From Micromonospora terminaliae (lineage in GTDB: Bacteria > Actinomycetota > Actinomycetes > Mycobacteriales > Micromonosporaceae), in contig NZ_CP045309.1 of NCBI RefSeq assembly GCF_009671205.1, forward strand, positions 6,404,001 through 6,468,000: a DNA stretch of 64,000 nt, written 5' to 3'. The position numbers and the translations under genes are program-made. Below the pieces are notes generated by a model. The model was not told the DNA's origin. It ran no database searches and was given only the letters and a program-made list of their open reading frames with translations. Positions 1 to 64,000 of the stretch are shown here, piece after piece; positions within the stretch are counted from its first letter, which is position 1; every line of letters begins with the position of its first letter.

Positions 1-613
1 AGTACATGGTGCCGGGCTCGGCGGGTGCCACGTCCCCGGCGGATGCCACGTCCTCCGCGACCAGCCCGCCGAAGCCGAGCACGCCGGCGTACTCGGGCCC
101 CGGTGCGCTCGGGTCGATCAGCGTGCGGACGGTGGAGCGGATGCCGTCGGCCCCGATCAGCACGTCCGCGTGCGCGGTGCTGCCGTCGGCGAAGACGGCG
201 GTGACCCCGTCACGACCCTCCTCGGCCCCGACGAGGCGCCGACCGTATTCGACCTTCACGCCCTCGGCGAGTGCCTCTGCGGTCAGCGCCCGGTACAGGT
301 CCGCGCGGGCCATCGCGTGGGTGGCGGGCAGCCCCGGGAAGCCGTGGAACTCGCTGAGGCGGTTTCCCGCGCCGTCGGCCATGACCACGCCGGGGACCGC
401 GTGTCCGGCCGCCCGGACCGCCTCCTCGGCCCCGACGATCCGCAGTGCCGCCAGGCCGTTCGGGGCGAGGGTCAGCATCGCGCCGACGCCGTCCGCCCCG
501 CCCGGGTGCGCCTCGTGCACGGTCGCCTCGATGCCCGCCCGGGCCAGCGCCATCGCCGTGACCGTGCCGCCGATGCCGCCGCCGATCACCACTGCCGTTC
601 GCGTCGCGCCCAT
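1..613 (-). CDS. FAD-dependent monooxygenase, C-terminus cut by the window edge
   Basis: This reads leftward off the window, so only about 204 N-terminal residues are visible. The N-terminus carries a Rossmann dinucleotide-binding motif, GGGIGG at residues 11-16 (GxGxxG), and further on the GADGIRSTVR stretch typical of the second FAD-contacting motif of PHBH-type aromatic hydroxylases. The family uses FAD and NAD(P)H to hydroxylate small aromatic substrates or antibiotics such as rifamycins and tetracyclines; the substrate cannot be told here. The ATG at 611-613 is the first good start. The gene is divergent from a PadR regulator whose operator-like repeats lie between them, so it is probably the regulated target. 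That link is inference. Confidence 0.85.
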   Translation of the reverse strand, partial: MGATRTAVVIGGGIGGTVTAMALARAGIEATVHEAHPGGADGVGAMLTLAPNGLAALRIVGAEEAVRAAGHAVPGVVMADGAGNRLSEFHGFPGLPATHAMARADLYRALTAEALAEGVKVEYGRRLVGAEEGRDGVTAVFADGSTAHADVLIGADGIRSTVRTLIDPSAPGPEYAGVLGFGGLVAEDVASAGDVAPAEPGTMY

Positions 614-639
614 CTGCCGCTCCCTTCGATCGAGTAACT

Positions 640-680
640 CTGAGAATAGTCTCAGCGAAACTAGTCCACGTCAACTAGTT
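640..680. promoter_or_regulatory. Operator-like region between FAD monooxygenase and padR
   Basis: Two kinds of dyad symmetry lie in the 90-bp divergent spacer. CTGAGA-ATAG-TCTCAG is a perfect 6-bp inverted repeat at 640-655. ACTAGT occurs twice, at 659-664 and 674-679, the second within the palindrome AACTAGTT (673-680). PadR proteins bind as dimers to such short dyads, usually next to their own promoter. The A/T content is markedly higher than in the flanking genes. No site has been tested; assignment to the adjacent PadR is inference. Confidence 0.5.
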
Positions 681-703
681 CCGTTGGCTCTAGGATCACC
701 GGC

Positions 704-1291
704 ATGGACACCGCTGCCCGGAGCTCGCCGCTCGCCCTGACCGTGCTGGCCCTGCTGCACCACGAGCCGCTGCACCCGTACGGGGTGCAGCGGCTCATCA
801 AGCAGTGGGGCAAGGACCAGGTGGTCAACGTGGGGCAGCGGGCGAGCCTCTACCGGACCATCGAGCGGCTGCACGCCGACGGCCTCATCGCGGTGCGGGA
901 GACGGGGCGGGACCAGGCCTACCCCGAACGCACCGTCTACGAGTTGACCGACGCCGGGCGGCGGGTCGCCCGTACGTGGCTGAGAGCGATGCTGGTCGAG
1001 CCCAAGCAGGAGTTCCCGCAGTTCCCGGCGGCCCTGTCACACCTCGCGATGATCAGCCCGGCGGAGGCGGCGGAGCTGCTGGAGCGGCGTGCCGAACGGA
1101 TTGGGCAGGCCCGGCAGGAGCGGGCCGCCGCGCTGGCGGCCCACGCCGACCTGCCCCGGGTCTTCCACCTCGAGGACGAGCACCTGGACGCGGTGACCGC
1201 CGCCGAGGAACGGTGGTTGCGCTCGGTCGTCGAGGACCTGCGCAGCGGCCGGCTCACCTGGTCGGCGCCCGCCGGTGCCGATCCGGCCTGA
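704..1291 (+). CDS. PadR family transcriptional regulator
   Basis: A 195-residue protein with an N-terminal winged helix-turn-helix at about residues 9-80, including the family-typical stretches LHPYGVQRLI and ASLYRTIERLHADGLI, followed by a helical C-terminal half as in the longer PadR subfamily with a Vir-like dimerisation domain. PadR proteins are mostly repressors that respond to toxic small molecules and control a neighbouring gene. Here the divergent neighbour is an FAD monooxygenase, which fits a detoxification switch. The ATG at 704 follows the operator-like spacer. The ligand is unknown. Confidence 0.9.
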   Translation: MDTAARSSPLALTVLALLHHEPLHPYGVQRLIKQWGKDQVVNVGQRASLYRTIERLHADGLIAVRETGRDQAYPERTVYELTDAGRRVARTWLRAMLVEPKQEFPQFPAALSHLAMISPAEAAELLERRAERIGQARQERAAALAAHADLPRVFHLEDEHLDAVTAAEERWLRSVVEDLRSGRLTWSAPAGADPA

Positions 1292-1333
1292 CCGCGTGAG
1301 GGCGGCCGGAGCCGCGGGACCCGAACGGCCGGG

Positions 1334-2245
1334 TCAGCCGGCGACGACGGCGAAGGCGCGGACCGTGAAGGTGCCCATGCCGGCTACTCGGGGTGGGGCG
1401 GCTGTGAAGCGGAAACCCTCCGGGGGCAGGGCGGACAGGTTGGTCAGGTGCTCCGCGATCGGGATGCCGGCGGCGAGGAGGGCGCTGTGCGCCGGTCGCT
1501 CCCCGGCCGCCGCCGGGGTCATGTCGTCGATGTTGACCGAGTCGATCCCGACCAGCGCCGCCCCCGCCTCGACCAGCCAGTCCGCGCCGTCGCCGGTCAG
1601 GTAGGGCGCCTCCGGGCCGGCGTACCGGTCGGTGCCGAAGTGGGTGTCCCAGCCGGTGTGCAGCAGCACCGCCCGGCCGGCCACCTCGTAGGGAGCGAGC
1701 AGCAGCCGGTCCACCGCCCGCGTGCCGGCCGGCACGCGCACCACCAGGCCGGGCAGGTCGGCGAGGCGGTCCAGCGGTACGCTGGTCAGGTCCGGGCCGT
1801 CCGCCCACCGGTGCGAGGGCGCGTCCACGTAGGTGCCGGTGTTGGCGATCATGTCGATCCGGGCCACGTGGAACTCGACGCCCGGCGCGTACCGCTCCCG
1901 GGACGCCTCGCGGGTCAGCCAGTCGGTGATGCGGGGTGGCTGCCAGCCGGGCAGGGTGACCATGCCGTCGGTGATCACGTGGCTCAGCTCGACCAGCCGC
2001 CGCCCGCCGGGTGCCGGCGCGGCCACCCCGCGACCGCCCTTGTGCGGCTCCTCCACCACGGTCCGGTTGGTGATCCGCACCTCGCCGACCATCAGCAGCC
2101 CGAGGTGCCGGACGAGGAGCGCGGCCAGCTCGCCGTCGGTGACCTCCGGGCCTGGGATGTCCAGCCGGAAGCCGTCGGTCCGCAGCCCGCCACCGTTCGC
2201 GAAGATCACCTCGGCGTCGAACACCGCCCGGTACTCACCCGTCAT
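1334..2245 (-). CDS. Cyclase family protein (kynurenine formamidase-like fold)
   Basis: 303 residues. About 75 N-terminal residues form a separate small region, and the rest is a cyclase/formamidase-like domain. The signature normally reads HxGTHxDxPxH, where histidines and aspartate bind metal. Here residues 135-145 read NTGTYVDAPSH, so the first two histidines are Asn and Tyr while the Asp and last His remain. I believe this variant recurs in actinobacterial homologues, so the metal site may be remodelled rather than dead. The reaction (hydrolysis of an amide or lactone) is not predictable. ATG at 2243-2245. The gene is divergent from mfd, with a 166-bp spacer. Confidence 0.8.
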   Translation of the reverse strand: MTGEYRAVFDAEVIFANGGGLRTDGFRLDIPGPEVTDGELAALLVRHLGLLMVGEVRITNRTVVEEPHKGGRGVAAPAPGGRRLVELSHVITDGMVTLPGWQPPRITDWLTREASRERYAPGVEFHVARIDMIANTGTYVDAPSHRWADGPDLTSVPLDRLADLPGLVVRVPAGTRAVDRLLLAPYEVAGRAVLLHTGWDTHFGTDRYAGPEAPYLTGDGADWLVEAGAALVGIDSVNIDDMTPAAAGERPAHSALLAAGIPIAEHLTNLSALPPEGFRFTAAPPRVAGMGTFTVRAFAVVAG

Positions 2246-2411
2246 GCGCCCCACCGCATCACGGCGGTCGCGACCCGTCAAGATCCATCTCACGGCCCGT
2301 GGCTGAGGCCCGGAATGTCCGGGGCGCGGGATAGTCTCGAACGGTGCCACCCCCCGTCCGTGCCGGACGCGGGGTCGTCGTCGTGCGCCGACCTCCTGGA
2401 AGTGATCGCAG

Positions 2412-6056
<3,645 letters not shown>

Positions 6057-6103
6057 GGTGGGCGGCGTCACAGCCGGGTACGGGCCGTGAGAGAGTGACC
6101 GGC

Positions 6104-6853
6104 ATGCGTGCTCGCCGTCTTGTCGCCGTCGCCAGCGTGGCGGTCGGCCTCGTCACCCTCACCGGTTGCCGTACCGAGCCCGGAGTCGCCGCCTACATCG
6201 GTGACCACCGGGTCACCGAGGACCAGGTCACCTCGATCCTCGACGAGATCCGGGACGGGCTCTCCGCCTCGCCGGCCACGGCCGGGCAGGCCGGCGCCCT
6301 GCTGCCGGGCCGGGACCAGGTGGTGGCCACCCTGGTGCTGCGGGACGTCTGCCGGGACCTCTCGGCCGACAAGGGTTACCAGCCGCGGGGCCAGGTCAGC
6401 GCGGCGCAGGTCGCCCAGCAGACCGGCATGCCGGCCGACGCCGTCTACCCGCAGCGGGTGGCCGAGTTCTACACCTGCCTGTCCGGTGTGCCGGCCGGGG
6501 AGCAGGCCGCCCCCACCAAGGAGGAGTTGGCCGCGGTGATCGCGGCCGGCCGCTCCACCGGCGACATCCCGGCCACCGTCACCGACGAGGAGGCCGCGAC
6601 TCAGCTCGACGGCGACCAGCTCCGGTCCGCGCTGGCCACCCGCAAGGTGCTCGCCGACGCCATCGGCAGCTACGACGTGTCGGTGAACCCGCGCTACCGT
6701 CCGCTGCTCTTCCCGCTGCTCAGCTTCAAGGGCGGCCCGGCGGTCTCCGTGCCGCTGGGCGAGGCCGGCTCCGCGGTCACCGAGATCTCGACCCCGGAGC
6801 CCGAGCCGACCGAGCCGGGCTCGGCGGAGCCGAGCGCGTCGGTGGCGCCCTGA
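6104..6853 (+). CDS. Lipoprotein with SurA N-terminal-like domain
   Basis: 249 residues. The ATG at 6104 gives a clean lipoprotein signal: MRARR, a hydrophobic stretch, then the lipobox LTGC, with the lipidated cysteine near residue 21. The mature part resembles the SurA_N/peptidyl-prolyl isomerase-associated chaperone domain (YIGDHRVTEDQVTSILDEI), without an obvious parvulin catalytic domain. A Pro/Glu/Ser-rich tail ends the protein. It starts 47 bp after mfd and ends 2 bp before mazG, so it probably belongs to the same operon. A role as an extracytoplasmic chaperone is family-based inference. Confidence 0.8.
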   Translation: MRARRLVAVASVAVGLVTLTGCRTEPGVAAYIGDHRVTEDQVTSILDEIRDGLSASPATAGQAGALLPGRDQVVATLVLRDVCRDLSADKGYQPRGQVSAAQVAQQTGMPADAVYPQRVAEFYTCLSGVPAGEQAAPTKEELAAVIAAGRSTGDIPATVTDEEAATQLDGDQLRSALATRKVLADAIGSYDVSVNPRYRPLLFPLLSFKGGPAVSVPLGEAGSAVTEISTPEPEPTEPGSAEPSASVAP

Positions 6854-6855
6854 GC

Positions 6856-7839
6856 ATGACCGCGCGCATCGTCCTGCTGGTCACGTCGCCGCGGCTGCCG
6901 GCCGGCCTGCTGACCGCGCCCGCCTGGGACGCCGTCCGTTCCGCGCCGGTGCTGGCCGCTGCCGAGAGCGAGCTGGCCCGGGCGGTCCGGTCGACGGGCG
7001 CCGAGGTCACGGTGGTTACCGAGGGCGCCACGCAGGCGCTGCTCGACGCGGCGGCCGCGCACGGCAGCGCGGTGTGGCTGGCCGGCCCGGCCGGCGACGA
7101 GGCGCTCGCCCGCGAGCTGGGGTTGCGGCTGGCCCGCCAGCCGGGCCTCGCCGAGCTGGAGCTGATGTACGGCTCGTGGGACCCGCCGGGGGCCCGGCTG
7201 CTCGACGCCGTCGAGGTGATGGACCGGCTCGCCTCGCCCGGCGGGGACCCGTGGAAGCGGGCGCAGACCCACCGCAGTCTGGCCGGCTTCCTGCTCGAGG
7301 AGTGCTACGAGGCGTACGACGCGATCAGCGCCGACGACACCGACGCGCTCCGCGAGGAGCTGGGCGACGTGCTGCTCCAGGTGCTGCTGCACGCCCGGCT
7401 GGCCGAGGACCTGCCGGAGGGGAAGCGCTGGACGGTCGACGACGTGGCCGGCGGCCTGGTCGACAAGATGGTCCGCCGCAACCCGCACGTCTTCTCGGGT
7501 GAGCAGGCCGGCACCATCGAGGAGATCGAGGCGAACTGGGAGCGGATCAAGCGGGCCGAGAAGACCCGCGAGTCGGTGCTGGACGGGATCGCCCTGAGCC
7601 AGCCCGCGCTCGCCCTGGCCGCGAAGATCCTGGACCGCGCCGGCCGGATCGGCCTGGCCGTCCCGCCGCCGCTGGCGGAGTCGCAGGTCGATCCCGAGGC
7701 GCGTCTCGGCGCCGGCCTCCTCGCCACGGTGGCCGCCGCGAGACAGGCCGGCATCGACCCCGAGGCCGCCCTCCGCCGCGCCACCCTGGCGTACGCCGAC
7801 GCCGTCCGCGCCGCCGAACGCGCCGCCGAGTCGAGCTGA
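6856..7839 (+). CDS. mazG: Nucleoside triphosphate pyrophosphohydrolase, MazG family
   Basis: 327 residues. MazG hydrolyses non-canonical and damaged (d)NTPs to monophosphates, cleaning the nucleotide pool. The catalytic metal-binding helices are intact: EECYE at 148-152 and EELGD at 167-171 make the ExxE...ExxD pattern. Residues 1-110 form an actinobacterial N-terminal extension of the kind seen in Mtb MazG (Rv1021). GDPWKRAQTHRSL (130-142) is the usual lead-in to the core. The stop codon TGA at 7837-7839 is also the first three bases of a perfect hairpin repeat. Confidence 0.95.
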   Translation: MTARIVLLVTSPRLPAGLLTAPAWDAVRSAPVLAAAESELARAVRSTGAEVTVVTEGATQALLDAAAAHGSAVWLAGPAGDEALARELGLRLARQPGLAELELMYGSWDPPGARLLDAVEVMDRLASPGGDPWKRAQTHRSLAGFLLEECYEAYDAISADDTDALREELGDVLLQVLLHARLAEDLPEGKRWTVDDVAGGLVDKMVRRNPHVFSGEQAGTIEEIEANWERIKRAEKTRESVLDGIALSQPALALAAKILDRAGRIGLAVPPPLAESQVDPEARLGAGLLATVAAARQAGIDPEAALRRATLAYADAVRAAERAAESS

Positions 7840-7892
7840 TCAAGAAGTTTGCGTCAGCCGGAGCGGTTTTCTCGACGCAAACTTCTTGATCA
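7837..7892. repeat. Perfect intergenic inverted repeat abutting the mazG stop
   Basis: The arms TGATCAAGAAGTTTGCGTC (7837-7855) and GACGCAAACTTCTTGATCA (7874-7892) are 19-bp perfect complements around an 18-bp loop. The left arm starts exactly on the mazG stop codon. It is more A/T-rich than its surroundings, which suggests a mobile or selected repeat rather than random sequence. It could also terminate mazG transcription. I associate this motif with many intergenic copies in Micromonospora genomes; that is a memory, not a search result. Confidence 0.85.
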
Positions 7893-7935
7893 ACGCAGGC
7901 AGCGGCCGTCGGTGGTGCTCGGTAGGGTTTCCGGC

Positions 7936-9555
7936 ATGGAGCCGTTTGTGCCGCTCGCTGAGCGGATCGTCGAGGCGTTGCTGGAGAGCCGGCCCGGGCT
8001 GGCCACGTCGGCCGGGGACCACCGGTACGACGACCGGCTGCCCGACCTCTCCGCGGACGCACTCGCCGCCGACCAGGCGATGCTCAAGGACGCGGCCGAT
8101 GCGCTCTCCGAGATCGACCCGGACTCGCTCGACCTCGAGGAACGCGTCGACCACGCGCTGCTCAGCAGCATGGTCGACCGGGGGCTGTTCGAGGCCACCG
8201 AGATCCGCAGCCACGAGTGGGACCCGCTGCGGCACAACCCGGGCCCGCTGCTGCACGCCCTCATGGCCCGCCCGTACGCGCCGGTCGAGGAACGGCTGAC
8301 GCACCTGGCCGGGCGGCTGGCGGCCGTACCCGACGCCCTGGCGACCGCGCGCGCGACGCTGCGCGACATGCCGCGGATCCACGCCGAGACGGCGGTGGGG
8401 CAGTTCACCGGCACGGCGGCGCTGATCCGCGACGAGGTGCCCGGGCTGCTCGCCGAGGCGCCCGCGCTGCTCGACCGGGTCGAGCCGGCCGCCACCGCGG
8501 CCATCGCGGCGCTGGAGGAGTTCGTGGCCTGGCTGCGCACCGGCCTGGCCGCCGACGCCGGACCGGGGCGCGACCCCCGGCTGGGCCGGCGCCGCTGGGA
8601 GGCGCGGCTCTGGCACACCCTCGACACCGAGCTGGGCGCCGCCGAGGTCCAGCGCCGCGCGTGGGCCAACCTCGACCGCGTCACCGACGAGATCCGCGCG
8701 GCGGCCGTCGAGCTGGTCGGCGGCCCGGCCGACGACGAGACCGTACGCCGGGCGCTGGACCTGCTCGCCGCCGAGCACCCGGACGACGCCACCATCGTCG
8801 AGCTCGCCTCGGTCACGCTCGACGAGGCCAGCGACTTCGTGCGGGCCCACGACCTGGTGAGCCTCGTCGACGATCCGTGCGTCATCCAGGAGATGCCGGA
8901 GTTCGCCCGGGGCGTGGCGGTGGCCTACTGCGACTCGCCCGGCCCGCTGGAGACGGCCGACGTGCCGACCTTCTACTGCATCGCGCCCACCCCGGCGGAC
9001 TGGCCGGCGCACCGGGTCGAGTCGTTCTACCGGGAATACAACGACCACATGATCCGCAACCTGACCGTGCACGAGGCGATGCCCGGCCACTTCCTGCAGC
9101 TCGCCCACGCCCGCCGGTACGCCGGGCCGACCCGGGTCCGCGCGCTCACCGAGTCCGGCGTGTTCATCGAGGGCTGGGCCGTGTACACCGAGGAGCTGAT
9201 GGCCGGGCTGGGTTTCGGCGGCCTGCCGGTCCGGCTCCAGCAGCTCAAGATGCAGCTCCGGATGACCATCAACGCACTGCTCGACCAGCTCGTGCACTGC
9301 GAGGACCTGCCCGAGTCGGAGGCCATGGCGCTGATGACCGGGCGCGGTTTCCAGGAGGAGGGCGAGGCGGCCGGCAAGTGGCGGCGGGCGCTGCTCACCT
9401 CCACCCAGCTCTCCACCTACTTCGTCGGCTACAGCGAGGTGGCCGACATCGCCCGCGCCCGGCCGGCCGGGGTGTCCGTGCGCGACTGGCACGACGCCAT
9501 GCTGGCGCACGACTGCCCGCCGCCGCGGCACCTGCGGACCCTGCTGGGGATCTGA
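7936..9555 (+). CDS. DUF885 family metallopeptidase-like protein
   Basis: 539 residues from the ATG at 7936; a longer reading frame exists but would run through the upstream hairpin repeat. DUF885 proteins resemble thermolysin-type zinc peptidases in helical fold. The zinc motif HEAMPGH lies at 379-385 (HExxxGH) and the third-ligand region EGWAVYTEEL begins at residue 412. No signal peptide is visible, so it probably acts in the cytoplasm. Substrate and pathway are unknown. Its 3' end lies 2 bp from that of the convergent Nudix gene. Confidence 0.88.
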   Translation: MEPFVPLAERIVEALLESRPGLATSAGDHRYDDRLPDLSADALAADQAMLKDAADALSEIDPDSLDLEERVDHALLSSMVDRGLFEATEIRSHEWDPLRHNPGPLLHALMARPYAPVEERLTHLAGRLAAVPDALATARATLRDMPRIHAETAVGQFTGTAALIRDEVPGLLAEAPALLDRVEPAATAAIAALEEFVAWLRTGLAADAGPGRDPRLGRRRWEARLWHTLDTELGAAEVQRRAWANLDRVTDEIRAAAVELVGGPADDETVRRALDLLAAEHPDDATIVELASVTLDEASDFVRAHDLVSLVDDPCVIQEMPEFARGVAVAYCDSPGPLETADVPTFYCIAPTPADWPAHRVESFYREYNDHMIRNLTVHEAMPGHFLQLAHARRYAGPTRVRALTESGVFIEGWAVYTEELMAGLGFGGLPVRLQQLKMQLRMTINALLDQLVHCEDLPESEAMALMTGRGFQEEGEAAGKWRRALLTSTQLSTYFVGYSEVADIARARPAGVSVRDWHDAMLAHDCPPPRHLRTLLGI

Positions 9556-9557
9556 CC

Positions 9558-10478
9558 TCAGCGCGACGCGCGGGCGGCGACCGCGTCGACCAGCCAGCGC
9601 GACAGGGAGTACGCCGGGGGCAGCTCCGCCGGCAGCGTGTCCACCGGGAACCAGCGCGCCTCGGTCAGCTCCTTCGGGTCCACCACCGGCTCGGCCGCCG
9701 GGTCGGTGACGGTGGCCGTGAAGCCGGCGAGCAGGGTGCCCGGGCCGGACATCGCCCAGGGCTGGCTGTCCACGTAGGTGGGCCGCGCGATGGTCAGGCG
9801 GACCTCCTCGGCGACCTCCCGGTGGGCGGCCGCCTCCAGCGACTCGCCGGCCTCGACGAACCCGGCGACGAGCGCCCACAGCTCGGTCGGCCCGTAGGCG
9901 TGCCGGACCAGCAGCAGCTCCTCGGGGCCACCGGCCGGGCCGGGCCGGGTGATCGCCACCAGCACCGCGACGGACAGCGGCAGGAACGCGGTCAGCCCGC
10001 AGGCGGGGCAGCGTCGCGCCGTCTCGCCCGGCACGTCCGCCAGCTCGGCCCGGCACGCCCCGCACCACCGGTGCGTACGCCGCCAGGTGACCATGGCGAG
10101 CGCCCGTCCGGCCAGGTCCGCCTGCGCCGCGGGCAGCTCGGCGGCGAGGCCCCGCCAGCCGCGCCAGCGGCCGGGCAGCGCCTCGGGGTCGGCCGTGTCG
10201 GCCGCCCAGGCCGGCACCCCGCCCAGCGTGCCGACCGGCACCCAGTCCAGCCCGGCGGGCAGCTCGCCGATGCGGGGGAACCGCCCCTCCGGGCCGGTCA
10301 GCAGTTTGCGCCCGGCCACCGGCAGGGCCAGGTCGTCCGGGTGCGGCGGCCGGCCGTGGTCGGCGGCGGGAAGGAAGCCGGCCCGGCCGGCCGAGCTCCG
10401 GTCGGCGGCCGTCCCGCCCGTGTCGCCGGCCGCGCCGGCGTCGCGCGGCATGCGGGTTCCGGTGCCGCCGGGGCTCAC
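9558..10478 (-). CDS. nudC: NAD(+) diphosphatase-like Nudix hydrolase (NudC family)
   Basis: 306 residues from a GTG at 10478 that overlaps the stop of the upstream lipoprotein gene (GTGA). NudC cleaves NAD(H) to NMN(H) and AMP, and in some bacteria decaps NAD-capped RNA. A zinc ribbon has cysteines 139, 142, 157 and 160. The Nudix box spans 206-228 (Gx5Ex7REVxEE) and is complete except that the glycine after the EE pair is Arg227. The NADH-specific SQPWPFPxS motif is only partly kept: SQPW at 238-241 is followed by AMSGPG. An alternative ATG at 10449-10451 would drop nine residues. Confidence 0.85.
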   Translation of the reverse strand: MSPGGTGTRMPRDAGAAGDTGGTAADRSSAGRAGFLPAADHGRPPHPDDLALPVAGRKLLTGPEGRFPRIGELPAGLDWVPVGTLGGVPAWAADTADPEALPGRWRGWRGLAAELPAAQADLAGRALAMVTWRRTHRWCGACRAELADVPGETARRCPACGLTAFLPLSVAVLVAITRPGPAGGPEELLLVRHAYGPTELWALVAGFVEAGESLEAAAHREVAEEVRLTIARPTYVDSQPWAMSGPGTLLAGFTATVTDPAAEPVVDPKELTEARWFPVDTLPAELPPAYSLSRWLVDAVAARASR

Positions 10479-11170
10479 GACGTGGTGGGGCGGCGGTGGT
10501 CGACCACGCCTGCCCCGGACGGGACGTCGAAGGCCGCGGACTCGACCGTGTCGGTGTAGCGGCTCAGGGTGACCTCCGCCGGCTTGCCGTCGAGGGTCCC
10601 GGTGAAGCTGCCCAGCACGCCCTCGCTGGTCACGCAGGCGCCGAAGCGGTCACCGGCCCGGGTCACGTTCACGCAGGTGGCGTGGTGCCCGGCCAGGGTG
10701 GTGTCGCTCTGTTCGATGGTCGCCTCGGGGTCCAGCGCCGCATCGGTGAGCAGTCGGATCACCGCCGGCGGGGTGACCAGCCCGTGCTTGCGCGCCTCGC
10801 CGTAGACGATCACCGAGGGCCGGCCGGCGGTCAGCACCGGCGGCGACACCGTGCACGAGGTGCGCCCGGCCGCGCTGGTGCAGCGGGTCACCGCCTCCTG
10901 GGTCACCGTGATCTTGCCGTCCGGCCAGGTGTACGAGGAGCGCAGCGGTTCCGTCGTCTGCGCGATCGACGCCGTGCGCCCGCCGCTGAGCTGGTAGTCG
11001 GCGGCCCAGGTCCGCTCCAGCGCCCGGTCCATCCGGGAGGTCAGGTCGTTGACCAGATCGGCCCGGCCGAGGGCGACCCCGGTGTCGTCGAGGGCCTGGC
11101 AGCCGGTGACCGAGAGCGACGCGATGGCCGAGGCGGCGAGCACGCGGAGAGTCGTCGAGGCGGCGGGCAT
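10475..11170 (-). CDS. Putative lipoprotein of unknown function
   Basis: 231 residues from the ATG at 11168-11170. The N-terminus is a short lipoprotein signal ending in the lipobox VTGC, with the cysteine near residue 23. The mature protein has two more cysteine pairs (CTSAAGRTSC, and CVNVTRAGDRFGAC), which could form disulfides outside the membrane. I recognise no domain. Its stop overlaps the GTG start of the nudC-like gene by 4 bp, so the two are co-transcribed and probably translationally coupled. Confidence 0.75.
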   Translation of the reverse strand: MPAASTTLRVLAASAIASLSVTGCQALDDTGVALGRADLVNDLTSRMDRALERTWAADYQLSGGRTASIAQTTEPLRSSYTWPDGKITVTQEAVTRCTSAAGRTSCTVSPPVLTAGRPSVIVYGEARKHGLVTPPAVIRLLTDAALDPEATIEQSDTTLAGHHATCVNVTRAGDRFGACVTSEGVLGSFTGTLDGKPAEVTLSRYTDTVESAAFDVPSGAGVVDHRRPTTS

Positions 11171-11286
11171 GCCGCCCAGCCTTGTCGATCGACGCAACCT
11201 CTCGCAAACCCGTTGTCGGTTGAGGCCGGAGAATCCGGGAATGTCCGTGTCCGTGTCACCCACCGTCGTGGGCGGTATTCAGGTGA

Positions 11287-12750
<1,464 letters not shown>

Positions 12751-12779
12751 GCCGTGAGCTCCGGGGGAGGGGTGTGACG

Positions 12780-13412
12780 ATGCAGCAGCGCCGCACACCG
12801 GGTGGCCAGCGGCCCGCCCGTCGGCCGGGTCAGGCCGGCCGGCCGGGCGGGGCCCGGGTCCGGTCGTCGGTCCGGGACGCCGGCGTCCGCGCCGAGCCGC
12901 GTGCCGCCGGTCGGTCGCCCGGCGCCACCCGCGCCACCGAGGGGGTACGCTCCGCGAGCCGCCCCGCGGCGGCCCGGCGTACCGCGGCCGGTGGCACGGT
13001 CAAGCGGCTCACCGCACCCCAACCCCGGCGCTTCACCGGGCGCGCCACCGTGCTCTTCGCGGTGCTGATCGCGCTCGCCCTGGCCTACACCTATCCGGTC
13101 CGGGTCTACCTGGACCAGCAGGCCGACATCGAGCGCATGGAAGCGTCCCAGCAGCGGCAGCGCGAGCTGATCCAGGAGCTCTCCGCCGAGGCGGAGAAGT
13201 GGCACGACCCGGCGTACATCGAGACGCAGGCCCGGGAGCGGTTCTTCATGGGCCGGCCCGGCGAGACCCTGCTGGTGGTGCTCTCCGATCCGGAGGGGGC
13301 CGCCAAGGACGCCGGCAAGGGGAAGCCGGGGCCGCCGAAGCCGCCCGACCCCTGGTACGACACGCTGTGGTCGAGCGTGCAGGCGGCCAACGCCGAGCGC
13401 CCCGACAAGTGA
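12780..13412 (+). CDS. FtsB/DivIC-like septum formation initiator
   Basis: 210 residues from ATG 12780. The N-terminal 85 residues are basic and rich in Pro/Gly/Arg, followed by one transmembrane helix (about 89-107), a coiled coil (about 110-141) and the WHDPAYIETQARERF block (141-155) that marks the FtsB/DivIC family. This bitopic topology fits a divisome scaffold that joins FtsL and FtsQ at the septum. It lies 29 bp after eno, as in Mtb (Rv1023-Rv1024). A Lys/Pro-rich tail follows the domain. Confidence 0.9.
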   Translation: MQQRRTPGGQRPARRPGQAGRPGGARVRSSVRDAGVRAEPRAAGRSPGATRATEGVRSASRPAAARRTAAGGTVKRLTAPQPRRFTGRATVLFAVLIALALAYTYPVRVYLDQQADIERMEASQQRQRELIQELSAEAEKWHDPAYIETQARERFFMGRPGETLLVVLSDPEGAAKDAGKGKPGPPKPPDPWYDTLWSSVQAANAERPDK

Positions 13413-13435
13413 TCGACGAAACGAGAGAGGCACCG

Positions 13436-13993
13436 TTGAGCGTCGTACCACCGCAGGATCCGGCGGCGGAGTCCGTACCCCCGCCGGAGCGCCAGCCGGC
13501 CACCGAGGCCGACCTGGCCGCGGTGGCCGCGCAGCTCGGACGCCCGCCCCGCGGCACCCGGGCGGTGGCCCACCGGTGCCCGTGCGGCCTGCCCGACGTG
13601 GTGGAGACGACGCCCCGGCTGGCCGACGGCACGCCCTTCCCGACGCTGTTCTACCTGACCTGCCCGCGGGCCACCGCGGCGTGCAGCCGGCTGGAGTCGG
13701 CCGGGCTCATGAAGGAGATGGCCGAGCGGCTGGCTGAGGACCCGGAGCTGGCCGCCCGCTACCGCGCGGCGCACGAGGACTACCTGGCCCGCCGGGAGGC
13801 GATCGGCCAGGTGCCGGAGATCGCCGGCATCTCGGCCGGCGGCATGCCGGGGCGGGTCAAGTGCCTGCACGTGCACCTCGGGCACGCGCTCGCGGCCGGC
13901 CCCGGGGTCAACCCGTTCGGTGACGAGACCCTCGCCCTCGTGGAGAAGTGGTGGGCCGCGGGCCCCTGCGTGGACGTGCCCGCGGCGGAGTGA
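13436..13993 (+). CDS. DUF501 domain-containing protein
   Basis: 185 residues. The domain has a conserved HRCPCGLP cysteine pair, an FPTLFYLTCPRA segment and a GRVKCLHVHLGHALAAG segment, a pattern that may bind metal. Function is unknown; it is conserved next to ftsB-like and ppx genes across actinobacteria. The start is uncertain. A TTG at 13436 is preceded by a good GAGAGAGG ribosome-binding site. A GTG at 13409 overlapping the previous stop (GTGA) would add nine residues. Confidence 0.88.
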   Translation: MSVVPPQDPAAESVPPPERQPATEADLAAVAAQLGRPPRGTRAVAHRCPCGLPDVVETTPRLADGTPFPTLFYLTCPRATAACSRLESAGLMKEMAERLAEDPELAARYRAAHEDYLARREAIGQVPEIAGISAGGMPGRVKCLHVHLGHALAAGPGVNPFGDETLALVEKWWAAGPCVDVPAAE

Positions 13994-13994
13994 G

Positions 13995-14507
13995 ATGACC
14001 GCCACCGACGAGATCGTCGTCCGCCGCGCCCGCACCGGCGACGTGCGCGGCATCCGGCGGCTGGTGGACACCTACACCGACGACCGGCGGCTGCTCAGCA
14101 AGGCCACCGTCACCCTCTACGAGGACGTGCAGGAGTTCCGGGTGGCGGTGACGCCCGACGGCACGGTGGTCGGCTGCGGCGCGCTGCACGTGATGTGGGA
14201 GGACCTCGCCGAGATCCGCACGGTGGCGGTCGACCCGGCCTGCCGGGGGCACAAGATCGGGCACCGGATCGTCGGCGAGCTGATCGACGCGGCCCGTGAG
14301 GTGGGCGTCGCCCGGATCTTCGTGCTCACCTTCGAGACCGGGTTCTTCGGGTCGTTCGGCTTCCGCGAGATCGACGGGGCGCCGGTGCCGCAGCCGGTCT
14401 ACGAGCAGCTCCTGCGCTCCTACGACGAGGGTGTCGCGGAGTTCCTCGACCTGGAGCGGGTCAAGCCGAACACGCTCGGCAACAGCCGCATGCTGCTGCG
14501 CCTCTGA
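13995..14507 (+). CDS. argA: Amino-acid N-acetyltransferase, short ArgA type
   Basis: 170 residues, starting 1 bp after the DUF501 stop. It is a single GNAT domain with the acetyl-CoA pyrophosphate loop in VDPACRGHKIG and the FETGFFGSFGF stretch typical of short actinobacterial ArgA enzymes such as Mtb Rv2747. These acetylate glutamate or glutamine at the first step of arginine synthesis and lack the N-terminal amino-acid-kinase domain of E. coli ArgA. The catalytic assignment rests on this resemblance. The position after DUF501 separates DUF501 from ppx. Confidence 0.85.
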   Translation: MTATDEIVVRRARTGDVRGIRRLVDTYTDDRRLLSKATVTLYEDVQEFRVAVTPDGTVVGCGALHVMWEDLAEIRTVAVDPACRGHKIGHRIVGELIDAAREVGVARIFVLTFETGFFGSFGFREIDGAPVPQPVYEQLLRSYDEGVAEFLDLERVKPNTLGNSRMLLRL

Positions 14508-14513
14508 CCCGCC

Positions 14514-15425
14514 TCACGTGCGCCGCGGGTGGGCCGCGAAGAACTCCCAGACCAGGTCGGTGGCGGTGACGCCGGCGTCCGGGGCGGCGAGTTGGCCGGC
14601 GGTGGCGCCGGGCCAGGAGTGGCCCATCTCGGGCAGGCTCCACACGGTCACGTCGCTGCCGTCGGCGCAGCGGGCGTCGGTCCGGCTCAGGCCCTTCGGC
14701 GCCGCCGGCTTCCGCCCCGCCACGGGCCGGCAGCCGAGCCGGCGCTGCCAGGTGCGCAGCCCGTCGTGGAAGGTGCCGGCGTACCGGTCCTGCCCGCCGA
14801 CGAAGGTGATGACCGAGACCGGCCGCTTCGGAACGTAGCTGTCCGGCTCGGTCAGCGGGCCGCTGTAGCCGCCGCTGACCACGCCGATCGCCGCGAACAC
14901 TCCGGTCGCCTCCACAGCGAGGCGGAAGCTCAGGTCACCGCCGTTGGAGATGCCGGTCAGGTAGACCCGGTCCGGGTCGGCCCGCCAGGTGTCGACCAGG
15001 TGCGCGGTGAGCGCGGTGAGGAACCCCGCGTCGTCCGCCGACCCGCAGCAGATCAGCGCGTTGAAGCCGCCGTGCTGCCCGTCGGGGTAGGCGACCAGGA
15101 AGTTCTCCCGGTCGGCGCGGGCGTCGAGCCCGGTCAGCTCCCGCATGTCGGCCCCGGAGCCGGGGAAGAAGTGCAGCGCGATGACCAGCGCCGCGGGGCG
15201 CGCCGGGTCGTACCCGGGCGGGGCGTGCAGCAGGTAGCTGCGGTCCACCCCGCCGTGGCGCAGGGTCAGCTCGTGGTCCCCGGCGGCCGGACGCTCGCTG
15301 GGCGCCGGCGTGGCAGCCGACCGCGCGCCGGGTGTCGGCGCGGCGGCCGGCTCGGCCTTCCCGCCGCACGCCCCACTGCTGAACGCCAGAACGAGCCCCG
15401 CCAGCACCGCGATCGTCCGCCGCAC
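14514..15425 (-). CDS. LpqC-type PHB depolymerase family esterase, secreted
   Basis: 303 residues from a GTG at 15425 preceded by a GGGGAGGGCGG ribosome-binding region; an upstream GTG (15458) adds eleven residues and is less likely. An alpha/beta hydrolase of the esterase/feruloyl-esterase/PHB-depolymerase group: GISNGG around Ser160 is the nucleophile elbow, and MGHSWPG near the C-terminus holds the catalytic His. The signal ends SSGAC, an imperfect lipobox, so it may be a lipoprotein like mycobacterial LpqC or simply secreted. The substrate is unknown. It is convergent with argA, with a 6-bp gap. Confidence 0.85.
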   Translation of the reverse strand: MRRTIAVLAGLVLAFSSGACGGKAEPAAAPTPGARSAATPAPSERPAAGDHELTLRHGGVDRSYLLHAPPGYDPARPAALVIALHFFPGSGADMRELTGLDARADRENFLVAYPDGQHGGFNALICCGSADDAGFLTALTAHLVDTWRADPDRVYLTGISNGGDLSFRLAVEATGVFAAIGVVSGGYSGPLTEPDSYVPKRPVSVITFVGGQDRYAGTFHDGLRTWQRRLGCRPVAGRKPAAPKGLSRTDARCADGSDVTVWSLPEMGHSWPGATAGQLAAPDAGVTATDLVWEFFAAHPRRT

Positions 15426-15524
15426 GTCCCGCCCTCCCCGTGGGTGTCCGGGCTCCACCGTCGGTTCCGGGACCCGAGCCGGTCAACCCTTTCGGTCCTC
15501 GCCGAAGCCGGGCACGCTGCTTCC

Positions 15525-16511
15525 ATGCTGCGGCTGCACCTCGGACCGGCGGACCTGTGCCGGGTACGGTTCGTCGACCGCCTGCACCCCGTCGGCACCG
15601 CCATGCTGGCCTGCCAGGCGCTGTTCGACCCGACCACCGCCGCCATGGCACCGGACCTGGTGGCCGCGGCCGGCACGGCGACGTCCGTACGCGAGGTCCG
15701 CGCCGCCGCCACGTCGCTGCGGCACTTGCTGCCGGCCCGCGGCCGGCTGCCCGACTTCCTCACCCCGTTCGACGGGCTGGACTCGGTGGCCGCCGGCCTC
15801 GCGGCGATCCGGTCCACCCCCGTCCGCCGGGTCCGGGAGGAGGTCGCCGCCGCCTACACCGAGGTCGCCGCGACACCGCTGCGGCGCGCGTTCGCCGCCG
15901 CCGATCCGACCGCGCTCGACCTCTTCGGCCGGGCCCTCGACACCTGGTTCGGCGCGGTGCTGGCCCCGCACTGGTCCACCCTGACCACCGTCCACCAGCG
16001 ACAACTGGCCGACGCCGCGCACCGGCTGGCCCGGCGCGGCCTGGCGGGTCTCTTCGACGGGCTGCACCCGGCGATCCGGTGGCGGCCACCCGTGCTGGAG
16101 GTGCGCACCTGGTGGAGCGGGGAGGTGACCGGCACCGGGGAGGGGATGGTGCTGCTCCCGTCACCCGTGGCCGGCCCGCTGCCCCGGGTCCTGGTCGAAC
16201 CGGGCCGGCCGGTCCTGCTCGTCTACCCCGCCGCCATGCCCGCGCGGGCCGCCGATCCGGCGGTCGACCCGCTCGCCGGGGTGCTGGGCACGACCCGGGC
16301 GGCACTGCTGCGTCGCCTCGCCGGGCCGGGTCCGCACACCACCACGGCGCTCGCCCGGGGCGTCGGGATCGGCCTCTCCACGGCCTCCGAACACGCCACC
16401 GCGCTGCGTGCCGCCGGCCTGCTCAGCACCGAACGCGACGGCGCCGCGGTCCGCCACCGGCTGACCCCGCTCGGCGCGCACCTGCTCGGCCGCCCGGCGG
16501 CCGACGACTGA
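15525..16511 (+). CDS. ArsR-type winged-helix transcriptional regulator with long N-terminal domain
   Basis: 328 residues. The last 80 residues contain a winged helix of ArsR type (LGTTRAALLRRL, then TTTALARGVGIGLSTASEHATALRAAGLL). The first 240 residues are an actinobacterial extension of unknown ligand specificity, rich in Ala/Arg, seen in many Streptomyces regulators of the DUF5937-like group. ATG 15525. It is divergent from the LpqC-like esterase with a 99-bp spacer, so it may regulate that gene; this is inference only. Confidence 0.8.
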   Translation: MLRLHLGPADLCRVRFVDRLHPVGTAMLACQALFDPTTAAMAPDLVAAAGTATSVREVRAAATSLRHLLPARGRLPDFLTPFDGLDSVAAGLAAIRSTPVRRVREEVAAAYTEVAATPLRRAFAAADPTALDLFGRALDTWFGAVLAPHWSTLTTVHQRQLADAAHRLARRGLAGLFDGLHPAIRWRPPVLEVRTWWSGEVTGTGEGMVLLPSPVAGPLPRVLVEPGRPVLLVYPAAMPARAADPAVDPLAGVLGTTRAALLRRLAGPGPHTTTALARGVGIGLSTASEHATALRAAGLLSTERDGAAVRHRLTPLGAHLLGRPAADD

Positions 16512-16647
16512 GTCTTCGTCGCGCCGCCCTCTTGATCGACTCCAGACCGCCGGGCCGGCGGTGTCCACCCGCCCCTGATGCCACCACCTCCCGCGAGGTG
16601 GAGTGGATCAGCCGGCGGGCGGTCGAGGCTGCCGTAGGGTGGCAGCC

Positions 16648-17589
16648 GTGACGACGCGTGTGGCCGCCATCGACTGCGGGACCAACTCGATCCGACTGCT
16701 GGTCGCCGACCTGCCCGACCCGTCCGCCGGGCCCCAGGCCCCGCTGGTCGATGTGAGCCGCCGGATGGAGATCGTCCGGCTCGGCCAGGGCGTCGACCGC
16801 ACCGGCCGGCTCGCGCCCGAGGCGATCGAGCGGACCCGCGTCGCGCTCGCCGACTACGCGGCGGAGATCCAGAAGCTGGGCGCCGAGCGGGTGCGGATGT
16901 GCGCCACGTCGGCCTCCCGCGACGCGTCCAACGCCGCCGACTTCCGCACGATGGTCGAGGAGACCCTCGGCGTGGCGCCCGAGGTGGTCACCGGCGACGA
17001 GGAGGCCCGGCTCTCCTTCACCGGCGCCGTCCGTGGCCTGCCCACCGACGCCGAGCCGCCGTACCTGGTGGTCGACATCGGCGGCGGCTCGACCGAGTTC
17101 GTGGTCGGCACCCGCGAGGGCGGCGTCCAGGCGGCGATCTCCATGGACATCGGCTGCGTCCGCATGACCGAGCGCCACCTGCACGGTGATCCGCCCGGCC
17201 TGGACGAGATCGCCGCGGCGCAGGCCGACATCGCGGTCGCGGTGGACCGGGCGCTGACGGCGGTGCCGGGCCGGGAGGCCGCCACCCTGGTCGGTCTCGC
17301 CGGGTCGGTCACCACCGTGGTCGCCATCGCCCAGGGCCTCCAGGAGTACGACCCGGAGCGCATCCACCACGCCCGGGTGTCGTACGACCAGGTCGCCCAG
17401 GTCACCGCCGACCTGCTGGGGAAGACCCGCGAGCAGCGGCTGGCCATCCCTGTGATGCATCCCGGCCGGGCCGACGTGATCGGCGCGGGCGCGCTCGTGC
17501 TCCGGGTCATCATGGAGCGCGCCGGAATGCCCTCCGTCGTCGCCTCCGAACACGACATCCTCGACGGCATCGCCTGGTCCCTGGCCTGA
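16648..17589 (+). CDS. ppx: Ppx/GppA family exopolyphosphatase
   Basis: 313 residues from the GTG at 16648. The family removes terminal phosphate from polyphosphate or from pppGpp using an ASKHA-fold ATPase-like active site. The N-terminal phosphate loop AAIDCGTNSIRLLV and the second loop VVDIGGGSTEFVVG are intact, as are ATSASRDASN and the C-terminal GAGALVL. It is the short actinobacterial form that lacks the HD and C-terminal domains of E. coli Ppx, similar to Mtb Rv1026, and it closes the eno block. Confidence 0.93.
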   Translation: MTTRVAAIDCGTNSIRLLVADLPDPSAGPQAPLVDVSRRMEIVRLGQGVDRTGRLAPEAIERTRVALADYAAEIQKLGAERVRMCATSASRDASNAADFRTMVEETLGVAPEVVTGDEEARLSFTGAVRGLPTDAEPPYLVVDIGGGSTEFVVGTREGGVQAAISMDIGCVRMTERHLHGDPPGLDEIAAAQADIAVAVDRALTAVPGREAATLVGLAGSVTTVVAIAQGLQEYDPERIHHARVSYDQVAQVTADLLGKTREQRLAIPVMHPGRADVIGAGALVLRVIMERAGMPSVVASEHDILDGIAWSLA

Positions 17590-17696
17590 GACGGCCCCGC
17601 ATGATCGATGTCGAGCGGGCCGGCCCTGGACGATGCTGCTCCCCGGGCCCGGACGCAGTCGGACTGCTCCGGGTTGGCGGGTGAGCCGTCAACGGT

Positions 17697-18386
17697 TCAC
17701 GTCGAACGCTGGCGTGGCCAGTCCGACGACCGCCCGGACCGGACCGCGGAGCCACCCGACAGCAGCCCGGCCCAGTCCGAACGACCCGCCCAGTCCGACC
17801 CGCCGGCCCCGGTGGAACCGCCGGTCCGGACCAGCTCCGGTTCGGAGGTGCCGCGCGGCGTGCTCAGCCCGAGGCCGTCCACGCCCAGTGGGCGGTCCTT
17901 CTGGGTCGCGGGCGGGATGATCTCGTCCGCCTGCAGCGCCGCCGGGGTCTCGGCGGCTGGCTGCGGCCACCGCTGCCAGCGGCGGATGCTCACGACCCCG
18001 ACGAGGAGCAGCGAGCCGACGAGCAGCGTCGTCCCGGTCCGGAGCGGCGCCGCCAGGTCGACCTGGTGCCCGCTCAAGGTCAGTTGATGGTCGAACAGTT
18101 TCGCCACCGCGGTCGGGTTGACCAGCAGGCCCAGGTAACTGGCCGAGTAGGCCAGGCCGGTCAGTGCCGCGCCCAGCGGGGAGAACCGGAGCGTGGCGAT
18201 GAGCCCGAGCACGAGCCCGGCGGCGGCCAGCACCAGCGCGGGCCGGACGAAATCTCCGCTGGCCAGGGCGCCGTCGTTCAATGCGGCGGCGAACGCCTGT
18301 TCCGACCGGTCCTGGCCGAGGGCGAAGAGAATCCAGGCCAGCGGACCGACGATGGCTGCGGCGAGCACGGTTCCGAGGTGTCGCAT
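17697..18386 (-). CDS. Multi-pass membrane protein of unknown function
   Basis: 229 residues with four hydrophobic segments (about 5-25, 48-66, 70-90 and 118-137), then a soluble tail of about 90 residues. The tail is Gly/Ser/Trp-rich at its end, with a repeated SDWAGR-like motif (GGSDWAGRSDWAGLL). I recognise no family. The stop codon lies inside an imperfect dyad GTGAGCC...GGTTCAC (17681-17700) that may terminate it and the convergent ppx. ATG at 18384-18386. Confidence 0.75.
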   Translation of the reverse strand: MRHLGTVLAAAIVGPLAWILFALGQDRSEQAFAAALNDGALASGDFVRPALVLAAAGLVLGLIATLRFSPLGAALTGLAYSASYLGLLVNPTAVAKLFDHQLTLSGHQVDLAAPLRTGTTLLVGSLLLVGVVSIRRWQRWPQPAAETPAALQADEIIPPATQKDRPLGVDGLGLSTPRGTSEPELVRTGGSTGAGGSDWAGRSDWAGLLSGGSAVRSGRSSDWPRQRST

Positions 18387-18518
18387 CCGGGCAACGTACC
18401 GATGGTCCGCGTCGATGAGCAGGCCCCATAAGCGAAACTTAAGGCAATTCGCACGCCGCGGTGGCTGGGGCGGGGCACGCGGAGCGGGTCACGGACGGCG
18501 TCGCGCGTCCGGCGGTGG

Positions 18519-19145
18519 TCAGGTCCGTTCGGTGGCGAGGCGGGCGCCGAAGCCGAGCAGGGCCACCCCGGTCAGCCCGTCCAGCCAGCGCCGGACCCGC
18601 CGCCGGGACAGCAGGGCCCGGGCCCGGTTCAGCGCCGCGATCAGGGCCAGCAGGTAGGCGAGGCTGAGCACGGCGTGGCTGAGTGCGAAGGCGAGCAGCA
18701 CCCCGATCGGCGCGCCGCCGCCCACGAACTGGGGCAGGACCGCCAGGTAGAACGCCAGCACCTTCGGGTTGGTGACGTTGGACAGGAAGCCCTGCCGGAA
18801 CCCGGCCAGCGCCTGGCCGGGCGGGGCGACGTCACCGGCCAGCGGGGCATAGTCGCCCCGCCAGGCCGACCGCCAGGCCTGCACCCCGAGGTACGCCAGG
18901 TACGCCACACCGGCCCAGCGGATCGCCTCGAAGAGCGGCTGGGAACGGACGATGAGCGCGCCGAGCCCGGCGGCGGCGGTCACCCCCTGCACCGCGTTCG
19001 AGGCGGTCACGCCGATGGCGCTCCACCGGCCCCGGCGCCGCCCCGAGGCCAGCGTGTTGCGGGTGACCACGGCGAAGTCCGGCCCCGGAACCAGGATCAG
19101 CACGGTGGCGAACACCAGGAAGGACGCGTAACCGCTCCACGACAC
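18519..19145 (-). CDS. LysE/RhtB family amino-acid exporter
   Basis: 208 residues from a GTG at 19145. Six hydrophobic segments and the hallmark N-terminal VLILVPGPDFAVVTRNTLASGRRRG motif region (GPDF/GPN near residue 20), plus the FLSNVTNPKVLAFYLAVLPQF stretch, identify a LysE/RhtB-type exporter of amino acids or homoserine lactone-like solutes. The substrate is not predictable. It is divergent from a small PadR gene, sharing a 65-bp promoter region, so it may be under PadR control. Confidence 0.92.
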   Translation of the reverse strand: MSWSGYASFLVFATVLILVPGPDFAVVTRNTLASGRRRGRWSAIGVTASNAVQGVTAAAGLGALIVRSQPLFEAIRWAGVAYLAYLGVQAWRSAWRGDYAPLAGDVAPPGQALAGFRQGFLSNVTNPKVLAFYLAVLPQFVGGGAPIGVLLAFALSHAVLSLAYLLALIAALNRARALLSRRRVRRWLDGLTGVALLGFGARLATERT

Positions 19146-19173
19146 ACCCCGAGCCTAACCAGCTACCACGTTC

Positions 19174-19203
19174 TTGACGGTACTACGTAATCCACACTAG
19201 TGT
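19174..19203 (+). promoter_or_regulatory. Putative promoter of the padR-HAAS operon
   Basis: TTGACG (19174-19179) and TAGTGT (19198-19203) are separated by 18 bp and end 7 bp before the GTG start at 19211, so the transcript may be leaderless or nearly so. Between them is TACTACGTAATCC, centred on the palindrome TACGTA, which could be a PadR autoregulatory site. Confidence 0.45.
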
Positions 19204-19210
19204 CCGGAGC

Positions 19211-19543
19211 GTGGATACGACGCAGCTCCTCAAGGGCGTGCTCGACCTCGCCGTTCTCGCCGTGCTCAAGGACGCGGACGGCTACGGTTACGACATCCTC
19301 CGCCGGCTGCGCGAGGCCGGCCTGGAGGAGGTCGGCGACGCCTCGGTCTACGGCACCCTGCGCCGGCTCTTCGCCGCCGGCCTGCTGACCACCTACGTGG
19401 TGCCGAGCGAGTCCGGCCCGCACCGCAAGTACTACTCACTCAACGCGGCCGGCCGGGACCAGCTCACCCGCGCCGGCAAGACCTGGCGCTCCTTCGCCAC
19501 CACCATGGACGCACTGCTCGACGATCGGGGGATGGCGGCATGA
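19211..19543 (+). CDS. Small PadR family transcriptional regulator
   Basis: 110 residues, essentially only the winged helix: LLKGVLDLAVLAVL, GYGYDILRRLREAGL and SVYGTLRRLFAAGLL, followed by the wing and a short helix. GTG start. The gene overlaps the next, a HAAS-domain membrane protein, by 4 bp (ATGA). This pairing is common: PadR with a HAAS/DUF1700 membrane protein, thought to form a repressor plus membrane partner responding to envelope conditions. Confidence 0.92.
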   Translation: MDTTQLLKGVLDLAVLAVLKDADGYGYDILRRLREAGLEEVGDASVYGTLRRLFAAGLLTTYVVPSESGPHRKYYSLNAAGRDQLTRAGKTWRSFATTMDALLDDRGMAA

Positions 19544-20592
19544 CCGTCACGGGGCAGGAGATCGCGGACTACGTCGACCGGGTGCGGGCGGCACTCGCCG
19601 ACCTGCCGCCGGCGGTTCGGGACGAGCTGACCGAGGATCTGCCGGAGCACCTCGCCGAGGTGGCCGCCGAGTCCGAGGGCAGCCTCGTCGACCGGCTCGG
19701 CGAGCCGGAGGCGTACGCGGCCGAGCTGCGGGCTGCCGCCGGTGCCGAGGCGGGAGCCGCACCGGGACGCCGGGGCCGGCGACTGGCCGCCGCGCAGGCG
19801 CGTGCCGGCGTCCAGCTGCGCGCCCTCGACACCCAGCTCGGCCCGCTGCTCGGGCAGTCCTCGGTGAGCGAGTTCCTCCGCCCGCTGCGCCCGGCCTGGT
19901 GGCTGCTGCGCGGCTGGCTCGCGGCGCTGGTGATCTCGGTGGTGCTCCAGGAGCCCTCCGGGTTGCTTCCCCGGCTCGACGGCAGCGTGCTGGCCGGCCT
20001 GTTCCTGCTCGCCGGCACGGTCCTCGCCTCGGTGTGGCTGGGCCGGCGCTCCGCCGGCATCCACGGCTGGCGGCGGCAGCTGGTGCAGATCGGCACCGCG
20101 GCACTACTGGTCTTCTCCTTCGCGATGCTGGTCAACGTCGACCACCACGCCAGCTCCGACCAGTTCGGCAGCTACCAGGAGGTCTCGGGCGGCGACCGGT
20201 ACGACCGGATCGAGGACGTCTTCGTCTACGACCAGGAGGGGCGGCTGGTCCGCAACGCGCAGCTCTTCGACCAGAACGGCGTGCCGATCCGCCTCGGCTG
20301 GCCGAGCTGCCTGGACGCGAGCGGCAACATGCCCGCGCCGCGCAACGCCTACCCGTACTGCCCCGACCGGGCGCCCTTCGGGCCGCCGGCGCCGGCCGCG
20401 CCGACCCTGACCGCCCCGCCGGCGCCGGCCGCGCCGACCCTGAACGCCCCGCCCGCACCGGGCGCGAGCGTCGCCCCGGCCCCCGGCGCCAGCGTGGCCC
20501 CCGCACCGAGCGGGAGCGGCGTCCCCGCGCCGGCCGTGAGCCCGTCGGCCGCGCCCGGCGCGAGCACGCCGACGCCGGCGCCGACCCGCTGA
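19540..20592 (+). CDS. HAAS-domain membrane protein with Pro/Ala repeat tail
   Basis: 350 residues. Residues 1-70 form a HAAS (helical DUF1700-like) domain: IADYVDRVRAALADLP, then ELTEDLPEHLAE. Three hydrophobic helices follow at roughly 125-142, 150-166 and 184-200, then an outer region (YDRIEDVFVYDQEGRLV) and a tail of 11-residue repeats rich in Pro and Ala. Start overlaps padR (ATGA), showing coupled expression. The extracytoplasmic tail may cross the cell wall. Function is unknown beyond a likely partnership with the PadR. Confidence 0.85.
   Translation: MTVTGQEIADYVDRVRAALADLPPAVRDELTEDLPEHLAEVAAESEGSLVDRLGEPEAYAAELRAAAGAEAGAAPGRRGRRLAAAQARAGVQLRALDTQLGPLLGQSSVSEFLRPLRPAWWLLRGWLAALVISVVLQEPSGLLPRLDGSVLAGLFLLAGTVLASVWLGRRSAGIHGWRRQLVQIGTAALLVFSFAMLVNVDHHASSDQFGSYQEVSGGDRYDRIEDVFVYDQEGRLVRNAQLFDQNGVPIRLGWPSCLDASGNMPAPRNAYPYCPDRAPFGPPAPAAPTLTAPPAPAAPTLNAPPAPGASVAPAPGASVAPAPSGSGVPAPAVSPSAAPGASTPTPAPTR
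20383..20448 (+). repeat. In-frame 33-bp tandem repeat
   Basis: Two near-identical 33-bp units with starts 33 bp apart (20383 and 20416) encode PPAPAAPTLTA and PPAPAAPTLNA. Further degenerate copies (PPAPGASVAPA, PGASVAPAPSG) follow. The low divergence suggests recent slippage or recombination. Confidence 0.85.
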
Positions 20593-20601
20593 CGCCGACC
20601 T

Positions 20602-20637
20602 CCGAGGGGTGCCCGCCGACCGGCGGGCACCCCTCGG
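20602..20637 (+). terminator. Strong hairpin terminator after the padR-HAAS operon
   Basis: The arms CCGAGGGGTGCCCGCC (20602-20617) and GGCGGGCACCCCTCGG (20622-20637) are perfectly complementary over 16 bp around a GACC loop, 10 bp after the stop. There is no T-run, as is usual in high-G+C actinobacteria. Confidence 0.85.
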
Positions 20638-20853
20638 CGCGTCCACGGTGGAGGGCCGGGTGAGGTGCCGGAGCGCGGGGCGGTCCGCCGGCCGGCCCCG
20701 GCGGCGGTGACGGACCGGTCCGGGAGACGAACAGGAGGTGAATGCCACTGTTCTTTCGTCTTCCCCGGGCCGGTGAGCGCGTGGCACGCTACCCGCACGT
20801 AACACCCACTGTGCGACCAGCCAACGATGACTGACCGCTAGGAGGACGGGACC

Positions 20854-21567
20854 ATGGGCGAGATGGTGAGCTTCACCGGCAACGGAGGGACGAGCGAGGG
20901 GTATCTCGCGATACCCTCCGGCGGTGCGGCCAGCCCGGCGGTCATCGTCATCCAGGACTGGTGGGGTCTCGTGCCGCACGTCCGGGCCGTGGTGGACCGC
21001 TTCGCGGAGGCCGGCTTCGTGGCCCTCGCACCCGACTTCCGGCACGGCGGCCCGGCGAGCAAGCCGAGTGAGCCGCGGCAGATGTTGAACAGCACCCAGA
21101 TGGACGAGGCGGCGACCGACATCGCGGCCGCCGCCGAATACCTCGCCAACCGGCCCGAGGTCGCCGGCAAGGTGGGCTGCGCCGGTTTCTGCGCCGGTGC
21201 CAGCCTGGCGCTCTGGTCCGGCACGTTCTCCGAGCGCATCGTCGCCACCGCCGGCTTCTACCCGCGACTGCCCTGGGAGGGCATGCGCACCGGCGCGGCC
21301 GACAACGCCGGCCGCACCGACTGGGCCGGCTACGCCGGCAAAGCCGCACTCATCCACTGCTCCGAGGCGGACGGCCTGTCGGCCGCCGACGGGGTGCAGA
21401 GCGTCCGCCGGGCCATCGAGACCGCCGGCGGCACCTGCCAGACCTACGACTACCCGGGCACCGCGCACGCGTTCTTCAACGAGGACCGGCCGGAGCACTT
21501 CGACCAGCGCGCCGCGGCCACCGCCTGGGCCCGCACGCTGGAACTCTTCCGGGCCAAGCTTGGCTGA
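20854..21567 (+). CDS. Dienelactone hydrolase family protein
   Basis: 237 residues from ATG 20854, preceded by an AGGAGG ribosome-binding site. Alpha/beta hydrolase with the cysteine nucleophile elbow GFCAGA (Cys113) and the catalytic His in GTAHAFFN, as in dienelactone hydrolases. The usual Glu of the QEWWG motif is Asp35 here (QDWWG), which may change the activation of the cysteine. The biological substrate is unknown and no aromatic degradation genes lie nearby. It is followed, with an 8-bp overlap, by a uracil-DNA glycosylase gene. Confidence 0.88.
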
Positions 21568-22300
21568 GCCGCGTACCCCCGCCGAGGTGGTCGCCCGCGC
21601 CGCGCGGGCGACCGACCTGGCCGACCTCGACGGCGCCGTGAGCAACTGCTTCGCCTGCCCCCGGCTGGTGGCCTGGCGGGAGGACGTGGCCCGGGTGAAG
21701 CGGGCGGCGTTCCGGGACCAGCACTACTGGGGCCGGCCCGTGCCCGGCTTCGGCCCGCCCGACGCGCGGATCGGCATCCTGGGCCTGGCGCCCGCCGCGC
21801 ACGGCGGCAACCGCACCGGCCGGATCTTCACGGGGGACCGCTCCGGCGACGTGCTCTTCGCCGCGCTGCACCGCGCCGGGCTGGCCAACCAGGCGACCAG
21901 CGTGTCCGCCGACGACGGCCTGGCCCTGCGGCACACCCGCATCTTCGCCGCCGTGCGCTGCGCACCGCCGGACAACAAGCCCACCCCGGCCGAGCGGGAC
22001 ACCTGCGCGCCGTGGGTGCACCGCGAGGTCGCGCTGATCCGGCCGACCCTGCGCGTCGTGGTCGCGCTGGGCGCGTTCGCCTGGGCCGCGTGGTGGCCGG
22101 TGCTGCGCCAGGTGTACGGACAGCGCCCGCCCACACCGCGCCCGGCGTTCGGCCATGGGGCACACTGGTCCGGCACGTCCGCACCGGCGTTGCTCGGCTG
22201 CTACCACGTCAGCCAGCAGAACACCTTCACCGGGCGGCTGACACCAGCGATGTTGGACGACGTGTTCGCCCGGGCCAAGGACCTGGCCGGGGTGGACTGA
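21560..22300 (+). CDS. Family 5 (UdgB-type) uracil-DNA glycosylase
   Basis: 246 residues from a TTG at 21560 that overlaps the previous gene by 8 bp; a GTG around 21588 is the main alternative. Motif A is [14 protein letters not shown] (75-88), lacking the polar catalytic residue of family 1 as expected for family 5. Motif B is [12 protein letters not shown] (216-227), with Val where many members have Pro. Cysteines 30, 33, 134 and 149 fit the 4Fe-4S cluster. The enzyme excises uracil and other deaminated bases, which matters in a G+C-rich genome prone to cytosine deamination. Confidence 0.92.
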
Positions 22301-22320
22301 GGAATGCGTGAGGCGGTGGG

Positions 22321-23058
22321 ATGGACCTCGGCGTGCTCCGCAGGTGGTGGCCGGTCGCCGCGGTGACCCTGCTGCTCGCCGTCGCCGCGCTCGCCGCCGG
22401 CCACTCCGTCATCGGGGCGAGCCGCATCCCGCCCGCCGCCGACAACATCCCGTACGTGCCGGAGTACCCCTCCGCCGAGGCCGCGCCCTCGATCACGGCC
22501 GAGCCCCGGGACCTCGGCGAACCGACCTCCGGCGGTATTCCGGGCTGGCTCGCGACCGCCGCCGTCGTGGTGCTCGGTGCGGCCGTGCTGGCGGTCGTCG
22601 GGTACGTGCTCTGGACCGTGGTCGGCGGGGCGCTGCGCCGGACCACCCGTGCGGTGCCCCTCCAGCGGACCCGGCGCACCGCCGAGGGCACGGCCCGCGA
22701 GGTGGTGGCCGCGCTGGACGCCGGTCTCGTGGAGCTGGACGACCGGTCCACCGACCCGCGCACCGCGGTGATCGCCTGCTGGGTCCGGCTGGAGGAGGCC
22801 GCCGACGAGGCCGGGGTGCCCCGGCGCGCCGGTGACACCCCAACCGACCTGGTCAGCCGGCTGCTGCGGGGCGACCCGGAGGCCGGTGTCCCGGCGATCG
22901 CCAGCGCCGACGTGCTGGACGGTTTCGCGCACGTCTACCGGGAGGCCCGGTACGCCACCCACACGGTCGACGAGCGGATGCGGGACCAGGCCCGGGCCGC
23001 CCTGCGCCGGCTGCGCGGCGAGCTGACCTCGGTGGCCACCGGTGAGGCGACCGCATGA
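22321..23058 (+). CDS. DUF4129 domain membrane protein
   Basis: 245 residues: an N-terminal transmembrane helix (about 11-30), an outer loop of about 50 residues, a second helix (about 80-103) and a cytoplasmic DUF4129 domain (VIACWVRLEEAADEAG, then YREARYATHTVDERMRDQARAALRRL). It opens a tightly packed operon whose genes overlap by 1-4 bp (DUF4129, small membrane protein, MoxR, DUF58). Such MoxR-associated membrane proteins are thought to be chaperoned by, or work with, MoxR ATPases at the envelope. Confidence 0.88.
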   Translation: MDLGVLRRWWPVAAVTLLLAVAALAAGHSVIGASRIPPAADNIPYVPEYPSAEAAPSITAEPRDLGEPTSGGIPGWLATAAVVVLGAAVLAVVGYVLWTVVGGALRRTTRAVPLQRTRRTAEGTAREVVAALDAGLVELDDRSTDPRTAVIACWVRLEEAADEAGVPRRAGDTPTDLVSRLLRGDPEAGVPAIASADVLDGFAHVYREARYATHTVDERMRDQARAALRRLRGELTSVATGEATA

Positions 23059-23635
23059 GCACGACCATCGACGACCTGCTCTCGTTCGACGAGGAGCCCG
23101 CCGGGGAGGCGCGGCGGCCCGGCGGCGGGCGGGCGCGCTGGGTGCTGCGGACCCTCACGGTCACCGCCGCGATCGTGGTGGTGATCGTCGTCGGGCTGCG
23201 CGCGGTCGGCCTCCAGGTCTCGCTCTGGGTCATCGTGGCGGGCGTGCTCGCCGTGCTCGCCGTCCGCCGGGTCACCGCCGAGCTGTCGCCCCCGCCGCCG
23301 TCCCGGGCCGGCGCCCGCGCCCCGGCCGGCGAGGAGCCCGGCACCTGGAACTGGTCCGCCCGCGACGCCCTGCGCGCCGCGATCAACGGGTGGGAACGCC
23401 CGCTGGACTGGTGCTCCGACAACCGCGAGCGGTTCACCGAGCGGGTGCTGCCCCGCCTCGGCGAGCTGGCCGACGAACGGTTGCGCCAGAAGCACGGCGT
23501 CACCCGCGAGTCCGACCCGGCCCGCGCCCGCACCCTGCTGGGCGAGCCGCTGTGGACGTTCCTCGGCACCCCCGCCCGCCGCCCCCCGACGCCGCGCGAC
23601 CTCGCGGTGATCGTCGCCGAACTGGAGAAGCTGTG

Positions 23636-23636
<1 letters not shown>
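23055..23636 (+). CDS. MoxR-operon membrane protein of unknown function
   Basis: 193 residues, overlapping the DUF4129 gene by 4 bp (ATGA) and moxR by 1 bp. One or two hydrophobic helices (about 35-55 and 58-73) are followed by a soluble C-terminal part with many charged residues and the motif TWNWSARDALRAAINGWERPLDWC. I recognise no named domain. The position, conserved between DUF4129 and MoxR genes in actinobacteria as far as I recall, implies an accessory role in this envelope system. Confidence 0.8.
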
Positions 23637-24642
<1,006 letters not shown>

Positions 24643-24643
<1 letters not shown>

Positions 24644-26007
24644 TGGCCGACCGTCAGGAACCGGCGAGCGGCTGGGCGCCCACCCGGGCGCTCGGCCGGG
24701 CCGTGCTGCTCACCGGCCTGCTGCTGGTCGCCGCCGTGCTGCTCGGCCGGATCGACCTGGTGGTGCTGGCCACGCCGTTCGCGCTGGGCACCGCGTACGC
24801 GCTGCGCCGCCGGCCCACCGCCCTGCCGGCCCTGGAGATCGGCGTCGAGGACACGCACCTGGTCGAGGGCGCGCCGATGACCGCCGCGGTGGCCGTGGGC
24901 AACCCGGACACCGTCTCCTACGACGTGGCCGTGGTGCGGACCCGGATGTCGCGCTGGCTGCGGGTCGAGAAGGTCGGCTTCGGCGGTACCGGGGTGGACG
25001 TGAGCCACTCCGGCGGCGCCGACCGGCCCTTCGTCACGTCGGTGCCGTCCGGCTCGGCCGTCGACCTCGAGCTGACCGGGACGGCGCTGCGCTGGGGACG
25101 GCACCCGATCGGGCCGGCCGGCGCCCGGGTCGCCGCCGCCGACGGGCTGCTGGTGTCGCGGGCCGTGCTCACCGACGCGGTCCGGATGCGGGTCTACCCC
25201 ATGACCGAGCCGTTCGAGGCGGTCGAGGCGATGCCTCGGGCGGCGGGGCTGGTCGGCGCGCACCGCTCCCGCCGGCCGGGGGAGGGCGGCGAGCTCGCCG
25301 GGGTGCGCGTCTTCGCGCCCGGCGACCGGCTGCGCCGGATCGACTGGCGGGTCTCGCTGCGGGCCCGCCAGCTGCACGTGGCGGCCACCCTCTCCGACCG
25401 GGACGCCGAGGTGGTGGTGCTGCTCGACGTGCTGGCCGAGGCGGGCCGCTCCGGCGGTGTACGCGGGGCGGCGTCCGTGCTGGACACCACCGTGCGGGCA
25501 GCCGCCGCGATCGCGGAGCACTACCTGCACCGGGGTGACCGGGTGGCGATGCTGGAGTACGGCCCCGCCGCCCGGCGGCTGCGCCCGGCCACCGGCCGCC
25601 GGCAGTACCTGACCGTGCTGGAGTGGCTGCTCGACGTCAAGGCCGAGTCCTCCCCGCACGAGCCGTACGACCAGGTCTTCGGCCCGCAGCTGCTCTCCTC
25701 GGACGCGCTCGTGGTGGTGCTCACCCCGTTGCTCGACGAGCGCTCGGCGCAGATGCTGGCGCGGATGGCCCGGGGCGGGCGGTTCGTGGTCGCGGTGGAC
25801 ACCCTGCCGGCCGAGCTGCCGGTGCCGAAGGACCGGGGCTGGGCCGAGGTGGCGTACCGGCTGTGGCGGCTGGACCGGGACACGATGATCGGTCAGCTCC
25901 GGGAGCACGGTGTGCCGGTGGTGCGCTGGGCCGGTGCCGGCAGCCTCGACCAGGTGCTGCGCGACGTGGCCCGCCTGGCGACCGCCCCGAAGGCGGGCCT
26001 GCGGTGA
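24643..26007 (+). CDS. DUF58 domain protein
   Basis: 454 residues, start ATG overlapping the moxR stop. Two N-terminal hydrophobic helices (about 19-50) precede a large soluble region containing the DUF58 signature GDRLRRIDWRVSLR (starting at residue 227) and a von Willebrand factor A-like segment (VVVLLDVLAE). DUF58 proteins accompany MoxR ATPases and probably bind metal through a MIDAS-like site. The stop TGA begins a short repeat element shared with the purK-purE spacer. Confidence 0.9.
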
Positions 26008-26052
26008 GCGCGAGGAACGCAGCGCAGCGGAGTCCCGCAGTCGCGAACGAAG
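26005..26052 (+). repeat. Intergenic repeat ending CCCGCAGTCGCGAACGAAG (copy 1)
   Basis: The spacer begins with the DUF58 stop codon (TGAGC) and ends with CCCGCAGTCGCGAACGAAG at 26034-26052. The same 19 bases occur at 63270-63288, again in a spacer that begins TGAGC at a stop codon and leads to the next start codon. The middle part differs between copies. It is a dispersed repeat that I associate with Micromonospora; the copy number elsewhere is not visible here. Confidence 0.75.
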
Positions 26053-26062
26053 AGTGGCGCAG

Positions 26063-26635
26063 ATGAACGATCTCGTCGAGGGCCTGACCGAGCGGGTGCG
26101 TGCGCTCCAGTACGCGGTGCGAAGGGTCAGCCCCACGCCGCTGCTGGTGCGGGCCGGCATCTTCCTCAGCGTGCTGGTCGGCTTCCTGGTCGCGTACCCC
26201 GCACAGGCCCTCGCCCCGCGGTCGCTGCTGGCCCTCACGGTGGTGGCCGTGCTCCCGGCGTTCGGTCCGCGCCGGGTGTGGCCGACCTTCGCGGCGCTGG
26301 TGACCGTCGGCGGCTGGCTGCTCGCGACGCTCGGCTTCGACCGGCCACCGGCGCTGTGGCGGCTGCTCGCCGTGGCGACTCTGCTCTACCTGGCGCACAC
26401 GCTGTGCGCGCTGGCCGCGCTGCTGCCCTACGACGCGGTGGTCGACCCCGATCTCGTGCTGCGCTGGCTGGCGCGGGCCGGCGCCGTGGTGCTCGCGGCC
26501 GCGGTGCTCGGCGTCGTGCTGGCCGCACTCGGCGGGGCCGGCGGAGACCGGGGTTCCCAGGCGGCGACGGTGGTGGGGCTGCTGGTGGCGGTGGGTCTCA
26601 GCGGCCTACTGGCGTGGCTCCTGCGTCGCAGATAA
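26063..26635 (+). CDS. Multi-pass membrane protein at the end of the moxR operon
   Basis: 190 residues from ATG 26063, with five to six hydrophobic segments (about 24-42, 45-63, 66-85, 95-115, 128-152 and 165-185) and an Arg-rich end. I recognise no family. The 55-bp gap to DUF58 is filled by the dispersed repeat. Co-transcription with the MoxR operon is likely because no hairpin separates them. Confidence 0.78.
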   Translation: MNDLVEGLTERVRALQYAVRRVSPTPLLVRAGIFLSVLVGFLVAYPAQALAPRSLLALTVVAVLPAFGPRRVWPTFAALVTVGGWLLATLGFDRPPALWRLLAVATLLYLAHTLCALAALLPYDAVVDPDLVLRWLARAGAVVLAAAVLGVVLAALGGAGGDRGSQAATVVGLLVAVGLSGLLAWLLRRR

Positions 26636-26737
26636 CGGGACGCTCCGGGAAGTTGCGCAGGTCACAGGGGTTGTGCTCCGTCACAGATGGGGGTCTCGAT
26701 CGGGATTACCCGAGCCGACCGGGGAAAGATAGATGAC

Positions 26738-28069
26738 GTGAATCCGAAGCGGATCCTTGTCGTGGGTGCCGGGCACGTGGGCCTGTACGCCGCTCTGCGC
26801 CTGTCCAAGAAGCTGAGCTCCCGTGAGGCCGAGGTCATCGTCGTCGACCCGCAGCCGCACATGACCTACCAGCCGTTCCTCCCGGAGGCTTCGGCGGGCA
26901 ACATCTCCCCGCGGCACGCTGTGGTGCCGCTGCGGCGGGAGTTGCGCAAGTGCAAGGTCGTGGCCGGCACGGTCACCCGGATCGACCACGACCGCCGGAC
27001 CGCCGTGGTGCAGCCGATCAGCGGCCCGACCCGGGAGATCCAGTACGACCACGTAGTGGTCGCCCCCGGTTCCGTCTCCCGCACCCTGCCGATCCCCGGC
27101 CTGCACGAAAACGGCATCGGGTTCAAGACCATCGGTGAGGCCATCTTCCTGCGCAACCACGTGCTGGACCGGCTCGACGTGGCGGCCGCCACCACCGACC
27201 CGGAGGTGCGCAGCCGGGCGCTGACCTTCGTCTTCGTCGGCGGCGGTTACGCCGGCATCGAGGCGCTCGCCGAGATGGAGGACATGGCCCGGGACGCGCT
27301 GCGGTACTACCCGGAGCTGAAGCCGGAGGACATGCGCTGGGTGCTGGTGGAAGCCACCCAGCGCGTGCTGCCCGAGGTCGACCGGGACATGGGCGCCTAC
27401 ACGGTGCAGGAGCTGCTCAAGCGGAACATGGACATCCGCCTGGACACCCGCCTGGAGTCGTGCGTCGACGGGGTCGCGAAGCTCTCTGACGGGTCCGTCT
27501 TCCCGTCCGACACGATCGTCTGGACGGCCGGCGTGAAGCCGTCGCCGATGCTGGACGCGACCGATTTCCCGCGCGACGAGCGGCGCCGGGTCACCTGCCT
27601 GCCCACCCTCCAGATCGTGGACGGCGACCGGGTGGTCGAGGGCGCCTGGAGCGCCGGCGACTGTGCCGCGGTGCCGGACCTGACCAAGGAGCCGGGCAAC
27701 TTCTGCTCGCCGAGCGCGCAGCACGCGGTCCGGCAGGCCGCCCGGATGGCCGACAACATCGTGAACGTGATCCGCGGGCGCGAGCCGGTCAACTACAAGC
27801 ACAAGCACGCGGGCAGCGTCGCCAGCCTCGGCCTGCACAAGGGCGTGGCGCAGGTCTACGGCGTGAAGATGACCGGCTGGCCCGCCTGGTTCATGCACCG
27901 CACGTACCACATGTCGCGGATCCCGTCGTTCAACCGCAAGGTCCGGGTCGTGGTCGACTGGTCGCTGGCGTTCTTCCTCAAGCGTGAGGTGGTCGCCCTG
28001 GGTCAGCTGCACGACCCGCGCGAGGAGTTCGCCGAGGCGTCCGCCCCGCCGGTCGGCGCACGCGTCTGA
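26738..28069 (+). CDS. ndh: Type II NADH dehydrogenase (NDH-2 family)
   Basis: 443 residues from the GTG at 26738, which places the FAD-binding VVGAGHVGLYAA at residues 7-18; longer starts would delay it. The second Rossmann motif is VFVGGGYAGIEA. NDH-2 is a single-subunit flavoenzyme that passes electrons from NADH to menaquinone without pumping protons. The C-terminal basic and aromatic stretch (WPAWFMHRTYHMSRIP, WSLAFFLKREVV) fits membrane attachment. It is monocistronic, followed by an imperfect hairpin terminator. NAD(P)/FAD reductases of other specificity in this family remain possible. Confidence 0.93.
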   Translation: MNPKRILVVGAGHVGLYAALRLSKKLSSREAEVIVVDPQPHMTYQPFLPEASAGNISPRHAVVPLRRELRKCKVVAGTVTRIDHDRRTAVVQPISGPTREIQYDHVVVAPGSVSRTLPIPGLHENGIGFKTIGEAIFLRNHVLDRLDVAAATTDPEVRSRALTFVFVGGGYAGIEALAEMEDMARDALRYYPELKPEDMRWVLVEATQRVLPEVDRDMGAYTVQELLKRNMDIRLDTRLESCVDGVAKLSDGSVFPSDTIVWTAGVKPSPMLDATDFPRDERRRVTCLPTLQIVDGDRVVEGAWSAGDCAAVPDLTKEPGNFCSPSAQHAVRQAARMADNIVNVIRGREPVNYKHKHAGSVASLGLHKGVAQVYGVKMTGWPAWFMHRTYHMSRIPSFNRKVRVVVDWSLAFFLKREVVALGQLHDPREEFAEASAPPVGARV

Positions 28070-28093
28070 ACCGACCGGCGGCAGAGCAACCGG

Positions 28094-28124
28094 AGAGGGC
28101 CCTTCCCGCACGGGAGGGGTCCTT
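28094..28124 (+). terminator. Imperfect hairpin terminator after ndh
   Basis: AGGGCCCTTCCCG is followed closely by CGGGAGGGGTCCTT; the arms pair with one or two mismatches or G-U pairs, and the sequence continues CCTTCG. It lies between the convergent ndh and large membrane protein genes and could act on both. Confidence 0.6.
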
Positions 28125-28138
28125 CGCCGTGTGCGGCG

Positions 28139-29977
28139 TCAGAACCGCCAGGTCCAGGCGTCGGCGACCCGGGTGCCCGGACCGAAGAGCTGCTCCAGCG
28201 TCCCGCGCAGGGTCTCCGCGTGCGGCGCGTCGTCGGTCAGCGCCACGCAGGAGGCGCCCCAGAACTCGATGTCGCGGGCGGCCTGCCGGCGCTGCCGGTC
28301 GCCCACCGCGGGCGCCACCCCCCGCTTCGCGACGTCGGCCAGCAGGGCCGAGGTGGGGCGCTGGTACGTGCCCATGGTGGCCGAGCCGTTGCGGCCGTAC
28401 GGGCCGATGAAGAAGCCCTCCGGCATGCCGAAGGCGGCGTCGGCCGCGGTGCCCCAGCGCATCGGCCACGGGTCCTTCGGGGTGGCCGTGGGCACCGGCA
28501 CGAGCACCCCGCCGGGGCGTACGCACTGCCGCCAGTGCCCGCCGGTGACGAACTCGGGCAGCGGCGGCCGGCCGGTGGTGGGCAGCGGCGCCGGGAAGAC
28601 ACTGAGCAGGGCCGCGCCGACCGCGAGGGGGACCAGCCGGCGGGCCGACCCCCGCTCGCCGAGTGCCCGGTGCACGGCCAGGGTGAGCACCGTCCCGGCC
28701 AGCGGCAGCACCACGAGGCCGAACCGCATGGGCAGCGCGCCGTCCACCACGGGCAGGCCGGTCAGCAGGGTGTACGGGCCGGGGACGCCGGTGCGCTCCC
28801 CGCCGACCACCACCTCGGGGCCGAGTGAGAGCGCCGCCATGACCAGCGCCCCGGCGAGGCAGGCGACGACGAGGGCGCGCCGGCCCAGCCAGACCGCGCA
28901 GCCGGCGGCCACCAGCAGCAGCGGCCAGCCCAGGAAGGTGTTGAACTCGGCCGGGCCGGTGGTCAGCCGTGCCGCGTCGTAGCTGCCCAGCACCGACAGC
29001 GCGGAGAGCCGGGTCCAGCTCGTCAGGTCGGCGGAGAAGTAGTGCGGGCTGAACATCCCGTCCGAGACGCCCTGCGGCCCGGCGAACTGGAGCCACAGCG
29101 GGTACGCCAGCACGAGCAGGGCCAGCCCGGCGGCGCACATCAGCCCACCGGCGAAGCCGGGCAGCGCCCGGCGCAGCAGCGCCCGGTCGGCCAGCCCGTA
29201 GGCGACGGCCATGACCAGCAGGGTGAGTGCGGTGAGGAAGAGCACCTCCTCGCCGACGAAGATCTGGACGGTGACGGCCGTGGCCAGCCCGAGGGCCGAG
29301 CTGGCCAGCCGGCGGCGGTCCGGGCCGTCCGGCCGCCCGGCGGGGTCGGCCGCCCGGAGCAGCCGGATCACCAGCCAGATGATCACCGGGACCAGCCACT
29401 GGGCGGTCATGTGCAGGTGGGCGTTGCTCTGCGACACCATGCCGGGACCGAAGCCGCAGAGCGCCGCCCCGAGCCCGGCGGCGAGCGGGCGGGCCCGCAG
29501 CGTCCGGGTCAGGAGCAGGTACCAGGCCAGCGCCGTGCCGGCCAGGTTGGCCGCGGCCAGCAGGGCGAAGGTGACCGGTGCCCCGAGGACGAGGGTGACC
29601 GGGGCGAGCAGCACGCCGAGCGCGATCACACTGGTGTTCGTCATGAGGTTGACCCCGTCCGGCGCGTTCAGCCGATCGGTGATCAGGCCGAATTCGCCGT
29701 GCAGGGCGCGCGCGTCGACGGTCAGGAACCACTCGTAGAGGGTCTGGTCGGCCGGGTTCAACGCGAGCATGCGCTGCCCGGGCGGCCACAGGCCGTGGGT
29801 GAGCCAGCCGGCGAGCGCGGCGAAGAGCAGGCCGGCCAGCAGGTCCGCGCGGTGCCGGCGGCCGGCGGCCAGCAGCCGGGCCGCCCGGCCCGGGCGGACG
29901 GCCGGGTCGAGACGGAGTGCCTCGTCGGGGTCGGGCCCGGGGGCCGTGCGGGCGGCGCTGGTCACGGCCTCGACCAT
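28139..29977 (-). CDS. Large multi-pass membrane protein, possibly GT-C glycosyltransferase-like
   Basis: 612 residues with about ten to eleven hydrophobic segments and a soluble C-terminal region (from about residue 480, PTTGRPPLPEFVTGGHWRQ). The first outer loop contains ADQTLYEWFL and a DGVNLMTNTSV stretch, which resembles the acidic first loop of GT-C polyprenol-dependent glycosyltransferases and of the DUF2079/YfhO-type proteins. I cannot assign a reaction. ATG at 29975-29977. It is monocistronic, just upstream of and divergent from the tRNA-Leu gene. Confidence 0.8.
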   Translation of the reverse strand: MVEAVTSAARTAPGPDPDEALRLDPAVRPGRAARLLAAGRRHRADLLAGLLFAALAGWLTHGLWPPGQRMLALNPADQTLYEWFLTVDARALHGEFGLITDRLNAPDGVNLMTNTSVIALGVLLAPVTLVLGAPVTFALLAAANLAGTALAWYLLLTRTLRARPLAAGLGAALCGFGPGMVSQSNAHLHMTAQWLVPVIIWLVIRLLRAADPAGRPDGPDRRRLASSALGLATAVTVQIFVGEEVLFLTALTLLVMAVAYGLADRALLRRALPGFAGGLMCAAGLALLVLAYPLWLQFAGPQGVSDGMFSPHYFSADLTSWTRLSALSVLGSYDAARLTTGPAEFNTFLGWPLLLVAAGCAVWLGRRALVVACLAGALVMAALSLGPEVVVGGERTGVPGPYTLLTGLPVVDGALPMRFGLVVLPLAGTVLTLAVHRALGERGSARRLVPLAVGAALLSVFPAPLPTTGRPPLPEFVTGGHWRQCVRPGGVLVPVPTATPKDPWPMRWGTAADAAFGMPEGFFIGPYGRNGSATMGTYQRPTSALLADVAKRGVAPAVGDRQRRQAARDIEFWGASCVALTDDAPHAETLRGTLEQLFGPGTRVADAWTWRF

Positions 29978-30066
29978 ATCGGCCGGAACCCACGGGTACG
30001 CCGGGCCGCGACGCAGCCGCTACGGTGAGATCTGCACCGCCGCGTGTCGACGCGCCGGTGTCACCC

Positions 30067-30150
30067 GCCCGGGTGGTGGAACGGCAGACACGGCCGCCTT
30101 AAAAGCGGCTGCCGCAAGGCGTGCGGGTTCGACCCCCGCCCCGGGCACCA
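30067..30150 (+). tRNA. bldA: tRNA-Leu (anticodon UAA), bldA type
   Basis: The acceptor stem GCCCGGG (30067-30073) pairs with CCCGGGC (30140-30146), followed by an encoded ACCA. The anticodon stem GCCGC/GCGGC (30093-30097 and 30105-30109) encloses loop CTTAAAA, placing TAA at 30100-30102. A long variable arm (TGCCGCAAGGCGTGC region) makes it a class II tRNA, and the T-loop GGTTCGA is canonical. A UAA anticodon reads UUA, the rarest leucine codon in such genomes. In Streptomyces this tRNA is BldA, which controls development and antibiotic production. The gene symbol is by homology of anticodon and type. Confidence 0.97.
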
Positions 30151-30254
30151 ACTCTCAGCTTTCCCACAGCTTCGCGCCGCGCACGGCGTTGCACCCCCGT
30201 TTACCCTGGAGAGGCACGTTCACGTGCATCGACCCCCTGAGGGAGGCCTGAGAA

Positions 30255-31097
30255 GTGAAGACCACGAACCCGGTGCTCGCCCGGCTCGGCCAGGCGGCTG
30301 AGCGGGAGCGGGCGGCCGGGTACGCCCAGCCCGGGCCGTACGGTCAGCCCGGATATCCGCAGCAGTACCCGCAGTACCCGCAGCAGCAGCCGTACCCGAC
30401 CGGTCACGGCTTCCCGGCGGCCCCGCCCACCGTGACCCCGATGACCCTCGACGACGTGGTCGTCAAGACGGTGCTGATGCTCGGCATCCTCGGCGCCTCG
30501 GCCGCCGCGGCCTGGGTCCTCGTGCCGGACGCCCTGACCGGCGCCGCCTGGATCGGCGCCGCCGTGGTGGGCCTGGTCCTCGGACTGGTGATCTCGTTCT
30601 CCCGGATGGCCAACCCGGCGCTGGTGGTGGCGTACTCGATCGTCGAGGGCGTCTTCGTCGGCATGGTCAGCAAGACGTTCAACACGGTCTACGACGGCAT
30701 CGTGCTCCAGGCCGTGGTCGCCACCTTCGGCGTCTTCTTCCTGATGGCGATGATCTACAAGGCGCGGATCATCCGGGCCACCCCGAAGTTCGCCCGGATC
30801 ATGGTGGCGATCATCGCGGGTCTGTTCGGCGTCATGGTTATCAACCTGGTGCTCGCGCTCTTCGGCGTCAACACCCACCTCCGCGACGGCAGCCCGCTGG
30901 CCATCGGCTTCAGCCTGGTCTGCATCGTGGTCGCCGCGCTGAGCTTCGTGCTCAACTTCGCGGAGATCGAGGACGGCGTCCGGATGGGGCTCCCGCAGCG
31001 CTACTCCTGGACCGCCGCGTTCGGCATCGTGGTCGGCCTGGTCTGGCTCTACCTGGAGATCCTCCGGCTGCTGAGCTACTTCCAGGGCGACGACTGA
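30255..31097 (+). CDS. Bax inhibitor-1/YccA family membrane protein, copy 1
   Basis: 280 residues. After a cytoplasmic N-terminal tail of about 60 residues rich in Tyr/Gln/Pro (repeated PQYPQYPQQQPYP pattern) come seven hydrophobic helices and the C-terminal IEDGVRMGLPQRYSWTAAFGIVVGLVWLYLEILRLLS signature region of actinobacterial BI-1 proteins. BI-1/YccA proteins are membrane channels or regulators, with calcium leak activity in studied members. It starts with ATG after GAGAAGTG. A second, shorter paralogue lies 127 bp downstream. Confidence 0.9.
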   Translation: MKTTNPVLARLGQAAERERAAGYAQPGPYGQPGYPQQYPQYPQQQPYPTGHGFPAAPPTVTPMTLDDVVVKTVLMLGILGASAAAAWVLVPDALTGAAWIGAAVVGLVLGLVISFSRMANPALVVAYSIVEGVFVGMVSKTFNTVYDGIVLQAVVATFGVFFLMAMIYKARIIRATPKFARIMVAIIAGLFGVMVINLVLALFGVNTHLRDGSPLAIGFSLVCIVVAALSFVLNFAEIEDGVRMGLPQRYSWTAAFGIVVGLVWLYLEILRLLSYFQGDD

Positions 31098-31114
31098 CCG
31101 ACCCCGCCCGACTG

Positions 31115-31151
31115 CGACGCCCGCCTGCCGCGCCCGCGGCGGCGGGCGTCG
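31115..31151 (+). terminator. Two-step hairpin terminator between BI-1 paralogues
   Basis: CGACGCCCGCC (31115-31125) pairs perfectly with GGCGGGCGTCG (31141-31151). Inside, GCCGC/GCGGC extend the stem after a one-base T bulge, with a GCCC loop. It is followed by TCGTTTCC. It may separate expression of the two BI-1 genes. Confidence 0.8.
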
Positions 31152-31224
31152 TCGTTTCCCCGTCGCCGCCGGGCCGCCGGGGGCAGAGTGGGAGCCGGGG
31201 GTACGTCGGCGCGAGGAGGTCGCG

Positions 31225-31983
31225 GTGCGCAGTGCCAACCCGGTGCTGGACCGGCTGGACGACGTGGGCCGGACCGAACGGCAGGTGCTCGGCGTCGGGG
31301 CCGCCGACACGATGACGGTGGCCGACGTGGTCAGCCGGACCGTCGGGTTGCTGCTGCTCACCGGCGTCACCGCGGCGGTGGCCTGGGTGCTCGTCCCGCA
31401 GGCGGCGTGGATCTCCGCCGCGCTGGCCGGCAGCGCCCTGGCCAGCCTGGTGCTCGTGCTGGTGATCTCGCTGAAGCAGATCACCAGTCCACCGCTGATC
31501 GCCGGGTACGCGGTGCTCCAGGGCCTGCTGCTCGGCGTGGCCAGTCGCGCCTTCGAACTGGTCTATCCGGGCATCGTGGCGCAGGCGGTCGTCGGCACGT
31601 TCGGGGTCTTCCTCGGCATGGCGCTGCTCTACCGGGCCCGGCTGGTCCGGGCCACCCCGCGGCTGGCCCGGCTGGTCGTGGGCACGCTCATCGGCATCGT
31701 GGCGATCGGCCTGGTCAATCTGGTCACCTACCTGTTCACCGGGAAGCAGGGCGTCGAGGTCTACAGCCTCTCCGCGCGGGTGGGCTGGCTGCCGTACGTC
31801 TTCTCGGTGGTCGCGATCATCGCCGGCGCGCTCAGCTTCGTCCTCGACTTCGACCTGGTCGAGCGTGCCGCCCGCAACGGCCTGCCCCGCCGGTACGCCT
31901 GGTTCTGCGCCTTCGGCCTGGTGGTCGGCCTGATCTTCCTGTACTGGCAGATCCTGCGCCTGCTCAGCTACGTCCGGCGCTGA
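31225..31983 (+). CDS. Bax inhibitor-1/YccA family membrane protein, copy 2
   Basis: 252 residues from GTG 31225, preceded by a GAGGAGG ribosome-binding site. It shares the N-terminal xNPVLxRL motif, the AWVLVP segment, the RATPRLARL loop and the final RYAWFCAFGLVVGLIFLYWQILRLLSY block with the preceding paralogue, but lacks the Tyr/Gln-rich N-terminal tail. Tandem duplication is the simplest origin. Seven hydrophobic helices. Function as for copy 1; division of labour is unknown. Confidence 0.9.
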   Translation: MRSANPVLDRLDDVGRTERQVLGVGAADTMTVADVVSRTVGLLLLTGVTAAVAWVLVPQAAWISAALAGSALASLVLVLVISLKQITSPPLIAGYAVLQGLLLGVASRAFELVYPGIVAQAVVGTFGVFLGMALLYRARLVRATPRLARLVVGTLIGIVAIGLVNLVTYLFTGKQGVEVYSLSARVGWLPYVFSVVAIIAGALSFVLDFDLVERAARNGLPRRYAWFCAFGLVVGLIFLYWQILRLLSYVRR

Positions 31984-32000
31984 CCGTAGAATCCCCGGCG

Positions 32001-32321
32001 ATGAGCGCAGCGGAACTGGACCGGGCCGTGACACTGCTGGTCCGACAGGTCGGGCACTGGGAGCAGCCGCGCTGGTCGGCGGCGGCCGCGGGCGGCAACG
32101 TGTCCCGTGCCGACCTCGTGCACAAGCTGGTCCAGGAGATCGCCAACCTGGCGGCCGACGCCGAGGGGGAGCCGCGCCGTGAGGTGCCCCGGCTGCCCAG
32201 CGACCTGGCCCTGCCCGACCAGCTCCGGGTGGTCACCGCCGACCTGCTGGCGGCCGGCGCGCGCGAGCCGGTCCTGGCCGGGGCGGCCGCCGCGGTCGCC
32301 CGGACCCGGTCCGCGCTGTAG
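32001..32321 (+). CDS. Small hypothetical protein
   Basis: 106 residues, 17 bp after the second BI-1 gene, ATG at 32001. It is predicted soluble and mainly helical (LDRAVTLLVRQVGHW, ADLVHKLVQEIANLAADAEG, LPDQLRVVTADLLAAG) and Ala-rich. No domain is recognised. The close spacing suggests co-expression with the BI-1 gene. Its 3' end faces the CYTH-CHAD gene with a 7-bp gap. Confidence 0.75.
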   Translation: MSAAELDRAVTLLVRQVGHWEQPRWSAAAAGGNVSRADLVHKLVQEIANLAADAEGEPRREVPRLPSDLALPDQLRVVTADLLAAGAREPVLAGAAAAVARTRSAL

Positions 32322-32328
32322 CCGGCGC

Positions 32329-33792
32329 TCAGCCCAGCCAGCGGCGCGCCTTGCGCCGGCGAGCGCGATCCCGCGCCCGGGGCAGCCTCGACAGCTCCCG
32401 GTCGGCCACCGCGGCCTGCCGGGCGTGCAGCAGGCCGTAGGTGAACGTGTTCTCGCCGTCGGCGTACGCCCGCAGCGCCTGCTCGCGCAGCACCGCGCGG
32501 GTCACCACCGAATCCTGGTGCGCGCCGAGCACGTCCTGGAGGTCCTTGAGCCGGCTCACCAGCTCGGCGTCGGGCCGGCGCACCTCGACGGCGTACCGGG
32601 CCCGCTTGCCGGCCTTGCGCGCCTCGTGCAGGGCGGTGTCGTCGGTCCCGCCGTCGGCCAGCGCCCGGTCCAGGCGGTCGTCGAAGCGGGTCACCGCACG
32701 GCGCACCCGGCGCTTCACCCACCGGGGCCGTACGCGCGCGGCCGGCCCCTCGACGAGCGCGTCCAGCCGGCGCAGCAGGTCGGTGTAGCGATCCGAGCCG
32801 AGCGCGGCGCGCAGACCGTCCAGGGCGGTGGCCAGGTCGGCGGCGAACCGCTCGGCGAAGCGGGCCGGGACCGGGCCGAGCACCAGCTCGCCGGGTTCCG
32901 CGTGGACCGCGTCGGCCAGCCGGGCGGCCATCACCTGGACGTCCCGGACCGGCCCGAGCTGCGCGCCCAGCCAGCGCAGCTCCGCCCGTACCGCCTCGCT
33001 CTCCGCGCGGTCCCACAGCCCGCGGAAGGTCCGCAGCGTGGAGCGGAGCCGGCGGACGGCCACCCGCATGTCGTGCACGGCGTCCTCGTCGCCGCCGAGC
33101 GCGCCGGCGTGGTGGCCGATCAGGGTGTCGCGCTGGGCGGTGAGGTAGTCGACCACGGATGCGGCGGCCGGGTCGGCGGGCGCCGGCCGGGTGGCGGCGA
33201 GCCGGCCGCCCAGCGCGCGGTGCGACTTCGAGACCGGGACCGTCCGGGCGCAGGCCGCGCGCAGCCGGTCGTCCACCGCGTCGAGCAGCGCCTCGTCGCC
33301 CTCGACCAGCTCGACCTCCAGCTCGTGCCAGGCCTGCCGCTCGCCGCTGACCAGATCCTCGGCGTGGACGTCGTCCTCGGCCACCTCGGCCAGCGGGCGG
33401 CCCGCCGCGTCCAGCAGGCGGCGTTCCCGTCGGCGGGTCACCACCCGCGCGGCCGGAGCGACCGGCCGGCCCCGGGACGCCCCGCGGAAGAGCGCGACCA
33501 GGTCGGGAGGCGGATCGGCGTCGTCCGGCCCGGCCGGGAACTGGTGCTCGGTGCGTGCGCCGCCGACCGCGCCCACCTTGAGGTGCCAGCCCGCGTCGTG
33601 CCCACCGGTCCGCCGCCGCAGGGCGTAGCCGCTGCGGGCCAGCCGAAGGTCGGCGGTGTCCCAGTAGACCGCGTCCAGGTCGAGCACGGTGGCGTCGGAC
33701 GTCGTCGCGACGCCACCGCACCCGGTCAGGTCGGGCAGCCGGAATCCCTCGTCGCCGGAGTACTTGCGTTCGCGTTCCACGACGGTCGCCAT
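32329..33792 (-). CDS. CYTH-CHAD domain protein (triphosphatase/polyphosphate-associated)
   Basis: 487 residues. The N-terminal CYTH domain (about 1-195) starts VERERKYS, the ExExK metal-triphosphate signature, and includes DLDAVYWDT and YALRRRTGG. The C-terminal CHAD domain (about 205-480) is helical with conserved histidines and basic residues (HDMRVAVRRLRSTLRTF, HEARKAGKRARYAVEV) that bind polyphosphate. CYTH enzymes hydrolyse inorganic triphosphate or long polyphosphate. With ppx in the same window, a role in polyphosphate turnover is plausible but not shown. ATG at 33790-33792. Confidence 0.93.
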   Translation of the reverse strand: MATVVERERKYSGDEGFRLPDLTGCGGVATTSDATVLDLDAVYWDTADLRLARSGYALRRRTGGHDAGWHLKVGAVGGARTEHQFPAGPDDADPPPDLVALFRGASRGRPVAPAARVVTRRRERRLLDAAGRPLAEVAEDDVHAEDLVSGERQAWHELEVELVEGDEALLDAVDDRLRAACARTVPVSKSHRALGGRLAATRPAPADPAAASVVDYLTAQRDTLIGHHAGALGGDEDAVHDMRVAVRRLRSTLRTFRGLWDRAESEAVRAELRWLGAQLGPVRDVQVMAARLADAVHAEPGELVLGPVPARFAERFAADLATALDGLRAALGSDRYTDLLRRLDALVEGPAARVRPRWVKRRVRRAVTRFDDRLDRALADGGTDDTALHEARKAGKRARYAVEVRRPDAELVSRLKDLQDVLGAHQDSVVTRAVLREQALRAYADGENTFTYGLLHARQAAVADRELSRLPRARDRARRRKARRWLG

Positions 33793-33832
33793 GGCGCCTC
33801 CCGTACCCGGCCCCGGTGTCGGGGAACCGGTC

Positions 33833-35095
33833 TCAGTTCAGGCGTTCGAGCACCATGGCCATGCCCTGGCCGCCGCCCACGCACATGGTCTCCAGACCGA
33901 TGGTCTTGTCGTGCCACTCCAGCGCGTTGAGCAGGGTGCCGGTGATCCGGGCGCCGGTCATGCCGAACGGGTGGCCGACGGCGATCGCGCCGCCCATCAC
34001 GTTCAACTTGTCCTCGGGGATACCGAGCTGCCGGTACGACGGGATCACCTGGGCGGCGAACGCCTCGTTGATCTCGACCAGGTCGACGTCGTCGATGGTC
34101 ATGCCGGCCCGCTTCAGCGCCTGCTTGGACGCCTCGACCGGGCCCAGGCCCATGATCTCCGGCGAGAGCGCCGTGACGCCGGTGGAGACGATCCGGGCCA
34201 GCGGGGTGAGGCCGAGCTCGCGCGCCCGCTCGGCGCTCATGATCACCACGGCGGCCGCGCCGTCGTTGAGCGGGCAGCAGTTGCCGGCGGTGATCCGGCC
34301 GTCCGGGCGGAAGACCGGCTTCAGACCGGCCACGGCCTCCAGGGTCACACCGGGGCGCGGGCCGTCGTCGGTGCTCACCACGGTGCCGTCCGGCGTGGTC
34401 ACCGGAGTGATCTCGCGGGCCCAGAAGCCGTCCGCGATCGCCTTCTCGGCCAGGTTCTGGCTGCGGACGCCGAACGCGTCCATGTCCTCGCGGGTCACGT
34501 CATAGACCTGGGCGAGGTTCTCCGCGGTCTGACCCATGGTCAGGTAGATGTCGGGGAGCTGGCCGGCCTCGCGCGGGTCGGTCCACACCTCGGCGCCGCC
34601 CTGGGCGCGGGCCTTCGAGCGCTCGCGCGCCTCGGCGAAGCGCGGGTTCTCCCAGCCGCCGCCGACCAGCGCCTGCGCCTCCGGCGGGAGGGCGTCCGAG
34701 TTGCCCCGCGCGTACCGGGAGACGGTCTCCACGCCGGCGGAGATGAAGACATCGCCCTCGCCGGCCCGGATCGCGTGCATCGCCATCCGGGTCGTCTGGA
34801 GCGAGGAGGCGCAGTAGCGGGTCAGCGTGGCGCCGGGCAGGCCGTCCAGGCCCAGCAGGGTGGCGACCACCCGGGCCATGTTGAAGCCCTGCTCGCCGCC
34901 GGGCAGGCCGCAGCCCAGGTAGAGGTCCTCGATGGTGGTGGGATCGAGCGCCGGGACCTTGTCGAGGGCGGCCTGGACGATCGTGGCGGCGAGGTCGTCC
35001 GGCCGGACCTCCCGCAGGGAACCCTTGAACGCGCGGCCGATGGGGGACCGGGCGGTGGCGACGATGACGGCGTCGCGGGGCGACTCAATCGGCAT
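33833..35095 (-). CDS. Acetyl-CoA C-acyltransferase (thiolase)
   Basis: 420 residues from ATG 35095. Thiolases cleave 3-ketoacyl-CoA in beta-oxidation or condense acyl-CoA units. The nucleophile Cys95 lies in TRYCASSL; NEAFA, GHPFGMTG and the C-terminal acid/base cysteine in CVGGGQGM are intact. The order thiolase, SGNH hydrolase, cbs and their strands match Mtb fadA3 (Rv1074c), Rv1075c and cbs (Rv1077). No other beta-oxidation gene is adjacent, so the direction of the reaction in vivo is open. Confidence 0.95.
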   Translation of the reverse strand: MPIESPRDAVIVATARSPIGRAFKGSLREVRPDDLAATIVQAALDKVPALDPTTIEDLYLGCGLPGGEQGFNMARVVATLLGLDGLPGATLTRYCASSLQTTRMAMHAIRAGEGDVFISAGVETVSRYARGNSDALPPEAQALVGGGWENPRFAEARERSKARAQGGAEVWTDPREAGQLPDIYLTMGQTAENLAQVYDVTREDMDAFGVRSQNLAEKAIADGFWAREITPVTTPDGTVVSTDDGPRPGVTLEAVAGLKPVFRPDGRITAGNCCPLNDGAAAVVIMSAERARELGLTPLARIVSTGVTALSPEIMGLGPVEASKQALKRAGMTIDDVDLVEINEAFAAQVIPSYRQLGIPEDKLNVMGGAIAVGHPFGMTGARITGTLLNALEWHDKTIGLETMCVGGGQGMAMVLERLN

Positions 35096-35168
35096 GAACC
35101 AACGTTAACCCGCCGGTAACTTGTGGCGGAAGCCGCGCGGCGGGCGGGAAATGTCACCCCGCCGGGGC

Positions 35169-35969
35169 TCAGTGGTGGTGCCGGTAGGCGACCGCGGCGG
35201 CCGCCTCGACCGCCGGGAGCAGGGCGTGCGCCCAGACCCGGTAGCCGTCGGCGGACGGGTGGAAGCCGTCGTGGCAGAGGGTGCCGGCGTCGGCCCGGAA
35301 CACCGGGCCGGTCTCGGTGCCCAGGTCGACGACGCTGCCGCCGGCGTCGAGCACGGCGGTCGTCTGGGCGCGCGCCACCCGCCGCCCCGCCCAGCCGAGC
35401 ACCTGCCGCAGCGGGGACGCGACGGCGCGGACCGCGCCGAGGTCGGGACAGGTGCCCACGACCACCTCGACGTGCGCCTCGCGGAGCCGCCGCACCGCGG
35501 AGCCCAGGTAGGCCGCCGCGTCGGCCGGGCGGGCCAGCCCGGTGGCGTCGTTCGCCCCGATCAGGATCACCGCCACGTCGGGCCGCTCGCCGAGCAGCGC
35601 CCGGGCCACCTGGGTGGCCAGGTCGGTGGAGCGCGAGCCGGAAACCCCCACGCTGGACAGGTGCACGCGCCGGCCGGCGGGCGCCTCGGCCAGCAGCTGG
35701 GCGAGCTGGCCGCCGATGGTCTCCTCGAAGCGTTCGACGCCGACGCCGAGCGCCGACGAGTCGCCGAGCAGCACGAGCCGCAGCGGCGGGGCGTCCGCCC
35801 GGCCGACCGTGGCACGCAGCGCCAGGCCGAGCTCGGGCTGCGCGTATTCCCGGCTGCGGGCGGCGATGGCCTGGCCGGCGAGGACGACCGCCCCGCCCAC
35901 CGTGCCGGCGAGCAGCGAGAGCGCGGCGGCCCGGCCGAGCCGGACCGCGAGCTCGTTACGCTCGGTCAT
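35169..35969 (-). CDS. SGNH/GDSL hydrolase, membrane-anchored, copy 1
   Basis: 266 residues from ATG 35967-35969. An N-terminal hydrophobic helix (about 13-35) suggests membrane anchoring with the enzyme outside. The SGNH blocks are complete: LLGDSSALG (Ser71), a Gly in GVSGSRS, IGANDAT (Asn) and DGFHPSADGY (Asp/His). It is the likely counterpart of Mtb Rv1075c. Substrates may be esters of lipids or cell-wall glycans. It shares the VVVGTCPDLGA block with the next gene, its paralogue. Confidence 0.9.
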   Translation of the reverse strand: MTERNELAVRLGRAAALSLLAGTVGGAVVLAGQAIAARSREYAQPELGLALRATVGRADAPPLRLVLLGDSSALGVGVERFEETIGGQLAQLLAEAPAGRRVHLSSVGVSGSRSTDLATQVARALLGERPDVAVILIGANDATGLARPADAAAYLGSAVRRLREAHVEVVVGTCPDLGAVRAVASPLRQVLGWAGRRVARAQTTAVLDAGGSVVDLGTETGPVFRADAGTLCHDGFHPSADGYRVWAHALLPAVEAAAAVAYRHHH

Positions 35970-36080
35970 GACGACACCTCCCCAGCTCCCCCGACCCGTG
36001 GGTCGGACTGCTCGTGGCGAACGGCGTCGACATGAGCATGGCACACGTTGTGCCTGCTGATGATGCCCCCGCGACCGCGC

Positions 36081-37127
36081 TCATGCCAGCCCCTCCACCT
36101 GCGCCGGGTCGGCGGCGGCGCCGGGCTGCGGCACCGCGCCGACGCCGAAGAAGGCCCGCCGCCGGAGCTGTGCCCAGCGCCCGCCGGGCCCGCGCTCGCG
36201 GCCCCGGACCCGGGTGGCGCTGACCTCGGTGCCCGCGTGCCGGGCCGCCTCCTGGGCCGCCTCGGGGAGCGACCGGACGCCTTCCGCACCCGCGAGCGCG
36301 GGGCGGCGCTCCTGGCCGGCGCCCAGCGCGGAGAGCACGGTCGGCAGCAGCGCCGCCGCGGCCACCGCGTACCCCTCCGCGGACGGGTGGAACCGGTCCC
36401 AGGCGAACATCCGGGTCGGCTCGGCGGCGAACCGCGGGCCCAGCAGGTCGCCGAGGGAGACCGTCCAGCCGCCCGCCTCGACCACGGCCACCGTCTGGGC
36501 GGCGGCGAGCTGGCGGCTCCAGCGGCGGGCCAGCCAGCGCAGCGGCGGCTGGATCGGCCGGATCGCACCCAGGTCCGGGCAGGTGCCCACGACCACCTCG
36601 CAGCCGGCGGCCCGCAGCGTGCGGACGGCGTCGACCAGGTAGCGCACGGCCACCGCGGGCGGCGTGCGGTTGGTGACGTCGTTTCCGCCGACCAGGACGA
36701 CCGCGATGTCCGGTTCGACCTCCAGGGCCGACTCGACCTGCGGCTTCAACCCGGCCGACAGGGCGCCCACCACGGCGAACCGGTGCAGCCGGACCGGCCG
36801 GTGCAGCCGGCGGGACAGCCCGGTGGCGAGGAGCGCCCCCGGCGTCTCCCGGCGGCGGTGCACGCCGTAGCCCGCGGCCGAGGAGTCACCGAGGATCACC
36901 ATGGTGACCGGGGGGCCGGGAAGCTTCGCGCCGTAGACGCCGTCGCAGCGCGGCGGGGGCGCCTCGGCCATGGGGATGGTGCGCCGGGCCTGGCGGGCCT
37001 GACCGAGCAGGACCCCGCCCGTGGCGACGGTGGCCGCCACCGTGGCGCCCGTGCCGATCGCCGTCAGGCGGGCGATCCGCCGGGCGCGCTGCCAGCCGCC
37101 CGGCGCGACGGAACCAGCGTCCCCCAT
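36081..37127 (-). CDS. SGNH/GDSL hydrolase, membrane-anchored, copy 2
   Basis: 348 residues from ATG 37125-37127. A hydrophobic helix at about 22-42 is followed by the SGNH domain: VILGDSSAAGYG (Ser82), VVGALSAG, VGGNDVTNR and DRFHPSAEGY. About 75 extra C-terminal residues, Ala/Arg-rich, have no counterpart in copy 1. It lies directly upstream of copy 1 on the same strand with a 111-bp gap, so the two probably form an operon that arose by duplication. Confidence 0.9.
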   Translation of the reverse strand: MGDAGSVAPGGWQRARRIARLTAIGTGATVAATVATGGVLLGQARQARRTIPMAEAPPPRCDGVYGAKLPGPPVTMVILGDSSAAGYGVHRRRETPGALLATGLSRRLHRPVRLHRFAVVGALSAGLKPQVESALEVEPDIAVVLVGGNDVTNRTPPAVAVRYLVDAVRTLRAAGCEVVVGTCPDLGAIRPIQPPLRWLARRWSRQLAAAQTVAVVEAGGWTVSLGDLLGPRFAAEPTRMFAWDRFHPSAEGYAVAAAALLPTVLSALGAGQERRPALAGAEGVRSLPEAAQEAARHAGTEVSATRVRGRERGPGGRWAQLRRRAFFGVGAVPQPGAAADPAQVEGLA

Positions 37128-37267
37128 GCACCGACATTATCGCGCCGCCACGACCCCCGCTCTCCCGTGATCGTCATGGCTGGGACGGCGGCGTTCCGGG
37201 TACCGGTAGGTGAAGGGGCGGGCTTGCGCCGGGACCGCACCCTGGTCGAGCGGAGAGGGGCGAGGAG

Positions 37268-37624
37268 ATGGGGAAGACGTTGAAGCGGAGCGCGGCCTTC
37301 ACCGCGCTGGCGCGGGCGCTGGCGGCCGGGGCGCGGGGTGGCCCGTCGCTGGGCGCCCGGCTGGCGGCGCTGCCCCGGATGATCCGGGCCACCGCCCGGG
37401 GCGAGTACGACGGCGGCCTGCGGCTGGCTCTCATGGCCGGCGCCACGGCGTACATCGTCTCGCCGATCGACCTGCTGCCGGAGATCCCGCTGGCGATCTT
37501 CGGCCTGGCCGACGACGCGGTGATGGTCACCTGGCTGGCCGGCAGCGTGCTGGCCGAGACGGACCGCTTCCTGGAGTGGGAGGCACGTCGCAGGTCCGTC
37601 ATCCCGGGGCATGTGGCGCCCTGA
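37268..37624 (+). CDS. YkvA family (DUF1232) membrane protein
   Basis: 118 residues from ATG 37268, after a GGGGCGAGGAG ribosome-binding region. The DUF1232 signature is present: GGLRLALMAGATAYIVSPIDLLPEIPLAIFG region, with the YxxSPIDLLPE core, and a following DDAVMVTWLAGSVL helix. The family are small proteins with one or two membrane-embedded helices and unknown function. It precedes cbs by 76 bp on the same strand; whether it is co-transcribed is unclear. Confidence 0.88.
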   Translation: MGKTLKRSAAFTALARALAAGARGGPSLGARLAALPRMIRATARGEYDGGLRLALMAGATAYIVSPIDLLPEIPLAIFGLADDAVMVTWLAGSVLAETDRFLEWEARRRSVIPGHVAP

Positions 37625-37700
37625 GGGCACGTACCCTGGGCGACGAACTGACGACTTACCGGCCGCCCCACGACGGCGGCGCGACGAAGGGCACAACGAG

Positions 37701-39071
37701 GTGCAGTACTACGACAACGTGGTCGAGCTGATCGGCAACACCCCGCTGGTCCGCCTGCGCAACGTCACCGAGGGCATCCAGGCGACCGTGCTGGCGAAGG
37801 TGGAGTACGTCAACCCGGGCGGTTCGGTGAAGGACCGGATCGCGCTGCGGATGGTCGAGGACGCCGAGAAGGCCGGCCTGCTCCAGCCGGGCGGCACGAT
37901 CGTCGAGCCGACCAGCGGCAACACCGGCGTCGGGCTGGCCCTCGTCGCCCAGCTCAAGGGCTACAAGTGCGTCTTCGTGTGCCCCGACAAGGTGAGCCAG
38001 GACAAGCAGGACGTGCTGCGGGCGTACGGCGCCGAGGTGGTGGTCTGCCCGACCGCCGTGGCGCCGGAGGACCCCCGCTCCTACTACAACGTCTCCGACC
38101 GGCTGACCCGGGAGATCCCCGGCGCCTGGAAGCCCGACCAGTACAGCAACCCGGCCAACCCGCGCTCGCACTACGAGACCACCGGGCCGGAGATCTGGCA
38201 GCAGACCGAGGGGCGGCTCACCCACTTCGTGGCGGGTGTCGGCACCGGCGGCACCATCTCCGGCATCGGCCGCTACCTGAAGGAGGCGTCCGAGGGGCGG
38301 GTCCGGGTGGTCGGCGCGGACCCGGAGGGTTCGGTCTACTCGGGCGGCACCGGCCGGCCCTACCTGGTCGAGGGCGTCGGCGAGGACTTCTGGCCGGAGA
38401 CCTACGACCGGGGCGTGGCCGACGAGATCGTCGAGGTGTCGGACAAGCAGTCCTTCGAGATGACCCGGCGCCTGGCCCGCGAGGAGGGGTTGCTGGTCGG
38501 CGGCTCCTGCGGCATGGCCGTGGTGGCCGCCCTCGAGGTGGCCCGCAAGGCCGGCCCGGACGACGTGATCGTGGTGCTGCTGCCGGACAGCGGCAAGGGC
38601 TACCTGTCGAAGATCTTCAACGACAGCTGGATGGCCCGCTACGGCTTCCTCGACAACTCGGGCACCGAGCCGACCGTGGCCGAGGCGCTCGCCGGCAAGC
38701 CGGGCGGCCTGCCCGAGCTGGTGCACGTCCACCCCACCGAGACGGTCCGCGACGCCATCGACTACATGCGGGAGTACGGCGTCTCCCAGCTCCCGGTGCT
38801 CAAGGCCGAGCCGCCCGTGGTGACCGGTGAGGTGGCCGGCTCGATCGCCGAGAAGGACCTGCTCGACGCGCTCTTCACCGGCCAGGCCCACCTGCACGAC
38901 ACGATCGAGCGGCACATGGCCGACCCGCTGCCCATGATCGGCGGCGGCCAGCCGGTCAGCGAGGCGGTCACGCTGCTGGAGAAGGCTGACGCCGCCCTGG
39001 TGCTGGTCGACGGCAAGCCGAAGGGCGTGCTGACCCGGCAGGACCTGCTCGCCCACCTCGGCGCGCGCTGA
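37701..39071 (+). CDS. cbs: Cystathionine beta-synthase
   Basis: 456 residues from the GTG at 37701. A PLP-dependent enzyme that joins homocysteine and serine to cystathionine. The PLP lysine is Lys44 in NPGGSVKDRIA; TSGNTGVGLA and GTGGTISGIG bind the substrate and phosphate. Two C-terminal CBS domains (about 335-456) sense adenosyl ligands. Together with metB at 48741 it can support transsulfuration between homocysteine and cysteine, the precursor of mycothiol. It aligns in order with Mtb Rv1077. Confidence 0.96.
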   Translation: MQYYDNVVELIGNTPLVRLRNVTEGIQATVLAKVEYVNPGGSVKDRIALRMVEDAEKAGLLQPGGTIVEPTSGNTGVGLALVAQLKGYKCVFVCPDKVSQDKQDVLRAYGAEVVVCPTAVAPEDPRSYYNVSDRLTREIPGAWKPDQYSNPANPRSHYETTGPEIWQQTEGRLTHFVAGVGTGGTISGIGRYLKEASEGRVRVVGADPEGSVYSGGTGRPYLVEGVGEDFWPETYDRGVADEIVEVSDKQSFEMTRRLAREEGLLVGGSCGMAVVAALEVARKAGPDDVIVVLLPDSGKGYLSKIFNDSWMARYGFLDNSGTEPTVAEALAGKPGGLPELVHVHPTETVRDAIDYMREYGVSQLPVLKAEPPVVTGEVAGSIAEKDLLDALFTGQAHLHDTIERHMADPLPMIGGGQPVSEAVTLLEKADAALVLVDGKPKGVLTRQDLLAHLGAR

Positions 39072-39082
39072 CGGACCGGATG

Positions 39083-39118
39083 ACGAGGGCCGCACCCCGG
39101 GCGGGGTGCGGCCCTCGT
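39083..39118. terminator. Bidirectional terminator between cbs and the S1C protease
   Basis: Perfect 16-bp arms, ACGAGGGCCGCACCCC (39083-39098) and GGGGTGCGGCCCTCGT (39103-39118), around a GGGC loop. It fills nearly the whole gap between convergent stops, so it can end both transcripts. Confidence 0.88.
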
Positions 39119-39122
39119 CGCG

Positions 39123-40073
39123 TCACCGGCCGAGCTCGGTGGGCACGGCGACGACGTCGACGAAGGCGCCGCGACGCAGCACGGTGACGGGCAGGCGGGC
39201 ACCGATCGCCGGGCCGAGCATGAGCCGCTGCAGGCCCTGGCCGTCCTGCACGGGCCGGCCGCCCGCCGCCACGATCACGTCGCCCAGGTAGAGGCCGGCC
39301 ACCCCGGCCGGGCTGCCCGGCACCACCTCGACCACCCGCAGCCCGCGTCGCTGCCCGGTCCGCGCGGTGATCTCCGGCGGCAGCGGCACCGGCACGCCGG
39401 CCACGCCCAGCCAGGCCCGGCGGACCCGGCCGTCGCTGGTGAGGTCGGCGATGATCTGCCGGGTGGTGGCGTTGACCGGCACGGCCAGCCCGAGACCGTA
39501 GCCGGCGACGGCCGTGTTGACCCCGACCACGCGGCCGGCCGAGTCGGCCAGCGCGCCGCCGGAGTTGCCCGGGTTGAGCGCCGCGTCGGTCTGGATGACG
39601 TCCTCGATGAGCCGGGTGACCCGCCCGTCCCGGGCCGGCAGCGACCGGCCCAGCCCGGAGACCACTCCCGCGGTGACCGACCCGGCCAGCCCCATCGGGT
39701 TGCCGACGGCGACCACCAGCTGACCGATCCGCAGCCGGTCGGCGTCGCCCAGCTCCACGGGCTCGACGGTCGCCCGCTCCGCCCGCAGCACCGCCAGGTC
39801 GGAGAGCGGGTCGGCGCCCACCACCCGGAACCCGGTCTCGGTGCCGTCGCCGAAGGCGGCCGACCCGTCCCGCGCGCCCTGCACGACGTGGGCGCTGGTG
39901 AGCAGCAGCCCGTCCGGGCCGATCACCACGGCCGAGCCGGCTCCGGCGCCGCGCGGGGTCCGCACCGACAGGGCGGCGACGCTCGGCAGCACCCGGGCGG
40001 CCACGCCGGTCACCACCCGGGAGTACGCGTCGAGCGCGGCGTCCTCCGCCCGCTCGGTGTGCTCGGTGTCCAT
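39123..40073 (-). CDS. S1C (HtrA/DegP-like) serine protease with one PDZ domain
   Basis: 316 residues. The trypsin-like domain has the complete triad: His62 (LLTSAHVV), Asp92 (LSDLAVL) and Ser171 (NPGNSGGAL). One PDZ domain occupies about 220-310. Unlike typical HtrA proteins, there is no signal peptide or transmembrane helix before the protease domain; the first 30 residues are polar and charged. It may therefore work in the cytoplasm, or the true start may be missed. ATG at 40071-40073. Its 3' end faces cbs across the shared terminator. Confidence 0.92.
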   Translation of the reverse strand: MDTEHTERAEDAALDAYSRVVTGVAARVLPSVAALSVRTPRGAGAGSAVVIGPDGLLLTSAHVVQGARDGSAAFGDGTETGFRVVGADPLSDLAVLRAERATVEPVELGDADRLRIGQLVVAVGNPMGLAGSVTAGVVSGLGRSLPARDGRVTRLIEDVIQTDAALNPGNSGGALADSAGRVVGVNTAVAGYGLGLAVPVNATTRQIIADLTSDGRVRRAWLGVAGVPVPLPPEITARTGQRRGLRVVEVVPGSPAGVAGLYLGDVIVAAGGRPVQDGQGLQRLMLGPAIGARLPVTVLRRGAFVDVVAVPTELGR

Positions 40074-40117
40074 GCCGGTGCCAACGCGCCGGCATCGACG
40101 CCCATGCCCCGATCCGC

Positions 40118-40627
40118 TCAGAGCGAACGGGCGTAGCGGAGCTGGGGTACGACAACCGTGCCGATGAGGTCGTCGCGCTGCCCGCCGGTGGTGGTCCAGC
40201 CGCCCCGCTCGTAGAAGCGGCGGGCCGCCGCGTTGTCCCGCAGCACCCAGAGCACCGCCCGGGACCAGCCGCGGGCCCGCATGGCGTCGAGGGCGTCCAC
40301 CATGAGCGCCCGCCCAGTGCCCCGGCCGCGCTCGGCCGGCTCCAGGTGGATGGCGTTGAGCAGGCCGGTGGCCGGGTCGCCCTCGTCGTCCGGCCCCAGG
40401 TAGCTGAAGCCGACGAGCCGGCCGTCCCGCTCGGCCACGGTCATCCGGTGGTCGGCGCCCTCCCAGGTCACCCGCTCGGTCCAGTACCGGCCCATGGCCT
40501 CCGGGGTCGGGTCCGCCAGCGCCTCCGGCGGCAGGAACGACGCGTACGCCGCGACCCGGGACCGCTGGTGCAGGGCGCCGACGGCCATGAGGTCGGCGCC
40601 GGTGGCGGGACGCAGGGAGACCGTCAC
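40118..40627 (-). CDS. GNAT family N-acetyltransferase
   Basis: 169 residues from a GTG at 40627 that overlaps the rnz stop by 4 bp (GTGA). A single GNAT domain with the acetyl-CoA loop in [12 protein letters not shown] (RxxGxG/A) and the C-terminal [13 protein letters not shown] stretch. The substrate is unknown. It is translationally coupled to RNase Z, which makes a role with RNA or translation conceivable, but nothing in the sequence shows that. Confidence 0.88.
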
Positions 40628-41547
40628 CCGGCCGAGGCTACCCGCCGGGGCGGCACCTGGACGGTCATCAGGTCCTCGGCGATCACCAGCTCACCGGCGA
40701 AGTGGGCGCGGGCCTCGTCGGCGAAGCGGCGCGGGTCCGCGTACCGCTGGGAGAAGTGGGTGAGCACGAGCGTGCGTACCCCCGACTCGGCCGCCACGCG
40801 CGCGGCCTGGGCGGCGGTGAGGTGGCCGACCTCGGCGGCGAGGGCGGCCTCCGACTCCAGGAAGGTCGACTCGATGACCAGCAGGTCGGCGTGCTCGGCC
40901 AGGGCCCACACGGCGTCGCAGAGCCCGGTGTCCATGACGAAGGCGAACCGCTGCCCCGGCCGGGTCACGCTCACCTCGTCCCGGGTGACGCGGCGTCCGC
41001 CCACGTCCAGGTGGCCGTCGCGGAGGAGCTGGCCGACCGCCGGGCCGGCGATGCCGTACGCGGACAGCTTCTCCGGCAGCATCCGGCAGCCGTCCGGCTC
41101 GACGAGCCGGTAGCCGTACGTCTCGATGGGGTGCCGCAGCCGGCGGGCCTCCAGCGTGCCGATGCCCAGCGTGATCCGCTGCCCGTCCGTCTCGATCGGC
41201 TCGACGGCCAGCTCGGCGGTCTCGTAGAAGCTCGACGCGTGGCGCAGCCGGGCGAAGTAGGCGGCGCCCCCGGCGGGGAAGTGCACGGCCACCGGGTGCG
41301 GGACCCGGTCCAGGGAGAGCCGCTGGATCATGCCGGGCAGGCCCAGGCAGTGGTCGCCGTGGAAGTGGGTGACGCAGATCCGGGTCAGGTCGGTGGCGGA
41401 GATCCCGGTGTGCAGCATCTGTCGCTGGCTGCCCTCGCCCGGGTCGAAGAGCAGCACCTCGTCGTCCCAGCGCAGCAGGTAGCCGTTGTGGTTGCGCTGC
41501 CGGGTGGGCGCCTGGCTGGCCGTACCGAGGATCACCAGCTCGCGCAT
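40624..41547 (-). CDS. rnz: Ribonuclease Z (tRNase Z)
   Basis: 307 residues from the ATG at 41545-41547. A metallo-beta-lactamase-fold endonuclease that cuts tRNA precursors after the discriminator base. The zinc motif is HFHGDH (61-66), with further ligands in MDTGLCD and LTHFSQRY. The reading frame stays open for 59 codons upstream of this ATG, up to 41724, through a leader containing a tiny reading frame and hairpins. The 59-codon stretch lacks family similarity, so I treat it as leader. Confidence 0.95.
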
Positions 41548-41677
41548 CGACACGCCGACCCCCCGGATATGAAGCGACCCCCGGGGCTTCCGCGCTCGCG
41601 CGCGGGCCGGCTGGACTGGGCCGGCACCCCGGGGGTCGGGTGGCTGTCGTGGTTTCGCCGCACCGCTGCCACACGGT

Positions 41678-41736
41678 CTCGACGATGGTGCCTGATGCCC
41701 GCCTCGCGGCGGACGGTCTTTCACTGTCGAGGACAG
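41678..41736 (-). promoter_or_regulatory. Possible structured leader RNA upstream of rnz
   Basis: On the minus-strand transcript, just after the stop of the tiny reading frame, are a CTGTC-CTC-GACAG hairpin (41724-41736) and a CCGCC-GCGA-GGCGG hairpin with a GNRA tetraloop (41699-41712). CTCGAC within the first can instead pair with GTCGAG at 41678-41683, enclosing the second. These pairings exclude each other, as in attenuators. No Rfam family is recognised by me. Confidence 0.45.
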
Positions 41737-41739
41737 CGG

Positions 41740-41778
41740 CTAGCGGACAGCCACCTCACGAGTCCGATTGCTATACAA
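41740..41778 (-). CDS. Tiny leader reading frame, MYSNRTREVAVR
   Basis: A TTG-started frame of 12 codons plus TAG encodes (f)MYSNRTREVAVR. It is preceded by AAAGGAGG (41789-41796), inside AAAGGAGGTGGTCC, which matches the 16S rRNA 3' end far better than any other ribosome-binding site in this window, at a 10-base spacing. It ends about 190 bases before the rnz ATG. I believe similar RTREVAV frames occur in other actinobacteria, but that is recollection. It may be a leader peptide or part of a conserved RNA. Confidence 0.55.
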   Translation of the reverse strand: MYSNRTREVAVR

Positions 41779-41883
41779 GTCTGGACCACCTCCTTTCCCG
41801 TGTACCGCCACGCTATCCACATCCCGGTGAGCCCGGCAACGGATTTGGATCACAGGCGGAACGGGAATCGGCGCGCCCCCGGC

Positions 41884-43059
41884 TCAGTCCAGGCCGATGG
41901 GTCCCTCGCGGGGGCCCTCCTCGGAGGCCGGCTGGACGGCCAGCGACGGGAAGTCGGCCAGGTCGCCCTCGGGCTCGGCGTCCCACTCGGGGAAGACCAG
42001 CGGCTTCTGGAGGTAGAGGCAGAGCAGTTGGGCGAGGTGCCGCAGCCCGTCCAGGTGGGTCCGCTCGTGGCCGTGGGTGGCGTCCACGCCGAAACCGAGC
42101 AGCGCCACCCGGGCGTGCGCGCCCGCCTCGACCGCCGCCGCCACGTCCGAGCGGTAGTAGTCGAAGACGTCCCGAACCAGGTGGACGTCGTGCTCCCGGG
42201 CGATGGCGGCGAGGTGCCGGGTGAGGTGGTAGTCGAACGGGCCCACCCCGTCGCCCATGGCGAGCGTGGCGGCATCCTCCCTCGACTGCTGGCCGGGCGC
42301 GACCACCGCGGCGTCCACCGAGACGATCTCCGCGACGTCGGGGTCCAGGCCGTGGCTCGCGCCGTGCCCGATCTCCTCGGTGACCGTGACCAGCAGGTGC
42401 GCGGTGACCGCCGGCGTGACGCCCGCGTCGACCAGCGCCTTGAACGCGGTCAGCACCGCGGCCACGCCGGCCTTGTCGTCCAGGTGCCGGGACTTGACGT
42501 ACCCGCTCGGGGTGATCGTCGGGTTGGCGAGCAGCGCCACGAAGTCCCCGGCGTCGACGCCGAGCGCCCGGAGCCCGGCCTCGTCGGTGACCGGCTCGTC
42601 GACCCGGACCTCGACCAGCTCCCAGCCGACGCCCTGGAGGTCGACGCCCTCGTTGTAGCGGTGCCCGCTGGCCTTCAGCGGCAGCACCTGGCCGGTGACC
42701 ACCCGGTCCAGGTCGTCGGTGAAGATCCGTACGTGGGCGCCCTCGGCGAAGCGGGCGCTGTGCGTGCCGATCGGCTTCACCTCCAGCCGGCCGTTGTCCT
42801 TGAGCCGCTTCACCATGCCGCCGATGGTGTCGGTGTGCACCACGACGGCCCGGTCGGCGCCGGTCGACCGCGGCCCGGGCAGGCTGGCGCTCAGCGCACC
42901 GCGCCGGGTCAGCGTCGAGGTGATGCCGAGCGCCGAGAGCCGCTCGCCGACGTACTGCTGCACGTGGTCGGTACGCCCCGACGGGCTGGGGATCTCCAGC
43001 AGCTCGACCAGCACCTGGCGCAGGTAGTCGAGGTCCAGCTCCAGCGGCTTCGGGCTCAC
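41884..43059 (-). CDS. NAGGN-system M42 family peptidase
   Basis: 391 residues from a GTG at 43057-43059 that overlaps the ngg stop (GTGA). M42 peptidases are dinuclear zinc aminopeptidases; ligand regions are visible as VVHTDTIGGM, SRHLDDKAG, and TVTEEIGHG. In the gene clusters for the osmoprotectant N-acetylglutaminylglutamine amide (NAGGN), a dedicated M42 peptidase accompanies the two biosynthetic genes, probably for turnover. The three-gene order asnO-ngg-M42 here is complete. The protein is cytoplasmic, with no signal peptide. Confidence 0.92.
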   Translation of the reverse strand: MSPKPLELDLDYLRQVLVELLEIPSPSGRTDHVQQYVGERLSALGITSTLTRRGALSASLPGPRSTGADRAVVVHTDTIGGMVKRLKDNGRLEVKPIGTHSARFAEGAHVRIFTDDLDRVVTGQVLPLKASGHRYNEGVDLQGVGWELVEVRVDEPVTDEAGLRALGVDAGDFVALLANPTITPSGYVKSRHLDDKAGVAAVLTAFKALVDAGVTPAVTAHLLVTVTEEIGHGASHGLDPDVAEIVSVDAAVVAPGQQSREDAATLAMGDGVGPFDYHLTRHLAAIAREHDVHLVRDVFDYYRSDVAAAVEAGAHARVALLGFGVDATHGHERTHLDGLRHLAQLLCLYLQKPLVFPEWDAEPEGDLADFPSLAVQPASEEGPREGPIGLD

Positions 43060-44882
43060 GCGGCCCCTCCCGCGCCGGCCGGCGACCACAGCCGCTGCGG
43101 TGCCCGGGTGCCGGGGAAGAGCAGGTCGACGAAGCGTTCGGCGGTCGGCTGCGGCTCGTGGTTGGCCAGGCCGGGCCGCTCGTTCGCCTCGATGAACACG
43201 TGCTCCGGCCGGTTGGCGGCGGGTACCAGCAGGTCCAGCCCGGTGACCGGGATGTCCAGCGCCCGGCTGGCCGTCACGCACGCCTCGGCGATGGCCGGGT
43301 GCAGCACGGCGGTCACGTCGTGGATGGTGCCCCCGGTGTGCAGGTTGGCGGTCCGGCGGACGGCCAGGACCTGCCCCTCGGGGAGCACGTCGTGCATGTG
43401 GTGGCCGGCCTCGGCCACCACCTCGCGGGTCATGTCGTCGATCGGGATGCGGGACTCGCCGCCGGTGGCGGCGGCGCGGCGGCGGCTCTGCCGCTCGATC
43501 AGCTCGGTGACGTCGTGCACCCCGTCCCCGGTGATCTGCGCGGGCCGGCGGACCGCCGCGGCCACCACCTCGTGGTCGATGACGACCACCCGCAGGTCCT
43601 CACCCTCCCGAAGCTCCTCGATCAGCACGTCCGGGCAGAACCGGCGGGCCAGCTCGACCGCGGCGGTCAGCGCCTCCGGCGTGCGTACCCCGACGGTGAT
43701 GCCGTTGCCCTGCTCGCCCCGGGCCGGCTTGACCACCACCGGGCCGACGTCGGCCAGGAACGCCAGGTCGTCGGCGTCGCCGGTGGCGGTGCGGCCGTGC
43801 GGCACGGACAGGCCCGCCTCGGTGAGGATGCGCCGGGTGACCCGCTTGTCGTCGCAGCGGCTCATCGCCACGGCCGAGGTCAGCTCGGACAGCGACTCGC
43901 GGGTGTGCACCGTCCGGCCGCCGATGCTCAGCCGCAGCTCACCCCAGCGCGGATCGGTCACCTCGACGCGGATGCCGCGCCGCATCGCCTCGTCCGCGAC
44001 GATCTTCGCGTACGGGTTCAGCTCGTCGTACCCCTCCGGCATGGCGGGCAGGAACAGCCGCTCGTTGATCGGGTTCTTCCGCTTCACGCAGAGCGTCCCC
44101 GTGCGGTGGAAGCCGAGCCGCTCGTAGAGGCGGATCGCGCCCGAGTTCTCGGCCAGCACCGACAGGTCCACGTACGCCCGGCCGCGCGCGTCGAGACGGT
44201 CGGCCAGCGCGGTGAGCAGGGCCTGACCGGTGCCGGGCGGCGCCGTGTTGAAGTCCACGGTCAGGCACCAGAGGCTGGCGCCGTTCTCCGGGTCGCCGAA
44301 GACCGCCACGTGGTCCACGCCGGTGATGGTGCCCACCACCTCGCCGGTGGCGTCCTCCGCGACCAGGTGCAGGAACCGGTCGGTGGCCGCGTTGTCGACC
44401 AGCACCTCCACGGGCGCCGTGACCATGCCGTTGCGGGCGTAGATGCGGTTCACCGCGTCCGCGTCGCCGGCGTCGCGCAGCGGCCGGACGCTCAGTCCGG
44501 GGATCTCACCGCCCTCGGTGGCGGCGGGCCGGTGCTCGCCCAGGGGCAGCCGGTAGGTCAGCGACGGGTCGATGAACAGCTCGTCGGGGAGGCGGGAGAC
44601 CAGCACGTGCGGGTCGCGCAAGTAGATGCAGATGTCCCGGGCGCCGACCGCCTCGGAACGCAGCACGTCGGCGACCTCGACCTGCTCGGCGAAGGTCTGC
44701 CCGAAGACCAGCCGGCCCCAGCCGCAGTCCAGCACCACGCCGGACGCGTCGGCGGAGCGGCGGTCGGGCTCGGGGACGCCGGGGGCCACCGGGTCGCCGC
44801 CCGGGCCGACCCGTTCCCGGCGCCGGCCCAGCACCCGTTCCCGGTCGGTCGGTGCGGTTCCGGTCGCGAGGGTGTCGGTCAC
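43056..44882 (-). CDS. ngg: N-acetylglutaminylglutamine synthetase (GNAT plus ATP-grasp)
   Basis: 608 residues from a GTG at 44880-44882. After an N-terminal region (about 1-110) there is a GNAT domain (about 115-280; LSVRPLRDAGDADAVNRIY, YERLGFHRTGTL) and an ATP-grasp domain (about 330-600; VVVKPARGEQGNGI, LIEELREGEDLRVVVI, FIEANERPGL). One enzyme thus can acetylate glutamine and ligate a second glutamine, making N-acetylglutaminylglutamine. It lies 2 bp after asnO and overlaps the M42 gene, so the three genes form one transcript. Confidence 0.94.
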   Translation of the reverse strand: MTDTLATGTAPTDRERVLGRRRERVGPGGDPVAPGVPEPDRRSADASGVVLDCGWGRLVFGQTFAEQVEVADVLRSEAVGARDICIYLRDPHVLVSRLPDELFIDPSLTYRLPLGEHRPAATEGGEIPGLSVRPLRDAGDADAVNRIYARNGMVTAPVEVLVDNAATDRFLHLVAEDATGEVVGTITGVDHVAVFGDPENGASLWCLTVDFNTAPPGTGQALLTALADRLDARGRAYVDLSVLAENSGAIRLYERLGFHRTGTLCVKRKNPINERLFLPAMPEGYDELNPYAKIVADEAMRRGIRVEVTDPRWGELRLSIGGRTVHTRESLSELTSAVAMSRCDDKRVTRRILTEAGLSVPHGRTATGDADDLAFLADVGPVVVKPARGEQGNGITVGVRTPEALTAAVELARRFCPDVLIEELREGEDLRVVVIDHEVVAAAVRRPAQITGDGVHDVTELIERQSRRRAAATGGESRIPIDDMTREVVAEAGHHMHDVLPEGQVLAVRRTANLHTGGTIHDVTAVLHPAIAEACVTASRALDIPVTGLDLLVPAANRPEHVFIEANERPGLANHEPQPTAERFVDLLFPGTRAPQRLWSPAGAGGAA

Positions 44883-44884
44883 GG

Positions 44885-46669
44885 TCAGTCGATTCCGTGG
44901 CTCTGGAGCCACATTTCCAGGAGTCCCAGCTGCCACAGCTTGTTTCCGTTCAACGGGGTCAGTTCGGCGTTCGGGTCGGCGAGCAGCGCGTCGACGTAGT
45001 CGGCGCGGAACAGGTCGCGGCGGCGCGCCTCGGGGGCGGTGAGCGCGTCGCGTACCCGGTCGAGGAGCTTGTCCTCCAGGTGGGTGAGACCCGGCACGGG
45101 GAAGTAGCCCTTCGGCCGGTCGATGACCTCGTGCGGCAGGACCCGCCGGCCGATCTCCTTGAGCACGCCCTTGCCGCCCTGGGCCAGCTTCAGCTCCGGC
45201 GGGCAGCTCGCGGCCAGCTCGACGAACTCGTGGTCGAGGAACGGCACCCGGGCCTCCAGCCCGTGCGCCATGGTCATGTTGTCGACCCGCTTGACCGGGT
45301 CGTCGGTGAGCATGACCTGGGTGTCGATGCGCAGGCCGGCGTCCACGGCGGTCTGCGCCCCCGGCCGGCCGAGGTGCGCCGCCACGAACTCCCGCGCCGG
45401 GTCGCCGTCGGCCAGCCACGCGGGGTTGAGCACCCGGGCCAGGCCGGCCGCGTCGCGGTCGAAGAACGCCTTCGCGTACGTCTCCAGCGCCCGGTCCCGG
45501 TCGGCGCCGGCCAGCGGCGGGTACCAGTGGTAGCCGCCCAGGATCTCGTCCGCGCCCTGGCCGGACTGGACCACCTTGACGTGCCGGGCGACCTCCTGGC
45601 TGAGCAGCCAGAACGCGACGCAGTCGTGGCTGACCATGGGCTCGCTCATGGCGGCGACGGCGGCCTCCAGCGGCGGCAGCAGGTCGCCGGTGGGCACCCG
45701 GATCTGGTGGTGGTCGGTGCCGAAGGTCTTCGCGACCAGGTCGGAGTAGACGAACTCGTCGCCCTCCCGGCCGCCCACCGCGTCGAAGCCGATGGAGAAG
45801 GTGGCCAGCCCGGACTGCCCCTCGCCGGCCAGCAGCGCGACCACGAGGCTGGAGTCGAGCCCGCCGGAGAGCAGCACGCCCACCGGCACGTCGGCCACCA
45901 TCCGGCGGCGGACGGCGGTGGTCAGCGACTCCAGAAGCGCGTCCTGCCAGTCCCGCTCGGACCAGCCGGCCCGCTCGGCGGCGCGGGTGAAGGACGGGTC
46001 CCAGTAGACCCGGTCACGGCTCGTGCCGTCCGGCTCGTACACCCGGACCGTGGCCGGGGGGAGCTTGGCGACGCCGCGCAGGATGGTCCGCGGCGGCGGC
46101 ACGATGCTGTGGAAGCTCAGGTAGTGGGCGAGGGCCACCGGGTCGATGCCGGTGTCGACGCCACCGCCGGCGAGCAGCGCCGGCAGGGTCGAGGCGAAGC
46201 GCACCACGCCGGGGCTCTCGGCCAGGTAGAGCGGCTTGATGCCGAGCCGGTCCCGGGCCAGCACCAGGCGGCCGGTGTCCCGCTCGCTGATCGCCACCGC
46301 GAACATGCCGACGAGGTGGTCGACGAAGTCGGGGCCCCACTCGGCGTACGCCTTGACGACGACCTCGCTGTCGCCGGAGGAGAAGAAGCGGTGTCCCCTG
46401 GCCTGCAACTCCTCGCGCAGCTCGCGGTAGTTGTAGATGCAGCCGTTGAAGACGCCCGTGAGCCCGGCGGCCGGATCGACCAGTGGCTGGCCGCTGGCGG
46501 CCGAGAGGTCGATGATCTTCAGGCGGCGGTGGCCGAGGGCGACCGGCCCCTGTGACCAGACCCCGCTGTCGTCCGGGCCCCGGTCGCTCATGGTGGCCGC
46601 CATCCGCTCCACCGCCGCGACGTCGGCCCGCGATCCGTCCCGCCGGAACTCTCCTGCCAGTCCGCACAT
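44885..46669 (-). CDS. asnO: N-acetylglutaminylglutamine amidotransferase (asparagine-synthetase-like)
   Basis: 594 residues. The ATG at 46667-46669 places the essential nucleophile at Cys2 (MCGLAGEF); a start three codons upstream would block it. The glutaminase domain spans about 1-210 and the synthetase domain carries the ATP loop SGGLDSS at 268-274. In asparagine-synthetase B-type proteins linked to ngg, the enzyme amidates N-acetylglutaminylglutamine to the osmolyte NAGGN. The gene leads the operon; its 203-bp upstream spacer would carry any osmotic-stress promoter. Confidence 0.94.
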   Translation of the reverse strand: MCGLAGEFRRDGSRADVAAVERMAATMSDRGPDDSGVWSQGPVALGHRRLKIIDLSAASGQPLVDPAAGLTGVFNGCIYNYRELREELQARGHRFFSSGDSEVVVKAYAEWGPDFVDHLVGMFAVAISERDTGRLVLARDRLGIKPLYLAESPGVVRFASTLPALLAGGGVDTGIDPVALAHYLSFHSIVPPPRTILRGVAKLPPATVRVYEPDGTSRDRVYWDPSFTRAAERAGWSERDWQDALLESLTTAVRRRMVADVPVGVLLSGGLDSSLVVALLAGEGQSGLATFSIGFDAVGGREGDEFVYSDLVAKTFGTDHHQIRVPTGDLLPPLEAAVAAMSEPMVSHDCVAFWLLSQEVARHVKVVQSGQGADEILGGYHWYPPLAGADRDRALETYAKAFFDRDAAGLARVLNPAWLADGDPAREFVAAHLGRPGAQTAVDAGLRIDTQVMLTDDPVKRVDNMTMAHGLEARVPFLDHEFVELAASCPPELKLAQGGKGVLKEIGRRVLPHEVIDRPKGYFPVPGLTHLEDKLLDRVRDALTAPEARRRDLFRADYVDALLADPNAELTPLNGNKLWQLGLLEMWLQSHGID

Positions 46670-46819
46670 GCCAGGCAATGCTGCCAGAGCCCGTTACGGT
46701 TCGCCTGTTGAGCTGATGTCGGGGGCGTTACGTCTTTGCTAGGATGCGCGCCCACTTCGAAGCGACCGCTGGCCTCGGTGAAGATCCGGTGGCCGGGCGG
46801 GCCGGGTGACCGAATCGGG

Positions 46820-46854
46820 CCGGGCCCGCGGTGTGACAAACACCGCAGGCCCGG
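46820..46854 (-). terminator. Hairpin terminator after msrA
   Basis: CCGGGCC...CGGTGT pairs with ACACCG...GGCCCGG (46820-46834 and 46840-46854), with a 2x2 internal loop and a GACAA loop. It begins 18 bp downstream of the msrA stop on the minus strand and upstream of asnO, so it should insulate the NAGGN operon from msrA. Confidence 0.75.
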
Positions 46855-46872
46855 AAACGGACACCGGGTCGC

Positions 46873-47535
46873 TCAGCCGGCGGTACGCGCCACGCCCACC
46901 GGGCAGCTCAGCCCGTTGGGGCCGTGGTTGCAGTACCCGTTCGGGTTCTTGGTCGGCGCGAGGTACTGCTGGTGGTAGTCCTCGGCGAAGTAGTAGTCGC
47001 CGAGGCGGGCGATCTCCGTGGTGATCTCACCCTTGCCGGCCCGCGCCACGATCGGCGCGAAGGCGTCCCGCGAGGCCTGCGCGACGGCCAACTGCTCGTC
47101 GGTGGTGGCGTAGATCGCCGACCGGTACTGCGTGCCGACGTCGTTGCCCTGGCGCATGCCCTGGGTCGGGTCGTGGTTCTCCCAGAAGACCTTGAGCAGG
47201 TCCTCGTAGCTGATCTTCGACGGGTCGTAGACCACCTGGACCACCTCGGCGTGCCCGGTCATCCCGGAGCAGACCTCCTCGTACGTCGGGTTGGTGGTGT
47301 AGCCACCCGCGTAGCCGGCCGACGTGGTGAGCACGCCCGGGAGGGTCCAGAACAGCCGCTCGGCACCCCAGAAACAGCCCATCCCGAAGACGGCGACCTG
47401 CGCGCCCTCGGGGAACGGGCCCTTCAGCGAGGACGGCAGCACCTCGTGCCGGTCGGCGATCGGCATCGCGATCGGTCGGCCCGGCAGGGCCCGCTCGGGG
47501 GAGATCATCTCGGCCTTCATGCGGCGAAGGAACAC
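46873..47535 (-). CDS. msrA: Peptide methionine sulfoxide reductase MsrA
   Basis: 220 residues from a GTG at 47533-47535, seven bases after GAGAGGAG. MsrA repairs oxidised methionine (S-sulfoxide) in proteins. The catalytic Cys54 lies in GCFWG (53-57), with Glu and Tyr partners in EVVQVVYDP and the [11 protein letters not shown] segment. Resolving cysteines appear in [12 protein letters not shown] near the C-terminus. About 40 N-terminal residues precede the core, as in other actinobacterial MsrA proteins. It is upstream of the NAGGN operon, separated from it by a hairpin. Confidence 0.97.
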
Positions 47536-47611
47536 GGTGGGACTCCTCTCTTGGCTTTCCCAGCGTGTGCAACAGCGCCGACCCCCGGTTCCTTACCCGA
47601 CGGTCCCGCCC

Positions 47612-48025
47612 TCAGGCCAGCGCGGCGGCGACCCGGCCCGCGAAGTCCTCGGCCTCGGCGTCGTCGGCGTAGCGGGTCCGCGGCCAGAAGAAGCCGCGCA
47701 GCCCGTCGCCCTTCGTCCGCGGCACGACATGGGTGTGCAGGTGGGGGACCGACTGGGACACCTTGTTGTTCATGGCCACGAACGTCCCACCGGCCCCCAG
47801 CCCGGCCTCCACGGCCACGGCGAGCCGCTGCACGAGGCGGAAGTAGCCGGGCAGCGCGTCGGCCGGCAGGTCGGCCAGGGTGACCAGGTGGGTGCGCGGC
47901 ACCACGAGCACGTGCCCCTTGAACACCGGGCGGGTGTCCAGGAAGGCCACGCCGTCCGCCTCGTCGGCGACCCGGAACGCGGGTACCTCGCCCGCCACGA
48001 TCCCGCAGAACACGCACCCAGCCAC
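47612..48025 (-). CDS. HIT family nucleotide-binding hydrolase
   Basis: 137 residues from a GTG at 48023-48025. The histidine triad HLHTHVV (His95, His97, His99) and N-terminal Cys4/Cys7 pair (CVFC) are intact. HIT proteins hydrolyse nucleoside phosphoramidates or dinucleoside polyphosphates. The exact substrate is not evident. It lies upstream of msrA with a 76-bp spacer containing the msrA ribosome-binding site, and may be co-transcribed. Confidence 0.93.
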   Translation of the reverse strand: MAGCVFCGIVAGEVPAFRVADEADGVAFLDTRPVFKGHVLVVPRTHLVTLADLPADALPGYFRLVQRLAVAVEAGLGAGGTFVAMNNKVSQSVPHLHTHVVPRTKGDGLRGFFWPRTRYADDAEAEDFAGRVAAALA

Positions 48026-48073
48026 CCCGCCAGGCTAGGCGCTGCCGCGCGAGCCTGCCGGTTGCCCGCGCCG

Positions 48074-48118
48074 ATCTTGGAGAGTTGCCGTTCGCGTGGA
48101 GCGGCAACTCTCCAAGAT
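48074..48118. repeat. Perfect intergenic inverted repeat (second type)
   Basis: ATCTTGGAGAGTTGCCG (48074-48090) pairs perfectly with CGGCAACTCTCCAAGAT (48102-48118) around an 11-base loop. The right arm ends directly at the stop codon (48119-48121) of the truncated nucleotidyltransferase gene. Its design resembles the 7837-7892 repeat: both arms start GATC and contain a GA-rich, then GTT stretch. It probably belongs to a dispersed intergenic family. Confidence 0.85.
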
Positions 48119-48316
48119 TCACGTTGCCGGGCCGCGTCCGCCGCGGTCAGGGCTGGTCGAGGTACGCGTCCCATCCGGCGTGGCGAAGTCGATGTCCTGC
48201 GATGGCCGGTCGACCAACTCGTGGGCGCACATGGCGTAGCCGCCCGCAAGCACCAGCCCGAGGTCGTCACCGGCGGAGAAGCCGATCTTGAGGAGTCGGC
48301 GGCGCAGGGTATCCAT
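48119..48316 (-). pseudogene. Truncated nucleotidyltransferase (AbiEii-like) remnant
   Basis: 65 residues. The N-terminus MDTLRRRLLKIGF and the core LVLAGGYAMCAHELVDRPSQDIDFAT region match the nucleotidyltransferase fold of AbiEii/AbiGii-type toxins, with the GG and DxD-like DID residues. After about residue 46 the sequence becomes a non-family tail (GTRTSTSPDRGGRG) and stops next to a hairpin repeat. Most of the domain is missing, so it is likely inactive. It overlaps the upstream gene by 1 bp. Confidence 0.7.
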
Positions 48317-48645
48317 CAGCGGGCGGCGAGGTCGGGGAGCTTCCGCTCCCAGAGCCGGGTGAGCCGACGCGCGGTCAGCCGGCAGATCCGTGGCCAGTCT
48401 CGCCGAAGGAGGTCGGCGTTGACGTAGCGGACGATGTCGTCGCGTTGTCCGCAGTCCATCAGCGTCCGGTAGAGCGTCAGCCGCTGGCGGGCGTCGCTGA
48501 CGTCGAACTCGGCCGGGCCGGACCAGGCGAGGCGGACCGGCAGACTGACCCGGCCCTGGTCGGGGCCGGCCAGGAGCCCCAGCGAGGCGGGAATCCGGTC
48601 GGCCACGCCGAGGAGGCGGGACGGCAGCGCTTCGGTCGGGGGCAC
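48316..48645 (-). CDS. Hypothetical partner of the nucleotidyltransferase remnant
   Basis: 109 residues from a GTG at 48643-48645; an upstream start would add 20 residues. Soluble, basic in its C-terminal half (YVNADLLRRDWPRICRLTARRLTRLWERKLPDL). No domain is recognised, but it is coupled to the nucleotidyltransferase by a TGATG junction, which is the arrangement of an antitoxin-like or cofactor gene with an AbiEii-type protein. If the toxin is dead, this gene may be in early decay. Confidence 0.65.
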   Translation of the reverse strand: MPPTEALPSRLLGVADRIPASLGLLAGPDQGRVSLPVRLAWSGPAEFDVSDARQRLTLYRTLMDCGQRDDIVRYVNADLLRRDWPRICRLTARRLTRLWERKLPDLAAR

Positions 48646-48740
48646 CGAGCCAGTATGGCCGACCGGTCGGACAACCTTCCGATTGTGACGCCGGGCGGGT
48701 TCCACGCGGTGGGACGGGCGGGCGGACTAACGTCTCGGGA

Positions 48741-49883
48741 ATGAGTCACGGCTTCGAGACGCTCGCCATCCACGCCGGTCAGGACCCGGAGGCCCGCACC
48801 GGCGCGGTGATCCCGCCGATCTATCAGACCAGCACCTACGCCCAGGACGCCGTCGGCGCTCCCCGTGAGGGCTACGAATACAGCCGTTCCGGTAACCCGA
48901 CCCGGGACGCGCTCCAGGAGTGCCTGGCCGCGCTGGAGGGCGGGCCGGTGGGCCTCGCCTTCGCCAGCGGCCTGGCCGCCGAGGACACCCTGCTGCGGAC
49001 CGTCTGCAAGCCGGGCGACCACGTGGTGATCCCGGACGACGCGTACGGCGGCACGTACCGGCTGTTCGCCAAGGTGGCCGAGCGCTGGGGGCTCGACTAC
49101 ACCCCGGCGAAGGTCTCCGACCCGGACGCGGTCCGGACCGCGATCCGTCCCGGCGCCACAAAGATCATCTGGGTGGAGACGCCGACCAACCCGCTGCTCG
49201 GCATCGCCGACATCGCCGCCCTGGCCGCGGTCGCGCACGACGCCGGCGCGCTGCTGGTGGTCGACAACACCTTCGCCTCGCCGTACCTGCAGCAGCCGAT
49301 CGCGTTCGGCGCGGACGTGGTCGTCCACTCCACCACCAAGTACATCGGCGGGCACTCCGACGTGGTCGGTGGCGCCCTGATCGCCGCCGACCGCGCGCTC
49401 GGCGAGGAACTGCGCTACCACCAGAACGCGATGGGCGCCGTCAACGGCCCGTTCGACGCCTGGCTCACCCTGCGCGGCATCAAGACCCTCGGCGTACGCA
49501 TGGACCGGCACTGCGACAACGCCGAGCGGATCGCCGCCTACCTGGACGGTCACGCCAGGGTCGCGCAGGTCATCTACCCGGGCCTGCCCGCGCACCCCGG
49601 TCACGAGGTGGCCGCCAAGCAGATGCGCCGGTTCGGCGGGATGATCTCCTTCCGCGCGGCGGGCGGCGAGGAGCACGCCGTGGAGATCTGCAACCGGGCG
49701 AAGCTCTTCGTGCTCGCCGAGTCGCTCGGCGGCGTCGAATCCCTGATCGAGCACCCGGGACGGATGACACACGCGAGCGCTGCCGGCTCGCCGCTTGAAG
49801 TTCCCGGCGATCTCGTGCGACTGTCTGTCGGCATCGAGACGGTCGACGACCTGCTCGCCGATCTGGAGCAGGCGCTGGGCTGA
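48741..49883 (+). CDS. metB: Cystathionine gamma-synthase
   Basis: 380 residues from ATG 48741. A PLP enzyme of the Cys/Met metabolism family that condenses O-succinyl- or O-acetylhomoserine with cysteine to cystathionine; actinobacterial members can also cleave cystathionine. The PLP lysine is Lys200 in HSTTKYIGGH, and YEYSRSGNPTR, TPTNPLL and VDNTFASP are typical. With cbs at 37701 it completes a transsulfuration route. The counterpart in Mtb is Rv1079. No clear ribosome-binding site is visible directly before the start. Confidence 0.96.
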   Translation: MSHGFETLAIHAGQDPEARTGAVIPPIYQTSTYAQDAVGAPREGYEYSRSGNPTRDALQECLAALEGGPVGLAFASGLAAEDTLLRTVCKPGDHVVIPDDAYGGTYRLFAKVAERWGLDYTPAKVSDPDAVRTAIRPGATKIIWVETPTNPLLGIADIAALAAVAHDAGALLVVDNTFASPYLQQPIAFGADVVVHSTTKYIGGHSDVVGGALIAADRALGEELRYHQNAMGAVNGPFDAWLTLRGIKTLGVRMDRHCDNAERIAAYLDGHARVAQVIYPGLPAHPGHEVAAKQMRRFGGMISFRAAGGEEHAVEICNRAKLFVLAESLGGVESLIEHPGRMTHASAAGSPLEVPGDLVRLSVGIETVDDLLADLEQALG

Positions 49884-49905
49884 CCGCTGGCTGGGGAGGA
49901 TGGCC

Positions 49906-51312
49906 GTGCAGGACATCATGCCGACGACCTGGGTGGGGGCGACCGCCAAGCAGATCGCCCGGGGCGTACGCCGGGGTGACGTCTCCGCCACCCAGGTCGT
50001 GGCCGACCACCTCGACCACATCGCCCGGGCCGACGCCGAGCTGGCCGCGTTCCGCACGGTGCGCGGCGGGGAGGCGATCACCGAGGCGGAGAAGGTCGAC
50101 GAGCAGGAGGACCTGGCCAACCTCCCCCTGGCCGGCGTGCCGGTCGCGGTCAAGGAGAACACCCCGGTGGCCGGCCTGCCGACGTGGAACGGGTCGGCCG
50201 CCGTGCGTACCCCGGTGGCGGAGGCCGACCACGAGGTGGTCCGCCGGCTGCGCGGCGCGGGCGCGGTGATCCTCGGCGTGACCCGCATGCCGGAGCTGGG
50301 CCTCTGGGCCCTGACCGACGACGAGAGCGGGGTGACCCGCAACCCCTGGGATCCGGCGCGGACCCCCGGCGGCTCCTCCGGCGGCGCGGCCGCCGCGGTG
50401 GCCGCCGGGCTCGTGCCGATCGCGCACGGCAACGACGGCCTCGGCTCGATCCGCATCCCCGCCGCCTGCTGCGGCCTGGTCGGGCTCAAGCCCGGCCGGG
50501 GCGTGGTGCCCTGCCAGCTCGGCGCGGACGACTGGTTCGGCCTCACCGAGCACGGCATGCTGACCGGCACGGTGGCCGACGCGGCCGTCGGCTTCTCCGT
50601 GCTGGCGGGTCGCCGCCCCGACAAGCTGGTCCCGCCGCCGCGGCTGCGGGTCGGCGCCTCGCTGCGCTCCCCGGTGCGCGGCGTCTCGCCGGACGCGCCG
50701 AACCGCGACGCGGTCGCCACCGCCGGCCGGCTGCTCGCCGCCGCCGGGCACGACACCGTCCCCGCCGACCCGGTCTACCCGACCCGGCTCGGCCTCCAGG
50801 GCATCGCCACCTGGTTCGCGGCGGCCGCCGCCGACGTGCAGGCCGCGGGTGTGGAGCGGCGTGGCCTCCAGCGGCGCAGCCGCCGGCACGTCGCGCTCGG
50901 CGAGTGGGCGCAGCGCCGGGGGTACGTGCGCGAGGCCGACCGGGCCGCCTGGCGCGAGCGGTCGGTGAACTTCTTCGCCGACCACTCGGTCGACCTGCTG
51001 CTCACCCCGGCGCTGGCCGGCCCGCCGCCGGAGGCCGCCGGCTGGTCCGGCCGCTCCTGGGTGGCGAACATGAAGGCCAACATCCGGTACGCCCCGTACG
51101 CCGCGCCCTGGAACATCGCCGGGCTGCCCGCGATCGTGGTGCCGGTCGGCCGCCGCCCGGACGGCCTGCCGGTCGCCGTGCAGTTCGTCGGCCCGCCCGG
51201 CTCGGAACTGCTGCTGCTCGGCGTCGCGGGCCAGTTCGAGATGCAGGCGCCGTGGCAGCGGCACGCCCCCGGCTACCCCCGGGTCGGGACGGGGTCGCCG
51301 ACCCTCGCATGA
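49906..51312 (+). CDS. Amidase (amidase signature family)
   Basis: 468 residues. The GTG at 49906 is preferred over an ATG at 49900 because it lies six bases after GGGGAGG; the ATG abuts it. The Ser-cisSer-Lys triad fits Lys83 (VAVKENTP), the Ser157/158 pair in TPGGSSGGAAA, and Ser181 (GLGSIRIPA). Members hydrolyse amides, including nicotinamide, acylamino compounds or glutaminyl-tRNA intermediates. There is no GatB or GatC nearby, so this is a stand-alone amidase of unknown substrate. It follows metB by 22 bp and is probably co-transcribed. Confidence 0.9.
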   Translation: MQDIMPTTWVGATAKQIARGVRRGDVSATQVVADHLDHIARADAELAAFRTVRGGEAITEAEKVDEQEDLANLPLAGVPVAVKENTPVAGLPTWNGSAAVRTPVAEADHEVVRRLRGAGAVILGVTRMPELGLWALTDDESGVTRNPWDPARTPGGSSGGAAAAVAAGLVPIAHGNDGLGSIRIPAACCGLVGLKPGRGVVPCQLGADDWFGLTEHGMLTGTVADAAVGFSVLAGRRPDKLVPPPRLRVGASLRSPVRGVSPDAPNRDAVATAGRLLAAAGHDTVPADPVYPTRLGLQGIATWFAAAAADVQAAGVERRGLQRRSRRHVALGEWAQRRGYVREADRAAWRERSVNFFADHSVDLLLTPALAGPPPEAAGWSGRSWVANMKANIRYAPYAAPWNIAGLPAIVVPVGRRPDGLPVAVQFVGPPGSELLLLGVAGQFEMQAPWQRHAPGYPRVGTGSPTLA

Positions 51313-51361
51313 TCGTCTAGCGTGTGCGCGACTTCCGTACGCCGACCACGGGGACGACGCC

Positions 51362-52258
51362 ATGCACTGCCAGACCTGCGGGGCCGACAGCTCGACGGCC
51401 GGCGCCTGCCCGCGCTGCGGCGTCTCGCCCGATCGGCCGGCGCTGTCGCCGGGTATGCCGACCTTCGCGGTCCAGGGGATCGGTCTGGCCGCGTCGTTCA
51501 CGGTCGGCCTCACCGCGCTGCTGTACACCCTGGTGGCGCTGGCGCCGGCCCTGCGCGTCCTGCTCGCCCCGCCCGACGGCGACCCGGGCCGGCAGCCGGC
51601 GCCGCTCGCCGCTGAAGGGCTGCTGTCCCTGGCGTACGTCGTGGTCTTCCTGACCGCGGCAGTCCTCGTGATGGTCTGGATGTTCCGGGCCCGGAAGAAC
51701 ACCGACGCGTTCCCGGGCGGCCGGAAGGTGCTGGCCGCCCACTGGGCCATCACCGGCTGGTGGGTGCCGGTGGCCAGCCTCGCCGTGCCGTGCGTGGTGC
51801 TGGTCGGCATCGTCCGGGACAGTCTCGACCGGGTGTGGCTGCGTGTCCTGGTCGGCGTCTGGTGGCTGGCCTGGCTGGCGTTCGGCATCGCCGATCTGGT
51901 CACCAGTCTGGCCGAGGCGCGTGACCGGGTACGCCGCGCCGAGGCGGGGCTGGCACCGGATCTCGACTTCTATCGGGACGCGGCGCTGCGCAACAGCGTC
52001 CCGGCGCTGGCCTGTCTCGTCGCCGCGGCCGCGCTGGTCGCTGTCGTGCTGCGGGTCTCCGCCGCGCAGCAGGCTCGCATCGACGGGGCGGCGTGGCGGG
52101 CCGCCCTGCTGCCGTCCCCGGTCCCGGCGCAGCCCGTCACCGAACCGTCGCCGCAGGTGCCGGGCGACGTGGCCGAAGCGTCGCCGCAGGTGCCGGGCGA
52201 CCTGACCGTGGCGTCGCCGCAGGTTCCCCCGGGCCCGGGTGGCACGATCGGGGCATGA
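51362..52258 (+). CDS. Zinc-ribbon DUF4328 membrane protein with repeat tail
   Basis: 298 residues. The N-terminus is a zinc ribbon (CQTCGADSSTAGACPRCG, CxxC twice). Five hydrophobic helices follow (about 40-65, 83-104, 120-145, 155-175 and 208-230) with the DUF4328-type WMFRARKN, GWWVPVASL and WWLAWL segments. The tail has three SPQVPGD-like 11-residue units encoded by a 33-bp repeat. Its stop overlaps the ilvA start (ATGA). The function is unknown. Confidence 0.85.
   Translation: MHCQTCGADSSTAGACPRCGVSPDRPALSPGMPTFAVQGIGLAASFTVGLTALLYTLVALAPALRVLLAPPDGDPGRQPAPLAAEGLLSLAYVVVFLTAAVLVMVWMFRARKNTDAFPGGRKVLAAHWAITGWWVPVASLAVPCVVLVGIVRDSLDRVWLRVLVGVWWLAWLAFGIADLVTSLAEARDRVRRAEAGLAPDLDFYRDAALRNSVPALACLVAAAALVAVVLRVSAAQQARIDGAAWRAALLPSPVPAQPVTEPSPQVPGDVAEASPQVPGDLTVASPQVPPGPGGTIGA
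52148..52230 (+). repeat. In-frame 33-bp tandem repeat at the end of the DUF4328 gene
   Basis: Three units begin with TCGCCGCAGGT at 52148, 52181 and 52214, an exact 33-bp period; the first two share a 21-base core. They code for SPQVPGD plus a variable part and lie immediately before the ilvA start, so they also form the 5' side of the ilvA translation-initiation region. Confidence 0.88.
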
Positions 52259-53475
52259 CGGAACTGGTCGGTCTCGCCGACGTACAGGCCGCGCGGGAAC
52301 TGCTCGCCGGCGTCACCCGCACCACCCCGCTGGAGCCGTCCCGGCCGCTCAGCGCCGCGCTCGGTGGGCCGGCCTGGCTGAAGTGCGAGAACGTGCAGCG
52401 CGCCGGGTCGTACAAGGTGCGCGGCGCGTACGTGCGGATCTCCCGGCTCTCCGCCGAGGAACGGCAACGCGGGGTGGTGGCGGCCAGCGCCGGCAACCAC
52501 GCCCAGGGTGTGGCGCTCGCCGCCGGACTGGTGGGCGCGCACGCCACGGTCTTCATGCCGGTCAACGCGCCGCTGCCGAAGGTGGCCGCCACGAAGGGGT
52601 ACGGCGCCCAGGTCGAGCTTGTCGGCAACACGGTGGACGAATCGCTGGTCGCGGCGCAGACCTTCGCCGAGCGGACCGGGGCGGTGTTCATCCACCCGTT
52701 CGACCACCGGGACGTCATCGCCGGTCAGGGCACGGTGGCCCTGGAGATCCTCGAACAGTGCCCGGACGTGAAGACCATCGTGACCGGGGTGGGCGGCGGA
52801 GGCCTGATCTCCGGCCTGGCCGTGGCCGCCAAGGCGCTGCGCCCGGACGTACGTGTGATCGGGGTGCAGGCGGCCAGCGCGGCCGCCTTCCCGCCCTCGC
52901 TCAAGGCCGGGGAGCCGGTCCGGCTGCCCTTCTTCTCGACGATCGCCGACGGGATCGCGGTCGGCCGCCCCGGGGAGCTGACCTTCACCCACGTCCGCAA
53001 GCTGGTCGACGAGATCGTGACGGTCTCCGAGGAGGACATCTCCCGGGCGCTGCTGATGCTGCTGGAGCGCGGCAAGCAGGTGGTGGAGCCGGCTGGTGCG
53101 GTGGGCGTGGCGGCGCTGCTGGCCGGGGTCGTCGAGGTGCAGGCGCCGGTGGTGGCGGTGCTCTCCGGCGGCAACATCGACCCGCTGCTGATGCTGCGGG
53201 TCATCGAGCACGGCCTGGCGGCGGCCGGTCGCTACCTGCGGGTCACCGTCCGCTGCACGGACCGGCCGGGCCAGCTCGCCTCGCTGCTCGGCGAGATCGC
53301 CGAGCACCGGGCCAACGTGGTCGACGTGGTGCACCAGCGGGCCAACCCGCACCTGCGGCTCGGCGAGGTGGAGGTGGCGCTCTCGGTGGAGACCCGCGGC
53401 GTGGAGCACTCCGACACCCTCATCAGCGCCCTGCGGGCCAGCGGCTACCAGGTGGTCTTCGCCGGCGAGGGGTGA
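52255..53475 (+). CDS. ilvA: Threonine ammonia-lyase (threonine dehydratase)
   Basis: 406 residues from the ATG at 52255, overlapping the DUF4328 stop. The PLP enzyme deaminates threonine to 2-oxobutanoate, the first step toward isoleucine. The PLP lysine is Lys54 in GSYKVRGA; ASAGNHAQGVA and GVGGGGLISG bind the cofactor. A C-terminal ACT-like domain (about 328-402; VTVRCTDRPGQLASLLGEIAE) makes it the medium-length form, which lacks the long double ACT region of E. coli IlvA. It is followed by a bidirectional terminator. Confidence 0.95.
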   Translation: MTELVGLADVQAARELLAGVTRTTPLEPSRPLSAALGGPAWLKCENVQRAGSYKVRGAYVRISRLSAEERQRGVVAASAGNHAQGVALAAGLVGAHATVFMPVNAPLPKVAATKGYGAQVELVGNTVDESLVAAQTFAERTGAVFIHPFDHRDVIAGQGTVALEILEQCPDVKTIVTGVGGGGLISGLAVAAKALRPDVRVIGVQAASAAAFPPSLKAGEPVRLPFFSTIADGIAVGRPGELTFTHVRKLVDEIVTVSEEDISRALLMLLERGKQVVEPAGAVGVAALLAGVVEVQAPVVAVLSGGNIDPLLMLRVIEHGLAAAGRYLRVTVRCTDRPGQLASLLGEIAEHRANVVDVVHQRANPHLRLGEVEVALSVETRGVEHSDTLISALRASGYQVVFAGEG

Positions 53476-53491
53476 GGTCGCCGCGAAAACG

Positions 53492-53529
53492 CGACCGCCC
53501 CGGCCGGACGGTGCCGGTCGGGGCGGTCG
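53492..53529. terminator. Bidirectional terminator between ilvA and greA
   Basis: CGACCGCCCC (53492-53501) pairs perfectly with GGGGCGGTCG (53520-53529), with CCGG self-complementarity inside the loop. It lies 17 bp after the ilvA stop and between convergent genes. Confidence 0.75.
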
Positions 53530-53607
53530 GGATGTGGCTCGGGGCCGAGGAGCCTGTCAGCCTCGGTCGGGTCGGACCCGAGCCGTCCGGCGCGGGTCCG
53601 GAGGCGG

Positions 53608-54108
53608 TCAGCCGGAGAACGGCTCGAACTTGACCACCGTCACCTTGATGTCGGCGCCGCTGGGCGCCGTGTAGGTGCAGGTCTGGCCGGCCTTGCCGCC
53701 CAGGATCGCCTTGCCGAGCGCGGACTCGGGGCTGTAGACGGTGAGGTCGGTCGTGGAGGCGATCTCGCGGGAGCCGAGCAGGAAGGTCTCCGTGTCGTCG
53801 GCGTCGTCGTCGAAGTAGATCGTGACGACCATGCCGGGCGACACGGCGTCGGCGGTCGGGGCCTCGCCGACCTTGGCCGTGCGGAGCAGCTCCTTCAGGT
53901 AGAGGATGCGACCCTCGGCCTTGCCCTGCTCCTCGCGGGCGGCGTGGTAGCCACCGTTCTCCCGCAGGTCGCCCTCCTCGCGCCGGGCGTTGATCTCGGC
54001 GGCGATCACCGGGCGGTTGGCGATGTGCTCGTCGAGCTCGGCCTGCAGGCGGTCGTACGCGTCCTGGGACAGCCAGGTGGCGGGCGCCTCGTTGTCATTG
54101 GTGGACAC
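53608..54108 (-). CDS. greA: Transcription elongation factor GreA
   Basis: 166 residues from a GTG at 54106-54108. GreA enters the RNA polymerase secondary channel and stimulates cleavage of backtracked RNA. The coiled-coil tip has the acidic residues Asp47 and Glu50 in REEGDLREN, needed for cleavage. The C-terminal FKBP-like domain (about 85-166) includes [15 protein letters not shown] and [12 protein letters not shown]. It corresponds to Mtb Rv1080c; its downstream and upstream neighbours (DUF4307, mca) keep the same order and strand as in Mtb. Confidence 0.97.
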
Positions 54109-54255
54109 AGGCGATCTCCTCGTTGGTGCGGACTGGCTGACAGGTGAACTACCAAGTTACCAGTGCCGGGCACCTCGGGGTGTCGCCGATCACCCCGGGT
54201 GCCGGAGGCGGGACCCGGGGTTGCGTGTGTCCCGGCGGCTCGCCGGGTGCCCGGC

Positions 54256-54690
54256 TCAGCCGGCCGGTCGGCAGCGCAGCACCTCGCCGATGAAGGGCCG
54301 GGCGCTCGTGGGCACCTCCTGCCGGGCCCGGACGTGGCGCTCGCCGGTCGGGGCCGTCACGGTGGCCTCCACGTGGCCCACCTCGGCGCCGTCGTGGGAG
54401 CGGGCCCGCAGCAGGCAGGTCGCCGAGCCGCCCTCCGGCACGGTGACCCGGAAGTCGACCACCACGCTGGAATCGGTGATCCCGGTGTAGGTGATCACCT
54501 CGGCGCGGTAGTCCGGGTCGCCGTACTGGTTGTAGAGGCGTGCGGCGACCAGCCCGAGGAGCGCCAGCAGGACGACCGCCACCAGCACGGGAAGGATCGG
54601 ACGGCGGCGCCCCGGCTCCCGGCGGCGGCCGTAACGGCCGGGCGGGAAGACCGGTGCACCCGGTGCGACTGTGGCGTGCGTCTCGCTCAC
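54256..54690 (-). CDS. DUF4307 membrane-anchored protein
   Basis: 144 residues from a GTG at 54688-54690, ten bases after AGGAGA; an upstream ATG would add residues without similarity. One transmembrane helix (about 31-52) and an outer beta-rich domain (YRAEVITYTGITDSSVVVDFRV, VPEGGSATCLLRARS) with two cysteines mark DUF4307, the family of Mtb Rv1081c. It lies upstream of greA on the same strand with a 147-bp gap and is divergent from mca. Function is unknown. Confidence 0.88.
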   Translation of the reverse strand: MSETHATVAPGAPVFPPGRYGRRREPGRRRPILPVLVAVVLLALLGLVAARLYNQYGDPDYRAEVITYTGITDSSVVVDFRVTVPEGGSATCLLRARSHDGAEVGHVEATVTAPTGERHVRARQEVPTSARPFIGEVLRCRPAG

Positions 54691-54903
54691 CGGCGGGTAT
54701 CTCCTGGCGTTGTTGTCGGCGGCATCGGCAAGAATGGCAGAGTCCATCTTCCCAGCCCGGCGCTGAGTCAAGGATGGCAGGTCGGCCCCGCCGCCGATCG
54801 GCCAGCACGGGGGCTTTCGCGGGCGCGGGGGGAGATTCCGGCAGGTCAGCCGGGCGGGCCCGGGCGGGCCGGGCCCGGTGGGCACAGACGAGGAGCGCCG
54901 AAG

Positions 54904-55785
54904 GTGGCAGAACAGCTGCGGCTCATGGCGGTGCACGCCCATCCCGACGACGAGTCGAGCAAGGGTGCGGCCACCATGGCGAAATACGTCGCCGAGGGGG
55001 TGGATGTCCTGGTCGTCACCTGCACCGGCGGCGAGCGGGGCAGCGTGCTCAACCCCAAGATGGACCGGCCCGACGTGTGGGCCAACATCGGCGACATCCG
55101 GCGCGCCGAGATGGACGCGGCCCGGGCCATCCTCGGCATCGAGCAGGCCTGGCTCGGCTTCGTCGACTCGGGGCTGCCCGAGGGCGACCCGCTGCCGCCG
55201 CTGCCGGAGGGCTGCTTCGCCCTGGAGGACGTCGAGGTCGCGGCCGCCCCGCTCGTGCGGCTCATGCGCCAGTTCCGCCCGCACGTCGTCACGACGTACG
55301 ACGAGGAGGGCGGCTACCCGCACCCCGACCACATCATGACCCACAAGGTGACCGTGGCCGCCTTCGAGGCCGCGGGTGACCCGGAGCGCCACCCCGAGCT
55401 GGGCGAGCCGTGGCAGCCGCTCAAGCTCTACTACGACGTGGGCTTCTCGCGGGCCAAGATCATGGCGCTGCACGAGGCGATGCTCGCCGCCGGCCTGGAG
55501 TCGCCGTACGGGGACTGGATGAAGCGCTGGGAGGACCGCCCCGACAAGGGCGAGCGGATCACCACCCGGGTCGACTGCGCCGAATACTTCCCGGTCCGCG
55601 ACGACGCGCTGCGCGCCCACGCCACCCAGATCGACCCGGACGGCTTCTGGTTCCAGGTGCCGATGGATCTCCAGCAGCGCGCCTGGCCGACGGAGGACTT
55701 CCAGCTCGCCCGCTCGCTGGTCGACAGCCCGCTGCCCGAGTCCGACCTCTTCGCCGGGGTGCGCGAGACGTGCCGTGCCCGCTGA
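54904..55785 (+). CDS. mca: Mycothiol S-conjugate amidase
   Basis: 293 residues from a GTG at 54904. Mca is a zinc amidase that cleaves mycothiol-toxin conjugates, giving a mercapturate for export and GlcN-Ins for recycling. The zinc motif HAHPDDE (residues 11-17) and the second site YPHPDHIMTH are intact, as is VVTCTGGERGSVLNP. The longer, mca-specific C-terminal part distinguishes it from the related MshB deacetylase, though some cross-activity is known. Its presence supports an actinobacterial, mycothiol-producing host. It corresponds to Mtb Rv1082. Confidence 0.95.
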   Translation: MAEQLRLMAVHAHPDDESSKGAATMAKYVAEGVDVLVVTCTGGERGSVLNPKMDRPDVWANIGDIRRAEMDAARAILGIEQAWLGFVDSGLPEGDPLPPLPEGCFALEDVEVAAAPLVRLMRQFRPHVVTTYDEEGGYPHPDHIMTHKVTVAAFEAAGDPERHPELGEPWQPLKLYYDVGFSRAKIMALHEAMLAAGLESPYGDWMKRWEDRPDKGERITTRVDCAEYFPVRDDALRAHATQIDPDGFWFQVPMDLQQRAWPTEDFQLARSLVDSPLPESDLFAGVRETCRAR

Positions 55786-55833
55786 TTCCCCGGCGGGCTA
55801 CGCTGGTGGTCAGCCGCACATCGGAGGAACACC

Positions 55834-56127
55834 ATGCTGACCACCGCCCAGGTGCTCGCGGAGAATAACTTCGGTGACACCCGCACGGGTGGTCTGGCCG
55901 GCCCGATGGGCCTCTTCCTCATCGTGCTGCTGGCCATCGTCACCGTCCTGCTGATCCGCAACATGAACGCCCGGCTGCGCCGGCTGCCCGACCGGTTCCC
56001 CCAGCAGGGCGGCCCGGCCGAGCCGGGCCGGACCGATGCGGCAGTCGCTGATCCGACAGACGGGACCGCCCCGCAGGATTCACCGACGAACGCCCCCAAC
56101 GGCTCCCAGCAGCGCCGGAACGGCTGA
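55834..56127 (+). CDS. Small membrane protein downstream of mca
   Basis: 97 residues from ATG 55834, after CGGAGGAA. One transmembrane helix (about 25-45, GPMGLFLIVLLAIVTVLLI) is followed by a short basic segment (RNMNARLRRLPDRFP) and a disordered Pro/Ser/Asn-rich tail. It is the likely counterpart of Mtb Rv1083, always found beside mca as far as I recall. Function is unknown; co-expression with mca is likely since the gap is 48 bp without a hairpin. Confidence 0.85.
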   Translation: MLTTAQVLAENNFGDTRTGGLAGPMGLFLIVLLAIVTVLLIRNMNARLRRLPDRFPQQGGPAEPGRTDAAVADPTDGTAPQDSPTNAPNGSQQRRNG

Positions 56128-56147
56128 ACAGCACGTGAATCACGTCG

Positions 56148-56184
56148 AAGCCGGTCGTCAACCCCTGTTGCGACCACCGGCTTT
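56148..56184 (+). terminator. Putative terminator of the mca operon
   Basis: AAGCCGGT (56148-56155) pairs with ACCGGCTT (56176-56183), extended inward by TCG/CGA. The downstream sequence TGGCTTAGCCTT is relatively T-rich for this genome. It lies 20 bp after the small membrane protein stop. Confidence 0.6.
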
Positions 56185-56307
56185 GGCTTAGCCTTCCGCC
56201 GGGGGGACCGAACGGCCCCGAGCCGTGCGCGGAAGGGGGGCGCCGATGTCGATGGCACCAACGGCCCCTGACCGTGCCCCGGGGCCGCCGCCGGACGGGG
56301 TGGGTCG

Positions 56308-58839
56308 GTGACCTCCGGCCGGGCCGGCGATCCCCCCGATCGGCTGGGCCTCCGCGGCACGCCGGTCGGAGTGCTCCTGCTGACCTCGGCCGTCGCGATC
56401 ACCGCTGTGGTGGCGGCCGTGGTCGGCCTCAGCGTCCCCGCGCACCTGCCGGCGGACGACCCGCTGCCCGGTCCCGTCCGGTTCGGCGTCGCCGTCGTGG
56501 CGTTCGCCGTGGCCCAGCTCGCCCGGCTGCGGTTCCGCACCGCCTCGGGCATGGTCAGCATCACCTGGGGCGAGGCGGCCCTCGTCGTCTGTCTCTACCT
56601 GGTGCCGGCCGGCTGGCTGCCGGCCGCGGCCCTGCTCGGCGCCGGCGCCGCGTGGACCACCATGTCCCTGGTCGCCGACCGTCGCCCCGCGCTGGAACTG
56701 GTCCGGATCGCCGGTTCGCTGGCCGCCGCCACCGCGCTCGCCGCCGCCGTCGCCAGCGCGCTCGGCCGCCCGCTGCTCGCCGCGCTCACCCCCGAGCTGG
56801 CCCTCGCCCTGACCGCCGGCGCGGTCGTCTACCTGCTCACGAGCGCCTGGCTGGGCGGCGCCGGCCTGGCCCTGCGGCACGGCATCCCCATCGGGCCGCC
56901 GCTGCTCGCCGCGCTCCGGGGCAAGTTGCTCATGTTCGTGGGTAACGTGGCGGTCGGCCTGGTCGTGGTCACCCTGCTGGAGCTCGACGCGCGCTGGCTG
57001 CTGCTCCTGCCGCCGCCGCTCTGGCTGCTCCAGCAGACCTACCGGCACCGGCTCCGCGCCGACCAGGAGCGGCGCACCTGGCGGGCCTTCGCCGAGGCCA
57101 CCGCCGCGCTCAACCAGCTCGACGAGCGCGGGGTGGCGACCGCCGCCGTGACCGGGGCGCTCACCCTGTTCGGCGCCGAGCTGGTCGAGGTGGACGTGGC
57201 CCGGGGCGACGGCCGCTGGCGCCGCTATCGAGCGGACACCGGCGCGCAGGTGCGCGACCGGGAGGTGGAGCCGCCGTCGGCCACCGGGTCGGGCGAGCAC
57301 GAGCTGGTCCGGCGGCTCGCCGTGGGCAGCGCCGAGGTCGGCCGGCTCCGGGTCCAGTTCCCCCGGTCCGCTCCGCCCAGCGCCCGCGAGGAGGACGGCG
57401 TCGCGGCGTTCGGCGACGCGCTGGCCGCCGCCCTGCACGACGCCGCGACCCACCGCGAGCTGCGGCTGGTCACCGCCCGCTCGTCGTACGAGGCGGTGCA
57501 CGACCAGCTCACCGGGCTGCTCAACCGGGCCGCCCTGCTGGCCAAGGGCGACCAGGCGCTGCGGCAGCGCGCCCACGACCACCCCGTGGCGTTGCTGCTG
57601 CTCGACATCAACCAGTTCAAAGAGGTCAACGACACGCTGGGGCACGCGGCCGGGGACCAGCTGCTGCGGCTGGCCGCGAGCCGGCTCTCCACCCTGGCCC
57701 GGCCGGGCGACCTGCTGGGGCGGCTCGGCGGCGACGAGTTCGCCCTGCTGCTGACGACGGTTCCGGTGGTCGACGACCGCGCCGCCCCGATGGCGTACGC
57801 GCTGCGCCAGGCCCGGGAGATCGCCGAAAGGCTGGCCGCGCCGACCGAGGTGGCCGGGGTGCGCATGTCGGTCGAGGTGGCGGTCGGCGTGGTGGTCGCC
57901 GACGCGGGCACCGCCGACCTGACCGAGCTGCTGCGCCGGGCCGACATCGCCATGTACCAGGCGAAGGAGGGCGGCGGCAGCGTCGCCGCGTACGACAGCT
58001 CGCGCGACGCGGCGAGCACCGACCACCTGGCGCTGCTCGCGGAGCTGCGGGAGGCCCTGGCGGCCGACGACCAGCTGGTGCTGGCGTTGCAGCCCGCGGT
58101 GGACCTGGCCACCGGCGCCCCGACCGGGGTGGAGGCGCTGATCCGCTGGCGGCATCCACGCCGGGGCTGGCTCGGCCCGGCGGACTTCATCCGCCCGGTG
58201 GAGAACAGCGAGCAGCTCGGCAGCTTCACCCGGTACGTGCTGGACAAGGCCCTCGCCGTGGCGGCCGACTGGGCGCGCGAGGGGCTGGACATCCCGATCT
58301 CGGTGAACCTGTCGGCGCGCAGCCTGCTCGACCCGCGGCTGCCCGCCGAGATCGGCGAGGCGTTGCGCCGCCACCAGGTCCCGCCGCACCGCCTGGTCCT
58401 GGAGATCACCGAGACGGTGGTGATGAGCGAGCTGGAGGTCATCGACGAGGTGCTGGCCACCCTGCGTGCCATGGGCGTGCAGCTCGCCGTCGACGACTTC
58501 GGCACGGGGTTCTCCTCGCTGACCTTCCTGACCCGCATCGCCGTCGACGAGCTGAAGGTCGACCGTTCCTTCGTGATCCGGATGGCCGACTCCCCGGAGG
58601 CGGCGGCGATCGTGCGGACCACCGTGGGGCTCGCCCACGAGCTGGGGCTGCGGGTGGTGGCCGAGGGCGTGGAGACCGCCGAGCAGCGGACGGCCCTGGC
58701 CGAGCTCGGCTGCACGGCCGCCCAGGGCTACCACTTCTTCAAGCCGATGCCGGCGGACAAGATCGGGGCGGTGCTGGGGTCCCTGCTGGACACCGCACGC
58801 GGCAACGTCTTCCCGCTCCGCGCCGACGGCGCCTCCTGA
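56308..58839 (+). CDS. Bifunctional diguanylate cyclase/phosphodiesterase (membrane GGDEF-EAL)
   Basis: 843 residues from a GTG at 56308. About eight hydrophobic segments (about 18-250) form a membrane sensor, followed by a GAF-like region (about 265-385), GGDEF (474-478) and EAL (609-611). The cyclase site is intact, and an RxxD inhibitory site (Arg465-Asp468) lies five residues before GGDEF. The EAL domain keeps [18 protein letters not shown] and VAEGVET, so it should degrade cyclic di-GMP. The net activity cannot be predicted. It lies between the Rv1083-like and DUF255 genes, where Mtb has none. Confidence 0.95.
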
Positions 58840-58888
58840 CCGGTCCACTCCGGCGGCGTCGCCGACGTGTGGCCGATATGGTCGGCGG

Positions 58889-60925
58889 GTGAACCGACTC
58901 GCCGACGCCACCTCGCCCTACCTGCTCCAGCACGCCGACAACCCGGTCGACTGGTGGCCCTGGTGCGACGAGGCCTTCGCCGAGGCGAAGCGGCGCGACG
59001 TGCCGGTGCTCATCTCGGTCGGCTACGCGGCCTGCCACTGGTGCCACGTGATGGCACACGAGTCGTTCGAGAACGAGGGCGTCGCCCAGCTCATGAACGA
59101 CGACTTCGTCTGCGTCAAGGTGGACCGCGAGGAGCGGCCCGACGTCGACGCCGTCTACATGACCGCCACGCAGGCGATGACCGGCCAGGGCGGCTGGCCC
59201 ATGACGGTCTTCGCCACCCCGGACGGCACCCCGTTCTTCTGCGGCACCTACTTCCCGCGGGCGAACTTCATCCGGCTGCTCGGCTCGGTGGCCACCGCCT
59301 GGCGCGACCAGCGGGAGGCGGTGCTCCGCCAGGGCGCCGCCGTGGTCGAGGCGATCGGCGGCGCGCAGGCCGTGGGTGGCCTCACGGCCCCGCTCACCGC
59401 CGAGCTGCTGGACGCCGCCGCCGACCAGCTCGCCTCCGAGTACGACGAGACGAACGGCGGCTTCGGCGGCGCGCCCAAGTTCCCGCCGCACATGAACCTG
59501 CTCTTCCTGCTCCGGCACCACCAGCGCACCGGCTCCCCCCGCAGCCTGGAGATCGTCCGGCACACCTGCGAGGCGATGGCCCGCGGTGGCCTGCACGACC
59601 AGCTCGCCGGCGGCTTCGCCCGCTATTCCGTGGACGGGCACTGGACCGTGCCGCACTTCGAGAAGATGCTCTACGACAACGCCCTGCTGCTGCGGGTCTA
59701 CACCCAGCTCTGGCGGCTCACCGGCGACCGGCTGGCCCGGCGGGTGGCCCGCGACACGGCCCGGTTCCTCGCCGACGAGCTGCACCGGGCCGGCGAGGGC
59801 TTCGCCTCGGCGCTGGACGCCGACACCGAGGGCGTCGAGGGCCGCACGTATGTCTGGACCCCGGCCCAGCTCGTCGAGGTGCTGGGCGAGGAGGACGGCC
59901 GCTTCGCGGCCGACCTGTTCGGGGTGACCGAGGAGGGCACCTTCGAGCACGGCACCAGCGTGCTCCGGCTCGCCCGGGACGTCGACGACGCCGACCCGGC
60001 GGTGCGCCGGCGCTGGCAGGAGGTGGTGGGCCGGCTGCTCGCCGCCCGCGACACCCGGGCCCAGCCGGCCCGGGACGACAAGGTCGTGGCGGCCTGGAAC
60101 GGGCTGGCGATCACCGCGATCGCCGAGTTCCAGCAGGTCGCGGCGCTCCTGGCGACCCCCGACGACGAGGACGCCAACCTCATGGAGGGCGTCACCATCG
60201 TGGCCGACGGCGCGATGCGGGACGCCGCCGAGCACCTGGCGGCCGTGCACGTGGTGGACGGCCGGCTGCGCCGGGTCTCCCGGGACAAGGTCGTGGGGGA
60301 GCCGGCCGGCGTGCTGGAGGACTACGGCTGCGTGGCCGAGGCGTTCTGCGCGATGCACCAGCTGACCGGCGAGGGGCGCTGGCTCGTGCTGGCCGGGCAA
60401 CTGCTCGACGTGGCGCTGGCCCGGTTCGCGGCGCCGGACGGCGGCTTCTACGACACCGCCGACGACGCCGAGCGCCTGGTCACCCGTCCGGCGGACCCGA
60501 CCGACAACGCCACCCCGGCCGGTCGCTCGGCGATCGTCGCGGCGCTGGTCGCGTACGCGGCGTTGACGGGGGAGACCCGGTACCGCGAGGCGGCCGACAA
60601 GGCCCTGTCGACCGTCGCGCCGATCGTCGCCCGGCACGCGCGGTTCACCGGCTACGCGGCCACGGTGGGCGAGGCGCTGCTCTCCGGGCCGTACGAGATC
60701 GCCGTCGTCACCGACGACCCGGTGGGCGACCCGCTGGTGGCCGCCGCGCTCCGGCACGCCCCGCCCGGGGCCGTGGTGGTGGCGGGCAGCGCCGACCAGC
60801 CCGGTGTGCCGCTGCTGGCCGACCGGCCGGCGCTGGGCGGCCGGCCCACCGCGTACGTCTGCCGGGGGTTCGTCTGCGACCGCCCGGTGACCACGGTCGA
60901 GGACCTCGTCGCCCAGCTCAGCTGA
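58889..60925 (+). CDS. Thioredoxin-like DUF255 protein (YyaL/SPATA20 family)
   Basis: 678 residues from a GTG at 58889. The N-terminal thioredoxin-like DUF255 domain carries CHWC (Cys49-Cys52) in [15 protein letters not shown], followed by a six-hairpin (alpha/alpha)6 glycosidase-like region (about 200-600; [19 protein letters not shown]). No signal peptide is seen, so it acts in the cytoplasm. Members of this family have no settled activity, although redox or carbohydrate-linked functions are proposed. It corresponds to Mtb Rv1084. Its stop overlaps the end of the convergent PadR gene by 8 bp. Confidence 0.93.
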
Positions 60926-61478
60926 CCGGCGCCTGACCCCCGTCGGCGGGGCGCAGCGCCTCGGGCAGCGCGTCGAACCACTCCAGCACCGCCCGCTCGT
61001 ACGCGAGCCCGAAGCGCAGCGTGGCCACCGCGTACGGTTCGATCTCGTCCGCCTCCGGGGGGAGCGCCGCGGCGGCGGCCTCGTAGTCGGCGAGCCGTGC
61101 GGCATGGGCGGCCCGCTGGACGCCCAGGTACCCGGTGAGCCGCTCCGGGGGAAGGTGCCGCCCGAACAGCACGGTCAGCAGCAGCGGGAAGCGAATCGTC
61201 TCGTCCGCCGGGGGCCGGGCGGCCCACTCGGCGAACGCCCGGCGCCCGGCCTCGGTGATCTCGTACGGCTTCCGGTCGCGGCGGCCCCGCTCACCGGCCC
61301 GGACCAGCCCGGCCGCCGCCATGGCGGTCAGTTCCCGGTAGACCTGGCTCTGGGTCAGCGACCAGAACGCCCCGATCCGCTGCTGGGCCTCGGTGACCAG
61401 GTCCCAGCCGGTCATCGGGCCGTCGTGCAGGAAGCCCAGCAGCGAGGCGGCGGTGGCGTTCAACGGCCGGTCGGGCAT
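60918..61478 (-). CDS. PadR family transcriptional regulator (long form)
   Basis: 186 residues from the ATG at 61476-61478, after AAGGGAACC; an ATG at 61509-61511 would lie within the operator-like dyad and is less likely. The winged helix (about 7-80; [31 protein letters not shown]) is followed by a C-terminal helical domain. It is divergent from a DUF2306 membrane protein gene and the spacer holds two inverted half-sites, suggesting autoregulation and control of that gene. Confidence 0.92.
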
Positions 61479-61506
61479 GGGTTCGGTTCCCTTCGCGAAT
61501 CTCCTT

Positions 61507-61564
61507 GACATCCCATTGTGTCAGGTCCGATGCTGGGACCGTCGACCTCCCACATTGGGATGTC
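61507..61564. promoter_or_regulatory. PadR operator-like inverted repeat
   Basis: GACATCCCATTGTG (61507-61520) and CACATTGGGATGTC (61551-61564) are inverted copies matching at 13 of 14 positions, with centres 44 bp apart, in the divergent spacer between padR and the DUF2306 gene. The ATGT/ACAT elements resemble known PadR sites. The spacing would allow two PadR dimers on opposite promoters. Confidence 0.7.
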
Positions 61565-61580
61565 GCGGGGAGGGGGACCC

Positions 61581-62057
61581 GTGCACACCGTTCTCGTCGT
61601 CATCCACGCCGCCAGCGGCACCATCGGCCTGCTGCTGGCCCTGCCCGTGCTCCTCGCGCCGAAGCGGCGCGGCCGGCACACCCTGCTCGGCCGGGTCTAC
61701 GCGGGCGCCACCGTCGGCCTCAGCCTCAGCGCGTTCGGGCTGTTCGCCTACGACCCGGCGCACCTGTGGGGGCTGGCCGTGCTCGGCGCGCTCACCCTCG
61801 GCTGGCTGGTCGGCGGGCTCTGGTTCGCCCGGCGCCGGCCGCGCGGGTTCGGCCCCCGGGGCTGGCGGATCTGGCACCTCAACCTCATGGGCAGCACCGT
61901 GATCGCCTTCGTCACCGGGTTCGCGGTCCAGATGTCCGGCGGGCACCTGGCCGCCTGGCTCACCCCGACGGTGCTCGGCTCGCTGCTCATCGCCCGGACC
62001 ACCGCCCGCGAGGTCGCCCGCGCGCCCCGCCGCGTCGCCGTCGCCACGACCAGCTGA
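61581..62057 (+). CDS. DUF2306-like multi-pass membrane protein
   Basis: 158 residues from GTG 61581, six bases after GAGGGGG. Four hydrophobic helices (about 3-24, 36-58, 62-82 and 105-140), with the HTVLVVIHAASGTIGLL start, RRGRHTLLGRVYAG loop and TARE end typical of the DUF2306 group. Function is unknown. The divergent PadR and the shared operator suggest stress- or drug-dependent expression. It is followed, 44 bp on, by purK. Confidence 0.82.
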   Translation: MHTVLVVIHAASGTIGLLLALPVLLAPKRRGRHTLLGRVYAGATVGLSLSAFGLFAYDPAHLWGLAVLGALTLGWLVGGLWFARRRPRGFGPRGWRIWHLNLMGSTVIAFVTGFAVQMSGGHLAAWLTPTVLGSLLIARTTAREVARAPRRVAVATTS

Positions 62058-62101
62058 CCCGGGCCCGGCGCCCGCCGCCGCCCCGATATTCTGGCGGCGC
62101 T

Positions 62102-63259
62102 ATGGATTCCCGTACCGGACTTCCTGTCGTCGGCATGGTGGGCGGTGGCCAGCTCGCCCGGATGACCCACCAGGCCGCCATCGCCCTCGGCCAGTCGCTG
62201 CGTGTGCTCGCGCTCGCCCCGGACGACGGGGCCGCCCTGGTCGCCGCCGACGTCCAGTACGGCGACCACACCGACCTCGCCGCCCTGCGCACCTTCGCCA
62301 AGGGGTGCGACGTGGTCACCTTCGACCACGAGCACGTGCCCAACGCGCACATCCGCACCCTGACCGAGGAGGGCGTGAAGCTCTTCCCGCCGGCCGAGGC
62401 GCTGCGCCACGCGCAGGACAAGCGGGTGATGCGCGAGCGTCTCGGTGAGCTGGGCGCGCCGAACCCGGCCTGGCGTCCGGTCGAGGCCCCGGCCGACCTG
62501 CTCGCGTTCGGCGCGGAGATCGGCTGGCCGGTGGTGCTCAAGGCCGCCCGCGGCGGGTACGACGGCCGGGGCGTCTGGATGGTGGACGACGCCACCCAGG
62601 CCGAGGAGCTGGCCACCACGCTGCTGGCCGGCGGCACCCCGCTGATCGTCGAGGAGCGGGTGGCCCTGCGCCGAGAGCTGGCCGTGCAGGTGGCCCGCTC
62701 GCCGTTCGGGCAGGTCGCCGCCTACCCGGTGGTGGAGACGGTGCAGCGGGACGGCATCTGCGTCGAGGTGCTCGCCCCGGCGCCCGACCTGCCCGAGGAG
62801 CGGGCGGTCGCCGCGCAGCAGCTCGCCATCGACCTGGCCACCGCGCTCGGCGTGGTCGGCCTGCTCGCCGTGGAGCTGTTCGAGACGCCCGGCGGCCTGG
62901 TGGTGAACGAACTGGCCATGCGGCCGCACAACTCCGGGCACTGGACCATCGAGGGGGCCCGGACCTCCCAGTTCGAGCAGCACCTGCGCGCCGTGCTCGA
63001 CTACCCGATGGGGGACACCTCGCTCACCGCGCCGGTCGTGGTGATGGCCAACGTCCTGGGCGGCGAGCCCGGCGGCATCTCGATCGACGAGCGGCTGCAC
63101 CACCTCTTCGCCGCCGAACCCGGGGCCAAGGTCCACCTCTACGGCAAGCAGGTGCGCCCCGGCCGCAAGATCGGACACGTCACCGTGCTCGGCACCGACC
63201 TGGACGACGTACGGGCCCGGGCGGCGCGCGCCGCCCGCTGGCTGCGCGACGGTCAGTGA
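62102..63259 (+). CDS. purK: 5-(carboxyamino)imidazole ribonucleotide synthase
   Basis: 385 residues from ATG 62102. PurK uses ATP and bicarbonate to carboxylate AIR to N5-CAIR in purine synthesis. Seen are the pre-ATP-grasp start [18 protein letters not shown], the ATP-binding [16 protein letters not shown] and the active-site [15 protein letters not shown]. It is followed by purE, the next step, after 37 bp. The TGA stop is the start of a dispersed repeat element that fills this gap. Confidence 0.96.
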
Positions 63260-63288
63260 GCTTGCCGGCCCCGCAGTCGCGAACGAAG
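63257..63288 (+). repeat. Intergenic repeat ending CCCGCAGTCGCGAACGAAG (copy 2)
   Basis: Starting TGAGC at the purK stop and ending CCCGCAGTCGCGAACGAAG (63270-63288), it is nine bases before the purE start. Its last bases join GAGA to form the purE ribosome-binding site (GAAGGAGA). Copy 1 lies at 26005-26052. Confidence 0.75.
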
Positions 63289-63296
63289 GAGACACA

Positions 63297-63788
63297 GTGA
63301 GCACCGTCGGGCTGATCATGGGCAGCGACTCCGACTGGCCGACGATGCGGGCGGCGGCGGAGGCGCTGGACGAGTTCGGCGTGCCCTACGAGGTCGGCGT
63401 GGTGTCGGCGCACCGCACCCCGGTAAAGATGATCGAGTACGGGCGGGCCGCCGCCGACCGTGGCGTCAAGGTGATCATCGCCGGGGCGGGCGGTGCCGCG
63501 CACCTGCCCGGCATGGTCGCCTCGGTCACCCCGCTGCCGGTGATCGGCGTGCCGGTGCCGCTGAAGTACCTCGACGGCATGGACTCGCTGCTCTCCATCG
63601 TGCAGATGCCGGCCGGCGTCCCGGTGGCCACGGTGTCGATCGGCAACGCCCGCAACGCCGGGCTGCTCGCCGTGCGCATCCTGGGCGCGTCCGACCCGGC
63701 GCTGCGCGACCGGATGGCCGCCTACCAGGCCAGCCTGGAGGACCTGGTCGCCGAGAAGGAACGGGCCCTCCGAGCCTCCCTCACCTGA
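63297..63788 (+). CDS. purE: N5-carboxyaminoimidazole ribonucleotide mutase (class I)
   Basis: 163 residues from a GTG at 63297, preceded by GAAGGAGA. PurE moves the carboxyl group of N5-CAIR to C4 to give CAIR. The MGSDSDW phosphate-binding loop, the SAHRTP catalytic histidine motif, [12 protein letters not shown] and the [11 protein letters not shown] end are all intact. It is the standard class I form working with PurK, which is directly upstream. Confidence 0.97.
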
Positions 63789-63862
63789 GCCACCCGGCAG
63801 GAACCCCCGCGCGGACCGGCACCCTCTGCCCGCCCCCGACGGCGAGCGTCCACCCCTCCGGT

Positions 63863-64000
63863 TCATCTCATCCCGCGCAGCGCCGTCTGCAGGCGTTCCT
63901 GGGCGCGGCGGCGGCGCTCGTTGCTCGCGCCGAGCACCAGCAGGAGGAAGCCGACCGGGATCAGCACCAGCCAGGGGCCGAGGCTGACCAGCGCGTGCAC
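63863..64000 (-). CDS. Small membrane protein, 5' part outside the window
   Basis: 46 codons visible, ending RGMR and a TGA at 63863-63865. One hydrophobic helix (ALVSLGPWLVLIPVGFLLLVLG) is followed by a strongly basic segment (RRRRAQERLQTALRG). The GTG at the very edge could be a start, but the protein may extend beyond the window. The 74-bp gap to purE, convergent, holds no clear hairpin. Confidence 0.6.
   Translation of the reverse strand: MHALVSLGPWLVLIPVGFLLLVLGASNERRRRAQERLQTALRGMR

Follow-up and report, generated by a model that had tools for sequence, protein, structure and literature searches.

In attenuators and leader peptides of the trp, erm and whiB7 types, translation of a short reading frame decides which RNA helices form. 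In the repY/repZ system of plasmid ColIb-P9, ribosome passage over a short leader frame controls a long-range kissing contact, and this contact switches on the downstream gene. The usual Shine-Dalgarno pairing needs 5–6 nt. For Staphylococcus aureus, the abstract of PMC13009471 describes an extended Shine-Dalgarno sequence as an initiation feature of the species, and SgrS/SgrT and SR1/SR1P appear in PMC11133741 as dual-function sRNAs, structured or regulatory RNAs that are also translated into functional peptides.

The RNA considered here, Ms_IGR-5 (Rfam RF02471), resembles the attenuators in that its short frame holds strands of three helices, termed P0, PK1 and P2, whose formation should be incompatible with translation; unlike attenuators, it lacks a constant downstream gene, and its encoded amino acids carry no sign of selection. 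Its likeness to the ColIb-P9 pseudoknot lies in what would be a frame-gated kissing contact, although Ms_IGR-5 stands alone. It shares with S. aureus a ribosome-binding site that is longer than usual, whereas the 16-nt match in Ms_IGR-5 belongs to one RNA and contains the only mismatch-free AAAGGAGGTGRTYC outside the 16S genes of the M. terminaliae genome. Unlike the peptides of SgrS/SgrT and SR1/SR1P, the peptide of Ms_IGR-5 looks neutral.

Rfam assigns RF02471, an actinobacterial family, to the type 'Gene; sRNA'. Ms_IGR-5 is reported as an RNA-seq-supported transcript in S. lividans (PMC8079986) and an sRNA transcription unit in S. avermitilis (PMC8780764), and the M. smegmatis RNA is listed as ncMSMEG15794c (PMC10454040), so that separate small-RNA expression is reported for both Streptomyces and M. 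smegmatis. PMC4974804 reports that ribosome reads fall on MS_IGR-5 in both M. abscessus and M. smegmatis; because it also reports ribosome footprints on many noncoding RNAs, these reads do not prove translation. The excerpts of open-licence literature found on Ms_IGR-5 mention neither the frame nor the helices and state no function, and those reached through the neighbouring genes of M. tuberculosis and S. coelicolor, or contained in PMC4633059 and PMC9094748, yielded nothing on it. PMC11133741 mentions a smORF in the 5′UTR of Rv0813c, which is not known to be related to Ms_IGR-5. The text string RTREVAV had no match in the open-licence literature, and PMC3828370, considered as the origin of the name, contains no IGR-5.

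The Ms_IGR-5 locus upstream of rnz

The window, by which we mean the whole 64,000-nt stretch of Micromonospora terminaliae DNA that was analysed, contains one RF02471 element, located between an M42 peptidase gene (TIGR03106, NAGGN osmolyte system) and rnz. A preliminary description of this DNA, made from its letters alone, had pointed to a 336-bp gap upstream of rnz that holds a ribosome-binding site, a tiny frame and hairpins; the gap has that length, with the rnz ATG at 41547, and the site, frame and hairpins all fall within the RF02471 match. The principal features are as follows.

41810–41839, minus strand: promoter-like hexamers TTGCCG (41839–41834) and TAGCGT (41815–41810) with an 18-nt spacer, just 5′ of the RNA
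41803–41569, minus strand: whole RNA element, Rfam RF02471 (Ms_IGR-5), 235 nt, 90.2 bits by cmscan
41783–41798, minus strand: extended Shine-Dalgarno sequence GGAAAGGAGGTGGTCC, 16 nt long, complementary to the whole 16S rRNA tail GGATCACCTCCTTTCT
41778–41740, minus strand: mini-ORF TTG..TAG of 12 codons, LYSNRTREVAVR; a 12-codon frame is found in 194 of 241 elements
40624–41547, minus strand: rnz (ribonuclease Z), downstream in the Micromonospora lineage, ATG at 41547; NF000805, 536.7 bits against a cut-off of 416

The score of the window copy is twice the RF02471 gathering score of 45, and a covariance-model search found it to be the single copy in the 6.74-Mb genome. It has the same 5′ motif and the same 3′ hairpin as the Rfam model. 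The first helix of the printed model pairs the ribosome-binding site with GCUGCC; the frame, the 16S-tail complement, P0, P2 and PK1 are absent from it.

The promoter hexamers are candidates, because a strict consensus scan of the window finds no promoter at RF02471; in 152 upstream stretches there is a weak excess of T/TTG around −36 to −34 and of TA around −13/−12. No terminator-like site was found by scan at the 3′ hairpin, which lacks a T-run in the window copy. Read-through into rnz, which starts 21 nt beyond the 3′ end of the element, is possible because of this missing T-run, and the hairpin (41576–41637, minus strand) might either end the transcript or be read through in Micromonosporaceae. 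Upstream of the element, at 41884–46678 (minus strand), the genes resemble a NAGGN osmolyte cluster, with the M42 peptidase (TIGR03106) and, by eye, a long GNAT/ATP-grasp-like ORF and an asparagine-synthase-like ORF. A tRNA gene at 30067–30147 (plus strand) is the sole other Rfam match in the window at gathering score.

Distribution of the element and the sets compared

The Rfam model has matches in 57 of 296 Actinomycetota genomes and in 249 of 394 genomes of the window's own class (E ≤ 0.001), nearly always one per genome (two in class genomes G366 and G612), and in no genome of a control set of 14. Scanning named genomes with a pattern recovered at least 120 stretches in many actinobacterial genera; a model search then covered 100 of 120 pattern loci, the 20 left out being mostly mycobacterial, with L104 and L125 among them. 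Four sets were used for comparison: A1, a MAFFT alignment of 46 class elements; A2, 100 elements (99 distinct) aligned to a sequence-only model and hence unfitted to any helix; A3, 31 deep-branching elements, from which the covariance model R2 was built; and A4, 36 elements found later with R2. R2 finds the element in 114 of 296 phylum genomes, as against 57 with the Rfam model, in a count that has rough E-values, no control genomes alongside it and no strict superset relation to the Rfam matches (at least that in G182 is lost). L153 was dropped from the parsed sets, since a coding stretch had been parsed, and its true element was found by model; L241, a partial match, and L001, a duplicate of the window, were also dropped.

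The motif occurs on two contigs labelled as non-actinobacterial MAGs (Zixibacteria and Spirochaetia), L104 at 603–757 (plus strand) and L125 at 1228–1276 (minus strand), which could reflect mis-binning or true spread. L104 scores 55.9 bits with RF02471; L125 has a 14-codon frame and, by eye, the complementary strands, and no Rfam match at gathering score. A blastn search against phages returned no copy of the element, and seven viral pattern matches look like chance, none showing the remaining element by eye.

Complementarity to the 16S rRNA tail

The preliminary description had called the ribosome-binding site near-perfectly complementary to the 16S rRNA 3′ end, and the present comparison bears this out. 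The sequence AAAGGAGGTGGTCC at 41783–41796 (minus strand) extends in the 5′ direction to GGAAAGGAGGTGGTCC at 41783–41798, and all 16 of its nucleotides, two of them in G-U pairs, pair with the tail GGATCACCTCCTTTCT in which both 16S genes read in this genome terminate. Within the genome, AAAGGAGGTGRTYC occurs without mismatch at three sites, namely the two antisense 16S 3′ ends and the RF02471 site, and with one mismatch at one further site. These four matches at up to one mismatch compare with five for a backward-pattern control, so that rarity in a single genome is no proof by itself, and the argument for a 16S-tail site is the comparison between genomes.

Among 153 distinct model-found elements, 140 pair with all 16 nt of the tail, 12 with 15 nt and one with 12 nt, the letters GGnGGnG being given rather than tested in this count, as they served to locate the site. 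Nearly all substitutions in the site keep the pairing, with A or G opposite a 16S U and C or T opposite a 16S G, and the mismatches lie at the outermost position in 11 of the 153 and at each of two other positions in one. When pattern-found elements are added, pairing extends over the full 16 nt in 226 of 256 distinct elements; this set is biased because the search pattern fixed part of the site.

A short frame with a conserved start and stop

The TTG, 11 further codons and stop of the preliminary description are indeed present at 41778–41740 on the minus strand, and a comparable frame accompanies the site in nearly all relatives. It has 9–16 codons and opens with ATG, GTG, TTG, CTG, ATT or ATC 4–14 nt after GGAGG in 119 of 122 model-found elements; taking the best start, 76 of the 122 have 12 codons, 20 have 14 and 11 have 13. 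The three exceptions are L023, without a standard start, L231, with ATA only, and L182, in which the stop is lost. (In L182 the conserved TAG reads TGG and the frame continues to 17 codons, the sole such case in the 122.) Loci fetched after the rule had been formed contained the frame in 40 of 40 cases.

When model-found and pattern-found elements are taken together, 194 of 241 have exactly 12 codons, with a site-to-start distance of 10–13 nt (once 8). The 152 distinct 12-codon frames start with TTG (70), ATG (60), GTG (20) or ATT (2) and end with TAG (131), TAA (12) or TGA (9). In 126 of 152 elements an ATG, GTG or TTG shares the frame of the conserved stop, where shuffling of the stretch from site to hexamer alone would leave 18.9; with CTG, ATT and ATC added, the figures are 145 of 152 and 33.7. 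These counts are left uncorrected, although five of the seven listed failures (L222, L224, L236, L237 and L302) were scored against a wrong stop.

No sign was found of synonymous conservation of the 12 codons, which the preliminary description had named as a supporting feature. Distinct single-base codon changes between near neighbours comprise 18 synonymous and 51 nonsynonymous ones, where 17.0 and 52.0 are expected. Because 54 of the 69 changes fall in codons 2–4, with codons 8 and 9 hardly varying, this ratio speaks mainly for codons 2–4; for codons 5–11 the case against a selected peptide rests instead on the helices and on a change of reading frame. The latter is seen among nine compact loci (L222, L224, L236, L237, L243, L244, L300, L301 and L302, of families f21, f52, f68 and f114), which have a frame of 10–12 codons. 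In eight of them the motif that reads GAG GTG GCT elsewhere is read GGA GGT GGC or GGA GGT GAC, and in L301 a diverged motif gives VGGGS; all nine retain a frame that runs to the CTAG stop, and their peptide is wholly different. In some of the compact loci there is a short 3′ hairpin with a T-rich stretch after it.

Frames similar to RTREVAV, which the preliminary description had suggested for other actinobacteria, occur within the class, where RTREVA-like peptides are found and a TREVA-like core is present in most members; the deep families have GTLEVTGR-, VTVEVMRR- and TSGGGSS-like peptides. Neither the codon changes nor the nine deep loci reveal conservation of amino acids, and the peptide sequence itself is probably irrelevant, at least as judged from these alignments.

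Helices that tie the frame into the fold

The elements of the fold, all on the minus strand, are listed here in their order along the RNA.

41799–41802, minus strand: P0 5′ arm CACG at the RNA 5′ end, which pairs with 41757–41760 in the predicted fold and covaries
41783–41786, minus strand: P1 5′ strand GTCC, the 3′-terminal four letters of the ribosome-binding site and an alternative partner of the GGAC of PK1 (predicted fold)
41762–41765, minus strand: PK1 5′ strand GGAC, ORF codons 5–6; all 98 A2 sequences with letters there pair at 4 positions
41757–41760, minus strand: P0 3′ arm CGTG, ORF codons 7–8 (predicted fold, covariation)
41746–41755, minus strand: P2 5′ arm GGTGGCTGTC, ORF codons 8–11; about 95% of cells paired, compensatory changes, predicted fold
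41656–41745, minus strand: P3 hairpin, lineage-variable, which starts from codon 12 and covers the stop codon (predicted fold)
41658–41651, minus strand: conserved stretch GCGAAACC, which overlaps the AAACCAC bulge (conserved A1 columns)
41649–41655, minus strand: bulge AAACCAC between P3 and P2, unpaired in the predicted fold
41639–41648, minus strand: P2 3′ arm GACAGCCACC (comparative pairing, predicted fold)
41576–41637, minus strand: 3′ hairpin T, with outer stem 41627–41637/41576–41586 and inner hairpin 41606–41625 bearing the PK1 loop
41613–41616, minus strand: PK1 3′ strand GTCC, carried by the loop of hairpin T (comparative pairing)

From 5′ to 3′, the P0 arm, the 16S-tail site, the start and the variable codons 2–4 are thus followed by the PK1, P0 and P2 strands within the frame, by the stop in the foot of P3, by P3 itself and the bulge, and by the P2 partner and the T hairpin with its PK1 loop. 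The hairpins that the preliminary description had placed after the frame agree with a predicted fold of the window RNA that beats 200 of 200 shuffles (z −4.8) and that, for this RNA alone, contains P0, P1, P2, P3 and T.

In the helix-blind alignment A2, the pooled cells of PK1, P2 and the outer stem of T are paired in 97.2%, as against 35–47% when the strands are slid, and 219 cells are changed on both sides, where the shuffled mean is 70.7. The named structure is paired in 92.1% of A1 cells, the weak inner hairpin of T (67.1%) included; over A1, A2 and A3, 91–97% of cells are paired unslid and 33–52% in the slid controls. The T outer stem has 97.6% of its cells paired and 10 of its 11 pairs changed on both sides in both A1 and A2. 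For P2 the corresponding figures are 95.7% of A2 and 95.2% of A1 cells, with 2 of 10 pairs changed on both sides in A2 and 5 of 10 in A1. The helix shuffles used here ignore the relatedness of the sequences, and the pair or pair-type counts do not exceed them in the tests of P1 (A2), PK1 (A2) and P0 (A1).

P0, which joins the RNA 5′ end to the codon before GAG, was first seen in the A3 consensus structure, where 31 of 31 sequences pair at four positions and three of the four pairs are changed on both sides. It is weaker within the class, being paired in 83.3% of A1 cells, with three of five pairs changed on both sides and the fifth pair poor, and 75 of 99 A2 sequences pair at 4/4 as parsed, gapped 5′ ends being scored as failures. 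In A4, 35 of 36 pair at 4/4 in nine fully paired combinations that range from CCAG/CTGG to CAAC/GTTG; the discovery of A4 and its P0 are not fully independent, because R2 contains P0 and P2, PK1 being absent from it.

PK1 has only one changed cell in A1; in A2, 13 cells change from C-G to U-A together. Its fifth position, the third base of codon 6, pairs in 70 and fails to pair in 28 of 98 A2 sequences, with 32 cells changed on both sides, and a sixth pair fails in 57 of 98. Of the 123 distinct combinations that one PK1 position shows over A1–A4, 121 are Watson-Crick, and they include four pair types; the shuffled mean is 98.1, and none of 1000 shuffles reached the observed value, the variation coming from A3 and A4. 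The flanking positions do not exceed shuffles consistently: h5:n-1 was reached by 157 of 1000 in A4 and 949 in A3, and h0:n2 by 72 (A4) and 221 (A1). In a test on single sequences, at most 5 of 100 shuffles were as good as PK1 in only 4 of 39 new loci, a helix of this length being too short for such a test to inform.

P1, in which the end of the ribosome-binding site takes up the GGAC of PK1, is paired in 98.7% of A2 cells. Both sides have changed in 13 cells, and at the position that covaries 5 of 99 sequences do not pair. As both of its strands are pinned by other partners, these figures are only suggestive of a rival helix for GGAC. A start-codon hairpin inside P1, also considered, is unsupported (230 segments, mean z −0.24, 60% below zero).

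Rfam's first helix, in which GGUGGU of the site pairs with GCUGCC, can form in 91.8% of A2 cells, but no pair is changed on both sides in the 99 distinct A2 sequences, equal to shuffles. This zero covariation calls the Rfam helix into question, not the membership of the window copy, and points to a fault in the annotation model. On the comparative evidence, by contrast, P0, P2 and PK1 are three covarying helices with one strand each in codons 5–11, absent from the printed Rfam model; covarying pairs, which the preliminary description had proposed to look for with a covariance model, are thus present in all three. Site and frame are retained in the compact loci, as are, judged by eye, P0 and P2, and in eight of these loci (L301 left out) no PK1 loop was recognised by eye, which suggests that site, frame, P0 and P2 form the core of the element.

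Other pairings of the preliminary description fared less well. The hairpin with a GNRA loop, taken as CCGCC-GCGA-GGCGG, exists in the window and is peculiar to some copies: among 12 related elements inspected by eye, L139 has TTTT at this place, and L010, L122, L152 and L155 are without this hairpin. CTGTC-CTC-GACAG and CTCGAC/GTCGAG had been proposed as mutually exclusive pairings of a switch. In the same 12 elements, the former is intact in eight, disrupted in three (L071, L058 and L161) and lost along with its whole surroundings in L142, whereas at least 5 bp of the latter, which lies within P3 of the predicted fold, remain in 11, the exception being L142. As the two are not conserved alternatives, this switch was rejected.

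Gene context

Of 174 parsed loci, 148 have a gene with relatives in other loci. Downstream, the nearest such gene is convergent in 73 of the 148 and co-directional in 55, and 20 have none in the stretch; these strands and distances are rough, because stop-to-stop ORFs with relatives elsewhere were used. Mycobacterial loci have an aminotransferase IV gene upstream and a convergent THAP4-heme-binding protein gene downstream; Streptomyces loci have a PAS protein gene upstream, with PdxH and citrate synthase genes downstream; and other loci are flanked by genes for an ABC transporter, NhaA, Fpg, dihydroorotate dehydrogenase or an M24 peptidase. Seven loci have an rnz-like gene on the downstream side. 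No single same-strand gene is conserved downstream of the element across the 148 loci, whose neighbours belong to different gene families.

Discussion

At the level of sequence, comparison between genomes shows a complement of the 16S tail followed by a short frame, mostly of 12 codons, whose start and stop are conserved, and it shows the second half of this frame doubling as one strand each of P0, PK1 and P2. On balance we favor the interpretation that Ms_IGR-5 is a free-standing, ribosome-operated RNA switch. A 30S subunit would be caught by the 16-nt site, and initiation would often take place at a weak start codon. In crossing codons 5–11, the ribosome would have to break PK1, P0 and P2; because these codons are unreadable while the three helices are formed, the geometry implies that translation and the closed fold exclude each other. 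In elements inspected by eye, only a few nucleotides separate the P2 arm from the stop that follows it, so that a ribosome terminating there should also hold P2 open. Without a ribosome, the RNA would fold closed, and its fold state would report recent translation. PK1, with the site free, and P1, with the site half covered, may be two resting states, for which there is less support. The likeliest output would be that the freed strands (the P2 3′ arm, the PK1 loop and the GAAUCC-type bulge) act on another RNA or protein, or govern the stability or decay of the RNA itself.

The extent of the pairing could also mean that the RNA mainly sequesters 30S subunits or free 16S tails, the frame and weak start serving only to release the subunit and the structure to protect the RNA. 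The pairing with the entire tail in most distinct elements, a length of 16 nt that exceeds the usual need and the many TTG, GTG, CTG, ATT or ATC starts would all fit such a decoy, which nevertheless leaves unexplained why a frame with a fixed stop is kept and why helices run through it; we regard it as unlikely. An ordinary base-pairing sRNA, with an incidental ribosome contact and a frame that is a by-product of the motif, would agree with the Rfam type and with the separate transcript found in several species. It is difficult to reconcile with the starts, which lie outside the paired motif at a varying distance from the site and yet stay in frame with the stop far more often than expected (126 of 152 against 18.9), and it has very little to recommend it.

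The preliminary description had read the locus as a translated leader coupled to an RNA switch, which might tune tRNase Z, or else as a free-standing micropeptide or RNA. Its coupling of frame and structure survives in P0, P2 and PK1, while the leader part finds no constant downstream gene. Control in cis of the downstream gene (rnz in the Micromonospora lineage) by a leader or attenuator would be in keeping with the short distance to rnz, with possible read-through and with the seven rnz-like neighbors; since neighbors vary by lineage and about half are convergent, a general role as rnz leader is rejected, and we consider control of the downstream gene to be a very improbable function of the family, although the element could have been co-opted as an rnz leader in one lineage. 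A functional micropeptide of about 10–15 residues would account for the conserved start and stop and for the TREVA-like core of most class members, but the neutral ratio (mostly from codons 2–4), the change of frame and peptides as different as RTREVAVR, VTVEVMRR and TSGGGSS argue against it, and the helices account for the residues that are conserved; it is likewise highly improbable as the product.

Beyond the Rfam model, our comparison adds the frame, the 16S-tail complement, P0, P2 and PK1, and an apparently unselected peptide. We propose, more tentatively than the switch itself, that Ms_IGR-5 may serve across the phylum as a stand-alone ribosome sensor, in which the ribosome unzips the RNA, the peptide is disposable and the output acts in trans. 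Such a sensor would gauge free, initiating or terminating ribosomes, and the product of its gene would be the act of being translated, neither a peptide nor simply an RNA. Translation of the element looks obligatory while its peptide seems irrelevant, which separates being translated from encoding something. If this proposal is correct, Ms_IGR-5 would give a molecular handle on ribosome monitoring in the actinobacteria, a group that includes antibiotic producers and the mycobacteria.
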